Notes under the pieces: generated by a model | What the model was told of the DNA's origin: nothing | Databases searched by the model: none | Seen by the model: only the letters and a program-made list of their open reading frames with translations | DNA from: Sphingomonas alba | GTDB taxonomy: Bacteria; Pseudomonadota; Alphaproteobacteria; Sphingomonadales; Sphingomonadaceae | NCBI RefSeq assembly: GCF_023516555.1 | Contig: NZ_JAMGBD010000001.1 | Coordinates: 1,426,001 to 1,490,000, forward strand | Length of the DNA stretch: 64,000 nt | Direction: 5' to 3' | Part shown: positions 1 through 64,000 of the stretch, piece after piece | How positions within the stretch are numbered: the first letter of the stretch is position 1 | How the letters are laid out: every line of letters starts with the position of its first letter | Translations under genes and position numbers: made by a program

Positions 1-126
1 GTCCTCGCCATCCTAGGGGCCGCTCTGACCTTTGGTGCCTTGTCGCTGGGCAACGCCATTACTGACTCGCTGGGCGAGCCGAACGGCTGCGTGGCGGGCA
101 CCGTCGCTTCCAACATCAACTGCTGA
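1..126 (+). CDS. C-terminal end of an unidentified protein (cut by window edge)
   Basis: The first 126 bases are open in frame 1 and end at TGA (124-126), giving the last 41 residues of a protein. The visible part has a hydrophobic stretch (LGAALTFGALSLG) followed by a polar tail with two cysteines, ending in SNINC. A hydrophobic segment with a short tail loosely recalls small pilin-like or single-TM proteins, but too little remains to name a family. It lies 42 bases upstream of the next gene in the same direction. Its start is outside the window. Confidence 0.5.
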   Translation, partial: VLAILGAALTFGALSLGNAITDSLGEPNGCVAGTVASNINC

Positions 127-168
127 TCGCTTGACCTGTTGACCGCCTGCCCCGACACCCGTCGGGTC

Positions 169-654
169 ATGATCCGCGCCGCCGTCCTGTCAGCCTGCAT
201 GCTCGCAACCGCTGCGGCTGCTGCGCCGTCACATCTGCTGGCCTCGGGCGGTAGCTGGGCCAGCTTCGATCGCGGCCAATCCTGTGAGGCGGTCGCGCAG
301 CCGCTCTTGCCTGCGAAAAAGCAGGAGTTGGCGCCGTTCGCCGCAATCGCCTTCGATCGATCAGGCCCTCGCCACGGGCAGTTCTCCGCGCAGCTGCGGC
401 GTCCCGTCAGGCCACGCTCAAGCGTAATCCTGACGATTGGTGACCAGCCCTTCATGCTGGTTGCGAGCGGCGCTTCTGCCTGGAGCAAGGATTCTGCCCA
501 GGAAGCCGCGATTATCGCTGCAATGCGTGCGGCGAGCGGGCTGAGGGTGGAAGCGCGCGACATAGGCGGTCGCCGCATGTCCGATCGCTATCTGCTCGAA
601 GGCGCCCCAACCGCAATCGACGCGGCCGCGGCGGCCTGCTCGCTACCCCGGTAG
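169..654 (+). CDS. Exported hypothetical protein (IalB-like)
   Basis: Predicted 161-residue secreted protein. I chose the ATG at 169 rather than the upstream TTG at 139 because it gives a clean signal peptide ([19 protein letters not shown], cleavage near residue 19-20). The mature part has one short [15 protein letters not shown] segment, a central [12 protein letters not shown] strand and a C-terminal [19 protein letters not shown] segment, with a cysteine near each end that could form a disulfide. This layout resembles the invasion-associated locus B-like proteins that sphingomonads often carry beside rlmN; this is recognition by eye. The substrate or role is unknown, and it probably acts in the periplasm. 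rlmN follows 37 bases downstream on the same strand. Confidence 0.7.
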
Positions 655-691
655 AAATTCCGCCACATTCCCACTACATGGGCGGCAATCC

Positions 692-1867
692 ATGAGCGCC
701 GACACCGACCTGATGCCCATTCCGGGGCCCGTTGACCCTGTGCCCGTGCCGCGCGCGGCCGTTCCGCGTGCCGACGGCAAGGTCGAGCTTATCGGGCTCG
801 GCAAGGACGCCATGCGCGCCGAGCTGGAGCATGCGGGGCTCGAGCCGAAGCAGGCCAAGCTCCGCGCCAAGCAGATTTGGCACTGGATCTACAATCGCGG
901 AGTCACCGACTTCGACGCGATGAGCGATATCGCCAAGACGCAGCGGCCCTGGCTGAAAGAACGATTCGTAATCGCGCGGCCGGAAGTGGTCGAGGCACAG
1001 GTTTCGAACGACGGCACCCGCAAATGGCTGCTGAAGACCCACGACGGCCATGAGTTCGAGATGGTCTTCATTCCCGACGCCGATCGCGGCACGCTTTGTG
1101 TCTCCAGCCAGGTTGGCTGCACCTTGAACTGCCGCTTCTGCCACACCGGCACCATGCAGCTGGTCCGCAACCTCGAACCGGCGGAGATCGTCGGCCAGGT
1201 GATGCTGGCCCGCGACGCGCTCGGAGAATGGCCCAGCCAGCCCGAAGGCCGCATGCTGACCAACATCGTCATGATGGGCATGGGCGAGCCGCTCTATAAT
1301 TTCGACAATGTCCGCGACGCGCTGAAGATCGTCATGGACGGCGACGGCCTCGGCCTTTCCAAGCGTCGCATCACGCTCTCGACGTCAGGTGTCGTCCCGA
1401 TGATGGCGCGCGCCGGCGAGGAGATTGGCGTCAACCTTGCCGTCTCTCTGCATGCGGTGACCAAGGAAATCCGCGACGAGATCGTGCCCTTGAACCGCAA
1501 GTATGGCATCGACCAGTTGCTTGAGGCCTGCGCCGCCTATCCGGGCGCCAATAACGCCCGCCGCATCACGTTCGAATATGTGATGCTCAAGGACAAGAAC
1601 GACAGCGACGAAGACGCGCGCGAGCTGGTTCGCCTCATCCGCAAGTACAAGCTGCCGGCGAAGGTGAACCTCATCCCGTTCAACCCCTGGGGCGGTGCGC
1701 CGTATGAATGTTCGAGCGAGGAGCGAATCCGTTCCTTCAGCAACATCGTCTTCGAGGCCGGCATTTCCGCGCCGGTCCGTACGCCGCGCGGCCGCGACAT
1801 CGATGCCGCCTGCGGGCAGCTGAAGACGGCCGCGGAGCGCAAGCGCAAATCCCGCGAAGCCGCCTGA
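692..1867 (+). CDS. rlmN: 23S rRNA (adenine(2503)-C(2))-methyltransferase RlmN
   Basis: Radical-SAM methyltransferase that methylates C2 of A2503 in 23S rRNA, and of A37 in some tRNAs. The 391-residue length fits the family. The radical-SAM cluster motif CTLNCRFC supplies C143, C147 and C150, followed by [12 protein letters not shown] second conserved cysteine, C374 in DIDAACGQL near the C-terminus, matches the methyl-carrying Cys of the mechanism. [12 protein letters not shown] and [12 protein letters not shown] are further family blocks. The ATG at 692 follows a short gap after the exported protein. The N-terminal ~30 residues are Pro/Val-rich and not part of the core. The cyclopropane synthase gene follows after 58 bases. 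Confidence 0.96.
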
Positions 1868-1925
1868 CCGATTGCCGCCGCACTGACGCCGTGGCATCCG
1901 ACAACAAATCATTCGGGGAATTTGC

Positions 1926-3209
1926 ATGGCGTTGATCGAGAAGCTGGTCGGTAAGATCATCCGTGAAGGCCGGCTGGTGCTGCTGATGCCCGGCGGCAAG
2001 AGGCTGGAATTCGGACCCGGCGGCGGCAAGACCGTCACCGTCCGCCTTGCCGACAACAAGACCGCCTTCGCCATCGCCCGCAATCCACGCCTCGGCCTTG
2101 GCGAGGCCTATATGGACGGCCGGATGACGATCGAGGACGGCACCATCCTCGACCTGATGGAGCTGGCGACTGCCGCCAACCCCTGGGAGGATGCAAGCGC
2201 AGGCCGCAAGGCCATCGGCAAGGGCAAGAGCCGCTGGAAGAAGCTGTGGCGCGCCAAGAATGTCGCCAAGCGGGCGCGGAAGAACGTCGCCCACCATTAC
2301 GACATCGGCAATGACCTCTACCGCCTCTTCCTCGACGACGACATGCAGTACAGCTGCGCTTACTTCACCGACCCCAGGAACAGCCTGGAGCAGGCGCAGC
2401 TCGACAAGAAGGCGCATATCGCCGCCAAGCTGGCGCTGGAGCCTGGCCAGCATGTCCTCGACATCGGCTGCGGCTGGGGCGGAACGGCCCTGTTCCTCAA
2501 CAAGGTCGCCGGTGTCCGCGTCACCGGTGTGACGTTGTCGGAGGAGCAACTGAAGGTCGCTCGTGAACGCGCCGAGGCAGCCGGCGTCGCCGACCAGGTC
2601 AAGTTCGAGCTGATCGATTACCGCCATGTCGAAGGCCAGTTCGACCGCATCGTCTCGATCGGCATGTTCGAACATGTCGGCGGCGCGCATTACGACGAAT
2701 TTTTCGGCAAGTGCCGCGAATTGCTCAAGCCTGATGGCGTCATGCTGCTGCACACGATCGGCAAGCTCGGCAAGTCGATGAACGCGCCCGACCCGTTCAC
2801 CGACAAATATATTTTCCCCGGCTACCACCTGCCGTCGATCTCATCGATGGCCGCTTCGACCGAGAAATTCCGCCTCATCACCACTGATATCGAGACGCTG
2901 CGCCTGCATTACGCCTATACTTTGCGTCACTGGCTGCAGCGGACGCAGAAGGCCAAGGCGAAGATCGTCAAGCTGTACGACGAGCGCTTCTACCGCATGT
3001 GGGAATTCTATTTGTCCGGCGGCGTCGTCGCCTTCGAGTCCGGGTCGATGTGCAATTACCAGCTGCAATATGTCCGCGATCGCAATGCCTTGCCGATCAC
3101 CCGTGACTACATAGCCGAAGTGGAGGCCAAATATCGGGAGCTTGGTGCACCTTCCACGAAAGCAACCGTAAAGGCCCCGCGCAGCCGGCGGACAAAAGAG
3201 GCGGTGTAG
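1926..3209 (+). CDS. Cyclopropane-fatty-acyl-phospholipid synthase family methyltransferase
   Basis: Predicted SAM-dependent enzyme that adds a methylene bridge to unsaturated acyl chains of membrane phospholipids, or a close relative acting on lipids. It is 427 residues long, with a non-catalytic N-terminal domain (1-110), the HHYDIGNDLY signature (123-132), QYSCAYF (141-147) and the SAM-binding motif VLDIGCGWGG (177-186). The FERIVSIGMFEHVG-type block and FPGYHLPS near residue 300 are typical of CfaA. The C-terminal 20 residues are basic and low-complexity. The start is ATG at 1926. It is downstream of rlmN on the same strand and could be co-transcribed. I withhold the symbol cfa because sphingomonads can carry several paralogues. 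Confidence 0.92.
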   Translation: MALIEKLVGKIIREGRLVLLMPGGKRLEFGPGGGKTVTVRLADNKTAFAIARNPRLGLGEAYMDGRMTIEDGTILDLMELATAANPWEDASAGRKAIGKGKSRWKKLWRAKNVAKRARKNVAHHYDIGNDLYRLFLDDDMQYSCAYFTDPRNSLEQAQLDKKAHIAAKLALEPGQHVLDIGCGWGGTALFLNKVAGVRVTGVTLSEEQLKVARERAEAAGVADQVKFELIDYRHVEGQFDRIVSIGMFEHVGGAHYDEFFGKCRELLKPDGVMLLHTIGKLGKSMNAPDPFTDKYIFPGYHLPSISSMAASTEKFRLITTDIETLRLHYAYTLRHWLQRTQKAKAKIVKLYDERFYRMWEFYLSGGVVAFESGSMCNYQLQYVRDRNALPITRDYIAEVEAKYRELGAPSTKATVKAPRSRRTKEAV

Positions 3210-3365
3210 AGTAAATCAAAGTTCAGCCATAACGGTCGTACTTGCGGTCGATTTGGCGATGTGACATGAAGCCCGCGCTCGGATTGTTGCGCTGCCGTGG
3301 GAGGCCTGTCATGTCCGAGTGTATTCCACCAAAAATTAGCTGCCTGACGCCCTGATCAGCTTCGC

Positions 3366-4739
3366 GTGACGTCCGCGTTCCTGCTGGCCGACGCCGCGTC
3401 GGAGCTGATGCTGTTTGCTGCTGTCGGCTTCCTGCTGTTTGCTCTCGACGACCTGGCCGTCGACCTCATTTACTTTGCTCGCCGTGCGTGGCGGGCAATG
3501 ACAATCTACACCCGCTACCCGCGCGCCTTCGCGACCAGCATCGCCATGCTTTGGAAGCCACGCTTCATCGCCATCTTCATCCCCGCATGGGATGAAAGTC
3601 TGGTGATTGGGCCGATGCTGAAGTCGACCCTCAAGCGCTTCGATCATCCCGACTACCGGATATTCGTCGGCTATTATCGCAACGATCTCGCGACGGCGGC
3701 GGCGATCGTCAATGTGGCCGACAAGCGAATAGAAGCAGTCGAAGTGCCGTCCGACGGCCCCACCACCAAGGCCGACTGCCTCAACCACCTTTACGATGCC
3801 CTTCTCACCTACGAGGCAGGGACCGGCCGTTCACCGATTGCAGTCGTGCTCCATGACGCAGAGGATGTGGTTCACCCCTTCGAGCTGACATTGTTCGACC
3901 AGCTCATCGACCGGGCCGCCCTGATCCAGCTCCCAGTCCAGCCGCTCGTCGATCCATCGTCGACCTGGGTAAGCGGCCACTACTGCGACGAATTTGCCGA
4001 AAGCCACGGCAAAGAATTGGTGGTGCGTGAAGCCGTCGGCGCAGCAATTCCACTGGCGGGCGTAGGTTGCGCCATAGAGCGGAACGCATTGGCCCGGCTC
4101 GCCGCCATCCAGGAAGGCCGCCCCTTCATCGGCACCAGCATGACCGAGGATTACGAGATGGGGCTCCGTCTCGGCGCGCTCGGCCTCAAAACCATGTTCG
4201 TCCGAATCCCGGCACGAACAGGTAGCAATGCCGTCGTTGCCAGCCGTGGTCATTTCCCTGCCAGCTTCGACGCCGCCGTACGCCAGAAGGCGCGCTGGGT
4301 TGGCGGCATTGCATTTGCCGGTTGGGACCGCCTCGGCTGGCGGGGCGGGCTGGGCGAGCGGTGGATGCGGATGCGCGATCGCCGTGGCCCACTGGCGGCA
4401 TTGCTGATGGTCGCCGGCTACGCGGCCGTTCTGATCTGGATCCAGCTCGGCCTTGCCAGGAGCCTGGGGGCTCCTGCGCATCCAAGCTTGTCGCCCGCAT
4501 TGAAATCGCTGCTCACGATTAATGCGTGGCTGCTTGGTTGGCGTGTGCTGATGCGATCCGGCTTCGTCACTGCCAACTACGGTTTGAGACAGGGGTTGGT
4601 GTCCATCCCGCGCCTGTTGGTCGGCAACCTGATCGCCATCCTGGCGGTCAAGCGCGCCCTATTCCTGCATGCCAGCGGCGGTCCCAAGAGCTGGGACAAG
4701 ACCCGCCACATCTTTCCGGCCGAGGAGATTGCATCATGA
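3366..4739 (+). CDS. NfrB-like inner-membrane family 2 glycosyltransferase
   Basis: Predicted processive GT2 glycosyltransferase related to E. coli NfrB, the inner-membrane part of the phage N4 receptor/exopolysaccharide system. In the 457 residues there is an N-terminal TM segment (about 13-37), the nucleotide-sugar domain starting at FIPAWDE (71-77), the acidic HDAED motif (163-167), TED (260-262) and QKARW (307-311), the QxxRW-type signature of polymer synthases. C-terminal hydrophobic segments follow (about 340-365, 385-400, 415-435). E. coli NfrB is much longer and ends in a MshEN c-di-GMP-binding domain, which is absent here. The start is GTG at 3366. Its stop overlaps the next start as ATGA (4736-4739), so the two are translationally coupled. 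Confidence 0.85.
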   Translation: MTSAFLLADAASELMLFAAVGFLLFALDDLAVDLIYFARRAWRAMTIYTRYPRAFATSIAMLWKPRFIAIFIPAWDESLVIGPMLKSTLKRFDHPDYRIFVGYYRNDLATAAAIVNVADKRIEAVEVPSDGPTTKADCLNHLYDALLTYEAGTGRSPIAVVLHDAEDVVHPFELTLFDQLIDRAALIQLPVQPLVDPSSTWVSGHYCDEFAESHGKELVVREAVGAAIPLAGVGCAIERNALARLAAIQEGRPFIGTSMTEDYEMGLRLGALGLKTMFVRIPARTGSNAVVASRGHFPASFDAAVRQKARWVGGIAFAGWDRLGWRGGLGERWMRMRDRRGPLAALLMVAGYAAVLIWIQLGLARSLGAPAHPSLSPALKSLLTINAWLLGWRVLMRSGFVTANYGLRQGLVSIPRLLVGNLIAILAVKRALFLHASGGPKSWDKTRHIFPAEEIAS

Positions 4740-5836
4740 GTTCATCGATCCGGTTTCTGGGATTGGCAGTCCTCGCTTGGGCGGGGGTTCGCGCGGCAAG
4801 TCTGGGTATGGTCCCGGGAATTGCCTCAACTATTTCGCCACCGGCCGAGGCCGCGACTACGCGCCTGCCACCGGTTGAGGAAACCCACTTTACGCCGCCG
4901 CTGCCGCCGATGGAGCCGGTCGTAATGGCCGGCAACGCTAATGGCCCTTATCCGGGTTATCCACCCTACGGGCCCTATCCTCAGCCGGTGGCTATTCCTT
5001 ATTATTACCCCGCACCGGCACAGGTGACGGCCACACCGAAAACTCGCCCGTCGGCATGGGATGAGGTCGCCCCAACTCCCCGGGATCTCTACGATGGCTG
5101 GGCAGTCTCAGAGCCGACACCCATAACGCAAATGGCCTCGACAGCGGTTGGAACGCGGAGTGATCCTGCCCCTGCATACACTGCGCCTGCTGGCGTCCGT
5201 CCGCCGCTGCTCAAGCGCCTTGATCGCCTCCAACTGACCGCTTGGGCCCTATTGCGCGGAAGCCCCGGACCCGGCGCTCTCGCAACCGGCGGAACGCTTG
5301 GGGGCAGTCAAGTCGGTTCGCGGTTGTCGTACAATTTCACTCCGTCGCTGTCGGCTTCACTAAGATCGAGCGGCTCGGTCGGTGGCGTTCGCTATGCAGA
5401 AGCGGCGGCAGGAATCCGCTGGAAGCCGCTGGCCAATGTTCCGGTTGCACTGAATTTCGAGAGGCGGCAGGCGCTGAACCAATGGGGCGGGCGTAGCGCC
5501 TTTGCCCTCTTCGCGGAGGGTGGCCTCTATCAAACGCCGGTCTTGGGAATAGGCAGCCTCGACCTCTATGCCCAGGGCGGTGTCGTCGGCGTCAAAAGCC
5601 GCGACTATTTCTTCGACGGCGGCGCGACGATCACGCGGCCAGTGTGGAAGAACTTCTCCGCCGGGCTCGGCGTCTGGGGAGGTGTGCAGCCCGGTCTATA
5701 TCGAGTCGATGCCGGACCGCGGCTGACCATGAATGTCCGTCGCGGTATTCGGCTGCATGCAGATTATCGCCAGCGGGTGGCTGGTGAGGCCCTGCCGGCA
5801 TCAGGCCCGGCGTTGACGATTGCCGGTGATTTCTAA
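4736..5836 (+). CDS. NfrA-like outer-membrane beta-barrel protein
   Basis: Predicted 366-residue exported protein, partner of the upstream glycosyltransferase. The real start is the ATG at 4736, which overlaps the upstream stop by four bases; a longer open frame upstream only shadows the glycosyltransferase. It has an N-terminal hydrophobic signal or anchor (about 5-25), a Pro/Tyr/Gly-rich linker (about 60-110, for example PGYPPYGPYP), then about 190 residues of alternating strands (RLSYNFTPSLSASLRSSG, AAAGIRWKPLANVPV, DYFFDGGATITR), ending in an aromatic-terminated strand (LTIAGDF), as outer-membrane barrels do. The C-terminal part resembles the NfrA C-terminal domain. No TPR repeats are visible, unlike E. 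coli NfrA. It may form an export pore for the polymer made by the upstream enzyme. Confidence 0.65.
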   Translation: MSSSIRFLGLAVLAWAGVRAASLGMVPGIASTISPPAEAATTRLPPVEETHFTPPLPPMEPVVMAGNANGPYPGYPPYGPYPQPVAIPYYYPAPAQVTATPKTRPSAWDEVAPTPRDLYDGWAVSEPTPITQMASTAVGTRSDPAPAYTAPAGVRPPLLKRLDRLQLTAWALLRGSPGPGALATGGTLGGSQVGSRLSYNFTPSLSASLRSSGSVGGVRYAEAAAGIRWKPLANVPVALNFERRQALNQWGGRSAFALFAEGGLYQTPVLGIGSLDLYAQGGVVGVKSRDYFFDGGATITRPVWKNFSAGLGVWGGVQPGLYRVDAGPRLTMNVRRGIRLHADYRQRVAGEALPASGPALTIAGDF

Positions 5837-5845
5837 GCGAGAAGC

Positions 5846-7537
5846 TTAGCGGCCGTGGCCGCGCCAGCGCTTGATGGTGCGGCTGATGATGCCTTCTTCG
5901 CCACCCGTCTCGCGCCACAGGGCCGCGAAGCTCGGGTCGGACGAGGCCGGCCGCTTTTCAGGCTCCAAATCGTCGAAGCGGACTCGGATCGGAATGGCGA
6001 CGCCTTCGCCGCAAACGATGCACTCTCGGTTGCGGAGCGCCGGGATGGCATCGAGGAAGCCGCGGGCGCCTTCCGGCATGGCGGCGCGGACGCAGGCCTG
6101 GTCGCGATCGTTGTTCAGGCGCATGGAGATGATCGTGCCGCACTGCGACAGCACGCCTTCGGCCAAATCCGACGGACGCTGCGTGATGAGACCAAGACTG
6201 ACGCCGTACTTACGGCCTTCCTTGGCGATACGCTCAAGGATCTTGCGGACCGCCTGGGCGCCGGAATTCTCGTCCTTGGGGACGTAACGGTGCGCCTCTT
6301 CGCAGACCAGAAGCAGCGGCCTCTGCGCTTCGGTGCGGCTCCAGATCGCATAGTCGAAAACCATGCGGGCGAGCACCGAGACGACGACGCTGGTGACTTC
6401 CGACGGAACACCCGAGACGTCGACGATCGAGATCGGCTTGCCGTGTGCCGGCAGGCGGAACAGCTTGGCGAGGAACGGGCCCATCGAGTCCGACACCAGC
6501 ATGCCCGAGAACATGAAAGTGTAGCGCGGATCGGCGCGGAGCTCGTCGAGCTTGTTCTTCAGTCGCTGATAGGGCGTTGTGTCGCCGGCTCGGTCGAGCT
6601 TACCCATTTCCGCCGTCAGAATCTGGCTGAAATCGGTGAGCAGGTACGGGATCGGCGAATCCACCGTCACCTTGCCGTACTGCTCGAGGTTCTTGCCCTT
6701 GGTGCGGGCGGCCAGAAGGATCTTGCCGAGAATGTCAGCATCGCGCTGCCGCTCGGCCCCATCGGTCGTGAGGAACACCTCGCAATGTTCCTCGAAATTC
6801 ATCAGCCAGTAGGGCAGCTGTAGGTTGTCGACATTGAACAGTTCGCCGCAATCCTTGAACGCAGCCGAATATTCGCCGTGCGGGTCGATCATGACGATAT
6901 GACCCTCGGGGCTCAGCTCCGAAATACGGTGCAGGATCAGCGAAACGCTGGTCGACTTACCGGTACCGGTCGAACCCAAGACCGCGAAGTGCTTGCCGAG
7001 CATCGGGTCGACGTAGAGCGCACCGCGGATGTCGTCGGTCGGATAGACGGTCCCGATTTCGACGTGCGGGCTGTCGTCGGCGGCGAAGATGGCGCGCATG
7101 TCTTCGGTCGAAACCGGGAAAACGGCGCTTCCGGGAATGGGATAGCGGGTGACGCCGCGGCGGAAGTTGACCATGCGGCCACCCGACGCGTTCTGGCCTT
7201 CGCCGAGAAAGTCGACGTGCGCGATGACGCCATCGTCACTATCGTCGGCGCGCAGGGTGCGGACGTTGGCGATCAGCCAGCTGCTACCGACCTTCATCTT
7301 GACCTGGCTGCCGACCTGACCAGCCATGGCGATGGACGGATCCTGATGCTCCGCCAAAGCGTGGAGCTGGGCGACGTTCATCGCGATGCGCGAGCCCGAG
7401 CCCGCGATTTCGAGTACGGTGCCAATTTCGCCGACCGAGCTGGACGGTCCGGGCACACGGCCGCCCGTCTGAGCGTTGTCATCGCTATAGCTCGACAGAT
7501 GATCGACGAACTGCTGCAGGTTCGGTTGCTCGTTCAT
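5846..7537 (-). CDS. HerA-like ATP-binding protein (DUF87)
   Basis: Predicted hexameric HerA/FtsK-superfamily ATPase of 563 residues. It has an N-terminal HAS-barrel-like beta domain (35-140), Walker A GSTGTGKST (188-196), Walker B LLLVCEEAHRYVP (about 415-427), and the arginine-finger region RIAKEGRKYGVSLGLITQRPSDL followed by SQCGTIISMRLNN. These are diagnostic for HerA translocases, which in archaea pair with the nuclease NurA. No NurA-, Sir2- or nuclease-like gene lies beside it, and the neighbours are an outer-membrane barrel gene (convergent) and a TIGR02186 gene. I therefore read it as the solitary HerA-like ATPase common in alphaproteobacteria, role unknown. It begins at ATG 7535-7537 and ends 9 bases from the converging barrel gene. 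Confidence 0.9.
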   Translation of the reverse strand: MNEQPNLQQFVDHLSSYSDDNAQTGGRVPGPSSSVGEIGTVLEIAGSGSRIAMNVAQLHALAEHQDPSIAMAGQVGSQVKMKVGSSWLIANVRTLRADDSDDGVIAHVDFLGEGQNASGGRMVNFRRGVTRYPIPGSAVFPVSTEDMRAIFAADDSPHVEIGTVYPTDDIRGALYVDPMLGKHFAVLGSTGTGKSTSVSLILHRISELSPEGHIVMIDPHGEYSAAFKDCGELFNVDNLQLPYWLMNFEEHCEVFLTTDGAERQRDADILGKILLAARTKGKNLEQYGKVTVDSPIPYLLTDFSQILTAEMGKLDRAGDTTPYQRLKNKLDELRADPRYTFMFSGMLVSDSMGPFLAKLFRLPAHGKPISIVDVSGVPSEVTSVVVSVLARMVFDYAIWSRTEAQRPLLLVCEEAHRYVPKDENSGAQAVRKILERIAKEGRKYGVSLGLITQRPSDLAEGVLSQCGTIISMRLNNDRDQACVRAAMPEGARGFLDAIPALRNRECIVCGEGVAIPIRVRFDDLEPEKRPASSDPSFAALWRETGGEEGIISRTIKRWRGHGR

Positions 7538-7620
7538 TGCTTGACGACGCCTTTGCTACTTCCGGAAACAATCAAGGCGTCGGCATATCGAAAGCCGGTT
7601 AAGATTTGGCTTACTTCACT

Positions 7621-8382
7621 TCAGCTCCGGCGCGAGAAGGCCCATGCCGCGGCATAGCCGAGACCGAGCGACATGATCATCGCGGCAAGGCCATAGACGA
7701 TGGAGTGGCGTCGCGCCGCCAAGGCGACGTAGCGCTCGAAACCCGACTTGCCGATTTCGATTTCCCGGGTTGCGGCGGCGACAACGCGGTTATTGTCGAT
7801 CAAGAAGGTTTCGGCAGTGTAGGTGCCGACCGGCACCTGACTGGGGATGTCGATGCGGGCCCGGTAGAGAACGCCCTCAGCTATCTCCACGCCCTTGGGA
7901 TTCTCGCGGTACAGGCCCTGCCGCTTGCGGAGGTCGAGCAACCCGGCTTCGAACCGGCGTTCCTTGTCGGGCAGCGCGCCACCGCCCGGAGACAATTGGA
8001 GGTTGTCGAGACCCAGTTCATAGATGGCGGCCGTGCGGTCATCGATGAGTTCTTCCACCGGCCGCGACGAGGCGATCGCGTAGAAACTTGGGGCCGACCG
8101 GAAACGGTGGCTGTCGGCATTCATCCAGATGCCGGCGATCTTGTGTTTTTCGCGGACGACGATCGGCTGGACCGGGCCCTTGACGACGACTGCAATGTCA
8201 GCCCGCTTCGAAGGCAGCCGCCCACCGGGATAAAGGATGGCGCCGAACAACAGCAGCTGCGCGCCGCTGAAGCTGTAACGGATCTCGATCGCTCGGGAGG
8301 AAACGTCTGGCACCAGCACCGGCTTCGACGCTCCGACCAAGAGCGGCGCTGCCAGGGCGAGGAAAAAGGCCCCCCGCCTCAT
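7621..8382 (-). CDS. TIGR02186 family membrane-anchored protein
   Basis: Predicted 253-residue protein with a signal peptide (MRRGAFFLALAAPLLVGAS) and one C-terminal TM helix (about 225-247, SIVYGLAAMIMSLGLGYAAAW) followed by basic residues, so most of the chain faces the periplasm. The blocks IEIRYSFSGAQLLLFGA and VVVKGP..IVVREK are those of TIGR02186, a conserved alphaproteobacterial family that is repeatedly found directly after a TauE/SafE transporter. The same pairing occurs here: its ATG overlaps the TauE stop (8379-8382). The biochemical role is not established; the pairing suggests a periplasmic partner of the anion transporter. Confidence 0.85.
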   Translation of the reverse strand: MRRGAFFLALAAPLLVGASKPVLVPDVSSRAIEIRYSFSGAQLLLFGAILYPGGRLPSKRADIAVVVKGPVQPIVVREKHKIAGIWMNADSHRFRSAPSFYAIASSRPVEELIDDRTAAIYELGLDNLQLSPGGGALPDKERRFEAGLLDLRKRQGLYRENPKGVEIAEGVLYRARIDIPSQVPVGTYTAETFLIDNNRVVAAATREIEIGKSGFERYVALAARRHSIVYGLAAMIMSLGLGYAAAWAFSRRS

Positions 8383-9287
8383 AGGTAATAGACCGTGTAG
8401 ATTTCATCTGGCCGCCAGGCGAGGCCGAGAGCCATGCGCAAGGCCACGCCCAAGATGATGACGGCCAATGCGAACCGAAGAAGGTCCGGCTTCAGCCGAG
8501 TCGTCAGGCGGGCGCCATATTGCGCGCCGATGACGCCGCCGAGGAGAAGTAGGCCGGCGAGGACGATATCGACCGATTGCGTCGTCACGGCATGAACGAA
8601 CGTCGTCACCGCGCTGACCGCGAGGATCATGATCAAGCTGGTCCCGATCACAACCCGCGCCGCCATGCCGAGTAGGTAGATCATGGCGGGAACGAGGATG
8701 AAACCGCCGCCGACGCCCAGAAGGACCGTTAGCATGCCGGCGGCGAAACCAAGCGCCATGGGCGCCAGCGGTGAAATATAAAGGCCGGACGCATAAAAGC
8801 GCCACCTCAGCGGCAGGGATGCGACCCATTTGTTGTGCCGTGGCTGCGTTTTGGCCTCGGGCTGCTGGACCCAGCCAAGCGCGACTATCGCATCCTTGAG
8901 CATCAAACCGCCAATGGAGCCTAGCAACAGGACATAGAGAAAGCCGATGATGAGATCGATCTGGCCGCTGTTCTGAAGCACCCGGAACAGCATGGCGCCG
9001 ACAATCGATCCGACGAGGCCGCCGGCGATCATGACGCCGCCCATCTTCAAATCGACGCCGCCGCGTTTCCAGTGCGCAGCGACGCCGGAGACGCTTGCCC
9101 CGGTAATCTGCGTCGTGGCGGATGCGACCGCGACCGTCGGCGGGATGCCGTAGAAGATCAGCAAAGGCGTTGTCAGGAAGCCGCCGCCGACCCCGAACAT
9201 GCCCGACAGCAGGCCCACCACGAACCCAAGCACGACAATGAAGACCGCGTTGACGCTGAGGCCGGCGATGGGAAGGTAAATGTCCAT
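8379..9287 (-). CDS. Sulfite exporter TauE/SafE family transporter
   Basis: Predicted inner-membrane anion transporter of 302 residues, proposed for this family to export sulfite, sulfonates or other organic anions. It shows two repeated halves: GLLSGMFGVGGGFLTTPLLIFYGIPP near residues 24-50 and AAGMLTVLLGVGGGFILVPAMIYL near 185-207 both carry the G(V/I)GGGF signature. About eight TM helices are visible. The start is ATG at 9285-9287. It is translationally coupled (ATGA) to the TIGR02186 gene, forming a two-gene operon. The sulfur-assimilation genes cysD-cysNC lie 11 kb away and are not part of this unit. Confidence 0.92.
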   Translation of the reverse strand: MDIYLPIAGLSVNAVFIVVLGFVVGLLSGMFGVGGGFLTTPLLIFYGIPPTVAVASATTQITGASVSGVAAHWKRGGVDLKMGGVMIAGGLVGSIVGAMLFRVLQNSGQIDLIIGFLYVLLLGSIGGLMLKDAIVALGWVQQPEAKTQPRHNKWVASLPLRWRFYASGLYISPLAPMALGFAAGMLTVLLGVGGGFILVPAMIYLLGMAARVVIGTSLIMILAVSAVTTFVHAVTTQSVDIVLAGLLLLGGVIGAQYGARLTTRLKPDLLRFALAVIILGVALRMALGLAWRPDEIYTVYYL

Positions 9288-9373
9288 GTCGCGCCCGGCA
9301 CGCTAGCCGCTCGCTTCGCCGCAGGCCAGCATGGCGTTGGGGGCACCGCCGACGGCTATTGATCCAGCACTGC

Positions 9374-9517
9374 CTAACGCTTGAAGAACTGGACCTCGCG
9401 TTCATGTTTTTCGGCCGCGGCGCGGCTGGAGAAGGTGCCGAGGTTCCTGCGCTTGCCGTCGGAGCCCTTCTTGCGTGAGTAGAGACGATACTCGCCCGAT
9501 TTCAGTTTTCTGATCAT
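9374..9517 (-). CDS. Small basic conserved hypothetical protein (47 aa)
   Basis: A 47-residue open frame runs from the ATG at 9515-9517 to TAG at 9374-9376. The product is highly basic: MIRKLKSGEYRLYSRK, then GSDGKRRNLGTFSSR, then AAAEKHEREVQFFKR. The pattern KSGEYRLYSRK...RRNLGTF.SR.AAEKHER.V.FFK recalls short conserved proteins annotated as hypothetical in many alphaproteobacteria and looks like a three-stranded sheet plus helix, reminiscent of the DNA-binding arm of phage integrases. It lies 86 bases upstream of the TauE gene on the same strand. Function unknown. The coding character and conservation-like pattern make it credible. Confidence 0.65.
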   Translation of the reverse strand: MIRKLKSGEYRLYSRKKGSDGKRRNLGTFSSRAAAEKHEREVQFFKR

Positions 9518-9712
9518 AGCGCGGCTTCAACGCCTGGCGGTGGCAAAGGCTGCCGACGGCATGGCCGTAAACTCCCTGCAAAATCAGCCACTTGGCGGGA
9601 TGATAACTGATCTAAGTCTCTAATATTGTTTGGTTTTTTCAGTTCGTCGACGTATCGTTTCGGCTTGCCTTAAACGCTGCGACCAGTTCGCAGGTGCGCG
9701 TGTTGGTTGGGC

Positions 9713-10645
9713 ATGATGTACACACGCAAGACGCTTAGCCTGGCCGGGACCGCGATTGCCGCGGCCCTCGCCTTTTCATCAACCCCGCTGGTTGCGCAGG
9801 ACACTGCCGCCAGCGAAAGCACGGCGGCCGATACTTCGGCAACGACGACGACCGCAGACCCGCTCGCGCCGACGGCCGACGCGCCGGAGTCGACCACGAC
9901 GGCGCCCGAGCCGTCGGCCAAGCCCAAGGCAAGCACCAAAGCCAAGGCCGTCACGACGGCCAAGCCGGTGAAGGCTAGCCCCAAGGTGGCCGCGAAGGCT
10001 CCGGCCCCGATTGCCGCCAAGAGCGAACCCGCCCCGGCCGCGGACCCGGTGGCAACGCACGCCGAAAGCACAGCCGCCGTGCCACTGGCCAGCATGGCGG
10101 CCGCCCCGAAAGCCGCGCCGCGACCGCAGCAGGCGGCTCCGACGACGTCGCTCCAATCGCTGACGGACCCCGATATGTTGCCCTATGCGGCGGGTGCCGG
10201 TTTGAGCCTGCTCGCTTTGGCCGGGGTCGGTGTTGCCGCAGCCGCCAGCGGCCGCAGGCAGCGCCGTCGCGACACAACCGCCCCGGACGATCGCATTGTC
10301 GCCGCCGATGGACCGGTGACGAAGGAGCCGGGCTTTGTTCGAGCGGCGGCGCCCGTCGCCGCGCCTCCTGTTGCGGGGGCAACGGTGGCGCCGAGCTTCG
10401 ATGCTCCTGCCGGGTCGAGCCCGCGCACTGTCGCGGCCTACAAGGGCCCGACCGAGGACAATCCTTCCCTGTCGCTCAAGAAGCGGCTGAAACGGGCCCG
10501 GGCGATGGACCAGATGGAGCGGCGCGGGACCCTTCCTCCGGCGCTCGCCGCCCCGGCGCGGAAGGCGAGTACGCCATTTACGGACTCGAAGGTGTCGGCG
10601 TTCCGGTTCGGGCAGCCGAGCGGCCAGCCAGCCTTCCAATATTGA
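9713..10645 (+). CDS. Ala/Pro/Lys-rich exported single-TM hypothetical protein
   Basis: Predicted 310-residue protein, not recognised as a known family. It has a signal peptide (about 1-28, cleavage after PLVAQ), a long low-complexity Ala/Thr/Pro/Glu stretch (30-75), a Lys/Ala/Pro stretch (70-105, AKPKASTKAKA), and more Ala/Pro up to about 145. A single hydrophobic helix follows (157-179, GAGLSLLALAGVGVAAAA), capped by a basic cluster (SGRRQRRR). The C-terminal 120 residues are polar, with RRLKRARAMDQMERRG-like helices. I chose ATG 9713 over the TTG at 9707; ATG 9716 is also possible. It may tether something to the membrane through the basic or proline-rich part, but nothing in the context identifies a partner. 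Confidence 0.6.
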   Translation: MMYTRKTLSLAGTAIAAALAFSSTPLVAQDTAASESTAADTSATTTTADPLAPTADAPESTTTAPEPSAKPKASTKAKAVTTAKPVKASPKVAAKAPAPIAAKSEPAPAADPVATHAESTAAVPLASMAAAPKAAPRPQQAAPTTSLQSLTDPDMLPYAAGAGLSLLALAGVGVAAAASGRRQRRRDTTAPDDRIVAADGPVTKEPGFVRAAAPVAAPPVAGATVAPSFDAPAGSSPRTVAAYKGPTEDNPSLSLKKRLKRARAMDQMERRGTLPPALAAPARKASTPFTDSKVSAFRFGQPSGQPAFQY

Positions 10646-10741
10646 TCTCCCGGCGAGCAGTGGCGGAGCGCCGTCGTCCATCCGGGCGGCGGCGCTTTGC
10701 TTTGCGCGGATCGCGGCGCCATGATTTCGGAGCGATTCGAC

Positions 10742-11188
10742 ATGGGGGCGAGCATGACGGCGGACGAGCTAATCGAGGCATTGCAACTGGCGCCGCATCC
10801 CGAAGGCGGCTGGTACCGCGAGACCTGGCGGGCTGAGGCGACGGAGGGCGAGCGGGCGGCGGCGAGCGCGGTGCTCTATGTCATCCAGCCGGGCCAGCGG
10901 TCGCACTGGAACCGGGTCGACGCCGATGAAGTCTGGCTGTGGCACGCGGGCGATGCGGTCGAGCTGAGGATCGCCGCCAGCGACGCCGGGCCGGTGCGGA
11001 CGGTGAGGCTTGGCGGGCGCGTCACGGACGGCGAGCAGGTGCAGGCGATCATCCCCGCCGGCCAATGGCAGTCGGCAGAGCCGGTCGGCGGCGCGGCTAG
11101 CTACGCCCTTATTTCCTGCATCGTCGCGCCGGCGTTCGAATTCCGTGGTTTCGAGCTGGCTTCGCCGGACTGGGAGCCGGGCGCCTGA
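10742..11188 (+). CDS. Cupin-fold protein, DUF985 family
   Basis: Predicted small beta-barrel (cupin) protein of about 148 residues. The DUF985 signature is clear: LIEALQLAPHPEGGWYRETWR near the start, LYVIQPGQRSHWNRVDADEVWLWHAGD in the centre and IIPAGQWQSAEPVG near the end. His and Glu in SHW, DEVW and WHAGD are the usual metal or ligand positions. The family is cytosolic and its substrate is unknown, though some members are sugar epimerase-like. I take the ATG at 10742 (GGAG nine bases upstream); the ATG at 10754 fits the family start equally well. It stands alone between hypothetical genes. Confidence 0.85.
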   Translation: MGASMTADELIEALQLAPHPEGGWYRETWRAEATEGERAAASAVLYVIQPGQRSHWNRVDADEVWLWHAGDAVELRIAASDAGPVRTVRLGGRVTDGEQVQAIIPAGQWQSAEPVGGAASYALISCIVAPAFEFRGFELASPDWEPGA

Positions 11189-11200
11189 CGGGAAAAGGCG

Positions 11201-11350
11201 GCCTTAAGGTCACTAAAGTCGCTAAAGTCTCGGGATCAGCGACCATTTTTCGGATCATTTGCGGCTGTTGGAAAATTGCACATTGTGGAGGCGGGCGATG
11301 CGAAAGAGCGCCCTCTCAATGGCGTCCAGTGCCACCTGTAGGACAGGAAA
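11201..11350 (+). repeat. Copy 1 of a ~145-bp segment flanking the RcnB-like gene
   Basis: Intergenic segment that aligns in the same orientation with 11910-12052. Matching blocks are GCCTTAAGGTCACT (copy 2: GCCTAAAGTTCACT), TGCGAAAGAGC at 11299, and TGTAGGACAG at 11337. The last two are exactly 38 bases apart in both copies. This copy ends 78 bases before the start of the RcnB-like gene and so lies in its upstream region. It could be regulatory or encode an RNA; nothing else in it suggests a protein. Confidence 0.55.
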
Positions 11351-11428
11351 AACGACGGACGGCTCCTGAGTCTCCCTGATGGCGGGGCCCTATACAGCGG
11401 CCTAGCCCTGACCGCGAAGGAGATCCCC

Positions 11429-11902
11429 ATGACGAAACTCCCAGCCCGTATCGGCTATGCTTTGACATTCGCATCCTTGATCGCACTGGCGAGCGCCGGC
11501 GATGCCCAGCAGCGGGCCCGGCAGGGCACCCAGAAGGCGACCACGGTGAACAAGGCGGGCAATACCAACCGCGGCACGCGCAACACGAACGTCAACAAGA
11601 ACACCAACGTCAACGTGAACCGGAACGTCAATGTCGACCGCGACGTCCATGTCTATCACGGCAACCGCGTCCATGCGGGGCGTTACGCCTGGCCGCACGG
11701 CTATGCCTATGGCCGCCGCGCCGTCGGCTACATCATGCCGCGGCCGTTCCTGACCTCGGCCTATTATTACAGCGGCTGGCGGGCGCTCGGCCTGGCGGCA
11801 CCATTGGCTGGCCACCAGTGGGTGCGGTACGGCGAAGACCTGCTGCTGGTGCAGGTGGCGACCGGCCGCGTCGTCGACGTCCGCTACGGCGTATTCGACT
11901 AA
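11429..11902 (+). CDS. RcnB-like exported protein with Asn-rich repeats
   Basis: Predicted 157-residue periplasmic protein. The signal peptide is 1-26 (ending ASAGDAQ). Residues 38-73 are a low-complexity tract rich in Asn, Val, Thr and Arg with repeating NVN/NTN units (NTNVNVNRNVNVDRDVHVY). The C-terminal domain ends with GHQWVRYGEDLLLVQVATGRVVDVRYGVF, the signature of the RcnB family (periplasmic proteins linked to nickel/cobalt homeostasis in E. coli). A SD-like AAGGAG precedes the ATG at 11429. It is flanked by two copies of a repeated segment. In sphingomonads such RcnB-like proteins are abundant and their metal link is unproven, although a metal-type MerR module lies 1.3 kb away. Confidence 0.75.
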   Translation: MTKLPARIGYALTFASLIALASAGDAQQRARQGTQKATTVNKAGNTNRGTRNTNVNKNTNVNVNRNVNVDRDVHVYHGNRVHAGRYAWPHGYAYGRRAVGYIMPRPFLTSAYYYSGWRALGLAAPLAGHQWVRYGEDLLLVQVATGRVVDVRYGVFD

Positions 11903-11909
11903 GTTTTCA

Positions 11910-12052
11910 GCCTAAAGTTCACTGATGTCATGGAGTGGACGACCAGAATCTGTGAACTTAAGCGGGCTGGCGGCGGTGGCGGGTGCGAAGGAGCGCAGGG
12001 TGCGAAAGAGCCGTGTCCTCGATGCATGACCGCGCGCGTGTAGGACAGCGAA
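11910..12052 (+). repeat. Copy 2 of the ~145-bp segment flanking the RcnB-like gene
   Basis: Matches 11201-11350 in direct orientation (blocks at 11910, TGCGAAAGAGC at 12001 and TGTAGGACAG at 12039, the last two 38 bases apart as in copy 1). The copy also contains AAAGTTCAC...GTGAACTT (11914-11959), able to pair, and TGTCCT...AGGACA (12014-12047). It sits just after the RcnB-like gene and before the converging PAN-domain gene, so no gene starts behind it. It may be the leftover upstream region of a deleted tandem gene copy, or a separate RNA or operator. Confidence 0.5.
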
Positions 12053-12077
12053 CAGCGGCCTGAACCTAGGCCGATGG

Positions 12078-12629
12078 CTAGTCCTTCACCGCCGAAATCA
12101 TATCGGCATTGGGTGACTGCGGCGGGACCACGCCCTTCAGCCAGCAAGTGCGATTTGAAATCACATAGGTCATCGCCACGCAGCGCTTTTCAATCCGGCA
12201 AAGCTCCGAGCAATCATAGGCGTTGGCCGCGTATTTTCCGATGTTGCTGAGGTCGTGGGCATCCCGGTTCACGCCTTGTTCGAGCGGCCCCATTGTGCCG
12301 CCCGTATCAGTTGATGTGTTGTCCTGCACCTCGGTCGAATTGTCCTGATCGGTTCCGCCATCGGTGTTCGACGTCGCATTTTCCTGCGTGTTGTTCTCGT
12401 TCAGGTTCTGCGCGTCGGTCGAATTCCGGCTTTCGTCAGGGTCATGCTTGGGGTTGATCGCGGGCGAGTAGAGGCCGAGCACGAGCAACACCCCGCCCAG
12501 CGCGAACAGCAGCGCCTGCCGCTTGATCGAGGACAATGCAGGCAAGGTGACGCCGAAGGCGCTGAGGCCGCCTCCGATCAATGCCCCGGCCATGAAGACG
12601 ATTCCAGCGCTCACGAAAACGGTTTGCAT
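12078..12629 (-). CDS. Membrane-anchored PAN/apple-domain-like protein
   Basis: Predicted 183-residue protein. I chose the ATG at 12627-12629, preceded by a GGGGGGA ribosome site, over the GTG 15 bases upstream. Two TM helices (about 1-24 and 36-55) are followed by an unusual acidic linker rich in Asn, Thr, Asp, Glu and Ser (about 60-120, for example NLNENNTQENATSN). The C-terminal ~50 residues contain DCSELCRIEKRCVAMTYV and NRTCWLKGV, the spacing of a PAN/apple domain, normally a disulfide-stabilised ligand-binding fold. The linker and domain are probably periplasmic. It lies 90 bases downstream of the merR-like gene on the same strand. Function unknown. Confidence 0.65.
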   Translation of the reverse strand: MQTVFVSAGIVFMAGALIGGGLSAFGVTLPALSSIKRQALLFALGGVLLVLGLYSPAINPKHDPDESRNSTDAQNLNENNTQENATSNTDGGTDQDNSTEVQDNTSTDTGGTMGPLEQGVNRDAHDLSNIGKYAANAYDCSELCRIEKRCVAMTYVISNRTCWLKGVVPPQSPNADMISAVKD

Positions 12630-12719
12630 TGCGATTCCCCCCACAATGCCGGTTCCCGAGCGCGCTCATTCTATCAAAAAAGAGGCGGGAAGATAGGCTC
12701 GCCGCGTTCCGGCTCCGGT

Positions 12720-13127
12720 TCAGGTGTCGAAGGCGCCAAGGATCGGGCAGGGCCCGCCGCGCTTTTTGGCGCAGGCGGTGGCGAGCCCGGAAAGCGCGTC
12801 GCGGGCTTCCTGCAACGCCAGGATCTTCTCATCGATGGCGGCGACCCGGGCCTGGGCAAGCTCGCGGGCGCGGGCGCGGTCGTCCGACGCATCGAGCGCG
12901 ATGAGCTCGCCAATCTCGGCAAGGGTGAAACCGGCGGCCTGGGCCGAGCGGATGAACTTCAATCGCTGGACATCCTCGTCGCAATAGCGGCGCACTTCGC
13001 CATGCGGCCGTGGCGGCTCGGGGAGCAGGCCGCGCCGCTGGTAATAACGGACGGTCTCGACGCCCACGCCCGCCGCCTTGGCGAGCCCGCCGATCGTGTC
13101 CGAATTTCCTGCTTGATTCCGTACCAT
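12720..13127 (-). CDS. MerR family metal-type transcriptional regulator
   Basis: Predicted DNA-binding regulator of about 135 residues (longer from GTG 13157). The winged-helix domain shows IGGLAKAAGVGVETVRYYQRRGLL and GEVRRYCDEDVQRLKFIRSAQAAGFTL, followed by a long dimerisation helix and a C-terminal metal loop TACAKKRGGPCPIL. The two loop cysteines are CX7C, the spacing of Cu(I)-sensing CueR. The third ligand position, Cys82 in mercury MerR, is Arg here. So it is a metal-type MerR, but the metal is uncertain; Cu/Ag-type is my best guess. The ATG at 13125-13127 lies inside a CCGTAC-N4-GTACGG palindrome. It is divergent from the metallothionein-like gene at 13192. Confidence 0.88.
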   Translation of the reverse strand: MVRNQAGNSDTIGGLAKAAGVGVETVRYYQRRGLLPEPPRPHGEVRRYCDEDVQRLKFIRSAQAAGFTLAEIGELIALDASDDRARARELAQARVAAIDEKILALQEARDALSGLATACAKKRGGPCPILGAFDT

Positions 13128-13144
13128 GGTACGGAGGTTAATAG
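13113..13144 (+). promoter_or_regulatory. MerR-type promoter/operator for the Cys-rich peptide gene
   Basis: A perfect 16-bp palindrome, CCGTACCATGGTACGG (13119-13134), has the same half-sites (CCGTAC/GTACGG) and 4-bp centre as the classical mer operator. It lies between TTGATT (13113-13118, -35) and TTAATA/TAATAG (13138-13144, -10), giving a 19-20-bp spacer. That overlong spacer is the hallmark of MerR-activated promoters, where the regulator untwists the DNA on metal binding. Transcription would run rightwards into the gene at 13192. The palindrome also covers the likely start codon of the leftward merR-like gene, so binding should repress that gene as well. Confidence 0.8.
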
Positions 13145-13191
13145 TCCTTTTGTCCACGGCGAATCAACGCCGCGACGGAAGGAGAAAAGAG

Positions 13192-13299
13192 ATGCTTTCC
13201 AATACTTATCTTAGCGAGCTGCAGGTCCAGGCTGCCAAGCTCGACACGCGCGGTGGCTGCAAGTGCAAGCCCTGCACCTGCAAGAATTGCGCTTGCTGA
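13192..13299 (+). CDS. Metallothionein-like hexa-cysteine peptide (35 aa)
   Basis: A 35-residue open frame with a good ribosome site (AAGGAGAAAAGAG before ATG 13192). The first 22 residues look helical and contain no Cys (MLSNTYLSELQVQAAKLDTR, GG). The last 13 hold six cysteines in a regular array: CKC-KP-CTC-KN-CAC, that is three CXC units separated by two residues, rich in Lys. This is a metallothionein-like metal-thiolate cluster sequence, far shorter than SmtA or MymT. It is governed by an apparent MerR-type promoter and faces the MerR regulator gene, so metal binding (buffering or sequestration in the cytoplasm) is a well-supported inference. A strong hairpin follows the stop. Confidence 0.78.
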   Translation: MLSNTYLSELQVQAAKLDTRGGCKCKPCTCKNCAC

Positions 13300-13307
13300 A
13301 TGGTGAT

Positions 13308-13336
13308 GCCGCCGCCCGGCAAAACCGGGCGGCGGC
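13308..13336 (+). terminator. Strong hairpin after the Cys-rich peptide gene
   Basis: A perfect 12-bp GC stem (13308-13319 with 13325-13336) closes a 5-base loop, nine bases after the stop of the metallothionein-like gene. It is the right place for a terminator, but no T run follows (TGATCAACC), so it may instead protect the 3' end of the short mRNA or terminate with help from Rho. Confidence 0.55.
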
Positions 13337-13446
13337 TGATCAACCGGGTTGCACCAGCGCAGCAGCCAACCATTCGGGGCTAGGTGGCGAGCCGGCGGGC
13401 GGTTATGAAAGGCGGGTGCACGCCTGAGCGTGGGAGGAGACCGATC

Positions 13447-13545
13447 ATGGCCAAAGGCCAAGTCAAGAAGAACAAGGAAGCCCGCAAGCCCAAGAAGGAA
13501 AAGGTGAAAGTCATCGCCGCCAACCCTTCGACGAAAGGGCGCTAG
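13447..13545 (+). CDS. Small lysine-rich hypothetical protein (32 aa)
   Basis: A 32-residue open frame with a strong ribosome site (GGGAGGAG nine bases before ATG 13447). The product is very basic: MAKGQVKKNKEARKPKKEK then VKVIAANPSTKGR. Short proteins with the same MAKGQ...NKE.RKPKK pattern are annotated as hypothetical in many alphaproteobacteria. It could bind nucleic acid or ribosomes by charge, but no function is known. It lies 147 bases after the Cys-rich peptide gene, on the same strand, separated by the hairpin. Confidence 0.6.
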   Translation: MAKGQVKKNKEARKPKKEKVKVIAANPSTKGR

Positions 13546-13550
13546 GCGCC

Positions 13551-13680
13551 ACCGAGCGCAAGCGAGCGATTGCGAGGCAATCGCGACCTAGCGCGCAGAG
13601 ATGGCGCCAGCCGGACGGCCTGCGCGGCTCGCCGCGACAGGACCTACGGCGCGGATTCACTCCGCGCCGAGCGCCACGGG
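13551..13680 (+). repeat. Three-hairpin structured repeat, copy A
   Basis: Non-coding element matching 53680-53803 on the opposite strand. Hairpin 1 is at 13566-13584 (GCGATTGC/GCAATCGC, loop GAG), hairpin 2 at 13623-13636 and hairpin 3 at 13647-13669 (CGGCGCGG/CCGCGCCG with loop ATTCACT). The spacers between hairpins, 38 and 10 bases, agree with copy B (39 and 10). Hairpins 1 and 3 differ in sequence between the copies while keeping their pairing. ACAGGAC between hairpins 2 and 3 is conserved. It lies between the small Lys-rich gene and the PIN cassette. It may be a mobile palindromic repeat or an RNA with a conserved fold. Confidence 0.65.
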
Positions 13681-13767
13681 CACCGATGCAGCCGGCAATT
13701 TTGCAATCTGCGGGCATTCATTTCATCCTGAACCAGAGACGAAATTGCTGGGTATGGGTCGCGGCGT

Positions 13768-14442
13768 ATGACGAATACAGTTTGCGGAGCGGTAATTGAC
13801 TGGGCCGCGACAGGTTCGATGCTCCAAGGGCTCGGCACCATCGCGGGCGTGTCAGCCGTCGTTTGGGGAACACTCAAGGCGACAGGGACTTGGAAGGCGC
13901 AAAAGCTGGCGGAACGGCGATCGGACAACGCTGAGAGAATACTTACAGCCGTGTACAAAGGTCGACGAGCCATTAAGTACATCCGCGGTGTAATGGTGTG
14001 GGCACACGAACTCAGCGCAGCAGAGGCGAAGCTAAAAGAGAATCCTGATTGGGAGCGCGCAACTGAAGCGCGCCAAAAGCGCTTAGTCACTGCTCAGGCT
14101 TATTATGACCGGCTAAATCGGACCAAGGACGAGCGTCTTGCTCTGGATGAATGCTTGCCAATGGCACGTGCCCTCTTCGGCGAGGAACTCGAAGCGGCCA
14201 TTGAGAAGCTAAACCATCAGTTTTGGATCGTTCAGACGTACGTGGATGCCTACATCGATGATGAGAACGGGAATGACGCGGAATTCACAAAGAAAATCCG
14301 CCGCGCAATGTCCGAAGTCGAGCCAAGGGCGGGTGAAACAAGTGAGGTGTCAGAGGCTGTAAAAGAGACTGTCACCATCGTTGAGCGTATTTGCGTTCCG
14401 GCTCTTCAACTTGAAGGCGCGGAAATGGCAGCGTCTGCCTAG
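13768..14442 (+). CDS. Membrane-anchored hypothetical protein of the PIN cassette
   Basis: Unrecognised 224-residue protein. It has a single hydrophobic helix near the N-terminus (about 17-37, MLQGLGTIAGVSAVVWGTL), then a cytoplasm-type helical and charged region (AQKLAERRSDNAERILTAVYKGRRAIKYIRG, AEAKLKENPDWERATEARQK, FGEELEAAIEKLNHQFWIVQ) likely to form coiled coils. The ATG at 13768 has no strong ribosome site. Codon use and base composition are less GC-rich than the surroundings, suggesting acquired DNA. It ends 16 bases before the start of the PIN-like gene, so the two probably form one operon. I do not recognise a family; it could be an anchor or regulator for the downstream nuclease. 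Confidence 0.7.
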   Translation: MTNTVCGAVIDWAATGSMLQGLGTIAGVSAVVWGTLKATGTWKAQKLAERRSDNAERILTAVYKGRRAIKYIRGVMVWAHELSAAEAKLKENPDWERATEARQKRLVTAQAYYDRLNRTKDERLALDECLPMARALFGEELEAAIEKLNHQFWIVQTYVDAYIDDENGNDAEFTKKIRRAMSEVEPRAGETSEVSEAVKETVTIVERICVPALQLEGAEMAASA

Positions 14443-14458
14443 CTTATCGAAACAACGA

Positions 14459-15655
14459 ATGGCCCAACAAGGCCCGATTTCGGAAACAGAGCTAATCCGA
14501 GCTGCACCGAAGCGTGTCTATCTGGACACCCAAGACTTCTCTAGGTTCGGAGAATTGGTCCGGGGTAAGCCCGACGGTCAATCAAAGGAGCTTTTCGACT
14601 ACCTCCTGTCCAAAGCCGGCACAGGCGAAGTGCAATTTGTCTATTCGATGGTCACTCTGTCCGAGCTGCTCCAGTACCACCCCGACTTCGAAGCTACGAC
14701 GATGGCTCGAGCAGAGGCAGTTGAGCTGCTTTGTAACGGATGGTGTTGCATCAATCCGAGCAGACTATTGGCACGAGAGGCGGCCATTGCCCTGAAAGGA
14801 AGCGGTCACGATCTCGCTGTGGTCCAATCACGGGATAATTGGACCCCCAATATTTCCAACGTCTTTGAAGACTTTGACCAGAAACTGACCGAGATAAAGC
14901 AATCCATCATTGCCGAGTCTGTCGGTATGAACCGCAGGGCCCGTCGGATTGCGGAGAAGGGTGCTTCGGATCGAGCATTCGCAAGGATGCTACACGAAGC
15001 CGCCCCGTTGATCGCGGGCGAGTACGGGCTTTCCGAAAAGGGTTTCCTCGGGGCATTTCTTCTTCATCACAAAGGAAAGATCAGTGCCGAAGACGCGTCG
15101 AAACGGTTTTTCTCAGAGGTCTCGAGGCCGACCAGATTTGTGAAAATCTACTTCGAGAAATATGATGGAGATAAGAATTTTCCTCAGTGGATAAGCGGCG
15201 CAGGTGAAAAGCTCAAAAGCGGCATGGAACGAACCATTGAAGGGTTAGCCGCGCTGCCACTCGACGCCGTCAAACACCACTGGGCTGGACTGTTTGAGGG
15301 CCAGCGTCAGAGAATCTCAGCCATGCTGCTTGGTTTGGCCGCTCCAGAGTTAGAGGAGTTTGGGCTATCGGAAGCAGAGTTGGACTCTCTGGAAGGCAAC
15401 CATTTGGTCCGAACTATGATGCCCATTAGAGTCTATGTGGACTTACTGAAGGCCTATCTCGCCCAAACAATTGGCATTCATGGCACAAAGGCAGAGCTCG
15501 AACGGGGTTTAGCTGGCGATCTCATGCACTCCATGTACGCGCCGTACGTAGACGTTTGGCGTTCAGACCGACGATTTGCCGCGGTTGCTCGGACGGTCGA
15601 CCTAGGTCGCGCAACGGTTTGCTCGCGTTTAAGCGAATTACCGAATTTGATCTGA
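14459..15655 (+). CDS. PIN-like nuclease domain protein with large helical insertion
   Basis: 398-residue protein read from ATG 14459; an in-frame start at 14381 would overlap the upstream gene. The chain begins like a PIN domain: KRVYLDTQDFSRF (D23), then SMVTLSELLQ (E69). It ends like one: GDLMHSMYAPYVDVWRSDRRF gives D354 and D370. These four acidic residues match the metal-binding set of PIN nucleases. About 250 residues of mostly helical, charged sequence are inserted between the halves. I infer an endoribonuclease-type enzyme, possibly restrained or targeted by the upstream membrane-anchored protein. Lower GC and a lone position beside a repeat fit an accessory defence or toxin role, which is unproven. 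Confidence 0.65.
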   Translation: MAQQGPISETELIRAAPKRVYLDTQDFSRFGELVRGKPDGQSKELFDYLLSKAGTGEVQFVYSMVTLSELLQYHPDFEATTMARAEAVELLCNGWCCINPSRLLAREAAIALKGSGHDLAVVQSRDNWTPNISNVFEDFDQKLTEIKQSIIAESVGMNRRARRIAEKGASDRAFARMLHEAAPLIAGEYGLSEKGFLGAFLLHHKGKISAEDASKRFFSEVSRPTRFVKIYFEKYDGDKNFPQWISGAGEKLKSGMERTIEGLAALPLDAVKHHWAGLFEGQRQRISAMLLGLAAPELEEFGLSEAELDSLEGNHLVRTMMPIRVYVDLLKAYLAQTIGIHGTKAELERGLAGDLMHSMYAPYVDVWRSDRRFAAVARTVDLGRATVCSRLSELPNLI

Positions 15656-15660
15656 AGCCC

Positions 15661-15963
15661 CTACCCCTTCACCGAAGCCAGCTCACTCGCCACCACCAAC
15701 CCCTCCGTCACCTGCGGCGGATTTGGAAACAGGCCCGGCGCGTTGGCAATGATCCAGTCGTGGGCGAACTCGACCGATTTGTCGGCGCCGTCCTTGTCCT
15801 CGAACACGCTCAAGGACGCCATCACCCCGTTGCCGGCGTCGATCCAATAATAAGCGACGAAGCCGGGGATATCGTCGAGGCTGGGAAGGAAGCTTTCGCG
15901 GACCAGGCGGCCGGCTTCGGCATCGTCGACGATCCCCTCGTAGCGGCGAACGGCTGCGTACAT
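15661..15963 (-). CDS. Hypothetical protein, ABM-like ferredoxin fold (100 aa)
   Basis: Predicted 100-residue cytosolic protein. The ATG at 15961-15963 is preceded by GGGAG, so I prefer it to the longer frame from 16032. The pattern MYAAVRRYEGIVDDAEAG, FLPSLDDIPGFVAYYWIDAG and GVMASLSVFEDKDGADKSVEFAHDWI is strand-helix-strand-strand-helix, like small antibiotic-biosynthesis-monooxygenase/Dabb dimers. No catalytic residue can be assigned by eye. It converges with the PIN-like gene (5-base gap) and lies downstream of another small exported protein gene on the same strand. Confidence 0.7.
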   Translation of the reverse strand: MYAAVRRYEGIVDDAEAGRLVRESFLPSLDDIPGFVAYYWIDAGNGVMASLSVFEDKDGADKSVEFAHDWIIANAPGLFPNPPQVTEGLVVASELASVKG

Positions 15964-16071
15964 GGGCAATCTCCCTTGACGGAAAGCGCCCAGCCCGATG
16001 CAGGGCGGAGGCGCATGCTTTGCCTCCGCCATCCGCTTGTCAACTCAAGGATGGTTAGCCGGTCGTCCGGC

Positions 16072-16464
16072 TTAACGTCCCGGCGGCGGCGTGCCCTTGC
16101 CCGGGGCCGGCTTTGCGGGCGTTGCCGCATTGGCGGGCTTGCCGCCTGCGGTTTCGAGCATGTCGACCTTGGCCTGGATGGCGGCGGCGCATTTCTGCAT
16201 CGTCGGGCCGGCGTTTTCGTTGTTCAGCGTCTTGGTCTGCGCATCCAGCAGCGCCTTTAGCTGCGGGGCGGTCATCGAATTGCTGATCCGGCCGAGGTAG
16301 AAATAGACCGCCGCTTCGGCGATCTTCTGCCCCTTGGGGTCCTTGGCCTGGGCCGCGAAGGCGTTGCCGAGGATGATGCACTGGGCGTCGGTCGCGGTCT
16401 GCGCGGTCGCGGCGCCGCCGGTGGCCAGGAGCGCGGTCGCAAGGGCGATATTCAGGGTCTTCAT
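16072..16464 (-). CDS. Exported hypothetical protein (130 aa)
   Basis: Predicted periplasmic protein with a signal peptide (MKTLNIALATALLATGGAATAQ) and a helical body (DAQCIILGNAFAAQ, AAVYFYLGRISNSM, LKALLDAQTKTL, MQKCAAAIQAKVDML) holding two cysteines that could bond. It ends in a Pro/Gly/Lys tail (PAPGKGTPPPGR). Helical small proteins of this type are common in sphingomonads, with no known role. The start is ATG at 16462-16464, preceded by AAGGAAT. It lies directly downstream of thiC (21-base gap) on the same strand and may be in its transcript, but nothing links it to thiamine. Confidence 0.7.
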   Translation of the reverse strand: MKTLNIALATALLATGGAATAQTATDAQCIILGNAFAAQAKDPKGQKIAEAAVYFYLGRISNSMTAPQLKALLDAQTKTLNNENAGPTMQKCAAAIQAKVDMLETAGGKPANAATPAKPAPGKGTPPPGR

Positions 16465-16485
16465 TTAAGGATTCCTTCGTGAAAA

Positions 16486-18402
<1,917 letters not shown>

Positions 18403-18813
18403 TTAAATAGCGATGGGATCAGCCCGGCCGGTCAGGCCGAGGATGATGAGGACGATTCCGAAGGTCGCGGCGAAGAGCGAAATCATCCGCTGGTTCACGA
18501 CGACGGGCCTGAAGAAGATAAGCAGTGGGCGCGCGGCGATCATGATGAGCAGTCCTTCGACCAGCGCGATCCAGGCAATCGCCGAGACGATGATGGCGAG
18601 CAGGTCGGTCCAGTGGTGGTGGTTCATGATCATGACGCCGCCGATGACAAACACGACGAATCCAGTGACGAAGGCGAGCGAGGGCGAGCGTTCGAACTCC
18701 TCCATCATGGCCCGCCAGTCGATGCGGCCGGTGAATCCCGCGATGCCCGCGGCGAGCTCGTAGAGGCCGATGAGCACCAGGAGATGCAATGTCAGGGGTA
18801 TGGCAGTCGTCAT
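18403..18813 (-). CDS. Four-helix membrane protein under a TPP riboswitch
   Basis: Unrecognised 136-residue integral membrane protein with four TM helices (about 6-26, 47-67, 70-92 and 110-130), short loops and a conserved-looking MIMNHHHWTDLLA motif between helices 2 and 3. Its ATG (18811-18813) lies immediately after the aptamer, and its ribosome site (GGAGGAAGAGG) is part of the closing stem of the riboswitch. It is the first gene of the thiC transcript. The position argues for a thiamine-related role such as uptake of thiamine or a precursor, but neither sequence family nor key residues prove it. It is shorter than classical thiamine transporters. Confidence 0.72.
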   Translation of the reverse strand: MTTAIPLTLHLLVLIGLYELAAGIAGFTGRIDWRAMMEEFERSPSLAFVTGFVVFVIGGVMIMNHHHWTDLLAIIVSAIAWIALVEGLLIMIAARPLLIFFRPVVVNQRMISLFAATFGIVLIILGLTGRADPIAI

Positions 18814-18814
18814 C

Positions 18815-18912
18815 TTCCTCTTCCTCCGCCGGTTTGAGCCGGATCAGGTTCGGCGGGTCGCGGCCTCAGCCGCCTCTCAACCGCTTGCGCGCGGTCCCCC
18901 GGGGAAGAGTCG
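18815..18912 (-). ncRNA. TPP (thiamine pyrophosphate) riboswitch
   Basis: Read on the minus strand, the segment carries the TPP aptamer landmarks in order: a 5' stem strand CTCTTCC, the GCGGTTGAGAGG block (CUGAGA-like), a variable stem GGCTGAGGCC, then GACCCGCCGAACCTGATCC, GGCTCAAACCGGCGGAGG and a closing GGAAGAG. The core GAACCTGATC..GG....CCGGCG is diagnostic for the family. The 3' strand of the closing stem is also the ribosome site for the gene starting at 18813, so ligand binding should block translation directly. It controls the membrane protein and thiC. Confidence 0.9.
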
Positions 18913-19100
18913 CCTGTAGGCGGGATGGACGGCCCTGTCGATTGCCGCGAGGGCCGGGCGGTCCGTCGATTTGTCGAAAAGGCCGCGACTCCCGCTATCG
19001 CGAGCGGATAATACAGCCGCGATTTCAGCAGGAGCTCAGCTGGATCTCATGCCGCTCACCGGCCGTCCGGGTAGACATTGGCCGGAACAGGAGGACGTCC

Positions 19101-20021
19101 ATGAACCGAGTGCTTTCCGTCACCATTGCCGCGCTGCTTGCCGCAGCCGGCGCAGTTCCGGCCGCCGCGCAGGTTGACGTCCGGGCGTCGAGCGCCAGCA
19201 GCAAGCAAACCGATGAATCCGTCGTCGTCACGGGCCAGCGCAAGCAGATCGCACAGGCCTTGAAGAAGCTGATCGAGCAATCGGACAGCGAGCAGTTCGC
19301 GCGGTTCGAGGACGAACTCTGCCCGATCGTCATCGGCATGCCGCGCGACTGGACTGCCAGCCTGACGCGCATGATCCGCGAGAACGTGATTGCCGTCGGC
19401 GGCAAGGCCGGTAAGCCGGGCTGCACCTTCAACGCCGCTATCATCTTCATCGACCAGCCGCTCGAGTTGGTGAAGGCCTTCGCAGAAGAGGAACCGGGCT
19501 ATTTCAGCATGACCCCGAAAGAGCTTGCGAAGTTCACGGCCGTGCAACGCCCGGTGACGAGCTGGCATGTCACCGACATGCGCGGCCGGGACGGTCAGGA
19601 GCTGGGGCAGATGGGAATGCTTGGCGGAATGCCGGCGGACGCCAGGATCAATCGCAATGCCGCCGCCAGCCGACTCTACACAAATGTGCGCGAGGACATG
19701 CTGGTCGGCTTCGTCGTCATCGACCGGCAGCAAACGGTGGGGAAGAGCCTGCGACAGCTGGCGGACCTGGCGACCATGCACATCATGCTCGACGTCAGGC
19801 AGGACGCCTCGGAGCTGGACCCCGGCTCGATCCTGTCGCTGTTCGAAGCGCGCGCCGATAATAGTCCCGCTCCGGACCGCCTGTCACAGTTCGACCGCGG
19901 TGCGTTGCGGGGCTTCTACACCCAGCGCGAGAACAACCGTTCGGCGCGCCAGCAAGCAGAGAATATCGCACGGGCGATCGAGAAGGGCGCCGGCGACGAG
20001 CCCCCGCCGGCGAAACAGTAG
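19101..20021 (+). CDS. Exported hypothetical protein with TonB-box-like VVVTGQRK segment
   Basis: Unrecognised 306-residue protein. I chose ATG 19101 (AGGAGGACG upstream) because it gives a clean signal peptide (1-25, ending PAAAQ); the longer frame upstream is non-coding in character. Soon after cleavage comes DESVVVTGQRKQ, a phrase normally found at the plug start of sphingomonad TonB-dependent receptors. No barrel follows. The rest is a soluble mixed fold with ELCPIVIGMPRDW, GCTFNAAIIFIDQP and MLVGFVVIDRQ. Two Cys could pair. It is probably periplasmic. Neighbours give no functional hint: a riboswitch operon lies divergently upstream, and an EF-hand gene converges at a one-base gap. Confidence 0.7.
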   Translation: MNRVLSVTIAALLAAAGAVPAAAQVDVRASSASSKQTDESVVVTGQRKQIAQALKKLIEQSDSEQFARFEDELCPIVIGMPRDWTASLTRMIRENVIAVGGKAGKPGCTFNAAIIFIDQPLELVKAFAEEEPGYFSMTPKELAKFTAVQRPVTSWHVTDMRGRDGQELGQMGMLGGMPADARINRNAAASRLYTNVREDMLVGFVVIDRQQTVGKSLRQLADLATMHIMLDVRQDASELDPGSILSLFEARADNSPAPDRLSQFDRGALRGFYTQRENNRSARQQAENIARAIEKGAGDEPPPAKQ

Positions 20022-20022
20022 A

Positions 20023-20523
20023 TTAGCGCTTGGCGCGGGCCGCCGCGCGCTCCTCGTCAACGCTCAGCGTGCCGTCCTTGTTTGTGTCGGCGCGGTCGAA
20101 CTGAGCCATGGCGGGGCCCCGATTTTCGGCAAGGCTGATCTTTCCGTCCTTGTTCGTGTCCATCTTGCTGAGCAAAGGCGCGACGTCGGCCTTGGGCAGC
20201 GCCTGAGCCGATGCGATCGCATTGAATTCCTGCAAGGTCAGCGTTCCGTTCTTGTCGGCGTCCATCTTGCGGAACGCCGCTTCGCGCTCCTTCAGGAGGG
20301 TTTGCTTGCGAGCCGCCAACCCCTTGGTCTCGGCCGCCTCCAGCTCGGCCCGATCGGCAAAGCCGTCCTTGTTGGAGTCGACGGCGACGAATGCGCTGTC
20401 GATCTTCTGCATGAAGGTCGCCTTGCTGAGGGGTTGTGGGCCCTGTGCGGGAGCAGCGGCCTGCGCGAGCGCCGGAGCAGCGGAGGCGAACAAGAAAGCG
20501 GTCACGATGATGCGATTGATCAC
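20023..20523 (-). CDS. Exported EF-hand calcium-binding protein
   Basis: Predicted 166-residue periplasmic calcium-binding protein. I take the GTG at 20521-20523, preceded by GGAG, because it gives the signal peptide MINRIIVTAFLFASAAPALA; the longer frame from 20550 adds an implausible N-terminus. Four EF-hand loops are visible: DSNKDGFADRAE, DADKNGTLTLQE, DTNKDGKISLAE and DTNKDGTLSVDE, each with Asp/Asn at positions 1, 3 and 5 and Glu at 12. The four hands form two pairs. Such proteins are common in Sphingomonadales; targets are unknown. It converges with the preceding exported-protein gene. Confidence 0.88.
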   Translation of the reverse strand: MINRIIVTAFLFASAAPALAQAAAPAQGPQPLSKATFMQKIDSAFVAVDSNKDGFADRAELEAAETKGLAARKQTLLKEREAAFRKMDADKNGTLTLQEFNAIASAQALPKADVAPLLSKMDTNKDGKISLAENRGPAMAQFDRADTNKDGTLSVDEERAAARAKR

Positions 20524-20744
20524 GGTTGTATCTCCAGGGGTGGATGTCACTTGGTCAGTCCGGTGGCGTACGGTTCGTCTATCCCACGGAACCCCGACGA
20601 AAATCCTGAGGCCGCGGGCCGCTTAGACCGTTGGCAGCCAAAGGAAAAGCCGGACGAAACTGGCGAATGCTTCCTGACCTCATCCTGAATAGGCCATCCC
20701 CGGCCCGTTTCCTTTTCGCGGAGCGCGGGCTAACCCGATGGGCA

Positions 20745-21647
20745 ATGAACGGATTGTCCTATCTCGACCGGCTCGAGGCCGAGAGTATCCATATCCTGCG
20801 CGAGACGGTCGCCGAAGCGAAGCGGCCGGTCATGCTCTATTCGATCGGCAAGGACAGCGCGGTCATGCTGCACCTGGCGAAGAAGGCGTTTGCGCCCGGG
20901 CCTCTGCCCTTCCCCCTGCTGCATGTCGATACGACCTGGAAGTTTCGCGACATGTACGCGCTCCGCGACAAGGTCGCTGCCGAGCCGGGTATCCGGTTGA
21001 TCGTGCATACCAATCCGGAAGCCGAGGCGAAGGGCATCAATCCTTTCGACCACGGGGCGCTGCATACCGACCTGTGGAAGACCGAAGGGCTGCGCCAGGC
21101 GCTGGAGGCCGGGCAATATGACGCGGCATTCGGCGGGGCGCGCCGCGACGAGGAGAAAAGCCGCGCCAAGGAACGCGTCGTATCGCGGCGCTCCAAATCG
21201 CATCGCTGGGATCCGCGCGCGCAGCGGCCGGAACTGTGGTCACTCTACAATCTGCGGATGAAGCCCGGCGAAAGCGTCCGCGTCTTCCCGCTGTCGAATT
21301 GGACCGAGCTCGACGTCTGGCGATATATCCAGCGCGAGGGCATCGAGGTCGTACCGCTCTATTTCTCCGCCGAGCGCGAGGTCGTCGAGCGAGACGGCCG
21401 GATCCTGATGGTCGATGACGAGCGCTTCCGGCTGAATGATGGGGAGCACCCGATTACGCGGCGCATCCGGTTCCGGACCCTCGGCTGCTACCCCCTGACC
21501 GGAGCTGTCGAAAGCGAAGCCGCCGACATCTCTGCAATCGTCGCCGAGATGGAACGCTCGCGGACGTCCGAACGCCAGGGCCGCGCCATCGACAAGGAAG
21601 GCGGCGACCATGCGATGGAGCGGAAGAAAGTCGAGGGCTATTTCTGA
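20745..21647 (+). CDS. cysD: Sulfate adenylyltransferase subunit 2 (CysD)
   Basis: Catalytic ATP-sulfurylase subunit, which with CysN makes adenosine 5'-phosphosulfate from sulfate and ATP in sulfate assimilation. The 300-residue length fits. The PP-loop motif is [51 protein letters not shown] and [12 protein letters not shown] are family blocks. The start is ATG 20745, since a longer in-frame extension from 20631 is not conserved in character. The stop TGA (21645-21647) overlaps the ATG of cysNC by one base, so the subunits are made together. No CysH or CysI gene is in the window. Confidence 0.97.
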
Positions 21648-23500
21648 TGGGTGGCGGGGGTGGCGACCTGCTGCGCTTCATCACCTGCGGCAGCGTCGAT
21701 GACGGCAAGTCGACGCTGATCGGACGGCTGCTCTACGACAGCAAATCGATCTTCGACGACCAGGCGGATGCGCTGGAAGCAGAGAGCGCACGGGTCGGAA
21801 CGCAGGGCGAGAACATCGACTTCGCCTTGCTGGTCGACGGCCTCAGTGCCGAGCGCGAACAGGGTATCACCATCGACGTCGCCTATCGCTATTTCGGAAC
21901 CGACAAGCGGCGCTTCATCGTCGCCGACACGCCGGGCCACGAACAATATACACGCAATATGGTCACCGGCGCGTCGACCGCCGACCTCGCCGTGCTGCTG
22001 GTCGATGCACGCAAGGGTGTGCTGACCCAAACCCGGCGTCACAGCCTGCTGGCGAAGCTCGTCGGCATCCGCAACATCGTCGTTGCGGTGACGAAAATGG
22101 ACCTGGTCGATTACGACCAGGCGGCGTTCGATGCTGTGGTCAGCGACTATCGCGCCTTTGCCGATGGTGCCGGAATTGCGATTTGGATGGCGATCCCGGT
22201 CTCTGGCCTCAACGGCGACAATGTCGTCAGCGGCGGCGAGCGGACGATGCCCTGGTATGCCGGGCCAAGCCTGCTGGAGCACCTCGAGACGGTGCCCCTC
22301 GGCAGTGACGAAAACGCCGGGCGCCCGCTACGCCTGCCGGTCCAATATGTTGTCCGCCCCAATCTCGATTTCCGCGGCTTTGCCGGCCAGATTTCCAGCG
22401 GCACGGTGCGGGTCGGCGATGCGGTTCGGATCCTGCCATCGGGCCGGACGAGCAAGGTTGCGCGTATCCTGCTTGGCGAAGCGGAGCTCCACCTTGCGAC
22501 CGCCGGGCAGTCAATTGTCGTCACGCTTACCGACGAGGTGGATTGCGCGCGGGGCGATGTCATTGCCGCCGCCGACGACCCGGCGCAGGCCGCCGACCAA
22601 TTCGAGGCCGACCTCGTCTGGATGGCGGAAGCAGAGATGGTCCCGGGCCGCGGTTACTGGCTGAAACTCGGTGCCCGAACCGTCAATGCGACCGTGCATG
22701 CGCCCAAATATGCGGTGAACGTCAACACGCAGGAACACCTCGCCGCCAAGACTTTGGGCTTGAACGACATCGGGGTTGTCGAACTGACCACGGACGACGA
22801 CATCGTCTTTGAGCCTTATGCGGACAGCCGCGCGCTTGGCGGCTTCATCCTGATCGACAAGCTGACCAACGCCACCGTCGCGGCCGGGATGATCCATTTC
22901 GCGCTGCGCCGGGCGACCAACGTCCACTGGCAGCACGTCGATGTCAGCCGAGACGTGCATGCGGCGCAAAAGGGGCAGAAGCCGGCAGTTGTCTGGCTTA
23001 CGGGCCTGAGCGGAGCCGGAAAGTCGACCATCGCCAACCTCGTCGAGAAGAAGCTGCTGGCGCGCGGCCGGCACACCTTCCTGCTGGATGGCGACAACGT
23101 CCGCCACGGCCTCAACAAGGACCTGGGCTTTACCGAGGCCGACCGCATCGAAAACATCCGCCGTGTCGGCGAGGTGGCGCGACTGATGAGCGATGCCGGC
23201 CTGATCGTCATCACCGCCTTCATCTCACCCTTCCGTGCCGAACGCGACATGGTGCGGGCAATGATGGCGGAAGGCGAGTTCATCGAGGTATTTGTCGATG
23301 TGCCGCTCAGCGTCGCCGAAGAGCGCGACGTCAAAGGCCTTTATGCCAAGGCGCGGGCGGGCGAGATCGCCAATTTCACCGGTATAGACAGCCCCTATGA
23401 GCCGCCCGAAAAGCCCGATCTCCGCATCGACACGACGGCGATGACGGCCGAGCAGGCCGCGGACATGATTGTCGGTGCGCTGATGGGGAGGATGCAATGA
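21647..23500 (+). CDS. cysN/cysC: Bifunctional sulfate adenylyltransferase subunit 1 / APS kinase (CysNC)
   Basis: Fusion protein of 617 residues combining the GTPase subunit of ATP sulfurylase with adenylylsulfate kinase, so sulfate is carried to PAPS by one complex with CysD. The GTPase motifs are GSVDDGKS (15-22), DTPGHEQ (94-100) and VTKMD (148-152). The beta-barrel domains follow to about 430. The kinase domain begins near 445 with GLSGAGKS (453-460), then DGDNVRHGL and the [13 protein letters not shown] lid. This cysN-cysC fusion is common in alphaproteobacteria. Its stop overlaps the next gene's ATG (23497-23500). Confidence 0.97.
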
Positions 23501-23748
23501 CCCGCCCGAACCTCAAGGATCCGGACGAGTTGACCGCCTACAAGCGCGAGCTACGCGGGCTCTACAAAGTCTGGCGCTGGGTAGGTCTTGCGGTTGTCCT
23601 TGCCGGCGTCGTCGTGATGTTTGTGCGCGGCGGGCAGTTCGACCTTTATTCGGGCGCGCTGCTGTTCGTCGGCTGGGCAATCCTGATCGCGGTCGTGATC
23701 CAGCGCACACGTTACCACAAGCGGCGTATGGCCGAGCCGGCTGCCTGA
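23497..23748 (+). CDS. Small two-TM membrane protein of the cys operon
   Basis: Predicted 83-residue membrane protein with two TM helices (about 27-45 and 51-69). Its N-terminus is polar ([19 protein letters not shown]) and its C-terminus basic ([15 protein letters not shown]). Start and upstream stop overlap as ATGA, so it is co-translated with cysNC. The family is unrecognised. Its position suggests a link to sulfate metabolism or transport, but its size is more that of a small accessory subunit. It converges with the MlaA-like gene seven bases downstream. Confidence 0.75.
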
Positions 23749-23755
23749 CGGCCGC

Positions 23756-24991
23756 CTACCAGGCGAGCTCGATCCTTCCGCCCCACTCGACCGCCACAGC
23801 GCGCAGGTCGACGGCGGGCCAATCAGCGAAATCCACGGCCAGAGGCGCGGCGCGGCCCGCACCGGAAAGCGACAAATTGCCGGCGAGCTGCCCGGCGTCG
23901 AGCAGTTGGCGACCGACGTCACTACCGATGCTGGATACGCCGCTGGAGCCCGCCGGCATCTGCCCTTCAGGACGGTCCGGGACAGGCGGTGGTGTCGCCG
24001 CCGGCGCGGTAGACGTGTCGGCGGAAGCCTTACGGCCGTGGAGAGCATCGATTTCGGCTTGCCGCTTCTGCAGATAATAGGTGCGCGCGGCGACATAGGG
24101 ATCCAAAGTCGCGTGAATCCTGGTCAGTTCGTCATTGAATTCCAGGCGACGTCCGAGTTCGCTCAACACCCAGACAGGAGTGACGATCTCCTTCCTGGCA
24201 AACCACTTCGGAAAGATCGCCGGCATGACCATCAGGTCCAGCCGGCCGCCGATGAAGTCGCGCAACGTGGTAGGCCCCACCAGCGGCAGATAGAAATAAG
24301 GTCCCGGCTTCACGCCATAATAGCCGAGCGTATTGGCGAAGCCGTTTTCGCGATGGGGCAGGTTGAAGGGCTTTCGCTTAGCGATATCGATCACACCGCC
24401 CCAACCGAGCGTGGTGTTGATCGCGAAGCGCCCGAGGGTCTCGGCTGCCTTGCCCGGCTTCAGCTGCAGCATGTAGTTGATGAAGACGACGGGCTCGCCG
24501 AGGTTATGCAGGAAGTTGCGCAGGCCCTTGCGGACCGGGCGGGGCATGATCTCGCCATAGGCGAAGGCGACCGGGGCGACGAAAGACTTGTCGACCGTCT
24601 GGGCGACCTCGTACGATTGCGAATTGAGTTCCTCAAGCGGGTCGGCTGGGTTGGGCTTCCGTCCGACGACGATGATGTCTTCCTGTTCGCCGCCCGGGGG
24701 CGAAGCCTGGGAGTCCGTTTGCGTCGCCGGAACCTGAATGATCGGGCGGGCCGGTTCGGCTGGTCCCAGGTGGATTGGATTCTGGGGTTCGCTGGATTGG
24801 GGCGACGCCGGAGCCTGGGCCGTTGCCGAGGATTGGAGCGCCTCGGCGCCTGCCGCCGTTGCGACTTCCCACTGGTCACGATCGGCCGCGGCCAGCACCG
24901 TCGCGACGGACGCCGCCGAGGCCGACGCATTACCGTTGGGCACCGCCGCGGCTGCTACCGTCATCGCAGTCGTCAGTGCCGTAACGCTCAT
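23756..24991 (-). CDS. MlaA (VacJ)-like phospholipid-trafficking protein without lipobox
   Basis: MlaA sits in the outer membrane and passes mislocalised phospholipids from the outer leaflet to MlaC. The core (about 130-310) is clear: DPLEELNSQSYEV, MPRPVRKGLRNFLHNLGEPVVFINYMLQ, RFAINTTLGWGGVID, TLGYYGVKPGPYFYLPLVGPTTLRDFIG. At 411 residues it is longer than usual, with an Ala/Ser/Gln-rich N-terminal extension carrying EDIIVVGRKPN, a TonB-box-like phrase, and a C-terminal tail with PP-rich sequence. I find no cysteine anywhere in the chain, so it cannot be a classical lipoprotein. No mla partners lie nearby. The start is ATG at 24989-24991; fdxA is 37 bases upstream on the same strand. Confidence 0.85.
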   Translation of the reverse strand: MSVTALTTAMTVAAAAVPNGNASASAASVATVLAAADRDQWEVATAAGAEALQSSATAQAPASPQSSEPQNPIHLGPAEPARPIIQVPATQTDSQASPPGGEQEDIIVVGRKPNPADPLEELNSQSYEVAQTVDKSFVAPVAFAYGEIMPRPVRKGLRNFLHNLGEPVVFINYMLQLKPGKAAETLGRFAINTTLGWGGVIDIAKRKPFNLPHRENGFANTLGYYGVKPGPYFYLPLVGPTTLRDFIGGRLDLMVMPAIFPKWFARKEIVTPVWVLSELGRRLEFNDELTRIHATLDPYVAARTYYLQKRQAEIDALHGRKASADTSTAPAATPPPVPDRPEGQMPAGSSGVSSIGSDVGRQLLDAGQLAGNLSLSGAGRAAPLAVDFADWPAVDLRAVAVEWGGRIELAW

Positions 24992-25028
24992 TCACTCATC
25001 CCCAGCGCAGCGTCCGATCTTGTCGACC

Positions 25029-25367
25029 TCAGTCGCCGTCGCCGGGATCGGCCGAGAAATATTTGTCGTACTTGCCTTCCTCGCCCTTGTGCTCGTCGGC
25101 GTCGGCAGGGCTTTCCTTCTTGCGCGTGATGTTCGGCCATTGGGTGGAGAAGGTCGCATTCAGTTCCAGCCATTTTTCCTGGCCGGACTCGGTGTCGGGC
25201 AGGATCGCCTCGGCCGGGCATTCCGGCTCGCAAACGCCGCAGTCGATGCATTCGTTCGGGTTGATGACGAGCATATTGTCGCCCTCATAGAAGCAGTCGA
25301 CCGGACAGACCTCGACGCAGTCCATGTATTTGCAGCGGATGCAGGCGTCGGTGACGACGTAAGTCAT
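25029..25367 (-). CDS. fdxA: Seven-iron ferredoxin FdxA
   Basis: Cytosolic electron carrier with one 3Fe-4S and one 4Fe-4S cluster. The 112-residue length and the sequence [17 protein letters not shown] then [12 protein letters not shown] fit the FdxA family. By alignment to Azotobacter ferredoxin I, C9, C17 and C50 would bind the 3Fe cluster, while C21, C40, C43 and C46 bind the 4Fe cluster. A charged C-terminal tail follows. It lies 30 bases after the S4-domain gene and before the MlaA-like gene, all on the minus strand. The grouping of helicase, S4 protein and FdxA recurs in alphaproteobacteria. Confidence 0.95.
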
Positions 25368-25397
25368 GGGTCGGCTTCTCCCTTGTTGCCCCCGTCG

Positions 25398-25660
25398 CTA
25401 GGTCGCGGCGCTGGTCTCGTCAATCTCCGCGTAGGCGGCGCGCGCTTCGCTGGCCGGGCCGCGGCGATCTGGCAGGGCGAGGATACGGATGACGCGGACC
25501 TTGCCATGCAGTGGCAGGGCAATGACGCTGCCGACCGTCACCGTGTCGCTCGGCTTCTCGACACGCTTGCCGTCGATGCGGGTCGTTCCCTGCCTGATGA
25601 TCGCCTGTGCGAGTGAGCGGCTCTTCGCCAGCCGGATGCGATGCAGGAAGAGGTCGATCC

Positions 25661-25664
<4 letters not shown>
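25398..25664 (-). CDS. S4-domain RNA-binding protein (HslR-like)
   Basis: 88-residue RNA-binding protein, mostly one S4 domain: IDLFLHRIRLAKSRSLAQAIIRQG, TRIDGKRVEKPSDTVTVGSVIAL. HslR-type proteins bind stalled 50S subunits carrying nascent chains; here the assignment rests on size and domain. I take the GTG at 25662-25664, which overlaps the stop of the helicase gene as GTGA and gives a normal N-terminus; the longer frame upstream reads through the helicase in another frame. Translation is therefore coupled to the helicase. The C-terminus is acidic and Ala-rich. Confidence 0.88.
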
Positions 25665-28183
<2,519 letters not shown>

Positions 28184-28333
28184 GCTTGCGATGTTGGCAT
28201 GGCCACCGCGAAGCGCAAGCATTGTCTTTGTTACTGGACCCCGGCCTACGCCGGGGCGACTGGTTTTCAAGCCAGTCGATTAAACCGCTATTAACCTTGT
28301 TTGGGCACAGCGGACCCCAAGGAGAGCGGCGTC

Positions 28334-29755
28334 TTGCGCGAGGCATGGGTTCAGCAGCAGTTTCTGACGGCGGCCCCAGCGCGGGCGCCGGTTGGCTTCG
28401 GGCGCGCCAAACCTCCGTTCAGTCTTGTCGTCGACCTCAGTGACAATCCGTTTTCGAGGGACTGGTGGCGCGGCCTCGCGACGCTTGGAGCGCTCGTCGT
28501 GTTTGCCATCGCGCTGCGGCCCGATTTTGGCCCGCTGCCCGCCGGAACCCCGGAAATGCCGAAGGCCATCGAGGACCAGTGGGACGCGACAGCGATTGGA
28601 TCTCTGGATCGCGGCTCCCCGACCGGCATGCGCATGGCCGCCAATAGCAGGGTCGAGCCGATCGAATCTGCGCCCGAACGGGCCTTCCTCGACCTGTTCG
28701 CCACCGTCGGCCGCGACGGGCTGGCGCGCTCGCTGGTGCGCATCGGCGCTTCGACCGGCGATGCCGTGCAAGTCGAGAGCCTGGTCCGCGGGGAGGGCGG
28801 GCGCGTCATTCCCGGCACCGGCATTTCCGTTACCCTGGGCCGCAAGGAGGCCGCCGGGCTGAGGCCGATCCAGAAGATTGTCGTCCGCACCGGCCTCGAC
28901 ATGCGGATGGCGATCGAGCGCGGCGACACGGGCCTGACCCTGACGAAAATGCCGATTGCGGTCGATAACCGGCCGCTGCGCATCCGCGGCCGGGCCGGCG
29001 AAGGGCTCTATTGGGCGTTGCGCGCAGCCGGCGCATCGAGCCAGTCCGCCGCATCCTATCTGAAGGCGCTGGCGACGCAGATCGACGTCGGCGCCATCGC
29101 ACCCGACGACCGCTTCGACCTTGTGCTGGCCAATCGCCACACGGCGACGGGCGAGAACTTCCCAGGGCCTCTGCTTTATGCCGGGCTCGAGCGCTTCGGG
29201 CAGCGCCCGGTGCAGCTGGTCGCATGGAATATCGGCGGGAAGATCAATTGGGTCGATGCCGCCAACAACCAGCCGGTGCAGGCGTCGAACGCGATGATCT
29301 GGCCCGTGAATGCCCGCATCACCTCGACCTTCGGCATGCGATACCATCCGATCCTGCACTTCGCGCGGATGCACAAAGGCATCGACTTCGGCGCCGCCTG
29401 GGGCACGCCGATCCATGCCGCCGCCGACGGCCAGGTCGCCAGTGCCGGCTGGGCCGGGGGCTATGGCGAGCAGGTGAAGATCAACCACGGCGGCGGCCTT
29501 GCCACCAGCTACAACCATATGAGCCGGATGATCGTGTCGCCGGGAATGCCGGTCCGCCAAGGGCAGGTCATCGGCTATGTCGGCACCACCGGCCTCTCGA
29601 CCGGCGCGCACCTTCACTATGAAGTCCTGCGCAACGGCGTCCAGGTGAACCCGATGGCAGTGCGCATGACCAGCGCGCCGGCGATCGACCCGGCGATGAC
29701 CGAGGCGATCAAGGCTCGGCTGAAGGCGCTGCTCGGCGTCGGGACTAAGACCTAG
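28334..29755 (+). CDS. M23 family metallopeptidase (peptidoglycan endopeptidase-like)
   Basis: Predicted membrane-anchored cell-wall hydrolase of about 473 residues. I take TTG 28334 (AAGGAG nine bases upstream). The N-terminal part has one TM helix (about 45-63). The middle holds an OapA/LysM-like region. The C-terminal LytM domain carries MHKGIDFGAAWGTPIHAAADG with the first zinc His and Asp, and AHLHYEVLRNG with the HxH motif. These residues make it a likely active D,D-endopeptidase at the division site or envelope. It diverges from the SUV3-like helicase and converges with a small exported gene, overlapping it by four bases. Confidence 0.92.
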   Translation: MREAWVQQQFLTAAPARAPVGFGRAKPPFSLVVDLSDNPFSRDWWRGLATLGALVVFAIALRPDFGPLPAGTPEMPKAIEDQWDATAIGSLDRGSPTGMRMAANSRVEPIESAPERAFLDLFATVGRDGLARSLVRIGASTGDAVQVESLVRGEGGRVIPGTGISVTLGRKEAAGLRPIQKIVVRTGLDMRMAIERGDTGLTLTKMPIAVDNRPLRIRGRAGEGLYWALRAAGASSQSAASYLKALATQIDVGAIAPDDRFDLVLANRHTATGENFPGPLLYAGLERFGQRPVQLVAWNIGGKINWVDAANNQPVQASNAMIWPVNARITSTFGMRYHPILHFARMHKGIDFGAAWGTPIHAAADGQVASAGWAGGYGEQVKINHGGGLATSYNHMSRMIVSPGMPVRQGQVIGYVGTTGLSTGAHLHYEVLRNGVQVNPMAVRMTSAPAIDPAMTEAIKARLKALLGVGTKT

Positions 29756-30171
29756 CAGCCGAAGGAGAGGCTGGTCTCGCCCTGCTTGACGAGGCGGACC
29801 CCATCCCGGTTCGTACCGGGCGCGGTTTCGACCGTGAGGTCGTCGAGGTCAGGCCCGCTCTTGCTGAACAGGGTCGCGAAATGGCGCTGGCCGAGCATCA
29901 TGTGCTCGTCGAGCGGTTTGCAGCCCGTCGACTTCACCTGACGCAAGCCGACGAGATAGCCGTCGGCATTGTAGAGCTCGGCGTAACCCCAATTTCCCTC
30001 GAACGAGCCGTCCTTGAGGAAACCAGAGCATTCCCTGGCGATAACCTCGCACACCTTTTCGGTTTCGGGGTCCTCGGTCCAGCGCGGCTTGGGATCAAAG
30101 GTGAAATCGGCGGGGCGCTGGGCCGCCGCCGCCAACACGATTCCGGAAACGGCGATCAGGATAACGCGCAT
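29752..30171 (-). CDS. Exported hypothetical protein with four cysteines
   Basis: Unrecognised 139-residue protein. The signal peptide is 1-17 (MRVILIAVSGIVLAAAA). The mature part contains KVCEVIARECSGFLKDGSF, LRQVKSTGCKPLDEHMM and ends in SLSFGC, so four cysteines could form two disulfides in the periplasm. The start is ATG at 30169-30171. Its stop overlaps the end of the converging M23 gene by four bases. The gene upstream on the same strand (DUF1810, 12-base gap) and the peroxiredoxin gene suggest one small operon of unrelated-looking proteins. Confidence 0.7.
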   Translation of the reverse strand: MRVILIAVSGIVLAAAAQRPADFTFDPKPRWTEDPETEKVCEVIARECSGFLKDGSFEGNWGYAELYNADGYLVGLRQVKSTGCKPLDEHMMLGQRHFATLFSKSGPDLDDLTVETAPGTNRDGVRLVKQGETSLSFGC

Positions 30172-30183
30172 TCCACCTCCCCC

Positions 30184-30576
30184 TCAGTCCAATAGCTCCA
30201 GAACTTCGCTGGCACAGGTTGCGCCCGCAGCGGCAAAAATCTCCATCGAGGATTTGAGTTTGAGCGCGTCGACCGGACCAAGAATCGCCTTGGCGCCCAC
30301 GCCCCGCTGAAGATGAAGCTGTATCGCCTCGCAGCATTGGATCAGGCGCGGGCCGAGGATCGGGTGATCGAGATAGGCACGCGCCTCATCGGCACCGGTC
30401 AGCCCGAAATGCTTCGCAGTCGGGCTGTGGCCGAGATCGACGTGCTGCGGGAAGACGAACCACATCCAGTGACTGCGCTTGCGACCGTCCCGGAGTTCGG
30501 CGAGCGCCTGTTCGTGGACGCCGCCCGCTTGCGCATCGACGAAGCGTTGCAGGTTGAACGGGTCGGCGCCCGCCAC
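30184..30576 (-). CDS. DUF1810 family protein
   Basis: Predicted 130-residue cytosolic protein of the DUF1810 family: DPFNLQRFVDAQAGGVHEQALAELRDGRKRSHWMWFVFPQ is the standard opening, and KHFGLTGADEARAYLDHPILGPRL follows. The family is all-helical and widespread, with no established enzymatic role. The start is GTG at 30574-30576, one base after the stop of the peroxiredoxin gene, so the two are likely coupled. The exported four-Cys gene follows after 12 bases. Confidence 0.9.
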   Translation of the reverse strand: MAGADPFNLQRFVDAQAGGVHEQALAELRDGRKRSHWMWFVFPQHVDLGHSPTAKHFGLTGADEARAYLDHPILGPRLIQCCEAIQLHLQRGVGAKAILGPVDALKLKSSMEIFAAAGATCASEVLELLD

Positions 30577-30577
30577 C

Positions 30578-31102
30578 CTATTTGCGCTTCAGGCCCTCTG
30601 CGACGGCGAGCGCCTTGGCGACATGCTGCGTCGCGTCGAGATTGTCCTGCACGAGGACGATGATGCCGCCCTTTTCGATCACATAAGTGGTGCGCGTCGT
30701 CAGGCCGGGATGCTCTTTCCAGTCGACGTCGAACGCCTTCCGGATTTCCGGGGTCGCGGTCGCCACCGGGAAGGCACCCGCGCACTTGGCGGTGGAGAAG
30801 GTCGTCAGCGTCGCGTTGTCGTCAGCGCTCATGCCGATGACGCGGGCGTGTGCCGCCTTGAACTGGGGCATGGCTTCGCTGAACAAATGGGCTTCGAGAT
30901 CGCAGCCCTCGGTGTTGGCCTTGGGAAAGAAGTAGAGCACGACCGGGCCGCTACGCAGCTCCCGCTTCAGGTCGAACGCGTAAGGCTTGCCGGCGAAAGC
31001 GCCGTCCGCCTTGATCAGCGGGGCCTCGGTACCGGCGGGCAAAGCGGCGAGTGCCGGAGCCGCGAGCAACGCCAAAGCGGAAAAGCCAAAAGTCCTGCGC
31101 AT
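30578..31102 (-). CDS. Exported Bcp/AhpC-type peroxiredoxin
   Basis: Predicted thiol peroxidase of 174 residues. It carries a signal peptide (1-19, ALALLAAPALA), so it should act in the periplasm, unlike cytosolic Bcp. The peroxidatic site reads FFPKANTEGCDLEA with C67; the usual P of T-P-G-C is E here. A second Cys (STAKCAGAFP) could be the resolving one. GMSADDNATLTTF and TYVIEKGGIIV are family blocks. The start is ATG at 31100-31102. Gene order is peroxiredoxin, DUF1810 and exported four-Cys protein on the same strand, spaced by 1 and 12 bases. Confidence 0.9.
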   Translation of the reverse strand: MRRTFGFSALALLAAPALAALPAGTEAPLIKADGAFAGKPYAFDLKRELRSGPVVLYFFPKANTEGCDLEAHLFSEAMPQFKAAHARVIGMSADDNATLTTFSTAKCAGAFPVATATPEIRKAFDVDWKEHPGLTTRTTYVIEKGGIIVLVQDNLDATQHVAKALAVAEGLKRK

Positions 31103-31181
31103 GCCACTCCCTCCACAAATACAGCGTGCAGGCTAGCGCGACGCGCGCGGCGACGCCACGGGATTCGTCACTCAGGCAGGA

Positions 31182-31883
31182 TCAACGGGCGCTGAGGCGT
31201 GAGGATGAGCCGTTGATGCGGCGACCGTGGACCCAGCTTTTGCCTTCGCCCAGCGTCAGGATCGGCGTGAACAGCCCATGTTGGGACGCGTTGACGGGAT
31301 GGTCGAACTTGTCGTCGAGCATGTAGAAACCGCTCGGCGCGCGCGCGAGCAGGACAATGTGACTGCCGACGCCGAGTTCACGGCCAATGCTCATGTAGAG
31401 GTCGCGGGCATTCCAGCCGGCAGCCTTCAACACCTGCATTTCGACGACGGCGATATCTTCGCTGTCGCCGGCGCCACGTTCCAGCGTCTCGCCGGCATTG
31501 GCCCAAAGGTCGGCAACCTTCATGGTGTCGAGGTCCTGGGCCCAGCGGACGCGTTGCTTCACTTCGCGCTGGACGGTCGCGAGCTGCTCCTCGGGCGTCA
31601 AGCTGCGGACGGTATCGGCAAGTGCAACCACCATCGGATGGGCGCGGTCGGTGTTGGAGACGCGGCGGAAACGCGCATCGTAAAAGGTCACCCCGGCGCT
31701 GACGGCGGCAGTGCCGAAGACGTCCGGTGTCACCGGCGTCACGCCATTTTGCGGACGGTAGGTCAGGTCCTGGAGGCGGTTGTATTTGCCGGCGGCCGAC
31801 TCGGGGCCGACCCGGACTTGCGCCGTGGCGGCGCCAGCGATGCAGGCAACAGCCAACGTCGCGCAGATGAAGCGTGCGTGCAT
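31182..31883 (-). CDS. Transglutaminase-like (BTLCP) protein with Ser at the catalytic Cys
   Basis: Predicted exported protein (233 residues, signal peptide 1-21 ending ATAQ) of the bacterial transglutaminase-like cysteine peptidase family. Family members carry GDCED; here the sequence is ERGAGDSEDIAVVEM, with S141 where the nucleophile should be. The other triad members remain: H175 (GVGSHIVLLA) and Asp in FYMLDDKFDH (190-191). AGWNARDLYMSIG is another family block. It is therefore either inactive and binding-only, or uses Ser. The C-terminus is Ser/Arg-rich. No LapD-like or adhesin partner is nearby. The start is ATG at 31881-31883. Confidence 0.82.
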   Translation of the reverse strand: MHARFICATLAVACIAGAATAQVRVGPESAAGKYNRLQDLTYRPQNGVTPVTPDVFGTAAVSAGVTFYDARFRRVSNTDRAHPMVVALADTVRSLTPEEQLATVQREVKQRVRWAQDLDTMKVADLWANAGETLERGAGDSEDIAVVEMQVLKAAGWNARDLYMSIGRELGVGSHIVLLARAPSGFYMLDDKFDHPVNASQHGLFTPILTLGEGKSWVHGRRINGSSSRLSAR

Positions 31884-32036
31884 CGCAAGTCGTTCCTTTA
31901 TCGGAATAATCCCCCGTTACGCCAAACCTCTGCCCACAGTTCCGTTAAAGGAAGCGGTTTACGGTGTGCCGACAGCTTTCGCCGTCGAAACGATGGAATT
32001 GTACAGAAAAAGGCGGTTTTCGGCAGTTATCGAAGG

Positions 32037-32189
32037 TTAACGGAAGACCGATCCGACGATCCAGATTAACGACATCAGGATAACGACGAGCAATAATGAG
32101 ACGCCAAGGACATAGCGCATGACGTGCGGCTGCACGGCGCCGGTGACTTCTTCCTGGCTGACATGAACTTCATCGCCCTGGCGTTCCAT
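32037..32189 (-). CDS. Small single-TM membrane protein (50 aa)
   Basis: 50-residue protein from the ATG at 32187-32189 with a textbook ribosome site (CAGGAGGGTGTGC). The first 24 residues are polar and acidic (MERQGDEVHVSQEEVTGAVQ). Residues 26-47 form one TM helix (YVLGVSLLLVVILMSLIWIV), ending VGSVFR, so the C-terminus barely emerges. It is the last of three small membrane-protein genes on this strand. No family is recognised. It may modulate a membrane complex or envelope stress response with PspC. Confidence 0.65.
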   Translation of the reverse strand: MERQGDEVHVSQEEVTGAVQPHVMRYVLGVSLLLVVILMSLIWIVGSVFR

Positions 32190-32268
32190 GCACACCCTCC
32201 TGAGCTATGCGAGAGTCGGAAGGGTCATCATACGCCTCGCGAGAGACGGCGGGTAGTGGTGGCCGCGC

Positions 32269-32454
32269 CTAGCGGTCAGCGGCCACCAGCCCGGTGACGA
32301 GGTAAAAGATGATCGCCAGCGGCGCGGCGATGAAAAAGGCCGCGACGAAGCCGAGCCTGACAAGCAACGGATCGACACCGGTATAATCGGCGAGGCCGGC
32401 AGCGACGCCCATGACCTTGGCGTCACGGCGGTTGATGAGGAAACGGCCATTCAT
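32269..32454 (-). CDS. PspC-domain membrane protein (61 aa)
   Basis: Short PspC protein. I take the ATG at 32452-32454 rather than the longer frame from 32514. MNGRFLINRRDAKVMGVAAGLADYTGVDPLLVRLGFVAAFF is the standard PspC opening (basic start, VxGGVAAGLA-like turn, first TM helix), followed by AAPLAIIFYLVTGLVAADR. PspC in enterobacteria senses inner-membrane stress with PspB and controls the phage-shock response; this short stand-alone type is common outside that system, with no pspA or pspF visible nearby. It lies 25 bases after the 37-residue gene. Confidence 0.88.
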   Translation of the reverse strand: MNGRFLINRRDAKVMGVAAGLADYTGVDPLLVRLGFVAAFFIAAPLAIIFYLVTGLVAADR

Positions 32455-32479
32455 GGCTTTATCCTTACGCAAGTACAGT

Positions 32480-32593
32480 TCAGGCGAAGAACGGCAGCGG
32501 GCCGATGGCGGCACTGACGAACAGCAGCGAGGTCAGAAGCGCACCGGCGAAGGTGACGGCGATCTGGCGTTCCGAAGAAACAATGGCGTTCAT
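32480..32593 (-). CDS. Small single-TM membrane protein (37 aa)
   Basis: 37-residue protein starting at ATG 32591-32593 after a good ribosome site (AGGGGAA). The sequence is MNAIVSSERQIAVTFAGALL then TSLLFVSAAIGPLPFFA, with one TM helix (about 11-31) and a hydrophobic end. It opens the PspC operon and lies behind three copies of a TTGGGAAATTTCAC-like site. No family recognised. Such tiny hydrophobic proteins are often stress-induced membrane regulators, which fits the setting, but direct evidence is lacking. Confidence 0.6.
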   Translation of the reverse strand: MNAIVSSERQIAVTFAGALLTSLLFVSAAIGPLPFFA

Positions 32594-32657
32594 TTCAAAT
32601 TCCCCTTTTGCGCCCCCCGATGGGGCGATGCATTTAATAATGCAGGGAGCGTGCCAA

Positions 32658-32745
32658 TTGGAAATTATACAATAAAATCAAGGTGCGCGTAGATTTACCA
32701 ATGCCCAGTGTTGGGAAATTTCACAATAATATTGGGAAATTTCAC
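32658..32745 (-). promoter_or_regulatory. Three operator-like sites upstream of the small membrane-protein operon
   Basis: Two identical 14-bp direct repeats TTGGGAAATTTCAC lie at 32711-32724 and 32732-32745, 21 bp apart (two helical turns). A third, weaker copy TTGGAAATTATAC lies at 32658-32670, 53 bp away (five turns). All face the same way, are AT-rich amid GC-rich DNA, and fall between the 81-residue gene and the 37-residue gene, upstream of the latter on the minus strand. TATAAT (minus strand, 32665-32670 region) overlaps the third site and could be a -10 box. I read this as a cooperative regulator-binding region; the regulator is unknown. Confidence 0.6.
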
Positions 32746-32752
32746 CTATCGG

Positions 32753-32998
32753 TCAGGCCGAGGCGCTGTCTTTCGGCGCTGGCTTCGGCTTGGAGGCCGT
32801 CGCCTTGGGCGCGACCGGCTGGCATTCGGCCAAGAGGGTCGGGAAATCGAGGTCGCTATTGGCCATGAGTGTGTCATTGCGAGCGGCGAGGCAGGCCTGC
32901 TCGGTCGCATAATGGGCAGCCGGGGTCGCGACCGTCTGGCAGTCGATGGCGCCGTCGCTGCAGCCCATGATGGCGATGACGAAATATGCCGGTCCCAT
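32753..32998 (-). CDS. Hypothetical small protein (81 aa)
   Basis: Unrecognised 81-residue protein from ATG 32996-32998. The N-terminus is hydrophobic but not a clear signal peptide (MGPAYFVIAIMGCSDGAIDC). Three further features stand out: a YATEQACLAARND segment, another Cys in LLAECQPVA, and a Lys/Pro/Ala/Ser tail (KPKPAPKDSASA). Similar small proteins (with MGCSDG-like and EQACLA motifs) are annotated as hypothetical in sphingomonads. It lies upstream of the iterated operator and is on the same strand as the PspC operon, 160 bases away. Confidence 0.65.
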   Translation of the reverse strand: MGPAYFVIAIMGCSDGAIDCQTVATPAAHYATEQACLAARNDTLMANSDLDFPTLLAECQPVAPKATASKPKPAPKDSASA

Positions 32999-33123
32999 TG
33001 TCAGTCCGCTTCCCGCTCACTGGCCGTTTAACGCGAATCAAAACCCCGATTTAACGTTGGAGTTCCAGCCGCTTGGGGGAATTATTTGCCCAGCTCCATC
33101 GGTGTTCCTACCTAGGATGACTG

Positions 33124-34932
33124 ATGGCAGAACAATCGGCAGATTCGGCGCCCCGCAAGGCGGGCTTCAATACGTTGGTGCGCTTCCTGCCCCTGCTCTG
33201 GCCCAAGGGTGAGGCCGAGCTGAAGGTCCGTGTCGTCGTGGCCCTGACGCTGGTGCTGGCCGGCAAGGCGATCGCGCTCCTCATGCCCTTTGCCTACAAA
33301 GCGGTGGTCGACGGCATGTCCGCCGACCGCCAGGCCTTCGGCGCGGTGCTAATGCTGGTGGCCGCCTATGCCGCGGCGCGCTTCGGCAATGTGCTGGCCG
33401 ACAACCTTCGCAACGCGGTATTCGAGAAGGTTGGGCAGCAGGCCGGGCGGCGCCTGGCGGCGATGGTGTTCCGCCATGTCCACAATCTGTCGCTTCGTTT
33501 CCACCTCGAACGGCGCACCGGCAGCCTGACCAAGATCGTCGAGCGCGGCACCAAGAGCATCGACATGATGCTCTATTTCATCCTCTTCAACATCGCCCCG
33601 ACAGCGATCGAGCTGACGGCGATCTGCATCATCTTCTTCGTCAAGTTCGGCATCGGCCTGGTCGCCGCGACCCTGGCGATGGTCGCTCTCTATATCGTCT
33701 TCACGCGGACCGTGACCGACTGGCGCGCCAAGCTGCAGCGGGAGATGAACGAGGTCGACAACAAGGCGATCGGCCGCGCGGTCGACAGCCTGCTGAACTA
33801 CGAGACGGTCAAATATTTCGGCGCAGAGGAGCGCGAGGCCAGGCGCTATGACGACACCATCGACGCTTTCGCCAGGGCGGCAACGAAGAACGAGGTGTCG
33901 CTGGCCTGGCTCAACATCGGCCAGTCGGCGATCACCAACCTGATGATGGCCGGGGCGATGGGCTACACCGTCTGGGGCTGGAGCCAGGGCCGCTTCACTC
34001 CGGGCGATGTGGTGCTGGTCAATTCGCTGCTGATGCAGCTGTTCCGGCCGCTCGACCTGCTCGGCTGGGTCTATCGATCGATCAGGCAGGGGCTGATCGA
34101 CATGGAGGCGATGTTCGAGTTGGTCGATACGCGGGCGGAGATCGTCGACGCGCCGGACGCGCCGTCGCTGCAGGTAGGGCGCGGGCTGGTAGCGTTCGAG
34201 GACGTGCACTTTGCCTATGAGCCCGAGCGGCCGATCCTGAACGGCGTCAGCTTTGCGATTCCGCCCGGGACGACGCTGGCGGTGGTGGGGCCGTCGGGCG
34301 CCGGCAAGTCGACGCTCGCGCGACTGCTCTACCGTTTCTACGACCCGACCGGCGGTGACATCCGCATCGACGGGCAAGATATATCCAAGGTCACGCAGGG
34401 CAGCCTACGAGCAGCGATCGGCATTGTCCCGCAGGACACGGTGCTGTTCAACGACACCATCGGCTACAACATCGGCTACGGGCGCGAAGCGGCGAGCGAG
34501 AGCGAGATCCGCGGCGCCGCGCGCGGGGCGGCCATCGACCGCTTCATCGCCGCTTTGCCACAGGGATATGAGTCGATGGTCGGCGAGCGCGGGCTGAAAT
34601 TGAGCGGCGGCGAGAAGCAAAGGGTCGCCATCGCCCGCACCCTGCTGAAGGACCCGCCGATCCTGATCCTCGACGAAGCCACCAGCGCGCTCGACAGCCG
34701 GACCGAGGAGGCGATCCAGGCGACGCTCGACAATGTCGCGGAGAACCGGACGACCATCATCATCGCGCATCGTCTATCGACCATCGTCAACGCCGACCGC
34801 ATCGTCGTTCTCGACGCTGGCCGCGTTGCCGAGAGCGGCACGCATGCCGAGCTTTTGCGGGCGGGCGGGCTTTACGCGGAGCTGTGGGCGCGGCAGGCAG
34901 CCGAAAGGGCGCTGGAGGAAGCCGCCGAGTGA
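33124..34932 (+). CDS. Atm1-like ABC exporter (ATP-binding and membrane domains fused)
   Basis: Half-transporter of 602 residues: six TM helices (about 40-330) then an ATPase domain. Walker A is GPSGAGKS (about 389-396), the signature LSGGEKQRVAIART (about 492-505) and Walker B ILILDEATSALD (about 512-523). The membrane half contains GAEEREARRYD and LNIGQSAITN, typical of the heavy-metal-transporter/ABCB7/Atm1 group, which exports glutathione-linked sulfur or metal species. The start is ATG 33124. Its stop overlaps the recQ start as GTGA (34929-34932). The substrate is inferred from the family only. Confidence 0.93.
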   Translation: MAEQSADSAPRKAGFNTLVRFLPLLWPKGEAELKVRVVVALTLVLAGKAIALLMPFAYKAVVDGMSADRQAFGAVLMLVAAYAAARFGNVLADNLRNAVFEKVGQQAGRRLAAMVFRHVHNLSLRFHLERRTGSLTKIVERGTKSIDMMLYFILFNIAPTAIELTAICIIFFVKFGIGLVAATLAMVALYIVFTRTVTDWRAKLQREMNEVDNKAIGRAVDSLLNYETVKYFGAEEREARRYDDTIDAFARAATKNEVSLAWLNIGQSAITNLMMAGAMGYTVWGWSQGRFTPGDVVLVNSLLMQLFRPLDLLGWVYRSIRQGLIDMEAMFELVDTRAEIVDAPDAPSLQVGRGLVAFEDVHFAYEPERPILNGVSFAIPPGTTLAVVGPSGAGKSTLARLLYRFYDPTGGDIRIDGQDISKVTQGSLRAAIGIVPQDTVLFNDTIGYNIGYGREAASESEIRGAARGAAIDRFIAALPQGYESMVGERGLKLSGGEKQRVAIARTLLKDPPILILDEATSALDSRTEEAIQATLDNVAENRTTIIIAHRLSTIVNADRIVVLDAGRVAESGTHAELLRAGGLYAELWARQAAERALEEAAE

Positions 34933-36695
34933 TCGTTCACGAGATTCTGCGTAACATATTTGGGTTCGATCATTTCCGCGGAGTGCAGGAGCAGGTCGTC
35001 AAGCGGGTGATGGCCGGCAAGGACAGCCTGGCGGTCATGCCGACCGGAGCCGGCAAGTCGCTTTGCTATCAATTGCCGGCCCTGGCGCGCGAAGGGACCG
35101 CGATCGTCATCTCGCCGCTGATTGCGCTTATGCACGACCAGATCCGCGCGACCGAGGGCCTTGGCATTCGCGCAGCCTCGCTGACGTCCGCGGACAGCGA
35201 CCGAGAGACGACCATCGCGCGGCTGCGGAACGGTGAGCTCGACTTGCTCTACGTCGCTCCGGAGCGGGCTACGACAGAGCATTTCCGGCGACTGGTCGAG
35301 CAATTGCCGATCGCGCTCATCGCCATCGACGAGGCGCATTGCGTCAGCGAATGGGGCCATGATTTCCGGCCCGATTACCGCCAGCTGCGGCCGCTGCTCG
35401 ACGCGCATGGCGATGTGCCGAGACTGGCGCTGACGGCGACCGCCGACCGGCGGACGCGCGCGGACATCCTGACACAATTGGGAATTCCGGAAGACGGGCT
35501 GGTCGTGACCGGGTTCGACCGGCCGAACATCCGCTACCATGTCCGACCGCGCGACGGGATTGGCGGGCAGCTGAAGCAATTGCTGGCCGGCCAACCGGGG
35601 GCCGGCATCGTCTATGCTCCGAGCCGCGACAAGGCGGAGAAGCTGGCGGAAGGGATGGCTGGAAGCGGCCGTCCGGCGCTCGCCTATCATGCCGGACTCG
35701 ACCCCGCCGTGCGCAAGCGGAACCAGGCCGCGTTCGTGTCGTCGGAGGAAATGGTGATGGCGTCGACCGTCGCCTTCGGCATGGGCATCGACAAGCCGGA
35801 CGTGCGCTTCGTCGCCCACGCCGGCATCCCGAAATCGATCGAGGCCTATTACCAGGAGACCGGCCGCGCGGGCCGCGACGGCGAGCCTGCCGAAGCGTGG
35901 CTGTTCTGGGGTGCCGAGGACTTCGCCCGCGCCCGGCAGGGTATCGAGACCGAAGTCGAGCCTGCGCGCCAGCAAGGCGAGCGCGAGCGGCTGAATGCGC
36001 TTGCGGCGTTCGTTGAGGCCGCGACCTGCCGGCGCGCGATCCTGCTGCGGCATTTCGGCGAGGACCCGCCGGCGCAATGCGGCAATTGCGACAATTGCCT
36101 GGAGCCGCCGGCGACGATCGACGCCACCGAGGTCGCGCGCAAACTGCTCTCGACGGCATTCCGCACGGAAATGCGGTTCGGGGTCGCGCATCTTTCCGCG
36201 GTGATGGCGGGCGACGACAATGAGAAGGTGCGCGGCTTCGGCCATGACCGGCTGTCGGTGTTCGGCATTGCGACACCCGACGAAATCGCGCTGGTCCGCC
36301 CCGTCGCCCGTGCCCTGATTGCCCGCGATGCGCTGCGCGCCGATGCCTATGGCGGACTGTCCTTTGGCCCTGCCGCAAAGCCCATCCTGAAAGGCGAGGA
36401 GACGGTAACGATCGCTGTGCCGCCGCCGCGCAAGAAGTCACGCCGCCGCGATACCGGCGGGCCGACGAGCCCATTGTTCGAAGCTCTACGCGCCAGGCGA
36501 CGCGAACTGGCCGCCGAGATCGGCGTGCCGCCCTATGTCATCTTCCATGATTCAACCCTGCGCGAGATTGCGGAGGCGAAACCGGCGACGCTTTCCGACC
36601 TTTCGCGCGTTCAGGGCGTGGGCGAAGCCAAGCTAAAGCGCTATGGTGAGGCCATGCTCGCGGCGGTCGCGGATTTTGAGGAGGGGAATCAATGA
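34929..36695 (+). CDS. recQ: ATP-dependent DNA helicase RecQ
   Basis: 3'-5' DNA helicase for recombination and replication-fork repair. Starting at GTG 34929 (overlapping the ABC gene stop) gives 588 residues. Motifs are MPTGAGKSLCYQLPAL (Walker A), IAIDEAHCVSEWGHDFRPDY (DEAH plus aromatic loop), ALTATADRRTRADI, QETGRAGRDG (motif VI), the zinc-binding cysteines (CRRAILLRHFGEDPPAQCGNC, DNC), a winged-helix region and a C-terminal HRDC-like domain (LREIAEAKPATLSDLSRVQGVGEAKLKRYG). It is complete. The TIGR01244 gene follows with an ATGA overlap. Confidence 0.96.
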   Translation: MIVHEILRNIFGFDHFRGVQEQVVKRVMAGKDSLAVMPTGAGKSLCYQLPALAREGTAIVISPLIALMHDQIRATEGLGIRAASLTSADSDRETTIARLRNGELDLLYVAPERATTEHFRRLVEQLPIALIAIDEAHCVSEWGHDFRPDYRQLRPLLDAHGDVPRLALTATADRRTRADILTQLGIPEDGLVVTGFDRPNIRYHVRPRDGIGGQLKQLLAGQPGAGIVYAPSRDKAEKLAEGMAGSGRPALAYHAGLDPAVRKRNQAAFVSSEEMVMASTVAFGMGIDKPDVRFVAHAGIPKSIEAYYQETGRAGRDGEPAEAWLFWGAEDFARARQGIETEVEPARQQGERERLNALAAFVEAATCRRAILLRHFGEDPPAQCGNCDNCLEPPATIDATEVARKLLSTAFRTEMRFGVAHLSAVMAGDDNEKVRGFGHDRLSVFGIATPDEIALVRPVARALIARDALRADAYGGLSFGPAAKPILKGEETVTIAVPPPRKKSRRRDTGGPTSPLFEALRARRRELAAEIGVPPYVIFHDSTLREIAEAKPATLSDLSRVQGVGEAKLKRYGEAMLAAVADFEEGNQ

Positions 36696-37099
36696 TCCGG
36701 CAATTGGACGACAAGACCATGGTCAGCGGACAGCTGATGCCGGACCAGATCGCCGATTTGAAGGCGCACGGCGTCACCATGCTGGTCAACAACCGGCCCG
36801 ACAATGAGGATGCCGGGCAGCCCCTTTCCTCAGACCTTGAGGCGGCGGCGCGGGCGGCGGGCATGGAATATCGCCACATTCCGATCCGCTACGGAATGGG
36901 GCCGTCCGATGTTGAAGCCATGCGCGACGCGATCAATGCGACGGGTGAAGGCAAATTGCTGGCCTTCTGCCGCTCCGGCAATCGCTCGACTCTGGCCTGG
37001 GCGGTCGCCCGGTCGGAGGATGGCGCCGAGCCGGATGAGCTGCACAAATGCGCCGAAGCCGCCGGATTCAGCCTGGCGCCGGTCGCGCATCTTCTCTGA
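36692..37099 (+). CDS. TIGR01244 family phosphatase/sulfurtransferase-like protein
   Basis: 135-residue cytosolic protein of the Blh-type dual-specificity-phosphatase-like family: VSGQLMPDQIADLKAHGVTMLVNNRPDNED and LAFCRSGNRSTLAW. The active loop is C93-RSGN-R98, CX4R rather than the CX5R of protein phosphatases, which is normal for this family. The catalytic role is unclear; fused relatives pair it with a persulfide dioxygenase. The ATG overlaps the recQ stop (36692-36695), so it sits at the end of an ABC exporter-recQ-phosphatase operon, though these functions are not evidently related. Confidence 0.9.
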   Translation: MIRQLDDKTMVSGQLMPDQIADLKAHGVTMLVNNRPDNEDAGQPLSSDLEAAARAAGMEYRHIPIRYGMGPSDVEAMRDAINATGEGKLLAFCRSGNRSTLAWAVARSEDGAEPDELHKCAEAAGFSLAPVAHLL

Positions 37100-37200
37100 A
37101 CCGGTAAGCCTTTCGACAAACGGCTGAAATTCAGGCTTGCGTAAGGCGCGAGTCGGTTGAAGGGCAGCCAAGCTGACCGAATAGTCCTTGAGGAACCACC

Positions 37201-39360
37201 ATGATCCGCACTCTTCTTCTGGCGACAGCCGCTGTCGCACTCGTTTCCACTGCCCCCGCCGATGCCGCCGCCAAGAAGGCGGCTCCGGCTGCCTCGGCGA
37301 GCCTGCCGGCGAGCAACCCGTTCGCCAAGCCGAGCACATTGCCGTTCGAGACCCCGGATTTCTCGAAGATCAAGGACTCGGATTATTTGCCCGCGCTCCT
37401 GGCCGGCATGGCGCAGCAAAAGCGCGAAGTGGCGGTGATCGCTAACCAGAAGGCGGCGCCGACCTTCGACAATACCGTCCTTGCGATGGAAAAGTCCGGC
37501 CTGCTGCTTGAGCGCGCCAATCTGGCGTTCAGCGCGGTCAATGGCGCCAACACCAACGACACACTGCAGGCGACCGATACCAAGACGGCGCCCCTGTTCG
37601 CAGAGCATTACGACTCCATCTTCCTCAACGCGAAGCTGTTCCAGCGCTTCAAGACGCTGCACGACAAGCAGGCGGGGCTGAAGCTCAACGCCGAACAGGC
37701 CAAGCTGCTGGACGTCTATTACAAGCAATTCGTTCACGCCGGCGCCGAGCTGTCGCCTGCCAAGCAGGCCGAGCTCAGGGTCATCAACAAGCGCCTGAGC
37801 ACGCTGTCGACGGCCTTCAGCCAGAAACTGCTGGCCGCGGCCAAGGCCGGCGCGCTGCACTTTGACGATCCGGCAGCGCTTGCGGGCCTGTCCAAGGAGC
37901 AACTCGCCGCGGCCCAGGAAGCGGCGAAGGGTCGCAAACTCACCGGCTATGTCCTGCCGCTGCAGAACACGACCCAGCAGCCGTCGATCGATTCTCTGAC
38001 CAGCCATGACACGCGCCAGAAGCTGCTCAACGCCAGCCTCACGCGCGCGGAACATGGCGATGCCAATGACACGCGCCCGATCGTGGCCGAACTGGCTCAG
38101 CTCCGCGCCAAGAAGGCCGCTTTGTTCGGCGCCACCAATTTCGCCGACTACACTTTGTACGACCAGATGGCGAAGGACCGCGCGACTGCGGTCGGCTTCC
38201 TCGACCGGCTGGCGCCGGCGGTTTCGGCCAAGCAGCAGAAGGAATGGGCCGACATCGTCGCGCTCGCGAAATCGCAAGGTGCGGCCTTCCAGCCGACGGC
38301 CGCCGACTGGAACTATTACGCCGAGCAGATCCGCAAGGAGCGTTATGCGCTGAACGGCGACGACCTGAAGCCCTATTTCGAGTTCAACAAGGTGCTCGAA
38401 GACGGCGTCTTTTATGCCGCGAACCAGCTCTATGGCCTGACGTTCAAGGAGCGGAAGGACATTCCGACCTGGAACCCCGACATGCGCGCCTTCCAGGTCT
38501 ACGACCAGGACGGCAAGGAGTTGGCGATCTTCATGATCGACCCGTGGAAGCGCGACAACAAGAACGGCGGCGCGTGGATGTCGAACCTGGTCAACCAGGC
38601 CTATCTGCGCAAGGCCAAGCCGGTCATCTTCAACGTCGAGAATTTCACGAAGCCCGCGCCCGGCCAGCCGGCACTGATCAGCTTCGATGATGTGACGACC
38701 ATGTTCCACGAGTTCGGTCACGCATTGCACGGCATATTCGCCGCGCAGGAATATCCGACGCTTTCGGGCACCAACGTGGCGCGCGACTTCGTCGAGTTCC
38801 CCTCGCAGTTCAACGAGAATTGGGCGCTCGATCCGAAGATCCTGCCCCACTATGCGGTCCATTATCAGACCAAGCAGGTCATCCCGCAGGAGCTGATCCA
38901 GAAGGTTCTCAACGCCCGCACCTTCAACCAGGGCTATGAGGTCGGCGAGGCGCTAGAAGCCGCGCGGCTCGACCTCGACTGGCACTCGCTGCCGGCCACG
39001 GCCGCGCTGCAGGATGTCGACAAGTTCGAAGCGGATGCCCTCGCCAAGGGCGGGTTCGACACCAAGGACGTGCCGCCGCGCTATCGTTCGAGCTATTTCC
39101 TGCACATCTGGAGCAACGGCTATTCGGCCAGCTATTATGCTTACGCCTGGACGCGCATGCTCGGGCAGGACGCGTTCGACACGTTCGAAAAGAACGGCGG
39201 CCTGACCCGCGCCAATGGGCAGCGCTTCCGCGACATGGTTTTGTCGCGCGGCAATACGCAGGACCTTGCCGCCATGTACCGCAACTGGGCGGGTCATGAT
39301 CCGCAGATCGACCCCTATCTCACCTACTATGGCTTGGGATCGGACGGTCCGACCAAGTAA
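37201..39360 (+). CDS. dcp: M3 family metallopeptidase (peptidyl-dipeptidase Dcp-like)
   Basis: Exported zinc peptidase that removes C-terminal dipeptides from oligopeptides. It is 719 residues with a signal peptide (1-23). The active site MFHEFGHALHG gives H503, E504 and H507, with the third ligand in the following EFPSQFNENWALD block. RSSYFLHIWSNGYSASYYAY is the usual C-terminal substrate-binding part. The start is ATG 37201 after TTGAGGAACCACC. A terminator hairpin with T run follows the stop. It is likely periplasmic. Paralogues are frequent in sphingomonads. Confidence 0.93.
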   Translation: MIRTLLLATAAVALVSTAPADAAAKKAAPAASASLPASNPFAKPSTLPFETPDFSKIKDSDYLPALLAGMAQQKREVAVIANQKAAPTFDNTVLAMEKSGLLLERANLAFSAVNGANTNDTLQATDTKTAPLFAEHYDSIFLNAKLFQRFKTLHDKQAGLKLNAEQAKLLDVYYKQFVHAGAELSPAKQAELRVINKRLSTLSTAFSQKLLAAAKAGALHFDDPAALAGLSKEQLAAAQEAAKGRKLTGYVLPLQNTTQQPSIDSLTSHDTRQKLLNASLTRAEHGDANDTRPIVAELAQLRAKKAALFGATNFADYTLYDQMAKDRATAVGFLDRLAPAVSAKQQKEWADIVALAKSQGAAFQPTAADWNYYAEQIRKERYALNGDDLKPYFEFNKVLEDGVFYAANQLYGLTFKERKDIPTWNPDMRAFQVYDQDGKELAIFMIDPWKRDNKNGGAWMSNLVNQAYLRKAKPVIFNVENFTKPAPGQPALISFDDVTTMFHEFGHALHGIFAAQEYPTLSGTNVARDFVEFPSQFNENWALDPKILPHYAVHYQTKQVIPQELIQKVLNARTFNQGYEVGEALEAARLDLDWHSLPATAALQDVDKFEADALAKGGFDTKDVPPRYRSSYFLHIWSNGYSASYYAYAWTRMLGQDAFDTFEKNGGLTRANGQRFRDMVLSRGNTQDLAAMYRNWAGHDPQIDPYLTYYGLGSDGPTK

Positions 39361-39368
39361 GACTTAAG

Positions 39369-39402
39369 CTGGGCCGGGAGACGCTTCCGGCCCAGTTCTT
39401 TT
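39369..39402 (+). terminator. Rho-independent terminator after the M3 peptidase gene
   Basis: A perfect 9-bp stem (CTGGGCCGG at 39369-39377 with CCGGCCCAG at 39387-39395) and a 9-base loop are followed by TTCTTTT. It lies eight bases after the stop of the peptidase gene. The opposite strand gene (DUF924) ends at the same place, so the hairpin may serve both directions, although no T run follows on that side. Confidence 0.85.
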
Positions 39403-39941
39403 CACCAGGGATTGGTGTTGCCGGCGGCGCGCTCGTCGGGGCGCGGCTGGCGGCCAAGCATGGCATTGCGGTGCGGGAAGCGGCCGAAGCGCTTGATGAC
39501 ATCGAAGTGCTTTTTGGCGAAGCCGAGCAAGTCATCGTCGCCAAGGGCGGTGAACAGGATCAGTGAGTGCTCCTGGTCGGCGAGGTTCTCGCTATGCTCG
39601 AACGGCATGTAGAGGAAGGTCTTCTGGTCCTTCGTAAGCTGTTCGTCATACCCGCGATCGACGGCGCCCTTGGCGATTCCAAGCGCCAGACTGTCGGTCA
39701 TGAACTGGTCGGCATGACCGCGGAACATGTTGCGCGGCAGCTGGTCGAAGAGAATGACACCGGCGAGCGCCGTCAACGGACCGTCGAGGAAGCTTTCCGG
39801 AGGTAGCTGGCGCTTTTCGGCGTAAAGGTCCGCGACGCGATTGCGGCAGAGGGCGTCGACCCCTTCTCCGCCGCGCCACCAGTGATCGGGCCCGACCTCG
39901 TCGAACCAGAAGGCGAGAACCCGTTCGCGCCAGTCGCTCAG
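39402..39941 (-). CDS. DUF924 family protein, apparent CTG start
   Basis: Predicted 179-residue helical cytosolic protein. VLAFWFDEVGPDHWW opens the DUF924 family; DRVADLYAEKRQ-like sequence, ILFDQLPRNMFRGHA, YMPFEHSENLADQEHSL and HRNAMLGR complete it. No ATG, GTG or TTG lies in frame near the family start. The CTG at 39939-39941 overlaps the tldD stop as CTGA and has GGAGG eight bases upstream, so it is probably the start. A start far upstream (40169) would run through tldD in another frame. The family fold is TPR-like; function unknown. Confidence 0.85.
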   Translation of the reverse strand: MSDWRERVLAFWFDEVGPDHWWRGGEGVDALCRNRVADLYAEKRQLPPESFLDGPLTALAGVILFDQLPRNMFRGHADQFMTDSLALGIAKGAVDRGYDEQLTKDQKTFLYMPFEHSENLADQEHSLILFTALGDDDLLGFAKKHFDVIKRFGRFPHRNAMLGRQPRPDERAAGNTNPW

Positions 39942-41359
39942 GCCGCCGTGCCTCCAACCGTCAGGCCGTCGACCAGCAGGGTCGGCTGGCCGACACCGGC
40001 CGGCACCGACTGGCCGGCCTTTCCGCAAATGCCGACGCCCTCGTCGAGCGCGAGGTCGTTGCCGATGCCCCTGACGCGGGTCAGCACGCTGGGCCCGTCT
40101 CCAATCAGGGTTGCGCCCTTCAGCGGTTCGGCGATCTTGCCGCCGCGGATGCGATAGGCCTCGGTGCAACTGAAGACGAACTTGCCGCTGGTGATATCGA
40201 CCTGCCCGCCGCCGAAGCTCTTGGCATAGACGCCGTCCTTGACGCGTGAGACCAGCTCGTCTGGGTCGTCCTGGCCGGCGAGCATGAAGGTGTTGGTCAT
40301 GCGTGGCATCGGCGCGTGGGCGAAACTTTCGCGGCGGCCGTTACCGGTCGGCTCCATGCCCATCAGCCGGGCATTCAAGCGGTCCTGCATATAGCCCTTG
40401 AGGATGCCGTCCTCGATCAGGACGGTGCGGCCGGTCGGCGTACCTTCATCGTCGATGGTCAGCGAGCCGCGCCGGTTAAGGATGGCGCCGTCGTCAACGA
40501 CCGTGACCCCCGGCGAAGCGACACGCTCGCCGATGCGGCCGGAGAAGGCCGACGTGCCCTTGCGGTTGAAGTCGCCTTCGAGGCCGTGGCCGATGGCTTC
40601 GTGGAGCAGCACTCCCGGCCAGCCGGGGCCGCAAACGACCGTCATCTCGCCGGCGGGCGCGGCGATCGATTCAAGGTTCACGAGCGCCTGGGCGAGCGCG
40701 ACGTCGATCGCCCGGTTCCACTCGGCTTCATCGAACAGCTTGTCGTAAAGGTAACGCCCACCTAGGCCGTGGAAACCGGCCTCGCGGCGGTCGCCGTCGC
40801 GGGCCATGATCTGGACACCGAGGCGGACCAAGGGGCGGACGTCGGTGGCGGTGAAGCCATCGGCGCGGTGAATGTCGATGACACTCCAACTGGCGAGCAG
40901 CGAAACGCTGACCTGCTCGACTCGCGGATCGCGGGCGCGGGCGGCGGCGTCGATCTTCTGGCAGAGCGCAACCTTTTCGGCGAAAGGCACAAGGCTGAGC
41001 GGATCTTCGGCGCCGTACATCGCCTGGTTGGTGCGCGCCGGCGGCGGCGCGGCCGGGCCCTTGGCAGGGTCGAGCAATTTGAGGGTCGCGGCGGCGCGTT
41101 CGATGGCGGCAGCGCTGATCTCGTTGGCGTGGGCGAAGGCGGTGGTTTCGCCGGAAACGCCGCGCAGGCCGAAGCCCGAGGCGCTGTTGTAGTCGGCGGT
41201 CTTCAGCCGGCCGTCGTCGAAGCCGAAGGCCTCGCTGACGCGATATTGAAGATAGAGCTCGCCATCGTCATGACCGGCGAGATGGCGGCCGGCGAGTTTC
41301 TTGGCCGCGTCGGGGTCGAGGCTCCGGTAGAGGAAGCCGCGCGGGTCTGCGTAAGTCAT
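39938..41359 (-). CDS. tldD: Metalloprotease TldD
   Basis: Zinc-dependent peptidase that, with TldE/PmbA, degrades unfolded peptides and matures microcin B17 and CcdA in E. coli. It is 473 residues with the HEXXXH motif LLHEAIGHGLEGDFNRKG and a third ligand region near TNTFMLAGQDDPDELVS. It starts at ATG 41359 with the zf-CHCC stop overlapping (ATGA) and ends overlapping the DUF924 gene (CTGA). The partner PmbA/TldE is not in the window. The three genes form one tightly coupled minus-strand unit. Confidence 0.96.
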   Translation of the reverse strand: MTYADPRGFLYRSLDPDAAKKLAGRHLAGHDDGELYLQYRVSEAFGFDDGRLKTADYNSASGFGLRGVSGETTAFAHANEISAAAIERAAATLKLLDPAKGPAAPPPARTNQAMYGAEDPLSLVPFAEKVALCQKIDAAARARDPRVEQVSVSLLASWSVIDIHRADGFTATDVRPLVRLGVQIMARDGDRREAGFHGLGGRYLYDKLFDEAEWNRAIDVALAQALVNLESIAAPAGEMTVVCGPGWPGVLLHEAIGHGLEGDFNRKGTSAFSGRIGERVASPGVTVVDDGAILNRRGSLTIDDEGTPTGRTVLIEDGILKGYMQDRLNARLMGMEPTGNGRRESFAHAPMPRMTNTFMLAGQDDPDELVSRVKDGVYAKSFGGGQVDITSGKFVFSCTEAYRIRGGKIAEPLKGATLIGDGPSVLTRVRGIGNDLALDEGVGICGKAGQSVPAGVGQPTLLVDGLTVGGTAA

Positions 41360-41556
41360 GCGCCGGTGGTGCTAGTGTCGGCGGGTCCGCCCTCGAGCAC
41401 GAAACGGCGGTCGCAATAGCCGCAATCGACGAAACCGGTCTGGTCCTCGATATGAAGATAGACGCGCGGATGGCCGAGCGCGGCGGGTACTTCGCCCGAG
41501 CCGTCGCAGGCGACTCGGACCGATTTGACCTTGATGGTTTCAGGAGGCGGAATCAT
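41356..41556 (-). CDS. zf-CHCC zinc-finger protein (NDUFS6-like)
   Basis: 66-residue protein with the zf-CHCC pattern C17-X11-H29-X15-C45-X2-C48 within VACDGSGEV, GHPRVYLHI and VDCGYCDRRF. Related short proteins in alphaproteobacteria correspond to the C-terminal zinc domain of mitochondrial complex I subunit NDUFS6, so a role in complex I assembly is possible. The start is ATG 41554-41556. Its stop overlaps the tldD start. The tail is Gly/Thr-rich. Confidence 0.9.
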   Translation of the reverse strand: MIPPPETIKVKSVRVACDGSGEVPAALGHPRVYLHIEDQTGFVDCGYCDRRFVLEGGPADTSTTGA

Positions 41557-41594
41557 GGCGCCGAGGTAGCGCCGAGGCCCGCCCGCTTCAATGG

Positions 41595-42113
41595 CTACTG
41601 ATAATCCGCCGTCAGGTCGTAGGTCGCCGAATAGAGACCCTCTGGCTGGTTGACGTCGATGAAGATCGTCCCGCCGACGCCGACGAAGAAGCTCTGGTTG
41701 GCGGCGATCGTGCGCAGCGCCGGGCCATCGAGGGTCATGCCGATGACGGTAATCTTGTCGCCAGCCGGGTTGGCGAGCTCGGTCGGCGGCGTCAGGTCGA
41801 TGAAGACCTTCTGGCCCGCCGAACCGGCGCCTGCGAACCGGCCGCGCTGGCCCTGGTCGGTGCTGACGAGCGTGATGCCCGCCGAGCCAGTGCGCCCGCC
41901 GGTCGTGGCGTTGATCGTTACGAAGCCCGCCGTCGTCGACGAAGGAATGATCGTGCCGAAATGGATGTCCTGCACCTTGGTCAAGGTGAGGGGAATGAGC
42001 AGCAGCGCGCGGCCCGGCGGGGGCGAGGCGACGCTGACTGGCGCGGCCATCACGGGCGCAGCGGCGATGAAGCTGGCGGTGACCGCCAGCGCGGCATGCT
42101 TGAGGTTGAACAC
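41595..42113 (-). CDS. Exported DUF4402 domain protein
   Basis: Predicted secreted or surface beta-sandwich protein of about 172 residues. The GTG at 42111-42113 with GGAG nine bases upstream gives a signal peptide MFNLKHAALAVTASFIAAAPVMA; the GTG at 42126-42128 is an alternative. The mature part holds LTKVQDIHFGTIIPSSTTAGFVTI, TLVSTDQGQRGRFAGAG and the C-terminal GLYSATYDLTADYQ, the DUF4402 signature found in pilin-like, often surface-exposed proteins of sphingomonads. No chaperone or usher gene is adjacent. Confidence 0.85.
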   Translation of the reverse strand: MFNLKHAALAVTASFIAAAPVMAAPVSVASPPPGRALLLIPLTLTKVQDIHFGTIIPSSTTAGFVTINATTGGRTGSAGITLVSTDQGQRGRFAGAGSAGQKVFIDLTPPTELANPAGDKITVIGMTLDGPALRTIAANQSFFVGVGGTIFIDVNQPEGLYSATYDLTADYQ

Positions 42114-42359
42114 TGGCCCACGCTCCACGAAAATCGAGTTGCCGCCATTATCAGCGGAAGGCGCTACTCAGCGTTGAAAGGAGAAGGTTCGCGTAAAATT
42201 AACTGCGTATCTCAGGCAGTTGCGCGGACGGAATCGCCATAATTCCCCTCTGGGGCGCGCTGCAGGGTTAATGCGGCAATTACCGCGGTCAGTAAGGTAA
42301 AGGCCTGTTTTGCCGCGCCCCTTTGCCGCTTGGCGAAAGCGCCGCTAGTGAGTCTCGCC

Positions 42360-43298
42360 ATGTCCGAGACCGAGCCAGCCATCCGCATCGAATCGCTGTG
42401 CAAGACCTATGCGGCCAAGGGCGTCGAGCCCAAGCGCGCGCTGGACGACGTCAGCTTCGACGTGCCGCGTGGGCAGATCTTCGGGCTGCTGGGCCCAAAT
42501 GGCGCGGGCAAGTCGACGCTGATCAACATCCTTGCCGGCCTAGTCGTAAAGACGAGCGGCAAGGCGGCGATCTGGGGCTTCGACATCGACCAGCACCCGC
42601 GCAACGCCAAGCTGTCCATCGGTATCGTGCCGCAGGAAATCCTCTTCGACCCCTTCTTCACCCCGCGTGAGGCGCTGGAAATCCAGGCGGGACTCTACGG
42701 CGTGCCGAAGGACAAGCGCATCAGCGACGAACTGCTCGCGGCGATGCATCTGACCGACAAGGCGCATGCCTATTCGCGCACCCTGTCCGGCGGCATGAAA
42801 CGCCGCCTCCTTGTTGCCAAGGCGATGGTCCATTCGCCGCCGATCCTGGTGCTCGACGAGCCGACTGCGGGCGTCGACATCGAACTTCGCCAACAGCTCT
42901 GGGCCTACGTCCGCGGCCTCAACCAGCAGGGCGTCACCGTCGTGTTAACGACCCACTATCTCGAGGAAGCCGAGGAGTTGTGCGACCGCATCGCCATCAT
43001 CAACCACGGCAAATTGATCGCCAATGAGCCGACACGGCAGCTGGTGGCGCGGGCACAGGACAAGGCGGTGGTGGTCACGGTCGATCGCGACCTGACCCAG
43101 GCGCCGGCCAATGCCTGCTTCGACCGGATCGAGGTCAAGGGCGAGCGGGTCCTGGAGATCGGCTATCGCAAGGACAAGGTGAATGCCGGCGAGGTGCTCG
43201 ACGCGCTGCAGAAGGAGGGCTTCGGCATCGTCGACGTTTCGACGCGCGACCCCGACCTTGAAGACGTGTTCCTTAGTCTGACGCGGGAGAATGCGTGA
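42360..43298 (+). CDS. ABC transporter ATP-binding protein (ABC-2 type)
   Basis: 312-residue ATPase subunit of an ABC-2-type exporter (drug, polysaccharide or lipid export class). I chose ATG 42360 over 42330. Walker A is GLLGPNGAGKSTLINIL (about 44-60), the signature TLSGGMKRRL and Walker B ILVLDEPTAGVDIE, with LTTHYLEEAEELCDRIAII after them. A C-terminal regulatory extension ends in DVFLSLT. No permease gene is adjacent, so it is an orphan unless the permease lies elsewhere. Its stop overlaps the nadB start as GTGA (43295-43298). Confidence 0.93.
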   Translation: MSETEPAIRIESLCKTYAAKGVEPKRALDDVSFDVPRGQIFGLLGPNGAGKSTLINILAGLVVKTSGKAAIWGFDIDQHPRNAKLSIGIVPQEILFDPFFTPREALEIQAGLYGVPKDKRISDELLAAMHLTDKAHAYSRTLSGGMKRRLLVAKAMVHSPPILVLDEPTAGVDIELRQQLWAYVRGLNQQGVTVVLTTHYLEEAEELCDRIAIINHGKLIANEPTRQLVARAQDKAVVVTVDRDLTQAPANACFDRIEVKGERVLEIGYRKDKVNAGEVLDALQKEGFGIVDVSTRDPDLEDVFLSLTRENA

Positions 43299-44875
43299 GC
43301 CAATACGACGTCCTCATCGTCGGGTCGGGCGCGGCGGGGCTGACCGCGGCGCTGAACCTTGCCACGGACAGGAAGGTCGCCGTCATCGCCAAGGGCGCGC
43401 TGGGCGACAGCGCCTCGGCCCGCGCGCAGGGCGGCATCGCGGCGGTGCTGGAGGAAGGCGACAGTTTCGAGGCGCATGTCCGCGACACGATGATCGCGGG
43501 CGCGGGACTCAACAACCTGGAAGTCGTCGAGCATGTCGTCGCTGAAGCGCCAGCGGCGATCGCGCGGCTCGCCGAGCTGGGCGTCCCGTTCAATACCGAT
43601 GGTCCCGACGGCTGGCACCTGACCCGCGAGGGTGGCCACAGCCACCGCCGCATCGTCCATGTCGCCGACGCCACCGGTTGGGCGATCCAGCAGGCGCTGG
43701 AAGCGGCGGCCGAGGCGAACCCGAACATCACCCTCATTCCCGACATGGCGGCGATCGACCTGGTCACCGGCCGCCATGCGCAGGAGTTTTCGACATCAGG
43801 CGCGGTGCACGGACTCTATGCCTTCAACCGGCGCACCGGCGCGGTCGAGACACTGACTGCGCGGGCTACAATCCTTGCGACCGGAGGCGCAGGCCGTGCC
43901 TATCTCTATTCGACGGCGCCGCGCGGGGCGACGGGCGACGGCATCGCCATGGCCTGGCGCGCCGGCTGCCGCATCTCGAACATGGAATTCATGCAATTCC
44001 ACCCGACCTGCCTCTACAACCTTGAGGTCAAGAACTTCCTGATCACCGAGGCGGTGCGCGGTGAAGGCGGGATTTTGAAGCATCCGGAAACCGGCCACCG
44101 CTTCATGCCCGATTACGACGAGCGCGCCGAGCTGGCGCCGCGCGATATCGTCGCCCGCGCCATCGACGGCGAGATCAAGCGCGACGGCCTCGACTACGTC
44201 CATCTCGATATTTCGCACCGCGAGCCGGAGTTCGTCCGGACACATTTCCCGACCATCTACGCCAGGCTGCTGGAGCTCGGCATCGACATCACGAAGCAGC
44301 CGATTCCGGTGGTGCCGGCGCAACACTACACCTGCGGCGGGGTGCTGGTGGACATCCACGGCCGCACCGACGCGCCGGGGCTCTATGCGGCGGGCGAGGT
44401 GACGCAGTCGGGGCTGCATGGGGCGAACCGGCTGGCGTCCAATTCGCTTCTGGAGTGCCTCGTATTCGGCGAGGCGGCGGCGAAGCACATTTTGGAATGC
44501 TGGGACCAACTGCCCGAGCCGCCGGCGGTCCGCGGCTGGGACGAAAGCCGCGTCACCGACAGCGACGAGGAAGTCGTCATCCAGCAATGCTGGCGCGAGA
44601 TTCGCCAGTTCATGTGGAATTTCGTCGGCATCGTCCGCACGACCAAGCGGTTGGAACGCGCCAAGCACCGCATCGACCTGCTGCGGCAGGAGGTGAATGA
44701 GTATTACAAGCTGTTCCGCGTCACGCCGGACCTGATCGAGCTCAGGAACCTCGTCGAAGTCGCCGACCTCATCATCCGCTCGGCGCTGGCGCGGCACGAA
44801 AGCCGCGGGTTGCATTACACGCTCGATTATCCGGAGACATCGCTCGTCCCGCACGACACGGTGCTGGTGCCATAG
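43295..44875 (+). CDS. nadB: L-aspartate oxidase (NadB)
   Basis: FAD enzyme that oxidises L-aspartate to iminoaspartate, the first step of de novo NAD synthesis. It is 526 residues with the FAD motif VLIVGSGAAGLTAAL (7-21), ARAQGGIAAVL, HRRIVHVADATGWAI, MQFHPTCLY, QHYTCGGVLVDIHGRT and ANRLASNSLLECLVFG. The C-terminal helical domain is present. The start is GTG 43295, overlapping the ABC ATPase stop. The partners nadA and nadC are not in the window, which is unusual since they are often clustered. Confidence 0.95.
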   Translation: MSQYDVLIVGSGAAGLTAALNLATDRKVAVIAKGALGDSASARAQGGIAAVLEEGDSFEAHVRDTMIAGAGLNNLEVVEHVVAEAPAAIARLAELGVPFNTDGPDGWHLTREGGHSHRRIVHVADATGWAIQQALEAAAEANPNITLIPDMAAIDLVTGRHAQEFSTSGAVHGLYAFNRRTGAVETLTARATILATGGAGRAYLYSTAPRGATGDGIAMAWRAGCRISNMEFMQFHPTCLYNLEVKNFLITEAVRGEGGILKHPETGHRFMPDYDERAELAPRDIVARAIDGEIKRDGLDYVHLDISHREPEFVRTHFPTIYARLLELGIDITKQPIPVVPAQHYTCGGVLVDIHGRTDAPGLYAAGEVTQSGLHGANRLASNSLLECLVFGEAAAKHILECWDQLPEPPAVRGWDESRVTDSDEEVVIQQCWREIRQFMWNFVGIVRTTKRLERAKHRIDLLRQEVNEYYKLFRVTPDLIELRNLVEVADLIIRSALARHESRGLHYTLDYPETSLVPHDTVLVP

Positions 44876-45036
44876 GTCGGCGTCAGCCGGGCCAGCGTGT
44901 CGGCCGGCCCTTCAGCGAGGGAGTGATGGCCTGTGCTGGCGGACTATGGTAGCCCGCGGACATCGCTCGTGCCCCTCGTCGGGTAGTGAGCGTCCAAGCG
45001 GCGCAACTCGTTTTTTTGGATAAGGTCCATACTGTC

Positions 45037-45600
45037 ATGTCCGTAGTCATCGATGTTGTCCGAAGCAGGGTGCTGGACGAGATGCAGAAGGGATCCGCTC
45101 CTGATGAAATTCTCAACGACATTTGCCTGTCGTTCGAAGCTAATTCGCCGGGCGCACGGGCCGGAGTGACCATGCTGGACCCGACCCTGCACACGTTTGA
45201 GAATGCTACTTTCCCATCGCTTTCGCCGGAATATGCAAGAGCGCTTCAAGGCATTGCGGTGGCGGACAAGCCCGGGTCCTGCGCGCTTGCGGTCTATGAG
45301 GGCAGGACGGTCGTCAGCACCGATGTCGCGACGGATTCGAGATTTGCGCCTGCCTGGAAAGACCTTGGGTTGAAGCATGGGCTCGAGGCCCTGGTTTCCA
45401 TTCCTGCAAAGCAAGCCGACGGGGTGGCCTTGGGAACCTTTGTCGTCGCCTATCCGCCTAAATCGGGTCTCAGTCGCGGCGATTTGCTGACAGCGGACGC
45501 TTTCGCCGAGCTGTGTGGGCTCGTGCTCAGCTATCGCCGCAGCCGATTGACGCCGGGTTCGGTAGCCCAATCTTACGAAGCCCAAAGTTCCCCCATCTGA
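45037..45600 (+). CDS. GAF-domain protein
   Basis: Predicted cytosolic sensor of about 187 residues (ATG 45037; GTG 44986 is an in-frame alternative). A single GAF domain spans about 25-165: GARAGVTMLDPTLHTFENATFPSL, SCALAVYEGRTVVSTDVATDSRFAPAW, GLEALVSIPAKQADGVALGTFVVAY. This type, often free-standing or fused to kinases, binds small ligands or senses redox; no chromophore-binding Cys is evident. No output domain is present, so it probably acts through a partner. It stands alone between nadB and a DUF885 gene. Confidence 0.85.
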   Translation: MSVVIDVVRSRVLDEMQKGSAPDEILNDICLSFEANSPGARAGVTMLDPTLHTFENATFPSLSPEYARALQGIAVADKPGSCALAVYEGRTVVSTDVATDSRFAPAWKDLGLKHGLEALVSIPAKQADGVALGTFVVAYPPKSGLSRGDLLTADAFAELCGLVLSYRRSRLTPGSVAQSYEAQSSPI

Positions 45601-45642
45601 GCCGTCTTGCCAGCTAGGCGCTTCCCGCTAGGCTCCCGCCGC

Positions 45643-47415
45643 ATGACAAAGCTCGCTCTCGCCGTCCTGCTCTCCGCCGCCGCGCTGCCTGCGCAGGTCG
45701 CTTTCGCCCAAACGCCCGCTCCCGCCGCTTCGGCACCCAGCGCCGCCGACAAGCAGTTGAAGGCGCTCTATGAAGGCTATTCCGACTGGGTCGCCAAGGA
45801 GTTCGGCACTTTCCAGGACGCCAAGGGCGAGGAGCAGCAGGGCGGGAGTTTAGCCCATGTCGACCCGGCTTCGAACATCCGTCGCGCGGCGCATGAACAG
45901 CGGCTCCTCACACAACTGAACGCAATTCCCGCCACGCAATTGTCGGCGGACGAGAAGGTCAATGCCGGCGTGCTCCGCCAGATCCTGGAGAATGACGTCG
46001 CCGACGCGAAATATCGCGAGTGGGAAATGCCGGCGAACAGCGACAGCAATTTCTGGACCTATCTCGACGAGCGCGACACCCTATCCGACGCTGGCGCCTA
46101 CCAGCGCTACATCGGCCGGATGCGCGACATCCCCCGCTATTTCGACGAGAATGTCGCCAATATGCGCGATGGGCTGAAGCGCGGGTTCACGCCGCCGGCC
46201 GCCACACTGGTCGGCCGCGACGGGAGCATCGCCAGCTTCATCAAGGACAAGGCCGAGGACAGCAGCTTCTACGCGCCGTTCAAGGCGATGCCGTCGAACA
46301 TCAGCGCGGCCGAAGCGGCCAAGCTGCAGGCGGAGGGCAAGGCGGCGATCGAACAGGCCGTGATGCCTGCGTACCGGAAGCTGCTAGCCTTCTATCGCGA
46401 CACTTATGTGCCTGGTGCGCGCAAGACCGTGTCGGCGCACGATTTGCCGGACGGCGATGCCTTCTACCGGGCGCAGATCCGCGAATATACGACCACCGAC
46501 ATGACGCCCGAGGCAATCCACCAGCTGGGCCTCAAGGAAGTCGCGCGCATCCAGGCGAACATGGACAAGACCATGCGCGAAGCGGGCTTCAAGGGGACGT
46601 TCGCGGATTTCCTGACCTTCCTGAAGACCGACCCGCAGTTCATTGCCCGCACGCCCGACGAGCTTCTGGGCGTTTCGGCCTATGCGGTGAAGCGCGTCGA
46701 CGGGAAGCTGGCGCAATATTTCGAGGTGCTGCCGCGCGGCCGTTTCTCGATTATCCCGGTGCCGGACGCACTGGCGCCCTTCTACACCTCCGGCCGCGGC
46801 GGACGCGAAAGCTGCCAGATGAACACTTACGATTTGAAGAGCCGGCCGCTCTACAACATCCCGGTGCTGACGCTGCACGAATGCGAACCCGGCCATAGCT
46901 TCCAGGGAGCGCTGGCCGAGGAGGGCAAGCAGTTGCCGCGCTTCCGCCGTAACATCTATTTCTCGGGCTATGGCGAGGGCTGGGGCCTCTACAGCGAGTA
47001 TCTCGGGTACGAGATGGGCATTTACCGCACGCCCTATGAGAGGTTCGGCGCCGAGAGCTACGAGATGTGGCGGGCGGCGCGGCTCGTGATCGACACCGGC
47101 ATTCACCGCTACGGCTGGTCGCGTCAGCAAGCGATCGATTACCTCGCCAGCCACACGGCCTTGTCGCAACACGAAGTGGAAACCGAGGTCGACCGCTACA
47201 TCAGCTGGCCGGGGCAGGCTCTGGCCTACAAACTGGGCGAAATCACCCTCCGCAAGATGCGTGGTGTAGCCGAAACGGAACTCGGGACGAACTTCAACAT
47301 ACAGAAGTTCCACAGCATGATCCTGGGCCTGGGGTCGGTGCCGCTGCCGGAGCTGGAAAACCAGGTGCGACTGTGGATCGCACGGCAAAAGGCGGCACCC
47401 GCCCCGGCGCCATGA
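45643..47415 (+). CDS. Exported DUF885 peptidase-like protein
   Basis: Predicted zinc-peptidase-like enzyme of 590 residues with a signal peptide (1-21, ending VAFAQ). DUF885 members are metalloproteins with a peptidase-like fold; the metal site here is VLTLHECEPGHSFQGAL, with the HE and following H, plus EGWGLYSEYLGYEMG. DRYISWPGQALAYKLGE is the C-terminal family block. ATG 45643 was chosen over 45607 for the signal peptide. The C-terminus is Ala/Pro-rich. The MAPEG gene follows after 26 bases on the same strand. Confidence 0.9.
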   Translation: MTKLALAVLLSAAALPAQVAFAQTPAPAASAPSAADKQLKALYEGYSDWVAKEFGTFQDAKGEEQQGGSLAHVDPASNIRRAAHEQRLLTQLNAIPATQLSADEKVNAGVLRQILENDVADAKYREWEMPANSDSNFWTYLDERDTLSDAGAYQRYIGRMRDIPRYFDENVANMRDGLKRGFTPPAATLVGRDGSIASFIKDKAEDSSFYAPFKAMPSNISAAEAAKLQAEGKAAIEQAVMPAYRKLLAFYRDTYVPGARKTVSAHDLPDGDAFYRAQIREYTTTDMTPEAIHQLGLKEVARIQANMDKTMREAGFKGTFADFLTFLKTDPQFIARTPDELLGVSAYAVKRVDGKLAQYFEVLPRGRFSIIPVPDALAPFYTSGRGGRESCQMNTYDLKSRPLYNIPVLTLHECEPGHSFQGALAEEGKQLPRFRRNIYFSGYGEGWGLYSEYLGYEMGIYRTPYERFGAESYEMWRAARLVIDTGIHRYGWSRQQAIDYLASHTALSQHEVETEVDRYISWPGQALAYKLGEITLRKMRGVAETELGTNFNIQKFHSMILGLGSVPLPELENQVRLWIARQKAAPAPAP

Positions 47416-47441
47416 GGGGTCAAATTTCGGGAGGGGAATCT

Positions 47442-47837
47442 ATGCCGGTTGAATTGAGGATCGCCGCCTTTGGCGCGGCGCTGTTGATCGCCCACATCGT
47501 CATCGCGGCGGTATTCAAGACGGGGCAATATGGCCTGAAATGGGACTTCAGTGCGCGCGACGAAATTCCTTCGCCGCCCAGCGAGGCGACCGGGCGCCTC
47601 ATCCGCGCGCAGGCCAATTTCGAAGAGACCTTCCCGATCGCGATCGTCGCATTGCTCGGCGTCGTAATTGCAGGCCGGACGAGCGAGGCCACGGCCCTGG
47701 GCGGCTGGATCTGGCTGGGCGCGAGGGTCGCCTATCTACCGCTTTATTGGGTAGGCATTCCGGTCGTCAGGACGATCGTCTGGCTCGCCAGCGTCGCCGG
47801 CCTGGTCATGATCCTCAAGCCGCTGCTGGCCGGCTAA
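47442..47837 (+). CDS. MAPEG family membrane protein
   Basis: 131-residue integral membrane protein of the MAPEG superfamily (membrane-associated eicosanoid/glutathione metabolism): RLIRAQANFEETFPIAIVALLGVVIAGR and WIWLGARVAYLPLYWVGIPVVRTIVW are the diagnostic blocks, with four TM helices. Bacterial members of this size are of unknown substrate; some act as glutathione transferases. ATG 47442 has GAGGGG eight bases upstream. It overlaps the end of the converging small SANT-like gene by four bases. Confidence 0.9.
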   Translation: MPVELRIAAFGAALLIAHIVIAAVFKTGQYGLKWDFSARDEIPSPPSEATGRLIRAQANFEETFPIAIVALLGVVIAGRTSEATALGGWIWLGARVAYLPLYWVGIPVVRTIVWLASVAGLVMILKPLLAG

Positions 47838-48013
47838 CGAAGCTTTGAAATCTTGAGCCCGTCGAGCTTGGCCCGCGCCTGGATGGATTCCTCGCTGCGG
47901 GTCAAGGCCTTGGACAGGGCCTTCAAGGCCATGCCCTTGCCCGCCAGGCGGTGAAGCTTCTGAAGCTCGTCGCTCGTCCACGGCTGCTTATGGCGCAGGA
48001 AACGGTCGGTCAC
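47834..48013 (-). CDS. Small Myb/SANT-like helix-turn-helix protein (59 aa)
   Basis: 59-residue basic protein: HKQPWTSDELQKLHRLAGKGMA, LKALSKALTRSEESIQARAKLDGLKI. The W..DE...L..L...G.....A..L.RS..S...RA..L pattern is that of a Myb/SANT or GcrA-like helix-turn-helix, so DNA binding is likely. It starts at GTG 48011-48013, overlapping the stop of the antiporter gene (GTGA), so it is made with the antiporter and may regulate it. I do not recognise a named family for such a short version. Confidence 0.65.
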   Translation of the reverse strand: MTDRFLRHKQPWTSDELQKLHRLAGKGMALKALSKALTRSEESIQARAKLDGLKISKLR

Positions 48014-49239
48014 AGGCAATCCCCCTCTGGGCAATCCTCTTCGCCATGCTCCTCGACCAACCCGAGCTTGCGGACAAGCGGCGGCATCGTCAGCCCCTGG
48101 ACAAAAATGGAGAAGGCGACGACCAGGAATGCGGCAGCGGCCACTTCGCCGCGTTCGGCGAGGCTGGCGGGAAGCGCCAGCGCCAGCGCCAGGGCAAGCG
48201 CCCCGCGAAGACCGCCCCAGAAGAGCACGTGCTTGTATTTCCACGGGACCGCGAGGCTTGATCGCGCGAAGGCGAGGCTGCACGGGTAGACGGTAACGGC
48301 GCGGCCAGCGAGCGCGGCCATTGTCGCCACGACCGCCACTGGAACGGCGGCCCACAAAGCGGGCGTGGCCTCGGCACTGCCGATGAGGATGAAGACGAAG
48401 CTGTTGGCGAGGAACGCCGCGAACTCCCAGAAATTGAGCAGCATCGGCCCGCCCCGCGATGACAAGGAGCCGAGCTTGCCGAAATTGCCGATGACGATCC
48501 CGGCAGCGAGCGTCGCCAGCACACCCGACATGTGGAATCGCTCGGCGAGGAGGAAGCTGGCGTAGGCGGCGATCATGGTCAGGCTGATTTCGACCAAAGG
48601 GTCTTCGGTCTTGCCGGCAATGAACAGGCAGGCCCAACCAATCGCGATCCCGCACAGGGTGCCGCCGATTGCGATGCGTACGAGGGCGATCCCGACGTCC
48701 GCAGGGCCCGCTGAAGCTCCGGCCGCAATCCCGAGAAGCACGGCGAACCCCAGCGCCGCAACGCCATCGTTCAGCAGGCTTTCCGCTTCGACCAGCAGGT
48801 GAAGCCGGTGCGGAACCCGCACCTCCTTGAACATGGCGATGACAGAAACCGGGTCCGTCGCGGCGATCAGCACGCCAAAGAAGGCGGCGGCCAGCCAGCT
48901 CCAGCCGATGACATAATGCATGGCGGCTGCGACCAAGGCAGCGGCCAGTGCAACGCCGACAGTGACCAGCATCAGCAACAGCGGGAATTCCCGCTTGAAG
49001 GGCCTCCACTGGATCTGGATCGCCGCCTCGAAAATCAACGGTGGCAGGAACACCTGCATGATGAGTGCCGGCGTCAGCTGGAGGTTGGGGCCGATTGGTG
49101 TCAGCGCCAGGATAAAGCCGGCAATGACCAGGCCGACGCTATATGGCATCCCGATCTTGCGGCAGAGCATCGCCGTCAGCGCGGCCACGATCAGTATCAA
49201 CCCAAGAAGCGAGAAATCGACAGGTGGTTGATGCCCCAT
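48010..49239 (-). CDS. Na+/H+ (cation:proton) antiporter, CPA1/NhaP type
   Basis: Integral membrane protein of 409 residues with about 12-13 TM helices. Typical blocks are LTPALIMQVFLPPLIFEAAIQI, FFGVLIAATDPVSVIAMFKEV, ESLLNDGVAAL and FWGGLRGALALALAL. The TDPVS motif and ESLLNDG carry the conserved Asp and Asn/Glu residues of ion exchange. It maintains pH and sodium balance across the inner membrane. It starts at ATG 49239, divergent from polA, and its stop overlaps the small SANT-like gene (GTGA). The C-terminus is short and acidic with a Cys pair, without an NhaP regulatory domain. Confidence 0.93.
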   Translation of the reverse strand: MGHQPPVDFSLLGLILIVAALTAMLCRKIGMPYSVGLVIAGFILALTPIGPNLQLTPALIMQVFLPPLIFEAAIQIQWRPFKREFPLLLMLVTVGVALAAALVAAAMHYVIGWSWLAAAFFGVLIAATDPVSVIAMFKEVRVPHRLHLLVEAESLLNDGVAALGFAVLLGIAAGASAGPADVGIALVRIAIGGTLCGIAIGWACLFIAGKTEDPLVEISLTMIAAYASFLLAERFHMSGVLATLAAGIVIGNFGKLGSLSSRGGPMLLNFWEFAAFLANSFVFILIGSAEATPALWAAVPVAVVATMAALAGRAVTVYPCSLAFARSSLAVPWKYKHVLFWGGLRGALALALALALPASLAERGEVAAAAFLVVAFSIFVQGLTMPPLVRKLGLVEEHGEEDCPEGDCL

Positions 49240-49322
49240 GGCGTCTGGCTAGCGAAACGCGTCGACGCGGCCAAGCGCAAGCGGGTGGAAAAGGGGGAAA
49301 CCCCTGCTACATCGCCAGACAA

Positions 49323-52124
49323 ATGTCCGACGCCCAGCCTCATCTCTACCTCGTCGACGGGTCGAGCTACATCTTCCGCGCCTATCACCGCTTGCCGCCG
49401 CTGACCAACCGGCACGGCCAGCCGGCGGGCGCGGTCTATGGCTATACGGCGATGCTGTGGAAGCTGGCGGACGGCCTCAACAAGGCCGACGGGCCGACCC
49501 ACATGGCGGTGATCCTCGATGCGTCGGAATCGACGCACCGCAACGAAATGTACGATCAGTACAAGGCGAACCGGCCGCCGCCGCCCGAAGACCTCATCCC
49601 GCAATTTCCGCTGATCCGCGTCGCCACGCGCGCGTTCTCCATCCCCTGCATCGAGCAGAACGGACTGGAGGCCGACGATATCATCGCCTGCTATGTGCTG
49701 GCGGCGACGAAAGCCGGCTGGAAAGTGACGATCGTCAGTTCCGACAAGGACCTGATGCAGCTCATCGAGGACGGCAAGGTCGACATGCTCGACACGATGA
49801 ACGACCGCCGCATCGGCCGCGAGCAGGTGCTGGAGAAGTTCGGCGTCGGGCCGGAGAAGGTCGGCGACGTACTGGCTTTGATGGGCGACAGCGTCGACAA
49901 TGTGCCGGGCGTGCCGGGCATCGGGCCAAAGACCGCGAGCCAGTTGATCCAGCAATATGGCGATCTCGACACGGTGCTGGCGTCGACCGACGAGATCACC
50001 AAGCCGAAGCTGAAGCAGAACCTCATCGAGCATGCGGATGCGGCGCGATTGTCGCGCGAGCTGGTGCGGCTGGTCTGCGATGCGCCTTTGCCGGAGCCGC
50101 TCGACGACCTGGTGCTGACGGGCATTCCGCCCGAGCCCCTGAAGGAGTTCCTCGAGGACCAGGGGTTCAAGTCGCTGCTCAACCGCGTCGCTGGTGGCGG
50201 TGCCTCTTCGGGCGGAACGCGGCCAGTTGACGTCATGGCGTCAAAGCCGGTGGCCGCGGCGCCGACGCCGCCGGAAGCGCAGGACATCAATGTCGACCGC
50301 TCGGCCTATGAGACGGTGACGACGATGGAAGCGCTCGACCGCTGGATCGCCGAGGCGACCGCCAACGGTTTTGTCGCGCTCGACACCGAGACGGACTGCA
50401 TCGACTGCGTCATCGCGCGGCTGGTCGGCGTCAGCCTGGCGACCGCCCCGAACAAGGCCTGTTACATCCCGGTCGGCCATGTTTCGGCCGACCTGCTGTC
50501 GGATGCGCCGAGCCAGATGCCGATGGCCGATGTACTGGCGCGGCTGAAGCCGCTGCTGGAGGACCCGGCGGTCCTGAAGATCGGCCATAACCTGAAATAC
50601 GACTGGGTGATGTTCGCCAAGCAGGACATCAACGTCGCGCCCTATGATGACACGATGGTCATGAGCTTCGACCTGGATGCGGGGCGGGGCATTGGCGGGC
50701 ACGGCCTCGACGAGCTCGCCAGAGCGATGTGCAACCATGAGTGCATTCCGTTCAAGCAGGTCTGCGGCACGGGGCAGAAGGCGATCACCTTCGACAAGGT
50801 GCCGCTCGCGCAGGCGACCGAATATGCCGGGGAAGACGCCGATATCTGCCTGCGGCTGTGGCAGCGGCTTAAGCCACGATTGGCGTCGGAGAATGTGACG
50901 CGCGTCTATGAGATGGTCGACCGGCAATTGGTCACGACCGTCGGCCGGATGGAGCGGCGCGGCATCAAGGTCGACCGCGACTATCTCGCCAGCCTGTCGA
51001 GTGAGTTCTCCAAGGAGATTACGGCGCTGGAAGGCCGCGTCTATGAGGCGGCCGGCGGTCCCTTCACGATCGGATCGCCGCAGCAGCTTGGATCGGTGCT
51101 CTACGACCGGCTTGGCCTGAAGGGCGGACGCAAGGGCAAGAGCGGCACTTACTCGACAGACGTCAACGAACTGGAACGGCTGGCGGGCGAAGGCGTCGAA
51201 GTCGCTAATCGCGTTCTGGAATGGCGGCAGCTGACCAAGCTGCGCTCGACCTACACCGATGCCCTACAGGCGCAGATTAATCCCGAGACCGGGCGGGTCC
51301 ACACCAGCTATTCCCTCTCGGGCGCGCAGACCGGCCGCCTGTCATCGACTGAACCGAATCTGCAGAACATTCCCATCCGCACCGAGATCGGCCGCAAGAT
51401 CCGCGACGCCTTCGTCGCCGAGCCCGGCTATCAATTGATGAGCGCGGACTATTCGCAGATCGAGCTTCGGCTGGCGGCGCAGATGGCGGACGTGCCGCAG
51501 CTGAAAGAGGCGTTTGCGGCGCACGAGGACATCCACTCGATGACCGCCGAGGAATTGTTCGGCAGCGTCGACCGCGACACGCGCGGCAAGGCCAAGACCG
51601 TGAATTTCGCCATCCTCTACGGCATTTCATCCTGGGGCCTGGCGGGGCGGCTGGGCGTGCCGAAGGAAGAGGGAGCGGCGATTATCGCCCGCTATTTCGA
51701 ACGCTTCCCGGGCATCCGCTCCTATATGGACGACACGCTGGCGTTCGCACGGACCAACGGCTTCACCCGCACTTTGTTCGGCCGGAAAACGCATTTTCCG
51801 AACATCCGCGCCGGCAACCCCAACCATCGCGCAGGTGCAGAGCGCGCCGCCATCAATGCTCCGATCCAGGGCACCAGCGCCGACCTCATCAAACGGGCCA
51901 TGAACCGCATGGACGAAGCATTGGAGAAGGCAGGCCTGGAAGGCGTGCGAATGCTCTTGCAGGTCCACGACGAATTGCTGTTCGAGGTGCCCGACGGGCG
52001 CGAGCAGGAAGCAGCGGCGGTTGTGCGGGAGGTCATGGCCAAGGCCGCCGAGCCCGCGATGAAGCTGGATGTGCCGCTGGACGTCGAAGTGGGCTGGGGC
52101 GCCAATTGGGGTGCCGCGCATTGA
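49323..52124 (+). CDS. polA: DNA polymerase I
   Basis: 933-residue enzyme for repair and Okazaki fragment processing. It holds a 5'-3' exonuclease domain (1-290: YLVDGSSYIFRAYH, GLEADDIIACY, MGDSVDNVPGVPGIGPKTA), a 3'-5' exonuclease domain (about 325-520, with the active DTETD: LDTETDCID, and KIGHNLKYDW), and a polymerase domain (520-933: SADYSQIELRL, KTVNFAILYGISSWGLAGRL, LLQVHDELLFEVPD). The proofreading Asp/Glu residues appear intact, so it should proofread. The ATG 49323 start was chosen; a longer frame upstream is in the divergent region. Its stop overlaps the TTG start of the next gene (52121-52124). Confidence 0.97.
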   Translation: MSDAQPHLYLVDGSSYIFRAYHRLPPLTNRHGQPAGAVYGYTAMLWKLADGLNKADGPTHMAVILDASESTHRNEMYDQYKANRPPPPEDLIPQFPLIRVATRAFSIPCIEQNGLEADDIIACYVLAATKAGWKVTIVSSDKDLMQLIEDGKVDMLDTMNDRRIGREQVLEKFGVGPEKVGDVLALMGDSVDNVPGVPGIGPKTASQLIQQYGDLDTVLASTDEITKPKLKQNLIEHADAARLSRELVRLVCDAPLPEPLDDLVLTGIPPEPLKEFLEDQGFKSLLNRVAGGGASSGGTRPVDVMASKPVAAAPTPPEAQDINVDRSAYETVTTMEALDRWIAEATANGFVALDTETDCIDCVIARLVGVSLATAPNKACYIPVGHVSADLLSDAPSQMPMADVLARLKPLLEDPAVLKIGHNLKYDWVMFAKQDINVAPYDDTMVMSFDLDAGRGIGGHGLDELARAMCNHECIPFKQVCGTGQKAITFDKVPLAQATEYAGEDADICLRLWQRLKPRLASENVTRVYEMVDRQLVTTVGRMERRGIKVDRDYLASLSSEFSKEITALEGRVYEAAGGPFTIGSPQQLGSVLYDRLGLKGGRKGKSGTYSTDVNELERLAGEGVEVANRVLEWRQLTKLRSTYTDALQAQINPETGRVHTSYSLSGAQTGRLSSTEPNLQNIPIRTEIGRKIRDAFVAEPGYQLMSADYSQIELRLAAQMADVPQLKEAFAAHEDIHSMTAEELFGSVDRDTRGKAKTVNFAILYGISSWGLAGRLGVPKEEGAAIIARYFERFPGIRSYMDDTLAFARTNGFTRTLFGRKTHFPNIRAGNPNHRAGAERAAINAPIQGTSADLIKRAMNRMDEALEKAGLEGVRMLLQVHDELLFEVPDGREQEAAAVVREVMAKAAEPAMKLDVPLDVEVGWGANWGAAH

Positions 52125-53671
52125 GCACCGCGGCGGATCAGGGGGCGGCAGACACAGCAGATCTCGCGGCGCTTGCGCGCGGCGGCCGGATCAATTTCTT
52201 CGGATTCGTGCTGCGCCTGGCGGCGCGCCTGCCGTTCCTGTTCATCGCCGGCCGCATCTATGGCGCCGAGCAATTGGGCCGCTTCGCCTATGCGGTGCTG
52301 ATCGTCGAATTCGCGGCGCAGCTGGCGACGCTCGGCCTGAAGCGCGGCCTCGCCCAGCAGCTGGCGCATACCGACAAGCCGCATGTTTGCGTCGTCTGGG
52401 ATTCGCTGATCGTCGCCGCCTTCGGTTCGGGCATCGCCATGGCCGCGCTGATGCTGTTCCCGACGGCAATGTTCCCGAACAGCGAAATCAACGGTCTTGA
52501 ATGGCTGTTGCCGGTCACGATCTTTGCTCTTGCATGGTCTGACATCACGCTCGCCGCCTTGGCCTATCGCCATGACGTCGGCGCGACGGTTCGGGCGCGG
52601 GCGATCGTCGAACCGTGGACGATCAGCATCGCCGCCTTCGCCTGGTCGTTCATTTCGACCCGCGATGGGCTGATCATCGCCTACGTGCTTTCGATGGTAG
52701 GGGCGCTGGTCGCCTCGCTCGTTCCATTCCTGAAGAGTTATGGCCTCCCACGCGGCTGGAGCCCGGACCCAGCCGGCCTGTGGCGGATGGCGCGACGCAA
52801 CCTGCCGGTCGCCGCCGCCGACGCCGTCGAATGGGGATCGCGGCGGGTCGACATCGCCATCCTCGGGCTGTTCTTCCGGCCCGACATCGTCGGCATCTAT
52901 TATGTCGCGCAGAACGTCGCTTCGCTTCCGGCCAAGCTGAAGACCAGCTTCGACCCGATCCTTGGCCCCGTCATCGCCCGCAACATCGCCGCCGGCGATC
53001 AGGGGGCGGTCGCCAAGCAGGTACGGCAGGTCGGCTTCTGGGTGATCGCCGCGCAGCTGGGCGTGGCGCTGGCGCTGGCTATACCGGGCGAGGCCGTAAT
53101 GGGCCTGGTCGGACCGGCCTTCGTCGCCGGTACCGGGGCGCTGGCCTTCCTGCTGTTCGCCGAAGTCATCGCCGCGACGGCGGCCGTCAGCGAAGCCGCG
53201 CTCATCTATGTCGCCAGGCACCGCAACATGATGATCAGCCTGTCGATGATTGCGTTCCAGGCGCTGTTGAGCGTCGCGCTGATCAAGCTGATGCAGGCGG
53301 AGCATTGGCCGGTCATGGTCCAGGCGACGGGCCCGGCGACGGCGCTGCTCATCTCCCTTGGGCTGGCCGCGATCATCAAATCGCGCCTGCTGGGGAGTAT
53401 ATTGAAGGCGCGCGTGTCGGGTTGGCGCTGGGCCCTGATCTGGGCGAGCGCGGCGGGAATCGTCGTCGGCTGGCTGTTCACCTTGCTGCCGCACAGCTTC
53501 GAATGGCTGGAATTGGTCGGTGGTATCCCCGCGATCCTGCTGGCGTTTGGGCTGGTCGTCTGGACCAGGGGCTTCGGGCCGGAAGACCGCGAGCTCTTCC
53601 GCATGCGCAAGGAAGAGATCGAAGAATTGAGCTTGCCGGACCCTTCAACCGGAGGCGACGCGCCCCGCTAA
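52121..53671 (+). CDS. Oligosaccharide flippase (Wzx-like, MOP superfamily)
   Basis: Predicted polysaccharide flippase of 516 residues with 12-14 TM helices. GRINFFGFVLRLAARLPFLFIAGRIYGAEQLGRFAYA opens like Wzx proteins; RARAIVEPWTISIAAF, DIAILGLFFRPDIVGIYYVAQNVASLP and further repeats follow. The start is TTG at 52121, which overlaps the polA stop (TTGA) and gives a short polar N-terminus; longer frames read through polA. It would move lipid-linked sugar units across the inner membrane for capsule or O-antigen, but no glycosyltransferase genes are adjacent. A structured repeat copy lies just after it. Confidence 0.85.
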   Translation: MSTAADQGAADTADLAALARGGRINFFGFVLRLAARLPFLFIAGRIYGAEQLGRFAYAVLIVEFAAQLATLGLKRGLAQQLAHTDKPHVCVVWDSLIVAAFGSGIAMAALMLFPTAMFPNSEINGLEWLLPVTIFALAWSDITLAALAYRHDVGATVRARAIVEPWTISIAAFAWSFISTRDGLIIAYVLSMVGALVASLVPFLKSYGLPRGWSPDPAGLWRMARRNLPVAAADAVEWGSRRVDIAILGLFFRPDIVGIYYVAQNVASLPAKLKTSFDPILGPVIARNIAAGDQGAVAKQVRQVGFWVIAAQLGVALALAIPGEAVMGLVGPAFVAGTGALAFLLFAEVIAATAAVSEAALIYVARHRNMMISLSMIAFQALLSVALIKLMQAEHWPVMVQATGPATALLISLGLAAIIKSRLLGSILKARVSGWRWALIWASAAGIVVGWLFTLLPHSFEWLELVGGIPAILLAFGLVVWTRGFGPEDRELFRMRKEEIEELSLPDPSTGGDAPR

Positions 53672-53679
53672 GCCTGTTG

Positions 53680-53803
53680 CCGCCGTGGCCGGCGCGAAGT
53701 GAATTCGCGCCGTCAGTCCTGTCCGCAGCGCGGCAGGCTGGCCGCTACTCAGCCTCTCTCACGCTGCTCCGGCGACACTGCGTGTCGGCGTCGCTGCGCT
53801 CGG
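53680..53803 (-). repeat. Three-hairpin structured repeat, copy B (inverted)
   Basis: Minus-strand counterpart of copy A (13551-13680). In its own direction it shows hairpin 1 at 53787-53773 (CGACAC/GTGTCG, loop GCA), hairpin 2 at 53733-53723 and hairpin 3 at 53712-53690 (CGGCGCGA/TCGCGCCG, loop ATTCACT). The spacers are 39 and 10 bases. Against copy A the stem sequences differ but pairing is preserved (GCGATTGC/GCAATCGC against CGACAC/GTGTCG; GG-CC against GA-TC at the tip of hairpin 3). It lies between the flippase and purH stops, so it might act as a shared terminator or be a mobile repeat. Confidence 0.65.
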
Positions 53804-53810
53804 GTCTTCG

Positions 53811-55400
53811 TCAATGCCGGAAGTGCCGCATTCCTGTAAAAACCATCGCCAAACCCGCGTCGTCTGCAGCAGCGATGACGTCCTCATCGCGGATTGAGCC
53901 GCCAGGTTGAATTACTGCCGTCGCGCCCGCTTCGGCTGCGGCGAGCAAGCCGTCGGCGAATGGGAAGAAGGCATCAGAGGCGACCGCTGAGCCGACCGTG
54001 CGCGGCTGTGGCCAGCCATTGGCTTCGGCGGCTTCGACAGCGCGAATGGCGGCGATGCGCGAACTGTCCCGGCGGTTCATCTGGCCGGCGCCGATGCCAG
54101 CCGTGACACCGTCCTTCGCGTAGACGATCGCGTTCGACTTGACGTGCTTGGCGACGGTCCAGGCGAACAGGCAGTCGGCCAGCTCCTGCTCCGTTGGCGC
54201 GCGCTTGGTGACGACCTTCAGGTCATCCCGGCTGATGCGGCCGTTGTCGCGCGACTGGACGAGCACGCCACCGGTGATGGTCTTTAGGGCGAATCCTCCG
54301 CGCGCCGGATCGGGCAAATCGCCGGTCAGCAACAGCCGCAGGTTCTTCTTCCGCGCGAAAGCGGCGATGGCACGTTCGTCAGCGTCCGGGGCGATGACGA
54401 CCTCGGTGAAGATCTCGGCAATGGCCTCGGCGGTCGGGCCATCCAGCGATCGGTTCAACGCAATGATGCCGCCAAAGGCCGAGACACTGTCGCACTCGAG
54501 CGCATGCCGGTATGCCTCGACCAGCGACGAAGCGGTCGCGACGCCGCAAGGATTGGCGTGCTTGACGATGACGCAGGTCGGTTCGGCCGCGCGGAATTCG
54601 CTGACAAGTTCCAGCGCCGCATCGCCGTCGTTGATGTTGTTGTAGCTGAGCTCCTTGCCCTGCACCTGTCGCGCGCCGGCGACTCCCATCGCCCCGCGGG
54701 ATTGCGGCAAATAGAGCGCCGCTTTCTGATGCGGGTTCTCGCCGTAGCGAAGCTCGCTGCTCTTGGTCAGAGCGATAGGCAGGCTGTCAGGGAAGAATTG
54801 TTGTTGGTCGGCGAACGCGAACCAGCTGGCAATGGCGGAATCGTAGGCGGCGGTCAGCGCGTAGGCCTTGGCCGCCAAACGCTTTCTGAGTTCAAGCGTC
54901 GTACCGCCCTTTTCGTCGAGCTCGGCCAGTACGGCGGAATAGTCGGCGGGATCGGTGAGAATGGCGACCGAGGCATGGTTCTTGGCCGCCGAGCGCACCA
55001 TCGACGGGCCGCCGATATCGATATTTTCGATGATCGTGTCGCGGTCGGCGCCGCTCATGACAGTATTGAGGAAGGGGTAGAGGTTGACGACGACGAGATC
55101 GATCGCGCCGATGTCATGCTGGGCCATCGAGGCTTCGTGCTCGGCATTGCCGCGCACCGCGAGGAGACCGCCGTGGACCTTGGGATGGAGGGTCTTCACA
55201 CGCCCGTCCATCATTTCCGGGAAGCCCGTAACTTCACTAATTTCACGGACATCGAGACCAGAATCGCGAAGTTTGGCTGCAGTGCCGCCAGTCGAGACGA
55301 TTTCAACATTGTGCCGGGCGAGGCCGGCCGCAAGCTCCTCAAGGCCGGACTTGTCGGACAAGGAAATTAGCGCGCGCCTTACCGGCACCACATCGGTCAT
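53811..55400 (-). CDS. purH: Bifunctional AICAR transformylase / IMP cyclohydrolase (PurH)
   Basis: Last two steps of de novo purine synthesis: formylation of AICAR and closure of FAICAR to IMP. The 529-residue length fits. The N-terminal cyclohydrolase begins [39 protein letters not shown]. The transformylase part has [40 protein letters not shown] and [11 protein letters not shown], with the Lys/His residues of catalysis. The start is ATG 55398-55400, 12 bases after the heparinase-like gene stop, in the rpe-heparinase-purH unit. Its stop is next to the inverted repeat copy B. Confidence 0.97.
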
Positions 55401-55412
55401 GAACGTCTTCCC

Positions 55413-57062
55413 TTAGCTTGAACGGCGGAATTGCCAGGCGGTCTGCCCGCCCAGCGCCGAAACTTCGCCGACCACGGCCAATTGCAGGGTCGGTATCACT
55501 TCGCCCGCACCGGAGACATGCAGGCTTTCCTCGATCGACAGCATCGCGCCCCGGCAACGGAAATTCCAAGGCGGCGCCCCGGGAGGGCGCAGGATCGCGC
55601 CCATGCCGTCGGCGGTTGCCGTCGCCTCGATCCCCGGCGCGAGGTGGAAGCGGATGGCGAATGGCGCGGATTCGCGGATCTTCTTGCGGCCCTTGGGCAG
55701 CAGCTGGTCGTTGCCGCGCACTTCCTTGCCGTCGTTGCCGAGGACGATGCTGCGCTGGTGCAGAAGGCCGAAGCCGCGCAGATAGCCGTCGTGGCTGGCG
55801 GTGACGCGCGAGCTGTCATTGTCTTCCGAGCGGTCGATCACGACGTCGCTGACTCCCTTGCCCAACGATCCGTCGTCGAGAATGGCAGTCGAGTTGGTGT
55901 CATCAAGCGTCAGCGTGCTGTGCGCGGCGGTGGTGCGAAGGGCCTGGACCAGTTCATGCGGCAGATGGTGCGGCAAGAGGCCCGGCCCACCGCAATTGAC
56001 GACGATGCGTTGCGCGCCGTCGCTGAGCTCAAAAGCCAGGGTCGAGGCGCTGCCGGCCAGCATCTTTGGCGGCGGCGGCGGCGCGGCATCCATGACGAGG
56101 ATCGTGCCAAGCGCCGACAAGCGGTGATAACCCCAGCCTCGCGCCTGACGCAGCGGGCGGGCGCGAAGGCCGCAACCTTCGATGAGTGCGGCGACGCGGG
56201 CCGGATCACCCGGATTGCCACCCTGCCAGCTGGAGAGGCCGCCATCGCCCATGGTGACACCATGAAGCGCAGCCAATGCTGCTGCGGCGGCGCTCTCCAG
56301 CAAGTCGGGCAGCGTCTGCTTGGCGGCAAAATATGCGGCGCGCAGCAGGCCGAGGCGGTCAACCAGCAGCAATTGCTCCTCGGGCGAGCGACTCATCAAT
56401 CCGCCGTCTTCGAACTGGGCGGCGGCAAGGGCGCGCATCAGGCCGGCCTCCGACCGGGCGACCCGCGGGAGGCCGCCCTGGATCAGCAAAGCGGCGGCGA
56501 CGACGCCTGCCCAGGCGGTGATGCGCGGCAAGCCCGCGGGCGCCTTGTCGGCGTTGGCGTCAAGGTGGCGCGCGCCGCGAGCGAGCGTGTTGAGCAATGC
56601 CGAGCGATAACCGCTTTCCCGACTGGACAGGACGTAAGGCGCATAGGCAGTCCAGAACAGGATGCGCTCGCCCCAGAGTTCCGGCGCCCAGGCCTCGTCG
56701 ATGCGGGTGCCGTGGGCGACGAGCCAGCGGCCGACCAGGGCTTCGGCAACCTTGGCGCCTTTTTCGCGTCCGGCCGCGGCGGCGAGATCGCGCAGCCAGG
56801 AAAATCCCTGGAGGCTTTCGGCGAACGGACCGTCTGCGCCAAGCGCGGCAAAATCGAGGTCGGCGAGCGGCACCGCCTCGCTGCCGAGCACGAAGCGGCC
56901 CGCAAGCAAGGCGTCGCCCCGCGCGCGGTTTCCATCGACATGGTCGCGCGGCACGGCGGTAAGCCGGAGCGGGCTCTTGCGCGAGCCGATGAGCCGGGAG
57001 AGCAAGGAGCCCCGCGCCAGCTTGCCGACGATTTCACTTCGGGCCGCGTCGGCTGCGCTCAT
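55413..57062 (-). CDS. Heparinase II/III family protein
   Basis: 549-residue protein of the heparinase II/III (alginate lyase-like) family: an N-terminal helical toroid domain (about 60-330: [37 protein letters not shown]) and C-terminal beta-sheet domain ([47 protein letters not shown]). The known family cleaves acidic polysaccharides by lyase chemistry; AHSTLTLDD carries the conserved His. No signal peptide is visible, so it may act in the cytoplasm on imported polysaccharide or be secreted differently. It sits between rpe and purH with ATGA overlap and a 12-base gap. Confidence 0.88.
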
Positions 57063-57721
57063 CCTTCTCCCCGGAGCGCTCGGATGTTGGCGGCATAATG
57101 GTTGGGTCCGCCGCGGAAGGCGGCGGTGCCTGCGACTAGCGCCGTGGCGCCTGCATCGACCGCCTGGCGTGCGGTCTCCGGATCAATCCCGCCGTCGACT
57201 TCGATGGTGACGTCAAGATTTTCCTTCGCGACGCGTTTGGCGATCGCTTCGATCTTGCGCAGCTGGCTGGAAATGAACTTCTGGCCGCCGAAACCGGGGT
57301 TGACGCTCATCACCAGGACGAGATCGATGTCTTCCAGCACATAATCGAGCGCCTTCGCCGGTGTTGCGGGATTGAGCGACACGCCGGCCTTCTTACCGAG
57401 CGATTTCACGTGCTGGATCGTTCGGTGAAGGTGCGGTCCGGCTTCCGGATGGACCGTGATGATGTCGGCGCCCGCCTCTGCAAAGGCGTCGAGGAAATTA
57501 TCGACCGGCGAGATCATCAAGTGGACGTCGAACGGCTTCGACGTGTGCGGACGGAGCGCTTTCACGACACCCGGGCCGATGGTGAGGTTGGGCACGAAAT
57601 GCCCGTCCATGACGTCAATATGGATCCAGTCGGCGCCCGCCTGGTCGATGGCGCGCACTTCGTCGCCGAGCTTGGCGAAGTCGGCGGAGAGGATCGACGG
57701 CGAGATGATCGGCTGGGCCAT
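57059..57721 (-). CDS. rpe: Ribulose-phosphate 3-epimerase (Rpe)
   Basis: TIM-barrel enzyme interconverting ribulose 5-phosphate and xylulose 5-phosphate in the pentose phosphate pathway. From ATG 57719-57721 it has 220 residues. [50 protein letters not shown] and [11 protein letters not shown] are all present, with the metal-binding His and Asp. A longer open frame upstream is not part of it, since it would include the region divergent from the hydrolase gene. It starts the rpe-heparinase-purH operon; its stop overlaps the heparinase start (57059-57062). Confidence 0.96.
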
Positions 57722-57815
57722 GGAGCCGATTAGACGGGAAACCCCCTTTTCGACAAGCGGCTTGACCACCAGCCGTATTATTTCAATAATACAGTGCTGA
57801 ACAGGGAGGTAATTG

Positions 57816-59474
57816 ATGAGGAAGCGCGTCTTGTTGGGAGCAGCGGCGGCGCTGGCGGTGGCGGCTCCGGCCCATGCTGTGCCGACCGATTTCAAGGCCG
57901 AGGCAGACGCGCTCCTGAAGAAGAGCTTCCCCGATGCGGGGCCGGGCGCAGCGGTGATCGTCACCGAGCATGGCAAGCGGGTCTATGAAGCAGGCCAGGG
58001 TCTCGCCGACGTCAATGCCAAGACAAAGATCACGCCCGAGACGGTCTTCCGCATCGGATCGATCACCAAGCAATTCTCGGCTGCGATCATGTTGCAGTTG
58101 GTCGCCGAGGGGAAAATCAGCCTCGACGACAAATTGTCGAAGTTCCTTCCGGATTATCCCAAGCCCGGCGCGGATGCGACGATCGCCGAACTTCTGAACC
58201 ATACGGTCGGCGTGCAGAGCTACACCGATATTCCCGGCTGGATGGACGAGAAGCACACCGCCAAGGCCTATACGACCGAACAGATGATCGCCGAGTTCAA
58301 GGACCTCCCCTCGCCGTCCAGGCCCGGCGAGAAATGGGCTTACAACAATGGCGGCTATGTGCTGGTTGGCGCGGTGATCGAAAAGGTCACTGGCAAGCCC
58401 TGGTACCAGAATGTCGAAGAGCGGATCGCCAGGCCGCTCGGTCTCAAGACCATCCAATACGGCATTGTCGAGGACAGGATGCCGCACATGGCGAAAGGTT
58501 ATACGCTGACCGACGACAAGGTCGCGGCTTCGCAGAAGATCCACATGAGCGTGCCGCATGCGGCGGGTGCGCTCATCGGGTCTGTCGAGGATCTGGCGAA
58601 ATGGGATGCAGCGCTTCGTCACGGCAAGGTCATTCCGGCCGAATTGTATGCCAGGATGAATTCGCCGACGAAGCTGCCGGATGGTTCAACCGAGCCTTAT
58701 GGCTTCGGAATGGGCATGCGCGACCTCCGCGGCCATGAGGCGCTAGGCCATGGCGGCGGCATCTTCGGCTTCGTCACCGACAGCATCTATTTGCCCAAGG
58801 AAGACGTGTTCGTCGCCGTATTCAGCAATAGCGACAGACCGGCGACCAGCCCGGGCCTGGTCCTGCAGAAACTGGCGGCGATGGCTATTGGCGATCCCTA
58901 TCCCAGTTTCCAGAAGGCTGCGCTGGATACGAAAGCGGTCGAGCCGTGGGTTGGACTTTACAAGGTCAAGGACGGTGAGCGCCGCGTCTTCCTGCGCGAC
59001 GGCAAGCTGATCACGCAGCGCACCGGCGGCGGTGAGCTGGAAGCGCTGTCCGGCGGAAACGGGCGGTACTTCTATGACAACAGCCTGACCTGGTTTGAGC
59101 TGAAGCGCGACGCGGCCGGCACACCGGTCATGGCCATGTACCAGCAAGGTGCGGCGACTGCAGAAGAAACGCCGCGCGCCGGCCCGATTCCGGCGGAGCT
59201 GCCGGTCGCGGACGTGCCGCGTGCTACGCTCGAAAGCTATGCCGGCCTGTACGACACGCCGGCCGGGCGGCTGACCGTCGCCTTGCCGGCCAGCGGGCCG
59301 ATGACGGTCATGCTTGAAGGCCAACAGGCCATTCCTGTGCTGGCCGTCACCCAAACCGAGTTCCGCCTCGTCGGGGTCGATGCACGGATCGAGTTCAAGG
59401 CCGAGAACGGCAAGGTCGTCGGCGCGACGATCAAGCAGGGCGGACGGGACCTGCCAGCGAAGCGGGCCAACTAA
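57816..59474 (+). CDS. Exported serine beta-lactamase-like hydrolase
   Basis: Predicted periplasmic enzyme of 552 residues from ATG 57816 with a signal peptide (1-22, ending PAHA). It has the class C beta-lactamase/penicillin-binding fold: S82-I-T-K85 ([16 protein letters not shown]) is the nucleophile motif, Y176-N-N178 ([13 protein letters not shown]) the second, and [14 protein letters not shown] carries HGG, replacing KTG. The C-terminal domain (about 380-552) is a lipocalin-like beta fold. Such proteins hydrolyse esters, peptides or beta-lactams, so the substrate cannot be fixed. It is divergent from rpe and converges with rsmB (overlap 4 bases). Confidence 0.88.
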
Positions 59475-60721
59475 TCCCGGCGGAGGCGAGCGACGAAGAA
59501 GCCGTCCAGCCCGCCTTCGTCCTCGAGCAAGCCGGGCAGGACGCGCACCCAGCCTTCCGGCGCTGACGTCACGCCGTCAGGCAGCTCGCCTGTTCGGGGC
59601 GGATCGATGTCGAACCCGGGATTGCGATCGAGGAAGACGGCGAGCGTGCCCTCGCCTTCCTGCGGCTCCAGTGAGCAGACGGCGTAAATGAGATAGCCGC
59701 CGGGCCTCACCATCTTTGCAGCGCGGTCGATAAGCCGGGTCTGCAGATCGGCGCTCTGGCCGATGATGGAGGGGCGGGCCCGGTAGAGGACTTCAGGATG
59801 GCGCCGGAAGGTGCCCGTTGCCGAGCATGGCGCATCGAGCAGGACGGCATCGAATTGCCTTGGCGGCTCCCAGCCTAGGGCGTCCGCTGTGACGAGTTCC
59901 GCCCTGAGTCCGGTGCGGTCGAGATTGCTGCGCAGTCGTGCGAGACGACTTTCCGACTGGTCCAGTGCGGTGACGCGATGGCCTGCCGCAGCCAATTGCA
60001 TGGTCTTGCCGCCAGGGGCAGCGCAGAGGTCGAGAATGTCCGCGGGCTCCCTCGACATCAGTCGCGCGGGAAGCGACGACGCAAGATCCTGCACCCACCA
60101 GCCGCCTTCATCGAACCCAGCCATCTTGGTCACGGATTGGCTGGCAAGGCGGACGTGGCCGGGAGCGAGGGACTTGCCGTCGTGCTCCGAGGCAAAGGCC
60201 TGGGCGTCAGAATCGTCGCGGAAGCTTAGGTCGAGAGCCGGCCGCCCGGCGATGGCGCGGCGAGCAGCGAGGAGGACGTCTTCGCCCCAGGCCTTGCCCC
60301 ATCGCTCTTCGACCGCATCGGGCAGGTGCGGTGCATCGATTGGCGGCACTCCGCGCCGAAGCAAGGTGCCGAGTACGCCATGCACGAGGCGACGCGGGCC
60401 GCCTGCGACGAGCGGCAAGGCGGTGGCGACAAGTGCGTGCTCGGGCGTCTGCAGCGCAATTTTCTGGGCCAACGCGATCCTGAGCACCATTCGCGCCTTG
60501 GAATCGTCGGGCAGGCGTTGGCGGGTAGCGCTGTCGATCAACGCGTCGAGGTCGGGCAGTCGGCGCAGGGTCTCGCCCGCGATGGCGATGGCCAGCGCCG
60601 CGTCCGCAGGCGGAAGTTTGGTACCCTGGGAGGCTGAGTCCAGTGTCCGCCCGCGACGGAGCACCGCATCAAGCATCGAGAGCGCCGCCTGGCGCGCACC
60701 GAGGCCTTCGACCTTGTCCAC
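59471..60721 (-). CDS. rsmB: 16S rRNA m5C methyltransferase, RsmB/NOP family
   Basis: 416-residue SAM-dependent RNA methyltransferase. The N-terminal ~130 residues form a NusB-like domain (ARQAALSMLDAVLRRG, LRIALAQKIALQTPEHALV). The catalytic part has DILDLCAAPGGKTMQLAA (SAM), DAPCSATGTFRRHPE with the motif IV Cys and YAVCSLEPQEGEG with the catalytic motif VI Cys. Both cysteines needed for m5C chemistry are present. RsmB methylates C967 of 16S rRNA. The start is GTG 60719-60721, directly after the gpsA stop (one base). Confidence 0.92.
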   Translation of the reverse strand: MDKVEGLGARQAALSMLDAVLRRGRTLDSASQGTKLPPADAALAIAIAGETLRRLPDLDALIDSATRQRLPDDSKARMVLRIALAQKIALQTPEHALVATALPLVAGGPRRLVHGVLGTLLRRGVPPIDAPHLPDAVEERWGKAWGEDVLLAARRAIAGRPALDLSFRDDSDAQAFASEHDGKSLAPGHVRLASQSVTKMAGFDEGGWWVQDLASSLPARLMSREPADILDLCAAPGGKTMQLAAAGHRVTALDQSESRLARLRSNLDRTGLRAELVTADALGWEPPRQFDAVLLDAPCSATGTFRRHPEVLYRARPSIIGQSADLQTRLIDRAAKMVRPGGYLIYAVCSLEPQEGEGTLAVFLDRNPGFDIDPPRTGELPDGVTSAPEGWVRVLPGLLEDEGGLDGFFVARLRRD

Positions 60722-61714
60722 CTAATGCAATTCGGTGCGGCGGGGCGGACGAGTGCGTAGCGCCTCGAGCACCTCGGGAAGGCTGCGCCGTTCGGCGAGC
60801 AGGTCGTCGACGGCAGTGACGATCGGCATGTCGATGCCCTGCTCATCGGCGATGCGGCGCAGCACCGGGGCGGTGAACGCTCCCTCCGCGACGGTGCGGC
60901 GGTCGCTCATCAACTCCTTCGCCGAGCGGCCTTCCGCGATCGCCTTGCCGAGCGAGAAGTTGCGGGAGCTGGTCGAGGTGCAGGTGAGAACAAGGTCGCC
61001 CAGGCCCGCCATGCCGGTCAGCGTTTCCAGCCGGGCGCCATGGGCCAGGCCGAAGCGCGCCATTTCGGCGAAACCGCGGGCGATCAGTGCGGCACGGGCG
61101 TTCTGGCCGAGGTTCGAACCTTCGACGACGCCGCACGCGATGGCGAGGACGTTCTTGACCGCACCGCCGATCTCGGCGCCGGTAATGTCGTCGGTGAGGT
61201 AAATGCGAAAGGACGGCAGAGCGATCCGTTCGCGCAGGTCCTCGCCGAGCTCCCAATTGGCGCAGGCCAAGGTGACCGCCGTCGGCTTCGCGGCGGCGAC
61301 TTCATGAGCAAAGGTCGGGCCGGAAATGACGTTGATCGGCGAATCCGGGCAGACTTCAGCGGCAACATGGTGGAGCATCAGGCCCGTCTTGTTCTCGATC
61401 CCTTTGGAGCAGAGGACGAGAGGCTTGCCCGAATGCGGCGCCTGCTCGAGCACCGAGCGCATATGCTGGGCGGGCGTCACCACCAGCCACGCGTCGCAAT
61501 CGGCAAGTGCGCCAAGGTCGTTGGTGGCGCGGATCGCCGGCGAAAGCGGGACGCCGGGCAAATAGAGACTGTTCTCGCCGATCGTATTAATGGAATCGGC
61601 GACCTCGGTTTCCAGCACCCAGAGCAGGGTTTCGCGGCCGGACCCGGCGGCGACCTGGGCCAGCGCCGTTCCCCAGGCGCCGCCGCCAATCACCGCCAGC
61701 CTTTCGATGGTCAT
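60722..61714 (-). CDS. gpsA: NAD(P)-dependent glycerol-3-phosphate dehydrogenase (GpsA)
   Basis: Makes sn-glycerol 3-phosphate for phospholipid synthesis. From ATG 61712-61714 it is 330 residues. [20 protein letters not shown] is the nucleotide-binding start (GGGAWG, 10-15), [30 protein letters not shown] and [26 protein letters not shown] follow, with the conserved Lys and Asn of the active site. It overlaps the tsaD stop as ATGA (61711-61714) and is one base from rsmB, so tsaD-gpsA-rsmB is one operon. Confidence 0.96.
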
Positions 61715-62742
61715 GCCTTCACCCCCGCTCCGCGCACTTTCTCCGCCGCTTCGTCGAGCGGCCAGCGGGCCCGCGCCGGTGCATCGAGGCCGTCGCATTT
61801 CCCCGCCGCAAAACGCTCTGCCCCCGCCCAAGCGATCATCGCCGCATTATCGGTACAGAGCCAGGCCGGCGGCACGCGGAAGCGACGTCCGTTAGCTGAC
61901 GCCAATTCCGCGAGGGCCGATCGCAAAGCGCGATTGGCGGCGACGCCACCGGCGACGACGAGCGTGGGCGCATCGCTCTTCTCGAGCGCGACCGAGGTGC
62001 GGTCGACCATGCAGTCGACGACGGCTTGCTGGAAGCTGGCGGCAATGTCGGCTGGCTTGTAAGTCCCCGCCGCAACCGCGCGCTGCACTGCGCTCTTGAG
62101 GCCGGCGAAGGAGAAATGCGGTTCGCCGCTGCCCACGAGCGGACGAGGAAGCGGTACGGCCTGGGGGTCGCCGTCTTTCGCCAATTCCTCGATGGCCGGG
62201 CCGCCCGGATACGGCAGGCCGAGGAGCTTCGCCGCCTTGTCAAACGCCTCGCCGGCGGCATCGTCGATGGTTGTCGCCAGCCGCGAATAATCGCCGACGC
62301 CGCGCACTTCGAGCAGCTGGCAATGACCGCCGCTGGCGAGCAGCAGCAGGTAGGGAAATTGCAGGTCCGGATCGACGAGGCGCGGGCTTAGGGCGTGGCC
62401 TTCGAGATGGTTGACCGCGACCAGCGGCTTGCCGCTAGACAGGCTGAGGCCCTTGCCGGCGAGCAAGGCGACCATGACGCCGCCGATCAGGCCGGGGCCG
62501 GCGGTGGCGGCGATTGCGTCGACCTCGCTGATGCTGACATCCGCCTCCGCAAGGACCTGGCGGATGAGGCCAGGCAGGATCTCGACATGGGCGCGAGCGG
62601 CGATTTCAGGGACGACGCCGCCGAACGGACGATGCGCTTCGTTCTGCCCGACAATCGCCTGCGCCAGAATCTGGCGGTCGGACGTTACCAGCGCTGCAGC
62701 GCTGTCGTCGCAGGAGGATTCGAGGCCAAGGATGAGTGCCAT
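61711..62742 (-). CDS. tsaD: tRNA N6-adenosine threonylcarbamoyltransferase (TsaD)
   Basis: Transfers threonylcarbamoyl to A37 of tRNAs decoding ANN codons, with TsaB and TsaE. It is 343 residues. The metal-binding histidines sit in [13 protein letters not shown] (H112, H116). The opening [16 protein letters not shown] and [36 protein letters not shown], and [16 protein letters not shown] are standard. The start is ATG 62740-62742; hemC diverges 47 bases away. Other tsa genes are not in the window. Confidence 0.97.
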
Positions 62743-62789
62743 CGCGAAGTCCTTTGCCTCATGGGGCAGCGCTCGGCTAGTGCGGCGCC

Positions 62790-63710
62790 GTGGATAGCTT
62801 CCTCAAGCTCGGGACGCGCGGATCGCCGCTGGCGCTGGCGCAAGCGCATATGGCGGCGGCGGCGCTGGAGGTCGCGCATCACTGGCTAGGCGGCCGCGTC
62901 GAGACCGTCGTCATCAAGACCAGCGGCGACAAGGTGCAGGATCGGCCGCTCGCCGACATCGGCGGGAAGGCCCTGTGGACCAAGGAGCTGGATGCGGCCT
63001 TGGTGAAAGGCGAGACGCATGCATCGGTCCATTCGATGAAGGACGTCGAAACCGAGCGGCCCGCTGCTCTGTGCCTGGCGGCGATGTTGCCGCGCGCCGA
63101 CGTCCGCGATCGATTGATCGGCGCGGAGTCCATCGAGGCGCTGAAACATGGTGCGAAAGTTGGCACGTCCTCCCCGCGCCGGGCCGCGCAACTGCTGCGG
63201 CTTCGGCCTGACCTGGAGATCGTCATCTTCCGCGGCAATCTCGGCACTCGCCTCGCCAAGCTCGAGGCCGGCGAGGTCGATGCGACCCTCCTCGCCGCCG
63301 CGGGGCTGGAGCGGCTGGGCCAAGGAAGTATCGGCGTGCCGATCCCGATTGACGTCATGCTGCCGGCTCCGGGCCAAGGCGCGATCGGCATCGAATGCCG
63401 CAGCGACGACCATGAGACGCTTTCCCAGCTTGGTCGGGTCAACGACCATCAGACGTCAGCGGCGGTCAGGGCCGAGCGTGCCTTTGCCCGGGCATTGGGC
63501 GGAAGCTGCCATTCGCCAGTCGGCGCCTATGCGGCGATCAAGGCGAACGAGGTGTACCTGCGCGTCGAGATCCTGAGCGAAGACGGCAAGGACCGCATTG
63601 CGGATGAAGCTCGTTTCAGGGTCGGGGACGACACAAAGGCGGAGGCTCTTGCCAAGTCCATGTTGGCCAACGCACCTGCCAGCATTCGGCGGCTGTTCGC
63701 AGCGGGATGA
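62790..63710 (+). CDS. hemC: Hydroxymethylbilane synthase (HemC)
   Basis: Porphobilinogen deaminase, which links four porphobilinogens into the linear tetrapyrrole for heme. It is 306 residues from GTG 62790 ([18 protein letters not shown]). Motifs are [40 protein letters not shown] and the cofactor-binding C240 in [12 protein letters not shown]. It overlaps the hemD start as ATGA (63707-63710). It diverges from tsaD across a 47-base intergenic region that must hold both promoters. Confidence 0.96.
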
Positions 63711-64000
63711 AGCCACTCGTCATTCTGCGGCCCGAGCCCGGCGGCAGCCGGAGCGTCGCGCGCGCGCAAGCGCTCGGCCTCGAGGCTATCCATATCCCGC
63801 TGTTCGCGGTCGTGCCGATCGAGTGGCAGGCACCGCATCCCGGCGACTTCGACGCAATCATCCTCACCAGCGCCAATACAGTGCGCCACGGCGGCGAGGA
63901 ATTGCTGAAGCTAAAGAGCCTGCCCGTTCATGCGGTTGGCGAGGCGACCGCTGCCATCGCGCGCGCTGCAGGTTTCATTGTTGTCAGCGTCGGCGAAGGC
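63707..64000 (+). CDS. hemD: Uroporphyrinogen-III synthase (HemD), partial
   Basis: First 98 residues only; the gene is cut by the window end. Position directly after hemC with an ATGA overlap and the sequence VILRPEPGGSRSVARAQALGLEAIHIPLF then IILTSANTVRHGGEELLKL and VHAVGEATAAIARAAGF fit HemD, which closes and inverts the tetrapyrrole ring to uroporphyrinogen III. The conserved TSANTV block is the usual family signature. The C-terminal half is not visible. Confidence 0.88.
   Translation, partial: MKPLVILRPEPGGSRSVARAQALGLEAIHIPLFAVVPIEWQAPHPGDFDAIILTSANTVRHGGEELLKLKSLPVHAVGEATAAIARAAGFIVVSVGEG

Follow-up and report, generated by a model that had tools for sequence, protein, structure and literature searches.

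An apparently undescribed family of three-arm structured repeats at gene ends in Sphingomonas

A 64,000-nt stretch of the Sphingomonas alba genome (contig NZ_JAMGBD010000001.1, positions 1,426,001 to 1,490,000; hereafter the window) holds two distant segments, on opposite strands, that share three hairpins and differ in the sequences of their stems. These segments raise the questions of what kind of element they represent, whether selection acts on their structure, and what such an element does beside a gene. The segments, their stems, the common loop ATTCACT and the stem changes described in the first-pass annotation were all found in the window sequence. The limits had to be moved: each element extends slightly further at its 5' end than had been noted and includes a closing helix, P0, which gives 13546-13669 (+) for copy A and 53690-53809 (-) for copy B. 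The motif ACAGGAC, which had been placed between hairpins 2 and 3, is present but belongs to hairpin 2 (CCTG...A-CAGG-A-CC), whose 3' strand it forms together with bulged A's. A covariance model of the full-length element (R2; built from 45 copies, 129 positions, 37 pairs) matched copy A with 94.8 bits (E = 4.7e-22) and copy B with 89.8 bits (E = 8e-21), so that the resemblance between the two segments is far above chance.

Copy A directly follows the TAG stop codon (13543-13545) of a 32-aa Lys-rich open reading frame (ORF) (13447-13545, +; MAKGQVKKNKEARKPKKEKVKVIAANPSTKGR*), which had no Pfam or NCBIfam match. The 5' strand of its P0, GCCA (13548-13551), pairs with TGGC (13602-13605), and the helix reaches 7 bp in the fold. 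The two conserved sides of an internal loop, CCGAG (13552-13556) and AGAGA (13597-13601), flank the arm P1 (13557-13593), in which the model match and the fold give an outer helix (13557-13562/13588-13593) and an inner helix (13567-13573/13577-13583). Hairpin P2 (13616-13645) takes in ACAGGAC, with bulged A's at 13637 and 13642, and is followed by P3 (13647-13669) with its loop ATTCACT (13655-13661). The two hairpins are covered at 13615-13669 by a match to R1, a 56-nt covariance model of the 3' half (P2 and P3) built from 17 hand-aligned copies, and P3 is also covered by the R2 match. Copy B lies 3' of purH (53811-55400, -; PF01808, E = 7.5e-126), and its P0 begins 3 nt after the end of the purH stop codon. 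Its 5' domain (53751-53809, -) consists of P0 (53807-53804/53754-53751, three of four positions paired), CCGAG (53803-53799), P1 (53798-53762) and AGAGA (53759-53755), followed by P2 (53714-53740, -) and by P3 with loop ATTCACT (53690-53712, -), both supported by the R1 match and the fold. When single sequences were folded within the earlier limits, the z-scores were -3.49 for copy A and -1.69 for copy B, for which 14 of 200 shuffles folded as well. With P0 added, they were -4.56 (0 of 200 shuffles) and -2.49 (5 of 200), respectively.

Further copies were found well beyond the window. The exact pattern of the third hairpin, GCGNATTCACTNCGC, had 4 matches in the S. alba genome and none when reversed; within the window, a loose search allowing up to 3 mismatches gave no excess (6 matches against 9.1 expected), and the exact matches were copies A and B only. 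In the same 2.5-Mb genome, R1 detected 23 copies at E ≤ 7e-5 and R2 detected 29 at E ≤ 4.9e-8. Within the genus, 53 of 61 genomes had an R1 match at E ≤ 0.1, and the number of matches per genome ranged from 0 to 30. At the level of the order, 11 of 147 drawn genomes were matched at E ≤ 0.01, all from the family of the window, and at the level of the class 2 of 289, both from the same family and one of them the S. alba genome itself; these two draws used stricter filters than the genus search, at which weak matches are lost. Among named genomes, a pattern scan gave 33 stretches, all from Sphingomonas, Sphingosinicella or unassigned alphaproteobacterial or proteobacterial metagenome-assembled genomes; S. 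rhizophila, S. caseinilyticus and S. cremea are among the carriers. GCGNATTCACTNCGC alone matched 27 of 100 relatives, against 4 matches for the reversed control. In four genomes of other families (L008 to L011) the rest of the element was absent, and these matches look like chance, as do some matches within the genus that also lack it (e.g., L027 and L028).

The counts below refer to 125 copies, which comprise the R1 matches of the S. alba genome, retrieved loci with the stronger matches among those listed for the genus, and neighboring copies in those loci; at least this many exist. At the gathering score, Rfam 15 recognized only a TPP riboswitch elsewhere in the window and only tRNAs in 20 further loci. 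A permissive scan of four loci gave weak matches only, the best of them to the small RNA ar35 at the copy behind what we take to be groEL (36.6 bits, under the 45-bit cut-off). This match, together with a loop that stays constant amid variable stems, would fit a source of 3'-UTR-derived small RNAs acting in trans through an exposed AUUYACU loop. We regard this as exceedingly improbable: the ar35 match extends downstream past P3, the other three loci in the scan had no ar35 match, and dozens of near-equal loops suit a structural role better. The element was not found described in a literature search restricted to open-licence papers. The approximately 125-nt element is thus apparently an undescribed family of dispersed structured non-coding repeats.

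A 5' domain was recognized in 111 of the 125 copies and went unrecognized in 14. In these 111, the order of parts is (T)GA, P0 (4 bp), CCGAG, P1, P1', a spacer, AGAGA, P0', GA, P2 and P3. P1 is an irregular arm in which a helix of some 6 bp encloses an inner hairpin, and it contains an A·A mismatch in 46 of 111 copies. GAAGAGA follows the arm on the P0' side of the internal loop; the spacer from P1 to AGAG is mostly 2 to 4 nt and not strictly 3 (CGA in 33 copies, CG in 18, TCGA in 16, CGT in 14; n = 111). The CCGA and GA-rich sides of the loop are near constant (G in 102 and A in 108 copies; G in 107 and A in 110; n = 111), in copies that were recognized partly through this same motif with up to 2 mismatches per side. 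Conserved bulged A's separate the segments of P2. The dominant consensus of the P3 loop is ATTYACT; at the fixed position, ATTTACT occurs in 43 and ATTCACT in 38 of 125 copies, and many others are shifted by one base.

Some copies depart from this plan. In four of the 29 S. alba copies (L286, L292, L295 and L296), a longer irregular arm in P3 replaces the ATTYACT loop. In L150 (the copy at 2080-2135) and L155, from different genomes, the inner P1 hairpin contains the palindrome ccccggacttgatccgggg, as if a repeat had entered a repeat. Copies behind the presumed groEL in three species (L036, L166 and L182) have in common a special 5' arm in which P1 reads ccgg...ccgg with a different internal loop.

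Selection on structure, which the first-pass annotation had inferred from the two copies alone, is supported by the additional copies, by covariation and by stems that are mostly kept. In 113 copies of P2 and P3 aligned by fitting to the model, taken from matches in 100 of the 112 loci that yielded the 125 copies, 97.1% of pair cells were paired, compared with a mean of 76.9% after shuffling and 26 to 33% in slid registers, and two-sided changes occurred at 17 of 20 pairs (12.7 in shuffled alignments). The 17 copies behind R1 were part of those then known, and the counts from their alignment were left out of the evidence. Over the full element, 91.1% of cells were paired in 45 copies (68.7% shuffled, 28 to 40% slid) with two-sided changes at 30 of 37 pairs (26.2 shuffled); these copies were chosen from the 125 because their lengths were typical and their pairing scores reached 7.5 or more, with registers set partly by pairing, so that the value of 91.1% is flattering. 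P0 offers an unbiased check, as it can be anchored solely by the flanking CCGAG and AGAG: in 64 copies, 92.2% of cells were paired, compared with at most 68.8% in 500 shuffles and 14 to 45% in slid registers. For P1, 587 of 666 pairs formed; swapped partners, for which the register was likewise re-optimized, gave 457 on average and 476 at most.

Differences that break stems at random were looked for at the same gene across species. In 15 groups comprising the 38 copies with recognized upstream proteins, 198 pair cells differed, of which 142 were compensated, 12 had changed on one side and still paired, 43 were broken and 1 was bad in both; these cells depend on one another, and compensation would be mimicked if the element had inserted anew at that site. 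These results show that a defined three-arm structure is maintained by compensatory change and that pairing is largely retained where the element persists at the same gene in several species.

Simple ORF scoring placed 83 of the 125 copies at the end of an ORF in the sense direction, 7 after a tRNA and 21 antisense beside a gene start; 14 were unclear. The sense orientation was therefore found in 90 of 111 classifiable copies (P = 2e-11). A 5' domain was recognized in 74 of the sense cases, and in 33 of these no base separates P0 from the stop codon. By earlier gene calls, the stop codon at zero distance was TGA in 22 cases, TAA in 8 and TAG in none, and the absence of TAG (0 of 30) differed from other distances (7 of 31; P = 0.011). 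Of 29 copies whose P0 begins 2 to 12 nt after the stop codon, 21 still have GA in front of P0, compared with a background of 9%, and GA is also found before P0 in tRNA and antisense cases. Since GA is present even where it is not part of a stop codon, it belongs to the consensus of the element, which often overlaps the stop codon.

The internal loop between P1 and P0 resembles a kink-turn, in that CCGA and nGAAGAGA can form C-G, G-A and A-G beside a bulge. By sequence, this tandem G-A/A-G arrangement is near constant in the 111 copies, which were chosen partly by the motif; the length of the bulge varies. A protein might bind this loop, the AUUYACU loop or both, and the ribosome at the stop codon might control folding, so that the element would be a regulatory RNA. 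The near-constant loop, the GA before and after P0, the lack of TAG at zero distance and the dominance of ATTYACT speak for such a role, which we nevertheless consider quite improbable, given that the spacer ranges from 2 to 4 nt in most copies instead of being a strict 3 and that copies after tRNAs need no ribosome.

The position at 3' ends, the strongly paired hairpins and the convergent neighbors of 42 of the 125 copies would suit a transcription terminator formed by P2 and P3 as tandem U-less hairpins. However, by base composition of the 125 copies, no U-tract follows P3: the next bases are G and then C (each in 92 of 125), followed by mixed bases with a pyrimidine excess. A separate hairpin with a T-run lies further downstream of the copy behind the presumed groEL. 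Moreover, in 20 of 45 codirectional cases, called with a crude ORF caller, the next ORF begins within 60 nt of P3. Among these are dnaN-element-recF and infB-element-rbfA, each in three genomes and with the next start 15 to 23 nt past P3. The names dnaN, infB and rbfA are presumed from features of the sequences, and recF was assigned through NCBIfam on a partial protein with a score under the cut-off. Transcription therefore probably passes through the element at these sites. An intrinsic terminator was rejected as the sole role because the U-tract is missing and copies lie inside dnaN-recF and infB-rbfA, and termination by the two hairpins is altogether very unlikely. Integron attC sites and group IIC introns were considered and set aside, the hosts here being core genes and tRNAs.

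The sites differ among species. We fetched the purH locus from 30 of the 61 genus genomes and judged presence by eye on the sequence, leaving out 4 loci as unreadable; the remaining 26 held 2 full copies, 1 degenerate remnant (G057) and 23 sites without the element. Copies behind purH also occur in G011 and G060. Among 30 fetched dnaN-recF loci, 2 of 12 readable sites were filled; one assembly (G031) carried a filled site and, on another contig, an empty one, and may be mixed. Filled and empty sites thus show that copies come and go, with pairing largely kept where they persist, and with only 2 of 26 readable purH sites holding a full copy the element is dispensable there.

Such turnover, the remnant at purH and the range of 0 to 30 matches per genome are what a selfish miniature DNA repeat would leave. 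In such a repeat, the hairpins would be single-stranded DNA sites for a putative transposase or recombinase, the placement after stop codons would reflect target choice and the purging of harmful insertions, and any RNA effect would be incidental. Additional support for it comes from GNA triloops, which are very stable in DNA and are found at the apex of P1 in 47 of 111 copies and of P2 in 44 of 125, from the variant P3 arms in S. alba, and from antisense copies and tail-to-tail pairs. We nevertheless think a purely selfish repeat somewhat unlikely. A Y1 transposase of the RAYT type (PF01797) was found in none of the S. alba proteins and in only 3 of 61 genus genomes, and blastn with copy A gave no match in plasmid and phage collections. 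The compensated changes between copies at the same gene, the predominance of sense copies, many of them starting exactly at the stop, and the GA before P0 where no stop codon supplies it also stand against it. If the DNA reading were true, the element would be a mobile repeat without a known mover that favors stop codons to a remarkable degree.

The tail-to-tail pairs, 23 to 25 nt apart, were seen at L068 (1422+, 1501-), L150 (2001+, 2080-) and L207 (2001+, 2082-). Only at L207 does each member lie behind its own convergent sense ORF; at L068 and L150 one member is antisense. Dimers of repetitive extragenic palindromes (REPs) are also often arranged tail to tail.

The balance between action as RNA and as DNA rests on several comparisons. 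The sense bias, the stop-codon register and the G·A-rich loops argue for RNA; the 21 antisense copies beside gene starts and the antisense members in two of the three tail-to-tail pairs argue against an RNA cap. G-U pairs, which would be favored over A-C in RNA, are few, a further point for a DNA repeat, and make the strand comparison a weak test: in P2 and P3 together they numbered 21 against 11 of 2,220 cells, and in P3 alone (88 copies) 4 against 9. For the anchored P0 the numbers were 11 and 8, which with P2 and P3 sum to 32 against 19 (P = 0.09), and for P1 they were 23 and 2 when registers were chosen by pairing and 3 and 0 in a fixed register.

The element is a gene-end repeat like known ones, but its fold is multi-arm and RNA-like. 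ERIC, also called IRU, measures about 127 bp, occurs in enterobacteria and is one long inverted repeat. The element here is like it in size and intergenic location, and differs in its taxon and in having three arms with conserved internal loops; the two are set apart by description only. ERIC is co-transcribed, with an apparent effect on the stability of mRNA (PMC2229807), which is again similar to what we propose here.

Closer in taxon are the CGTC-tagged REPs, which Di Nocera et al. (2013; PMC3733652) describe beside GTAG-tagged ones as mostly alphaproteobacterial, including sphingomonads, and as lying near ORF 3' ends; many REPs are there thought to act as RNA. Like these, the present element is a dispersed palindromic repeat of sphingomonads without a dedicated transposase, and 83 of 125 copies lie at sense ORF ends. 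CGTC REPs are single hairpins of 20 to 40 bp with an unpaired CGTC tag, a stem of 8 to 9 bp starting with complementary A/T, a loop of mostly 4 to 5 nt and a CCA-like tail (PMC3733652). In contrast, the element has about 125 nt and three arms, and its CG(TC) lies inside a stem: the first P3 pair (C-G) forms in 106 of 112 distinct copies and the second (G-C or G-U) in 111. P3 starts with C-G and G-C, carries the 7-nt loop ATTYACT and is followed by G and C with no CCA tail. GTAG REPs, whose termini often supply the stop codon of flanking ORFs according to that paper (PMC3733652), are similar in this respect and in their 3'-end location. The GTAG tag is absent from the consensus of the element, and a REP/RAYT system was rejected for the want of tags and of a Y1 transposase in the S. 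alba genome.

Both action at the RNA level and mobility of the element are inferred. The explanation that we favor, with slightly less than even confidence, is a REP- or ERIC-like dispersed element that, as RNA, caps 3' ends or spaces cistrons. The element would be transcribed at the very start of a 3' UTR or, within an operon, as a spacer that parts two genes. When the ribosome departs from the stop codon, P0/P1, P2 and P3 would form at once in the RNA, and the folded block would shield the upstream message from 3'-to-5' exonucleases and separate the upstream cistron from the next one, as RNA hairpins of REP and ERIC are thought to do. Like REP and ERIC, the element would spread as a nonautonomous repeat, moved by some enzyme. 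In a more specific and unlikely version of this cap, the stop codon would supply the first nucleotides of the 3'-UTR RNA. The GA of UGA would be the tandem G-A step closing P0, and a ribosome at termination would keep the element unfolded until its release permits folding. Such a portable end-of-gene module would couple termination to capping or insulation, and would have spread over many genes and been remade in each species by compensatory change.

As far as a search of open-licence papers shows, the formation of 3' ends and the protection of messages in sphingomonads are little described. If the RNA reading is true, one and the same folded cap recurs at about 29 sites in the S. alba genome, a natural experiment on 3'-end function; these include the site behind purH and those behind what are presumably groEL, ychF, rpmG and cspA.

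Other sequences lie near the element. In four S. alba copies (L044, L052, L053 and L055), a second repeat-like sequence, aatgtccgctttcgaccc...gcggacatt, starts 2 to 12 nt after P3. At L047, approximately 20 nt after P3, the sequence ttcccgctttcgcgggaatgacga, when reversed, resembles a CGTC-tagged REP hairpin. Within the window, a 35-aa Cys-rich ORF ending in GGCKCKPCTCKNCAC* (13192-13299, +) is divergent from a gene for a MerR-type regulator (12720-13157, -); it had no Pfam match and looks like a small metal-binding, metallothionein-like protein. The TPP riboswitch (18804-18911, -; RF00059, 65.1 bits) lies approximately 400 nt upstream of a long ORF (16486-18390, -).
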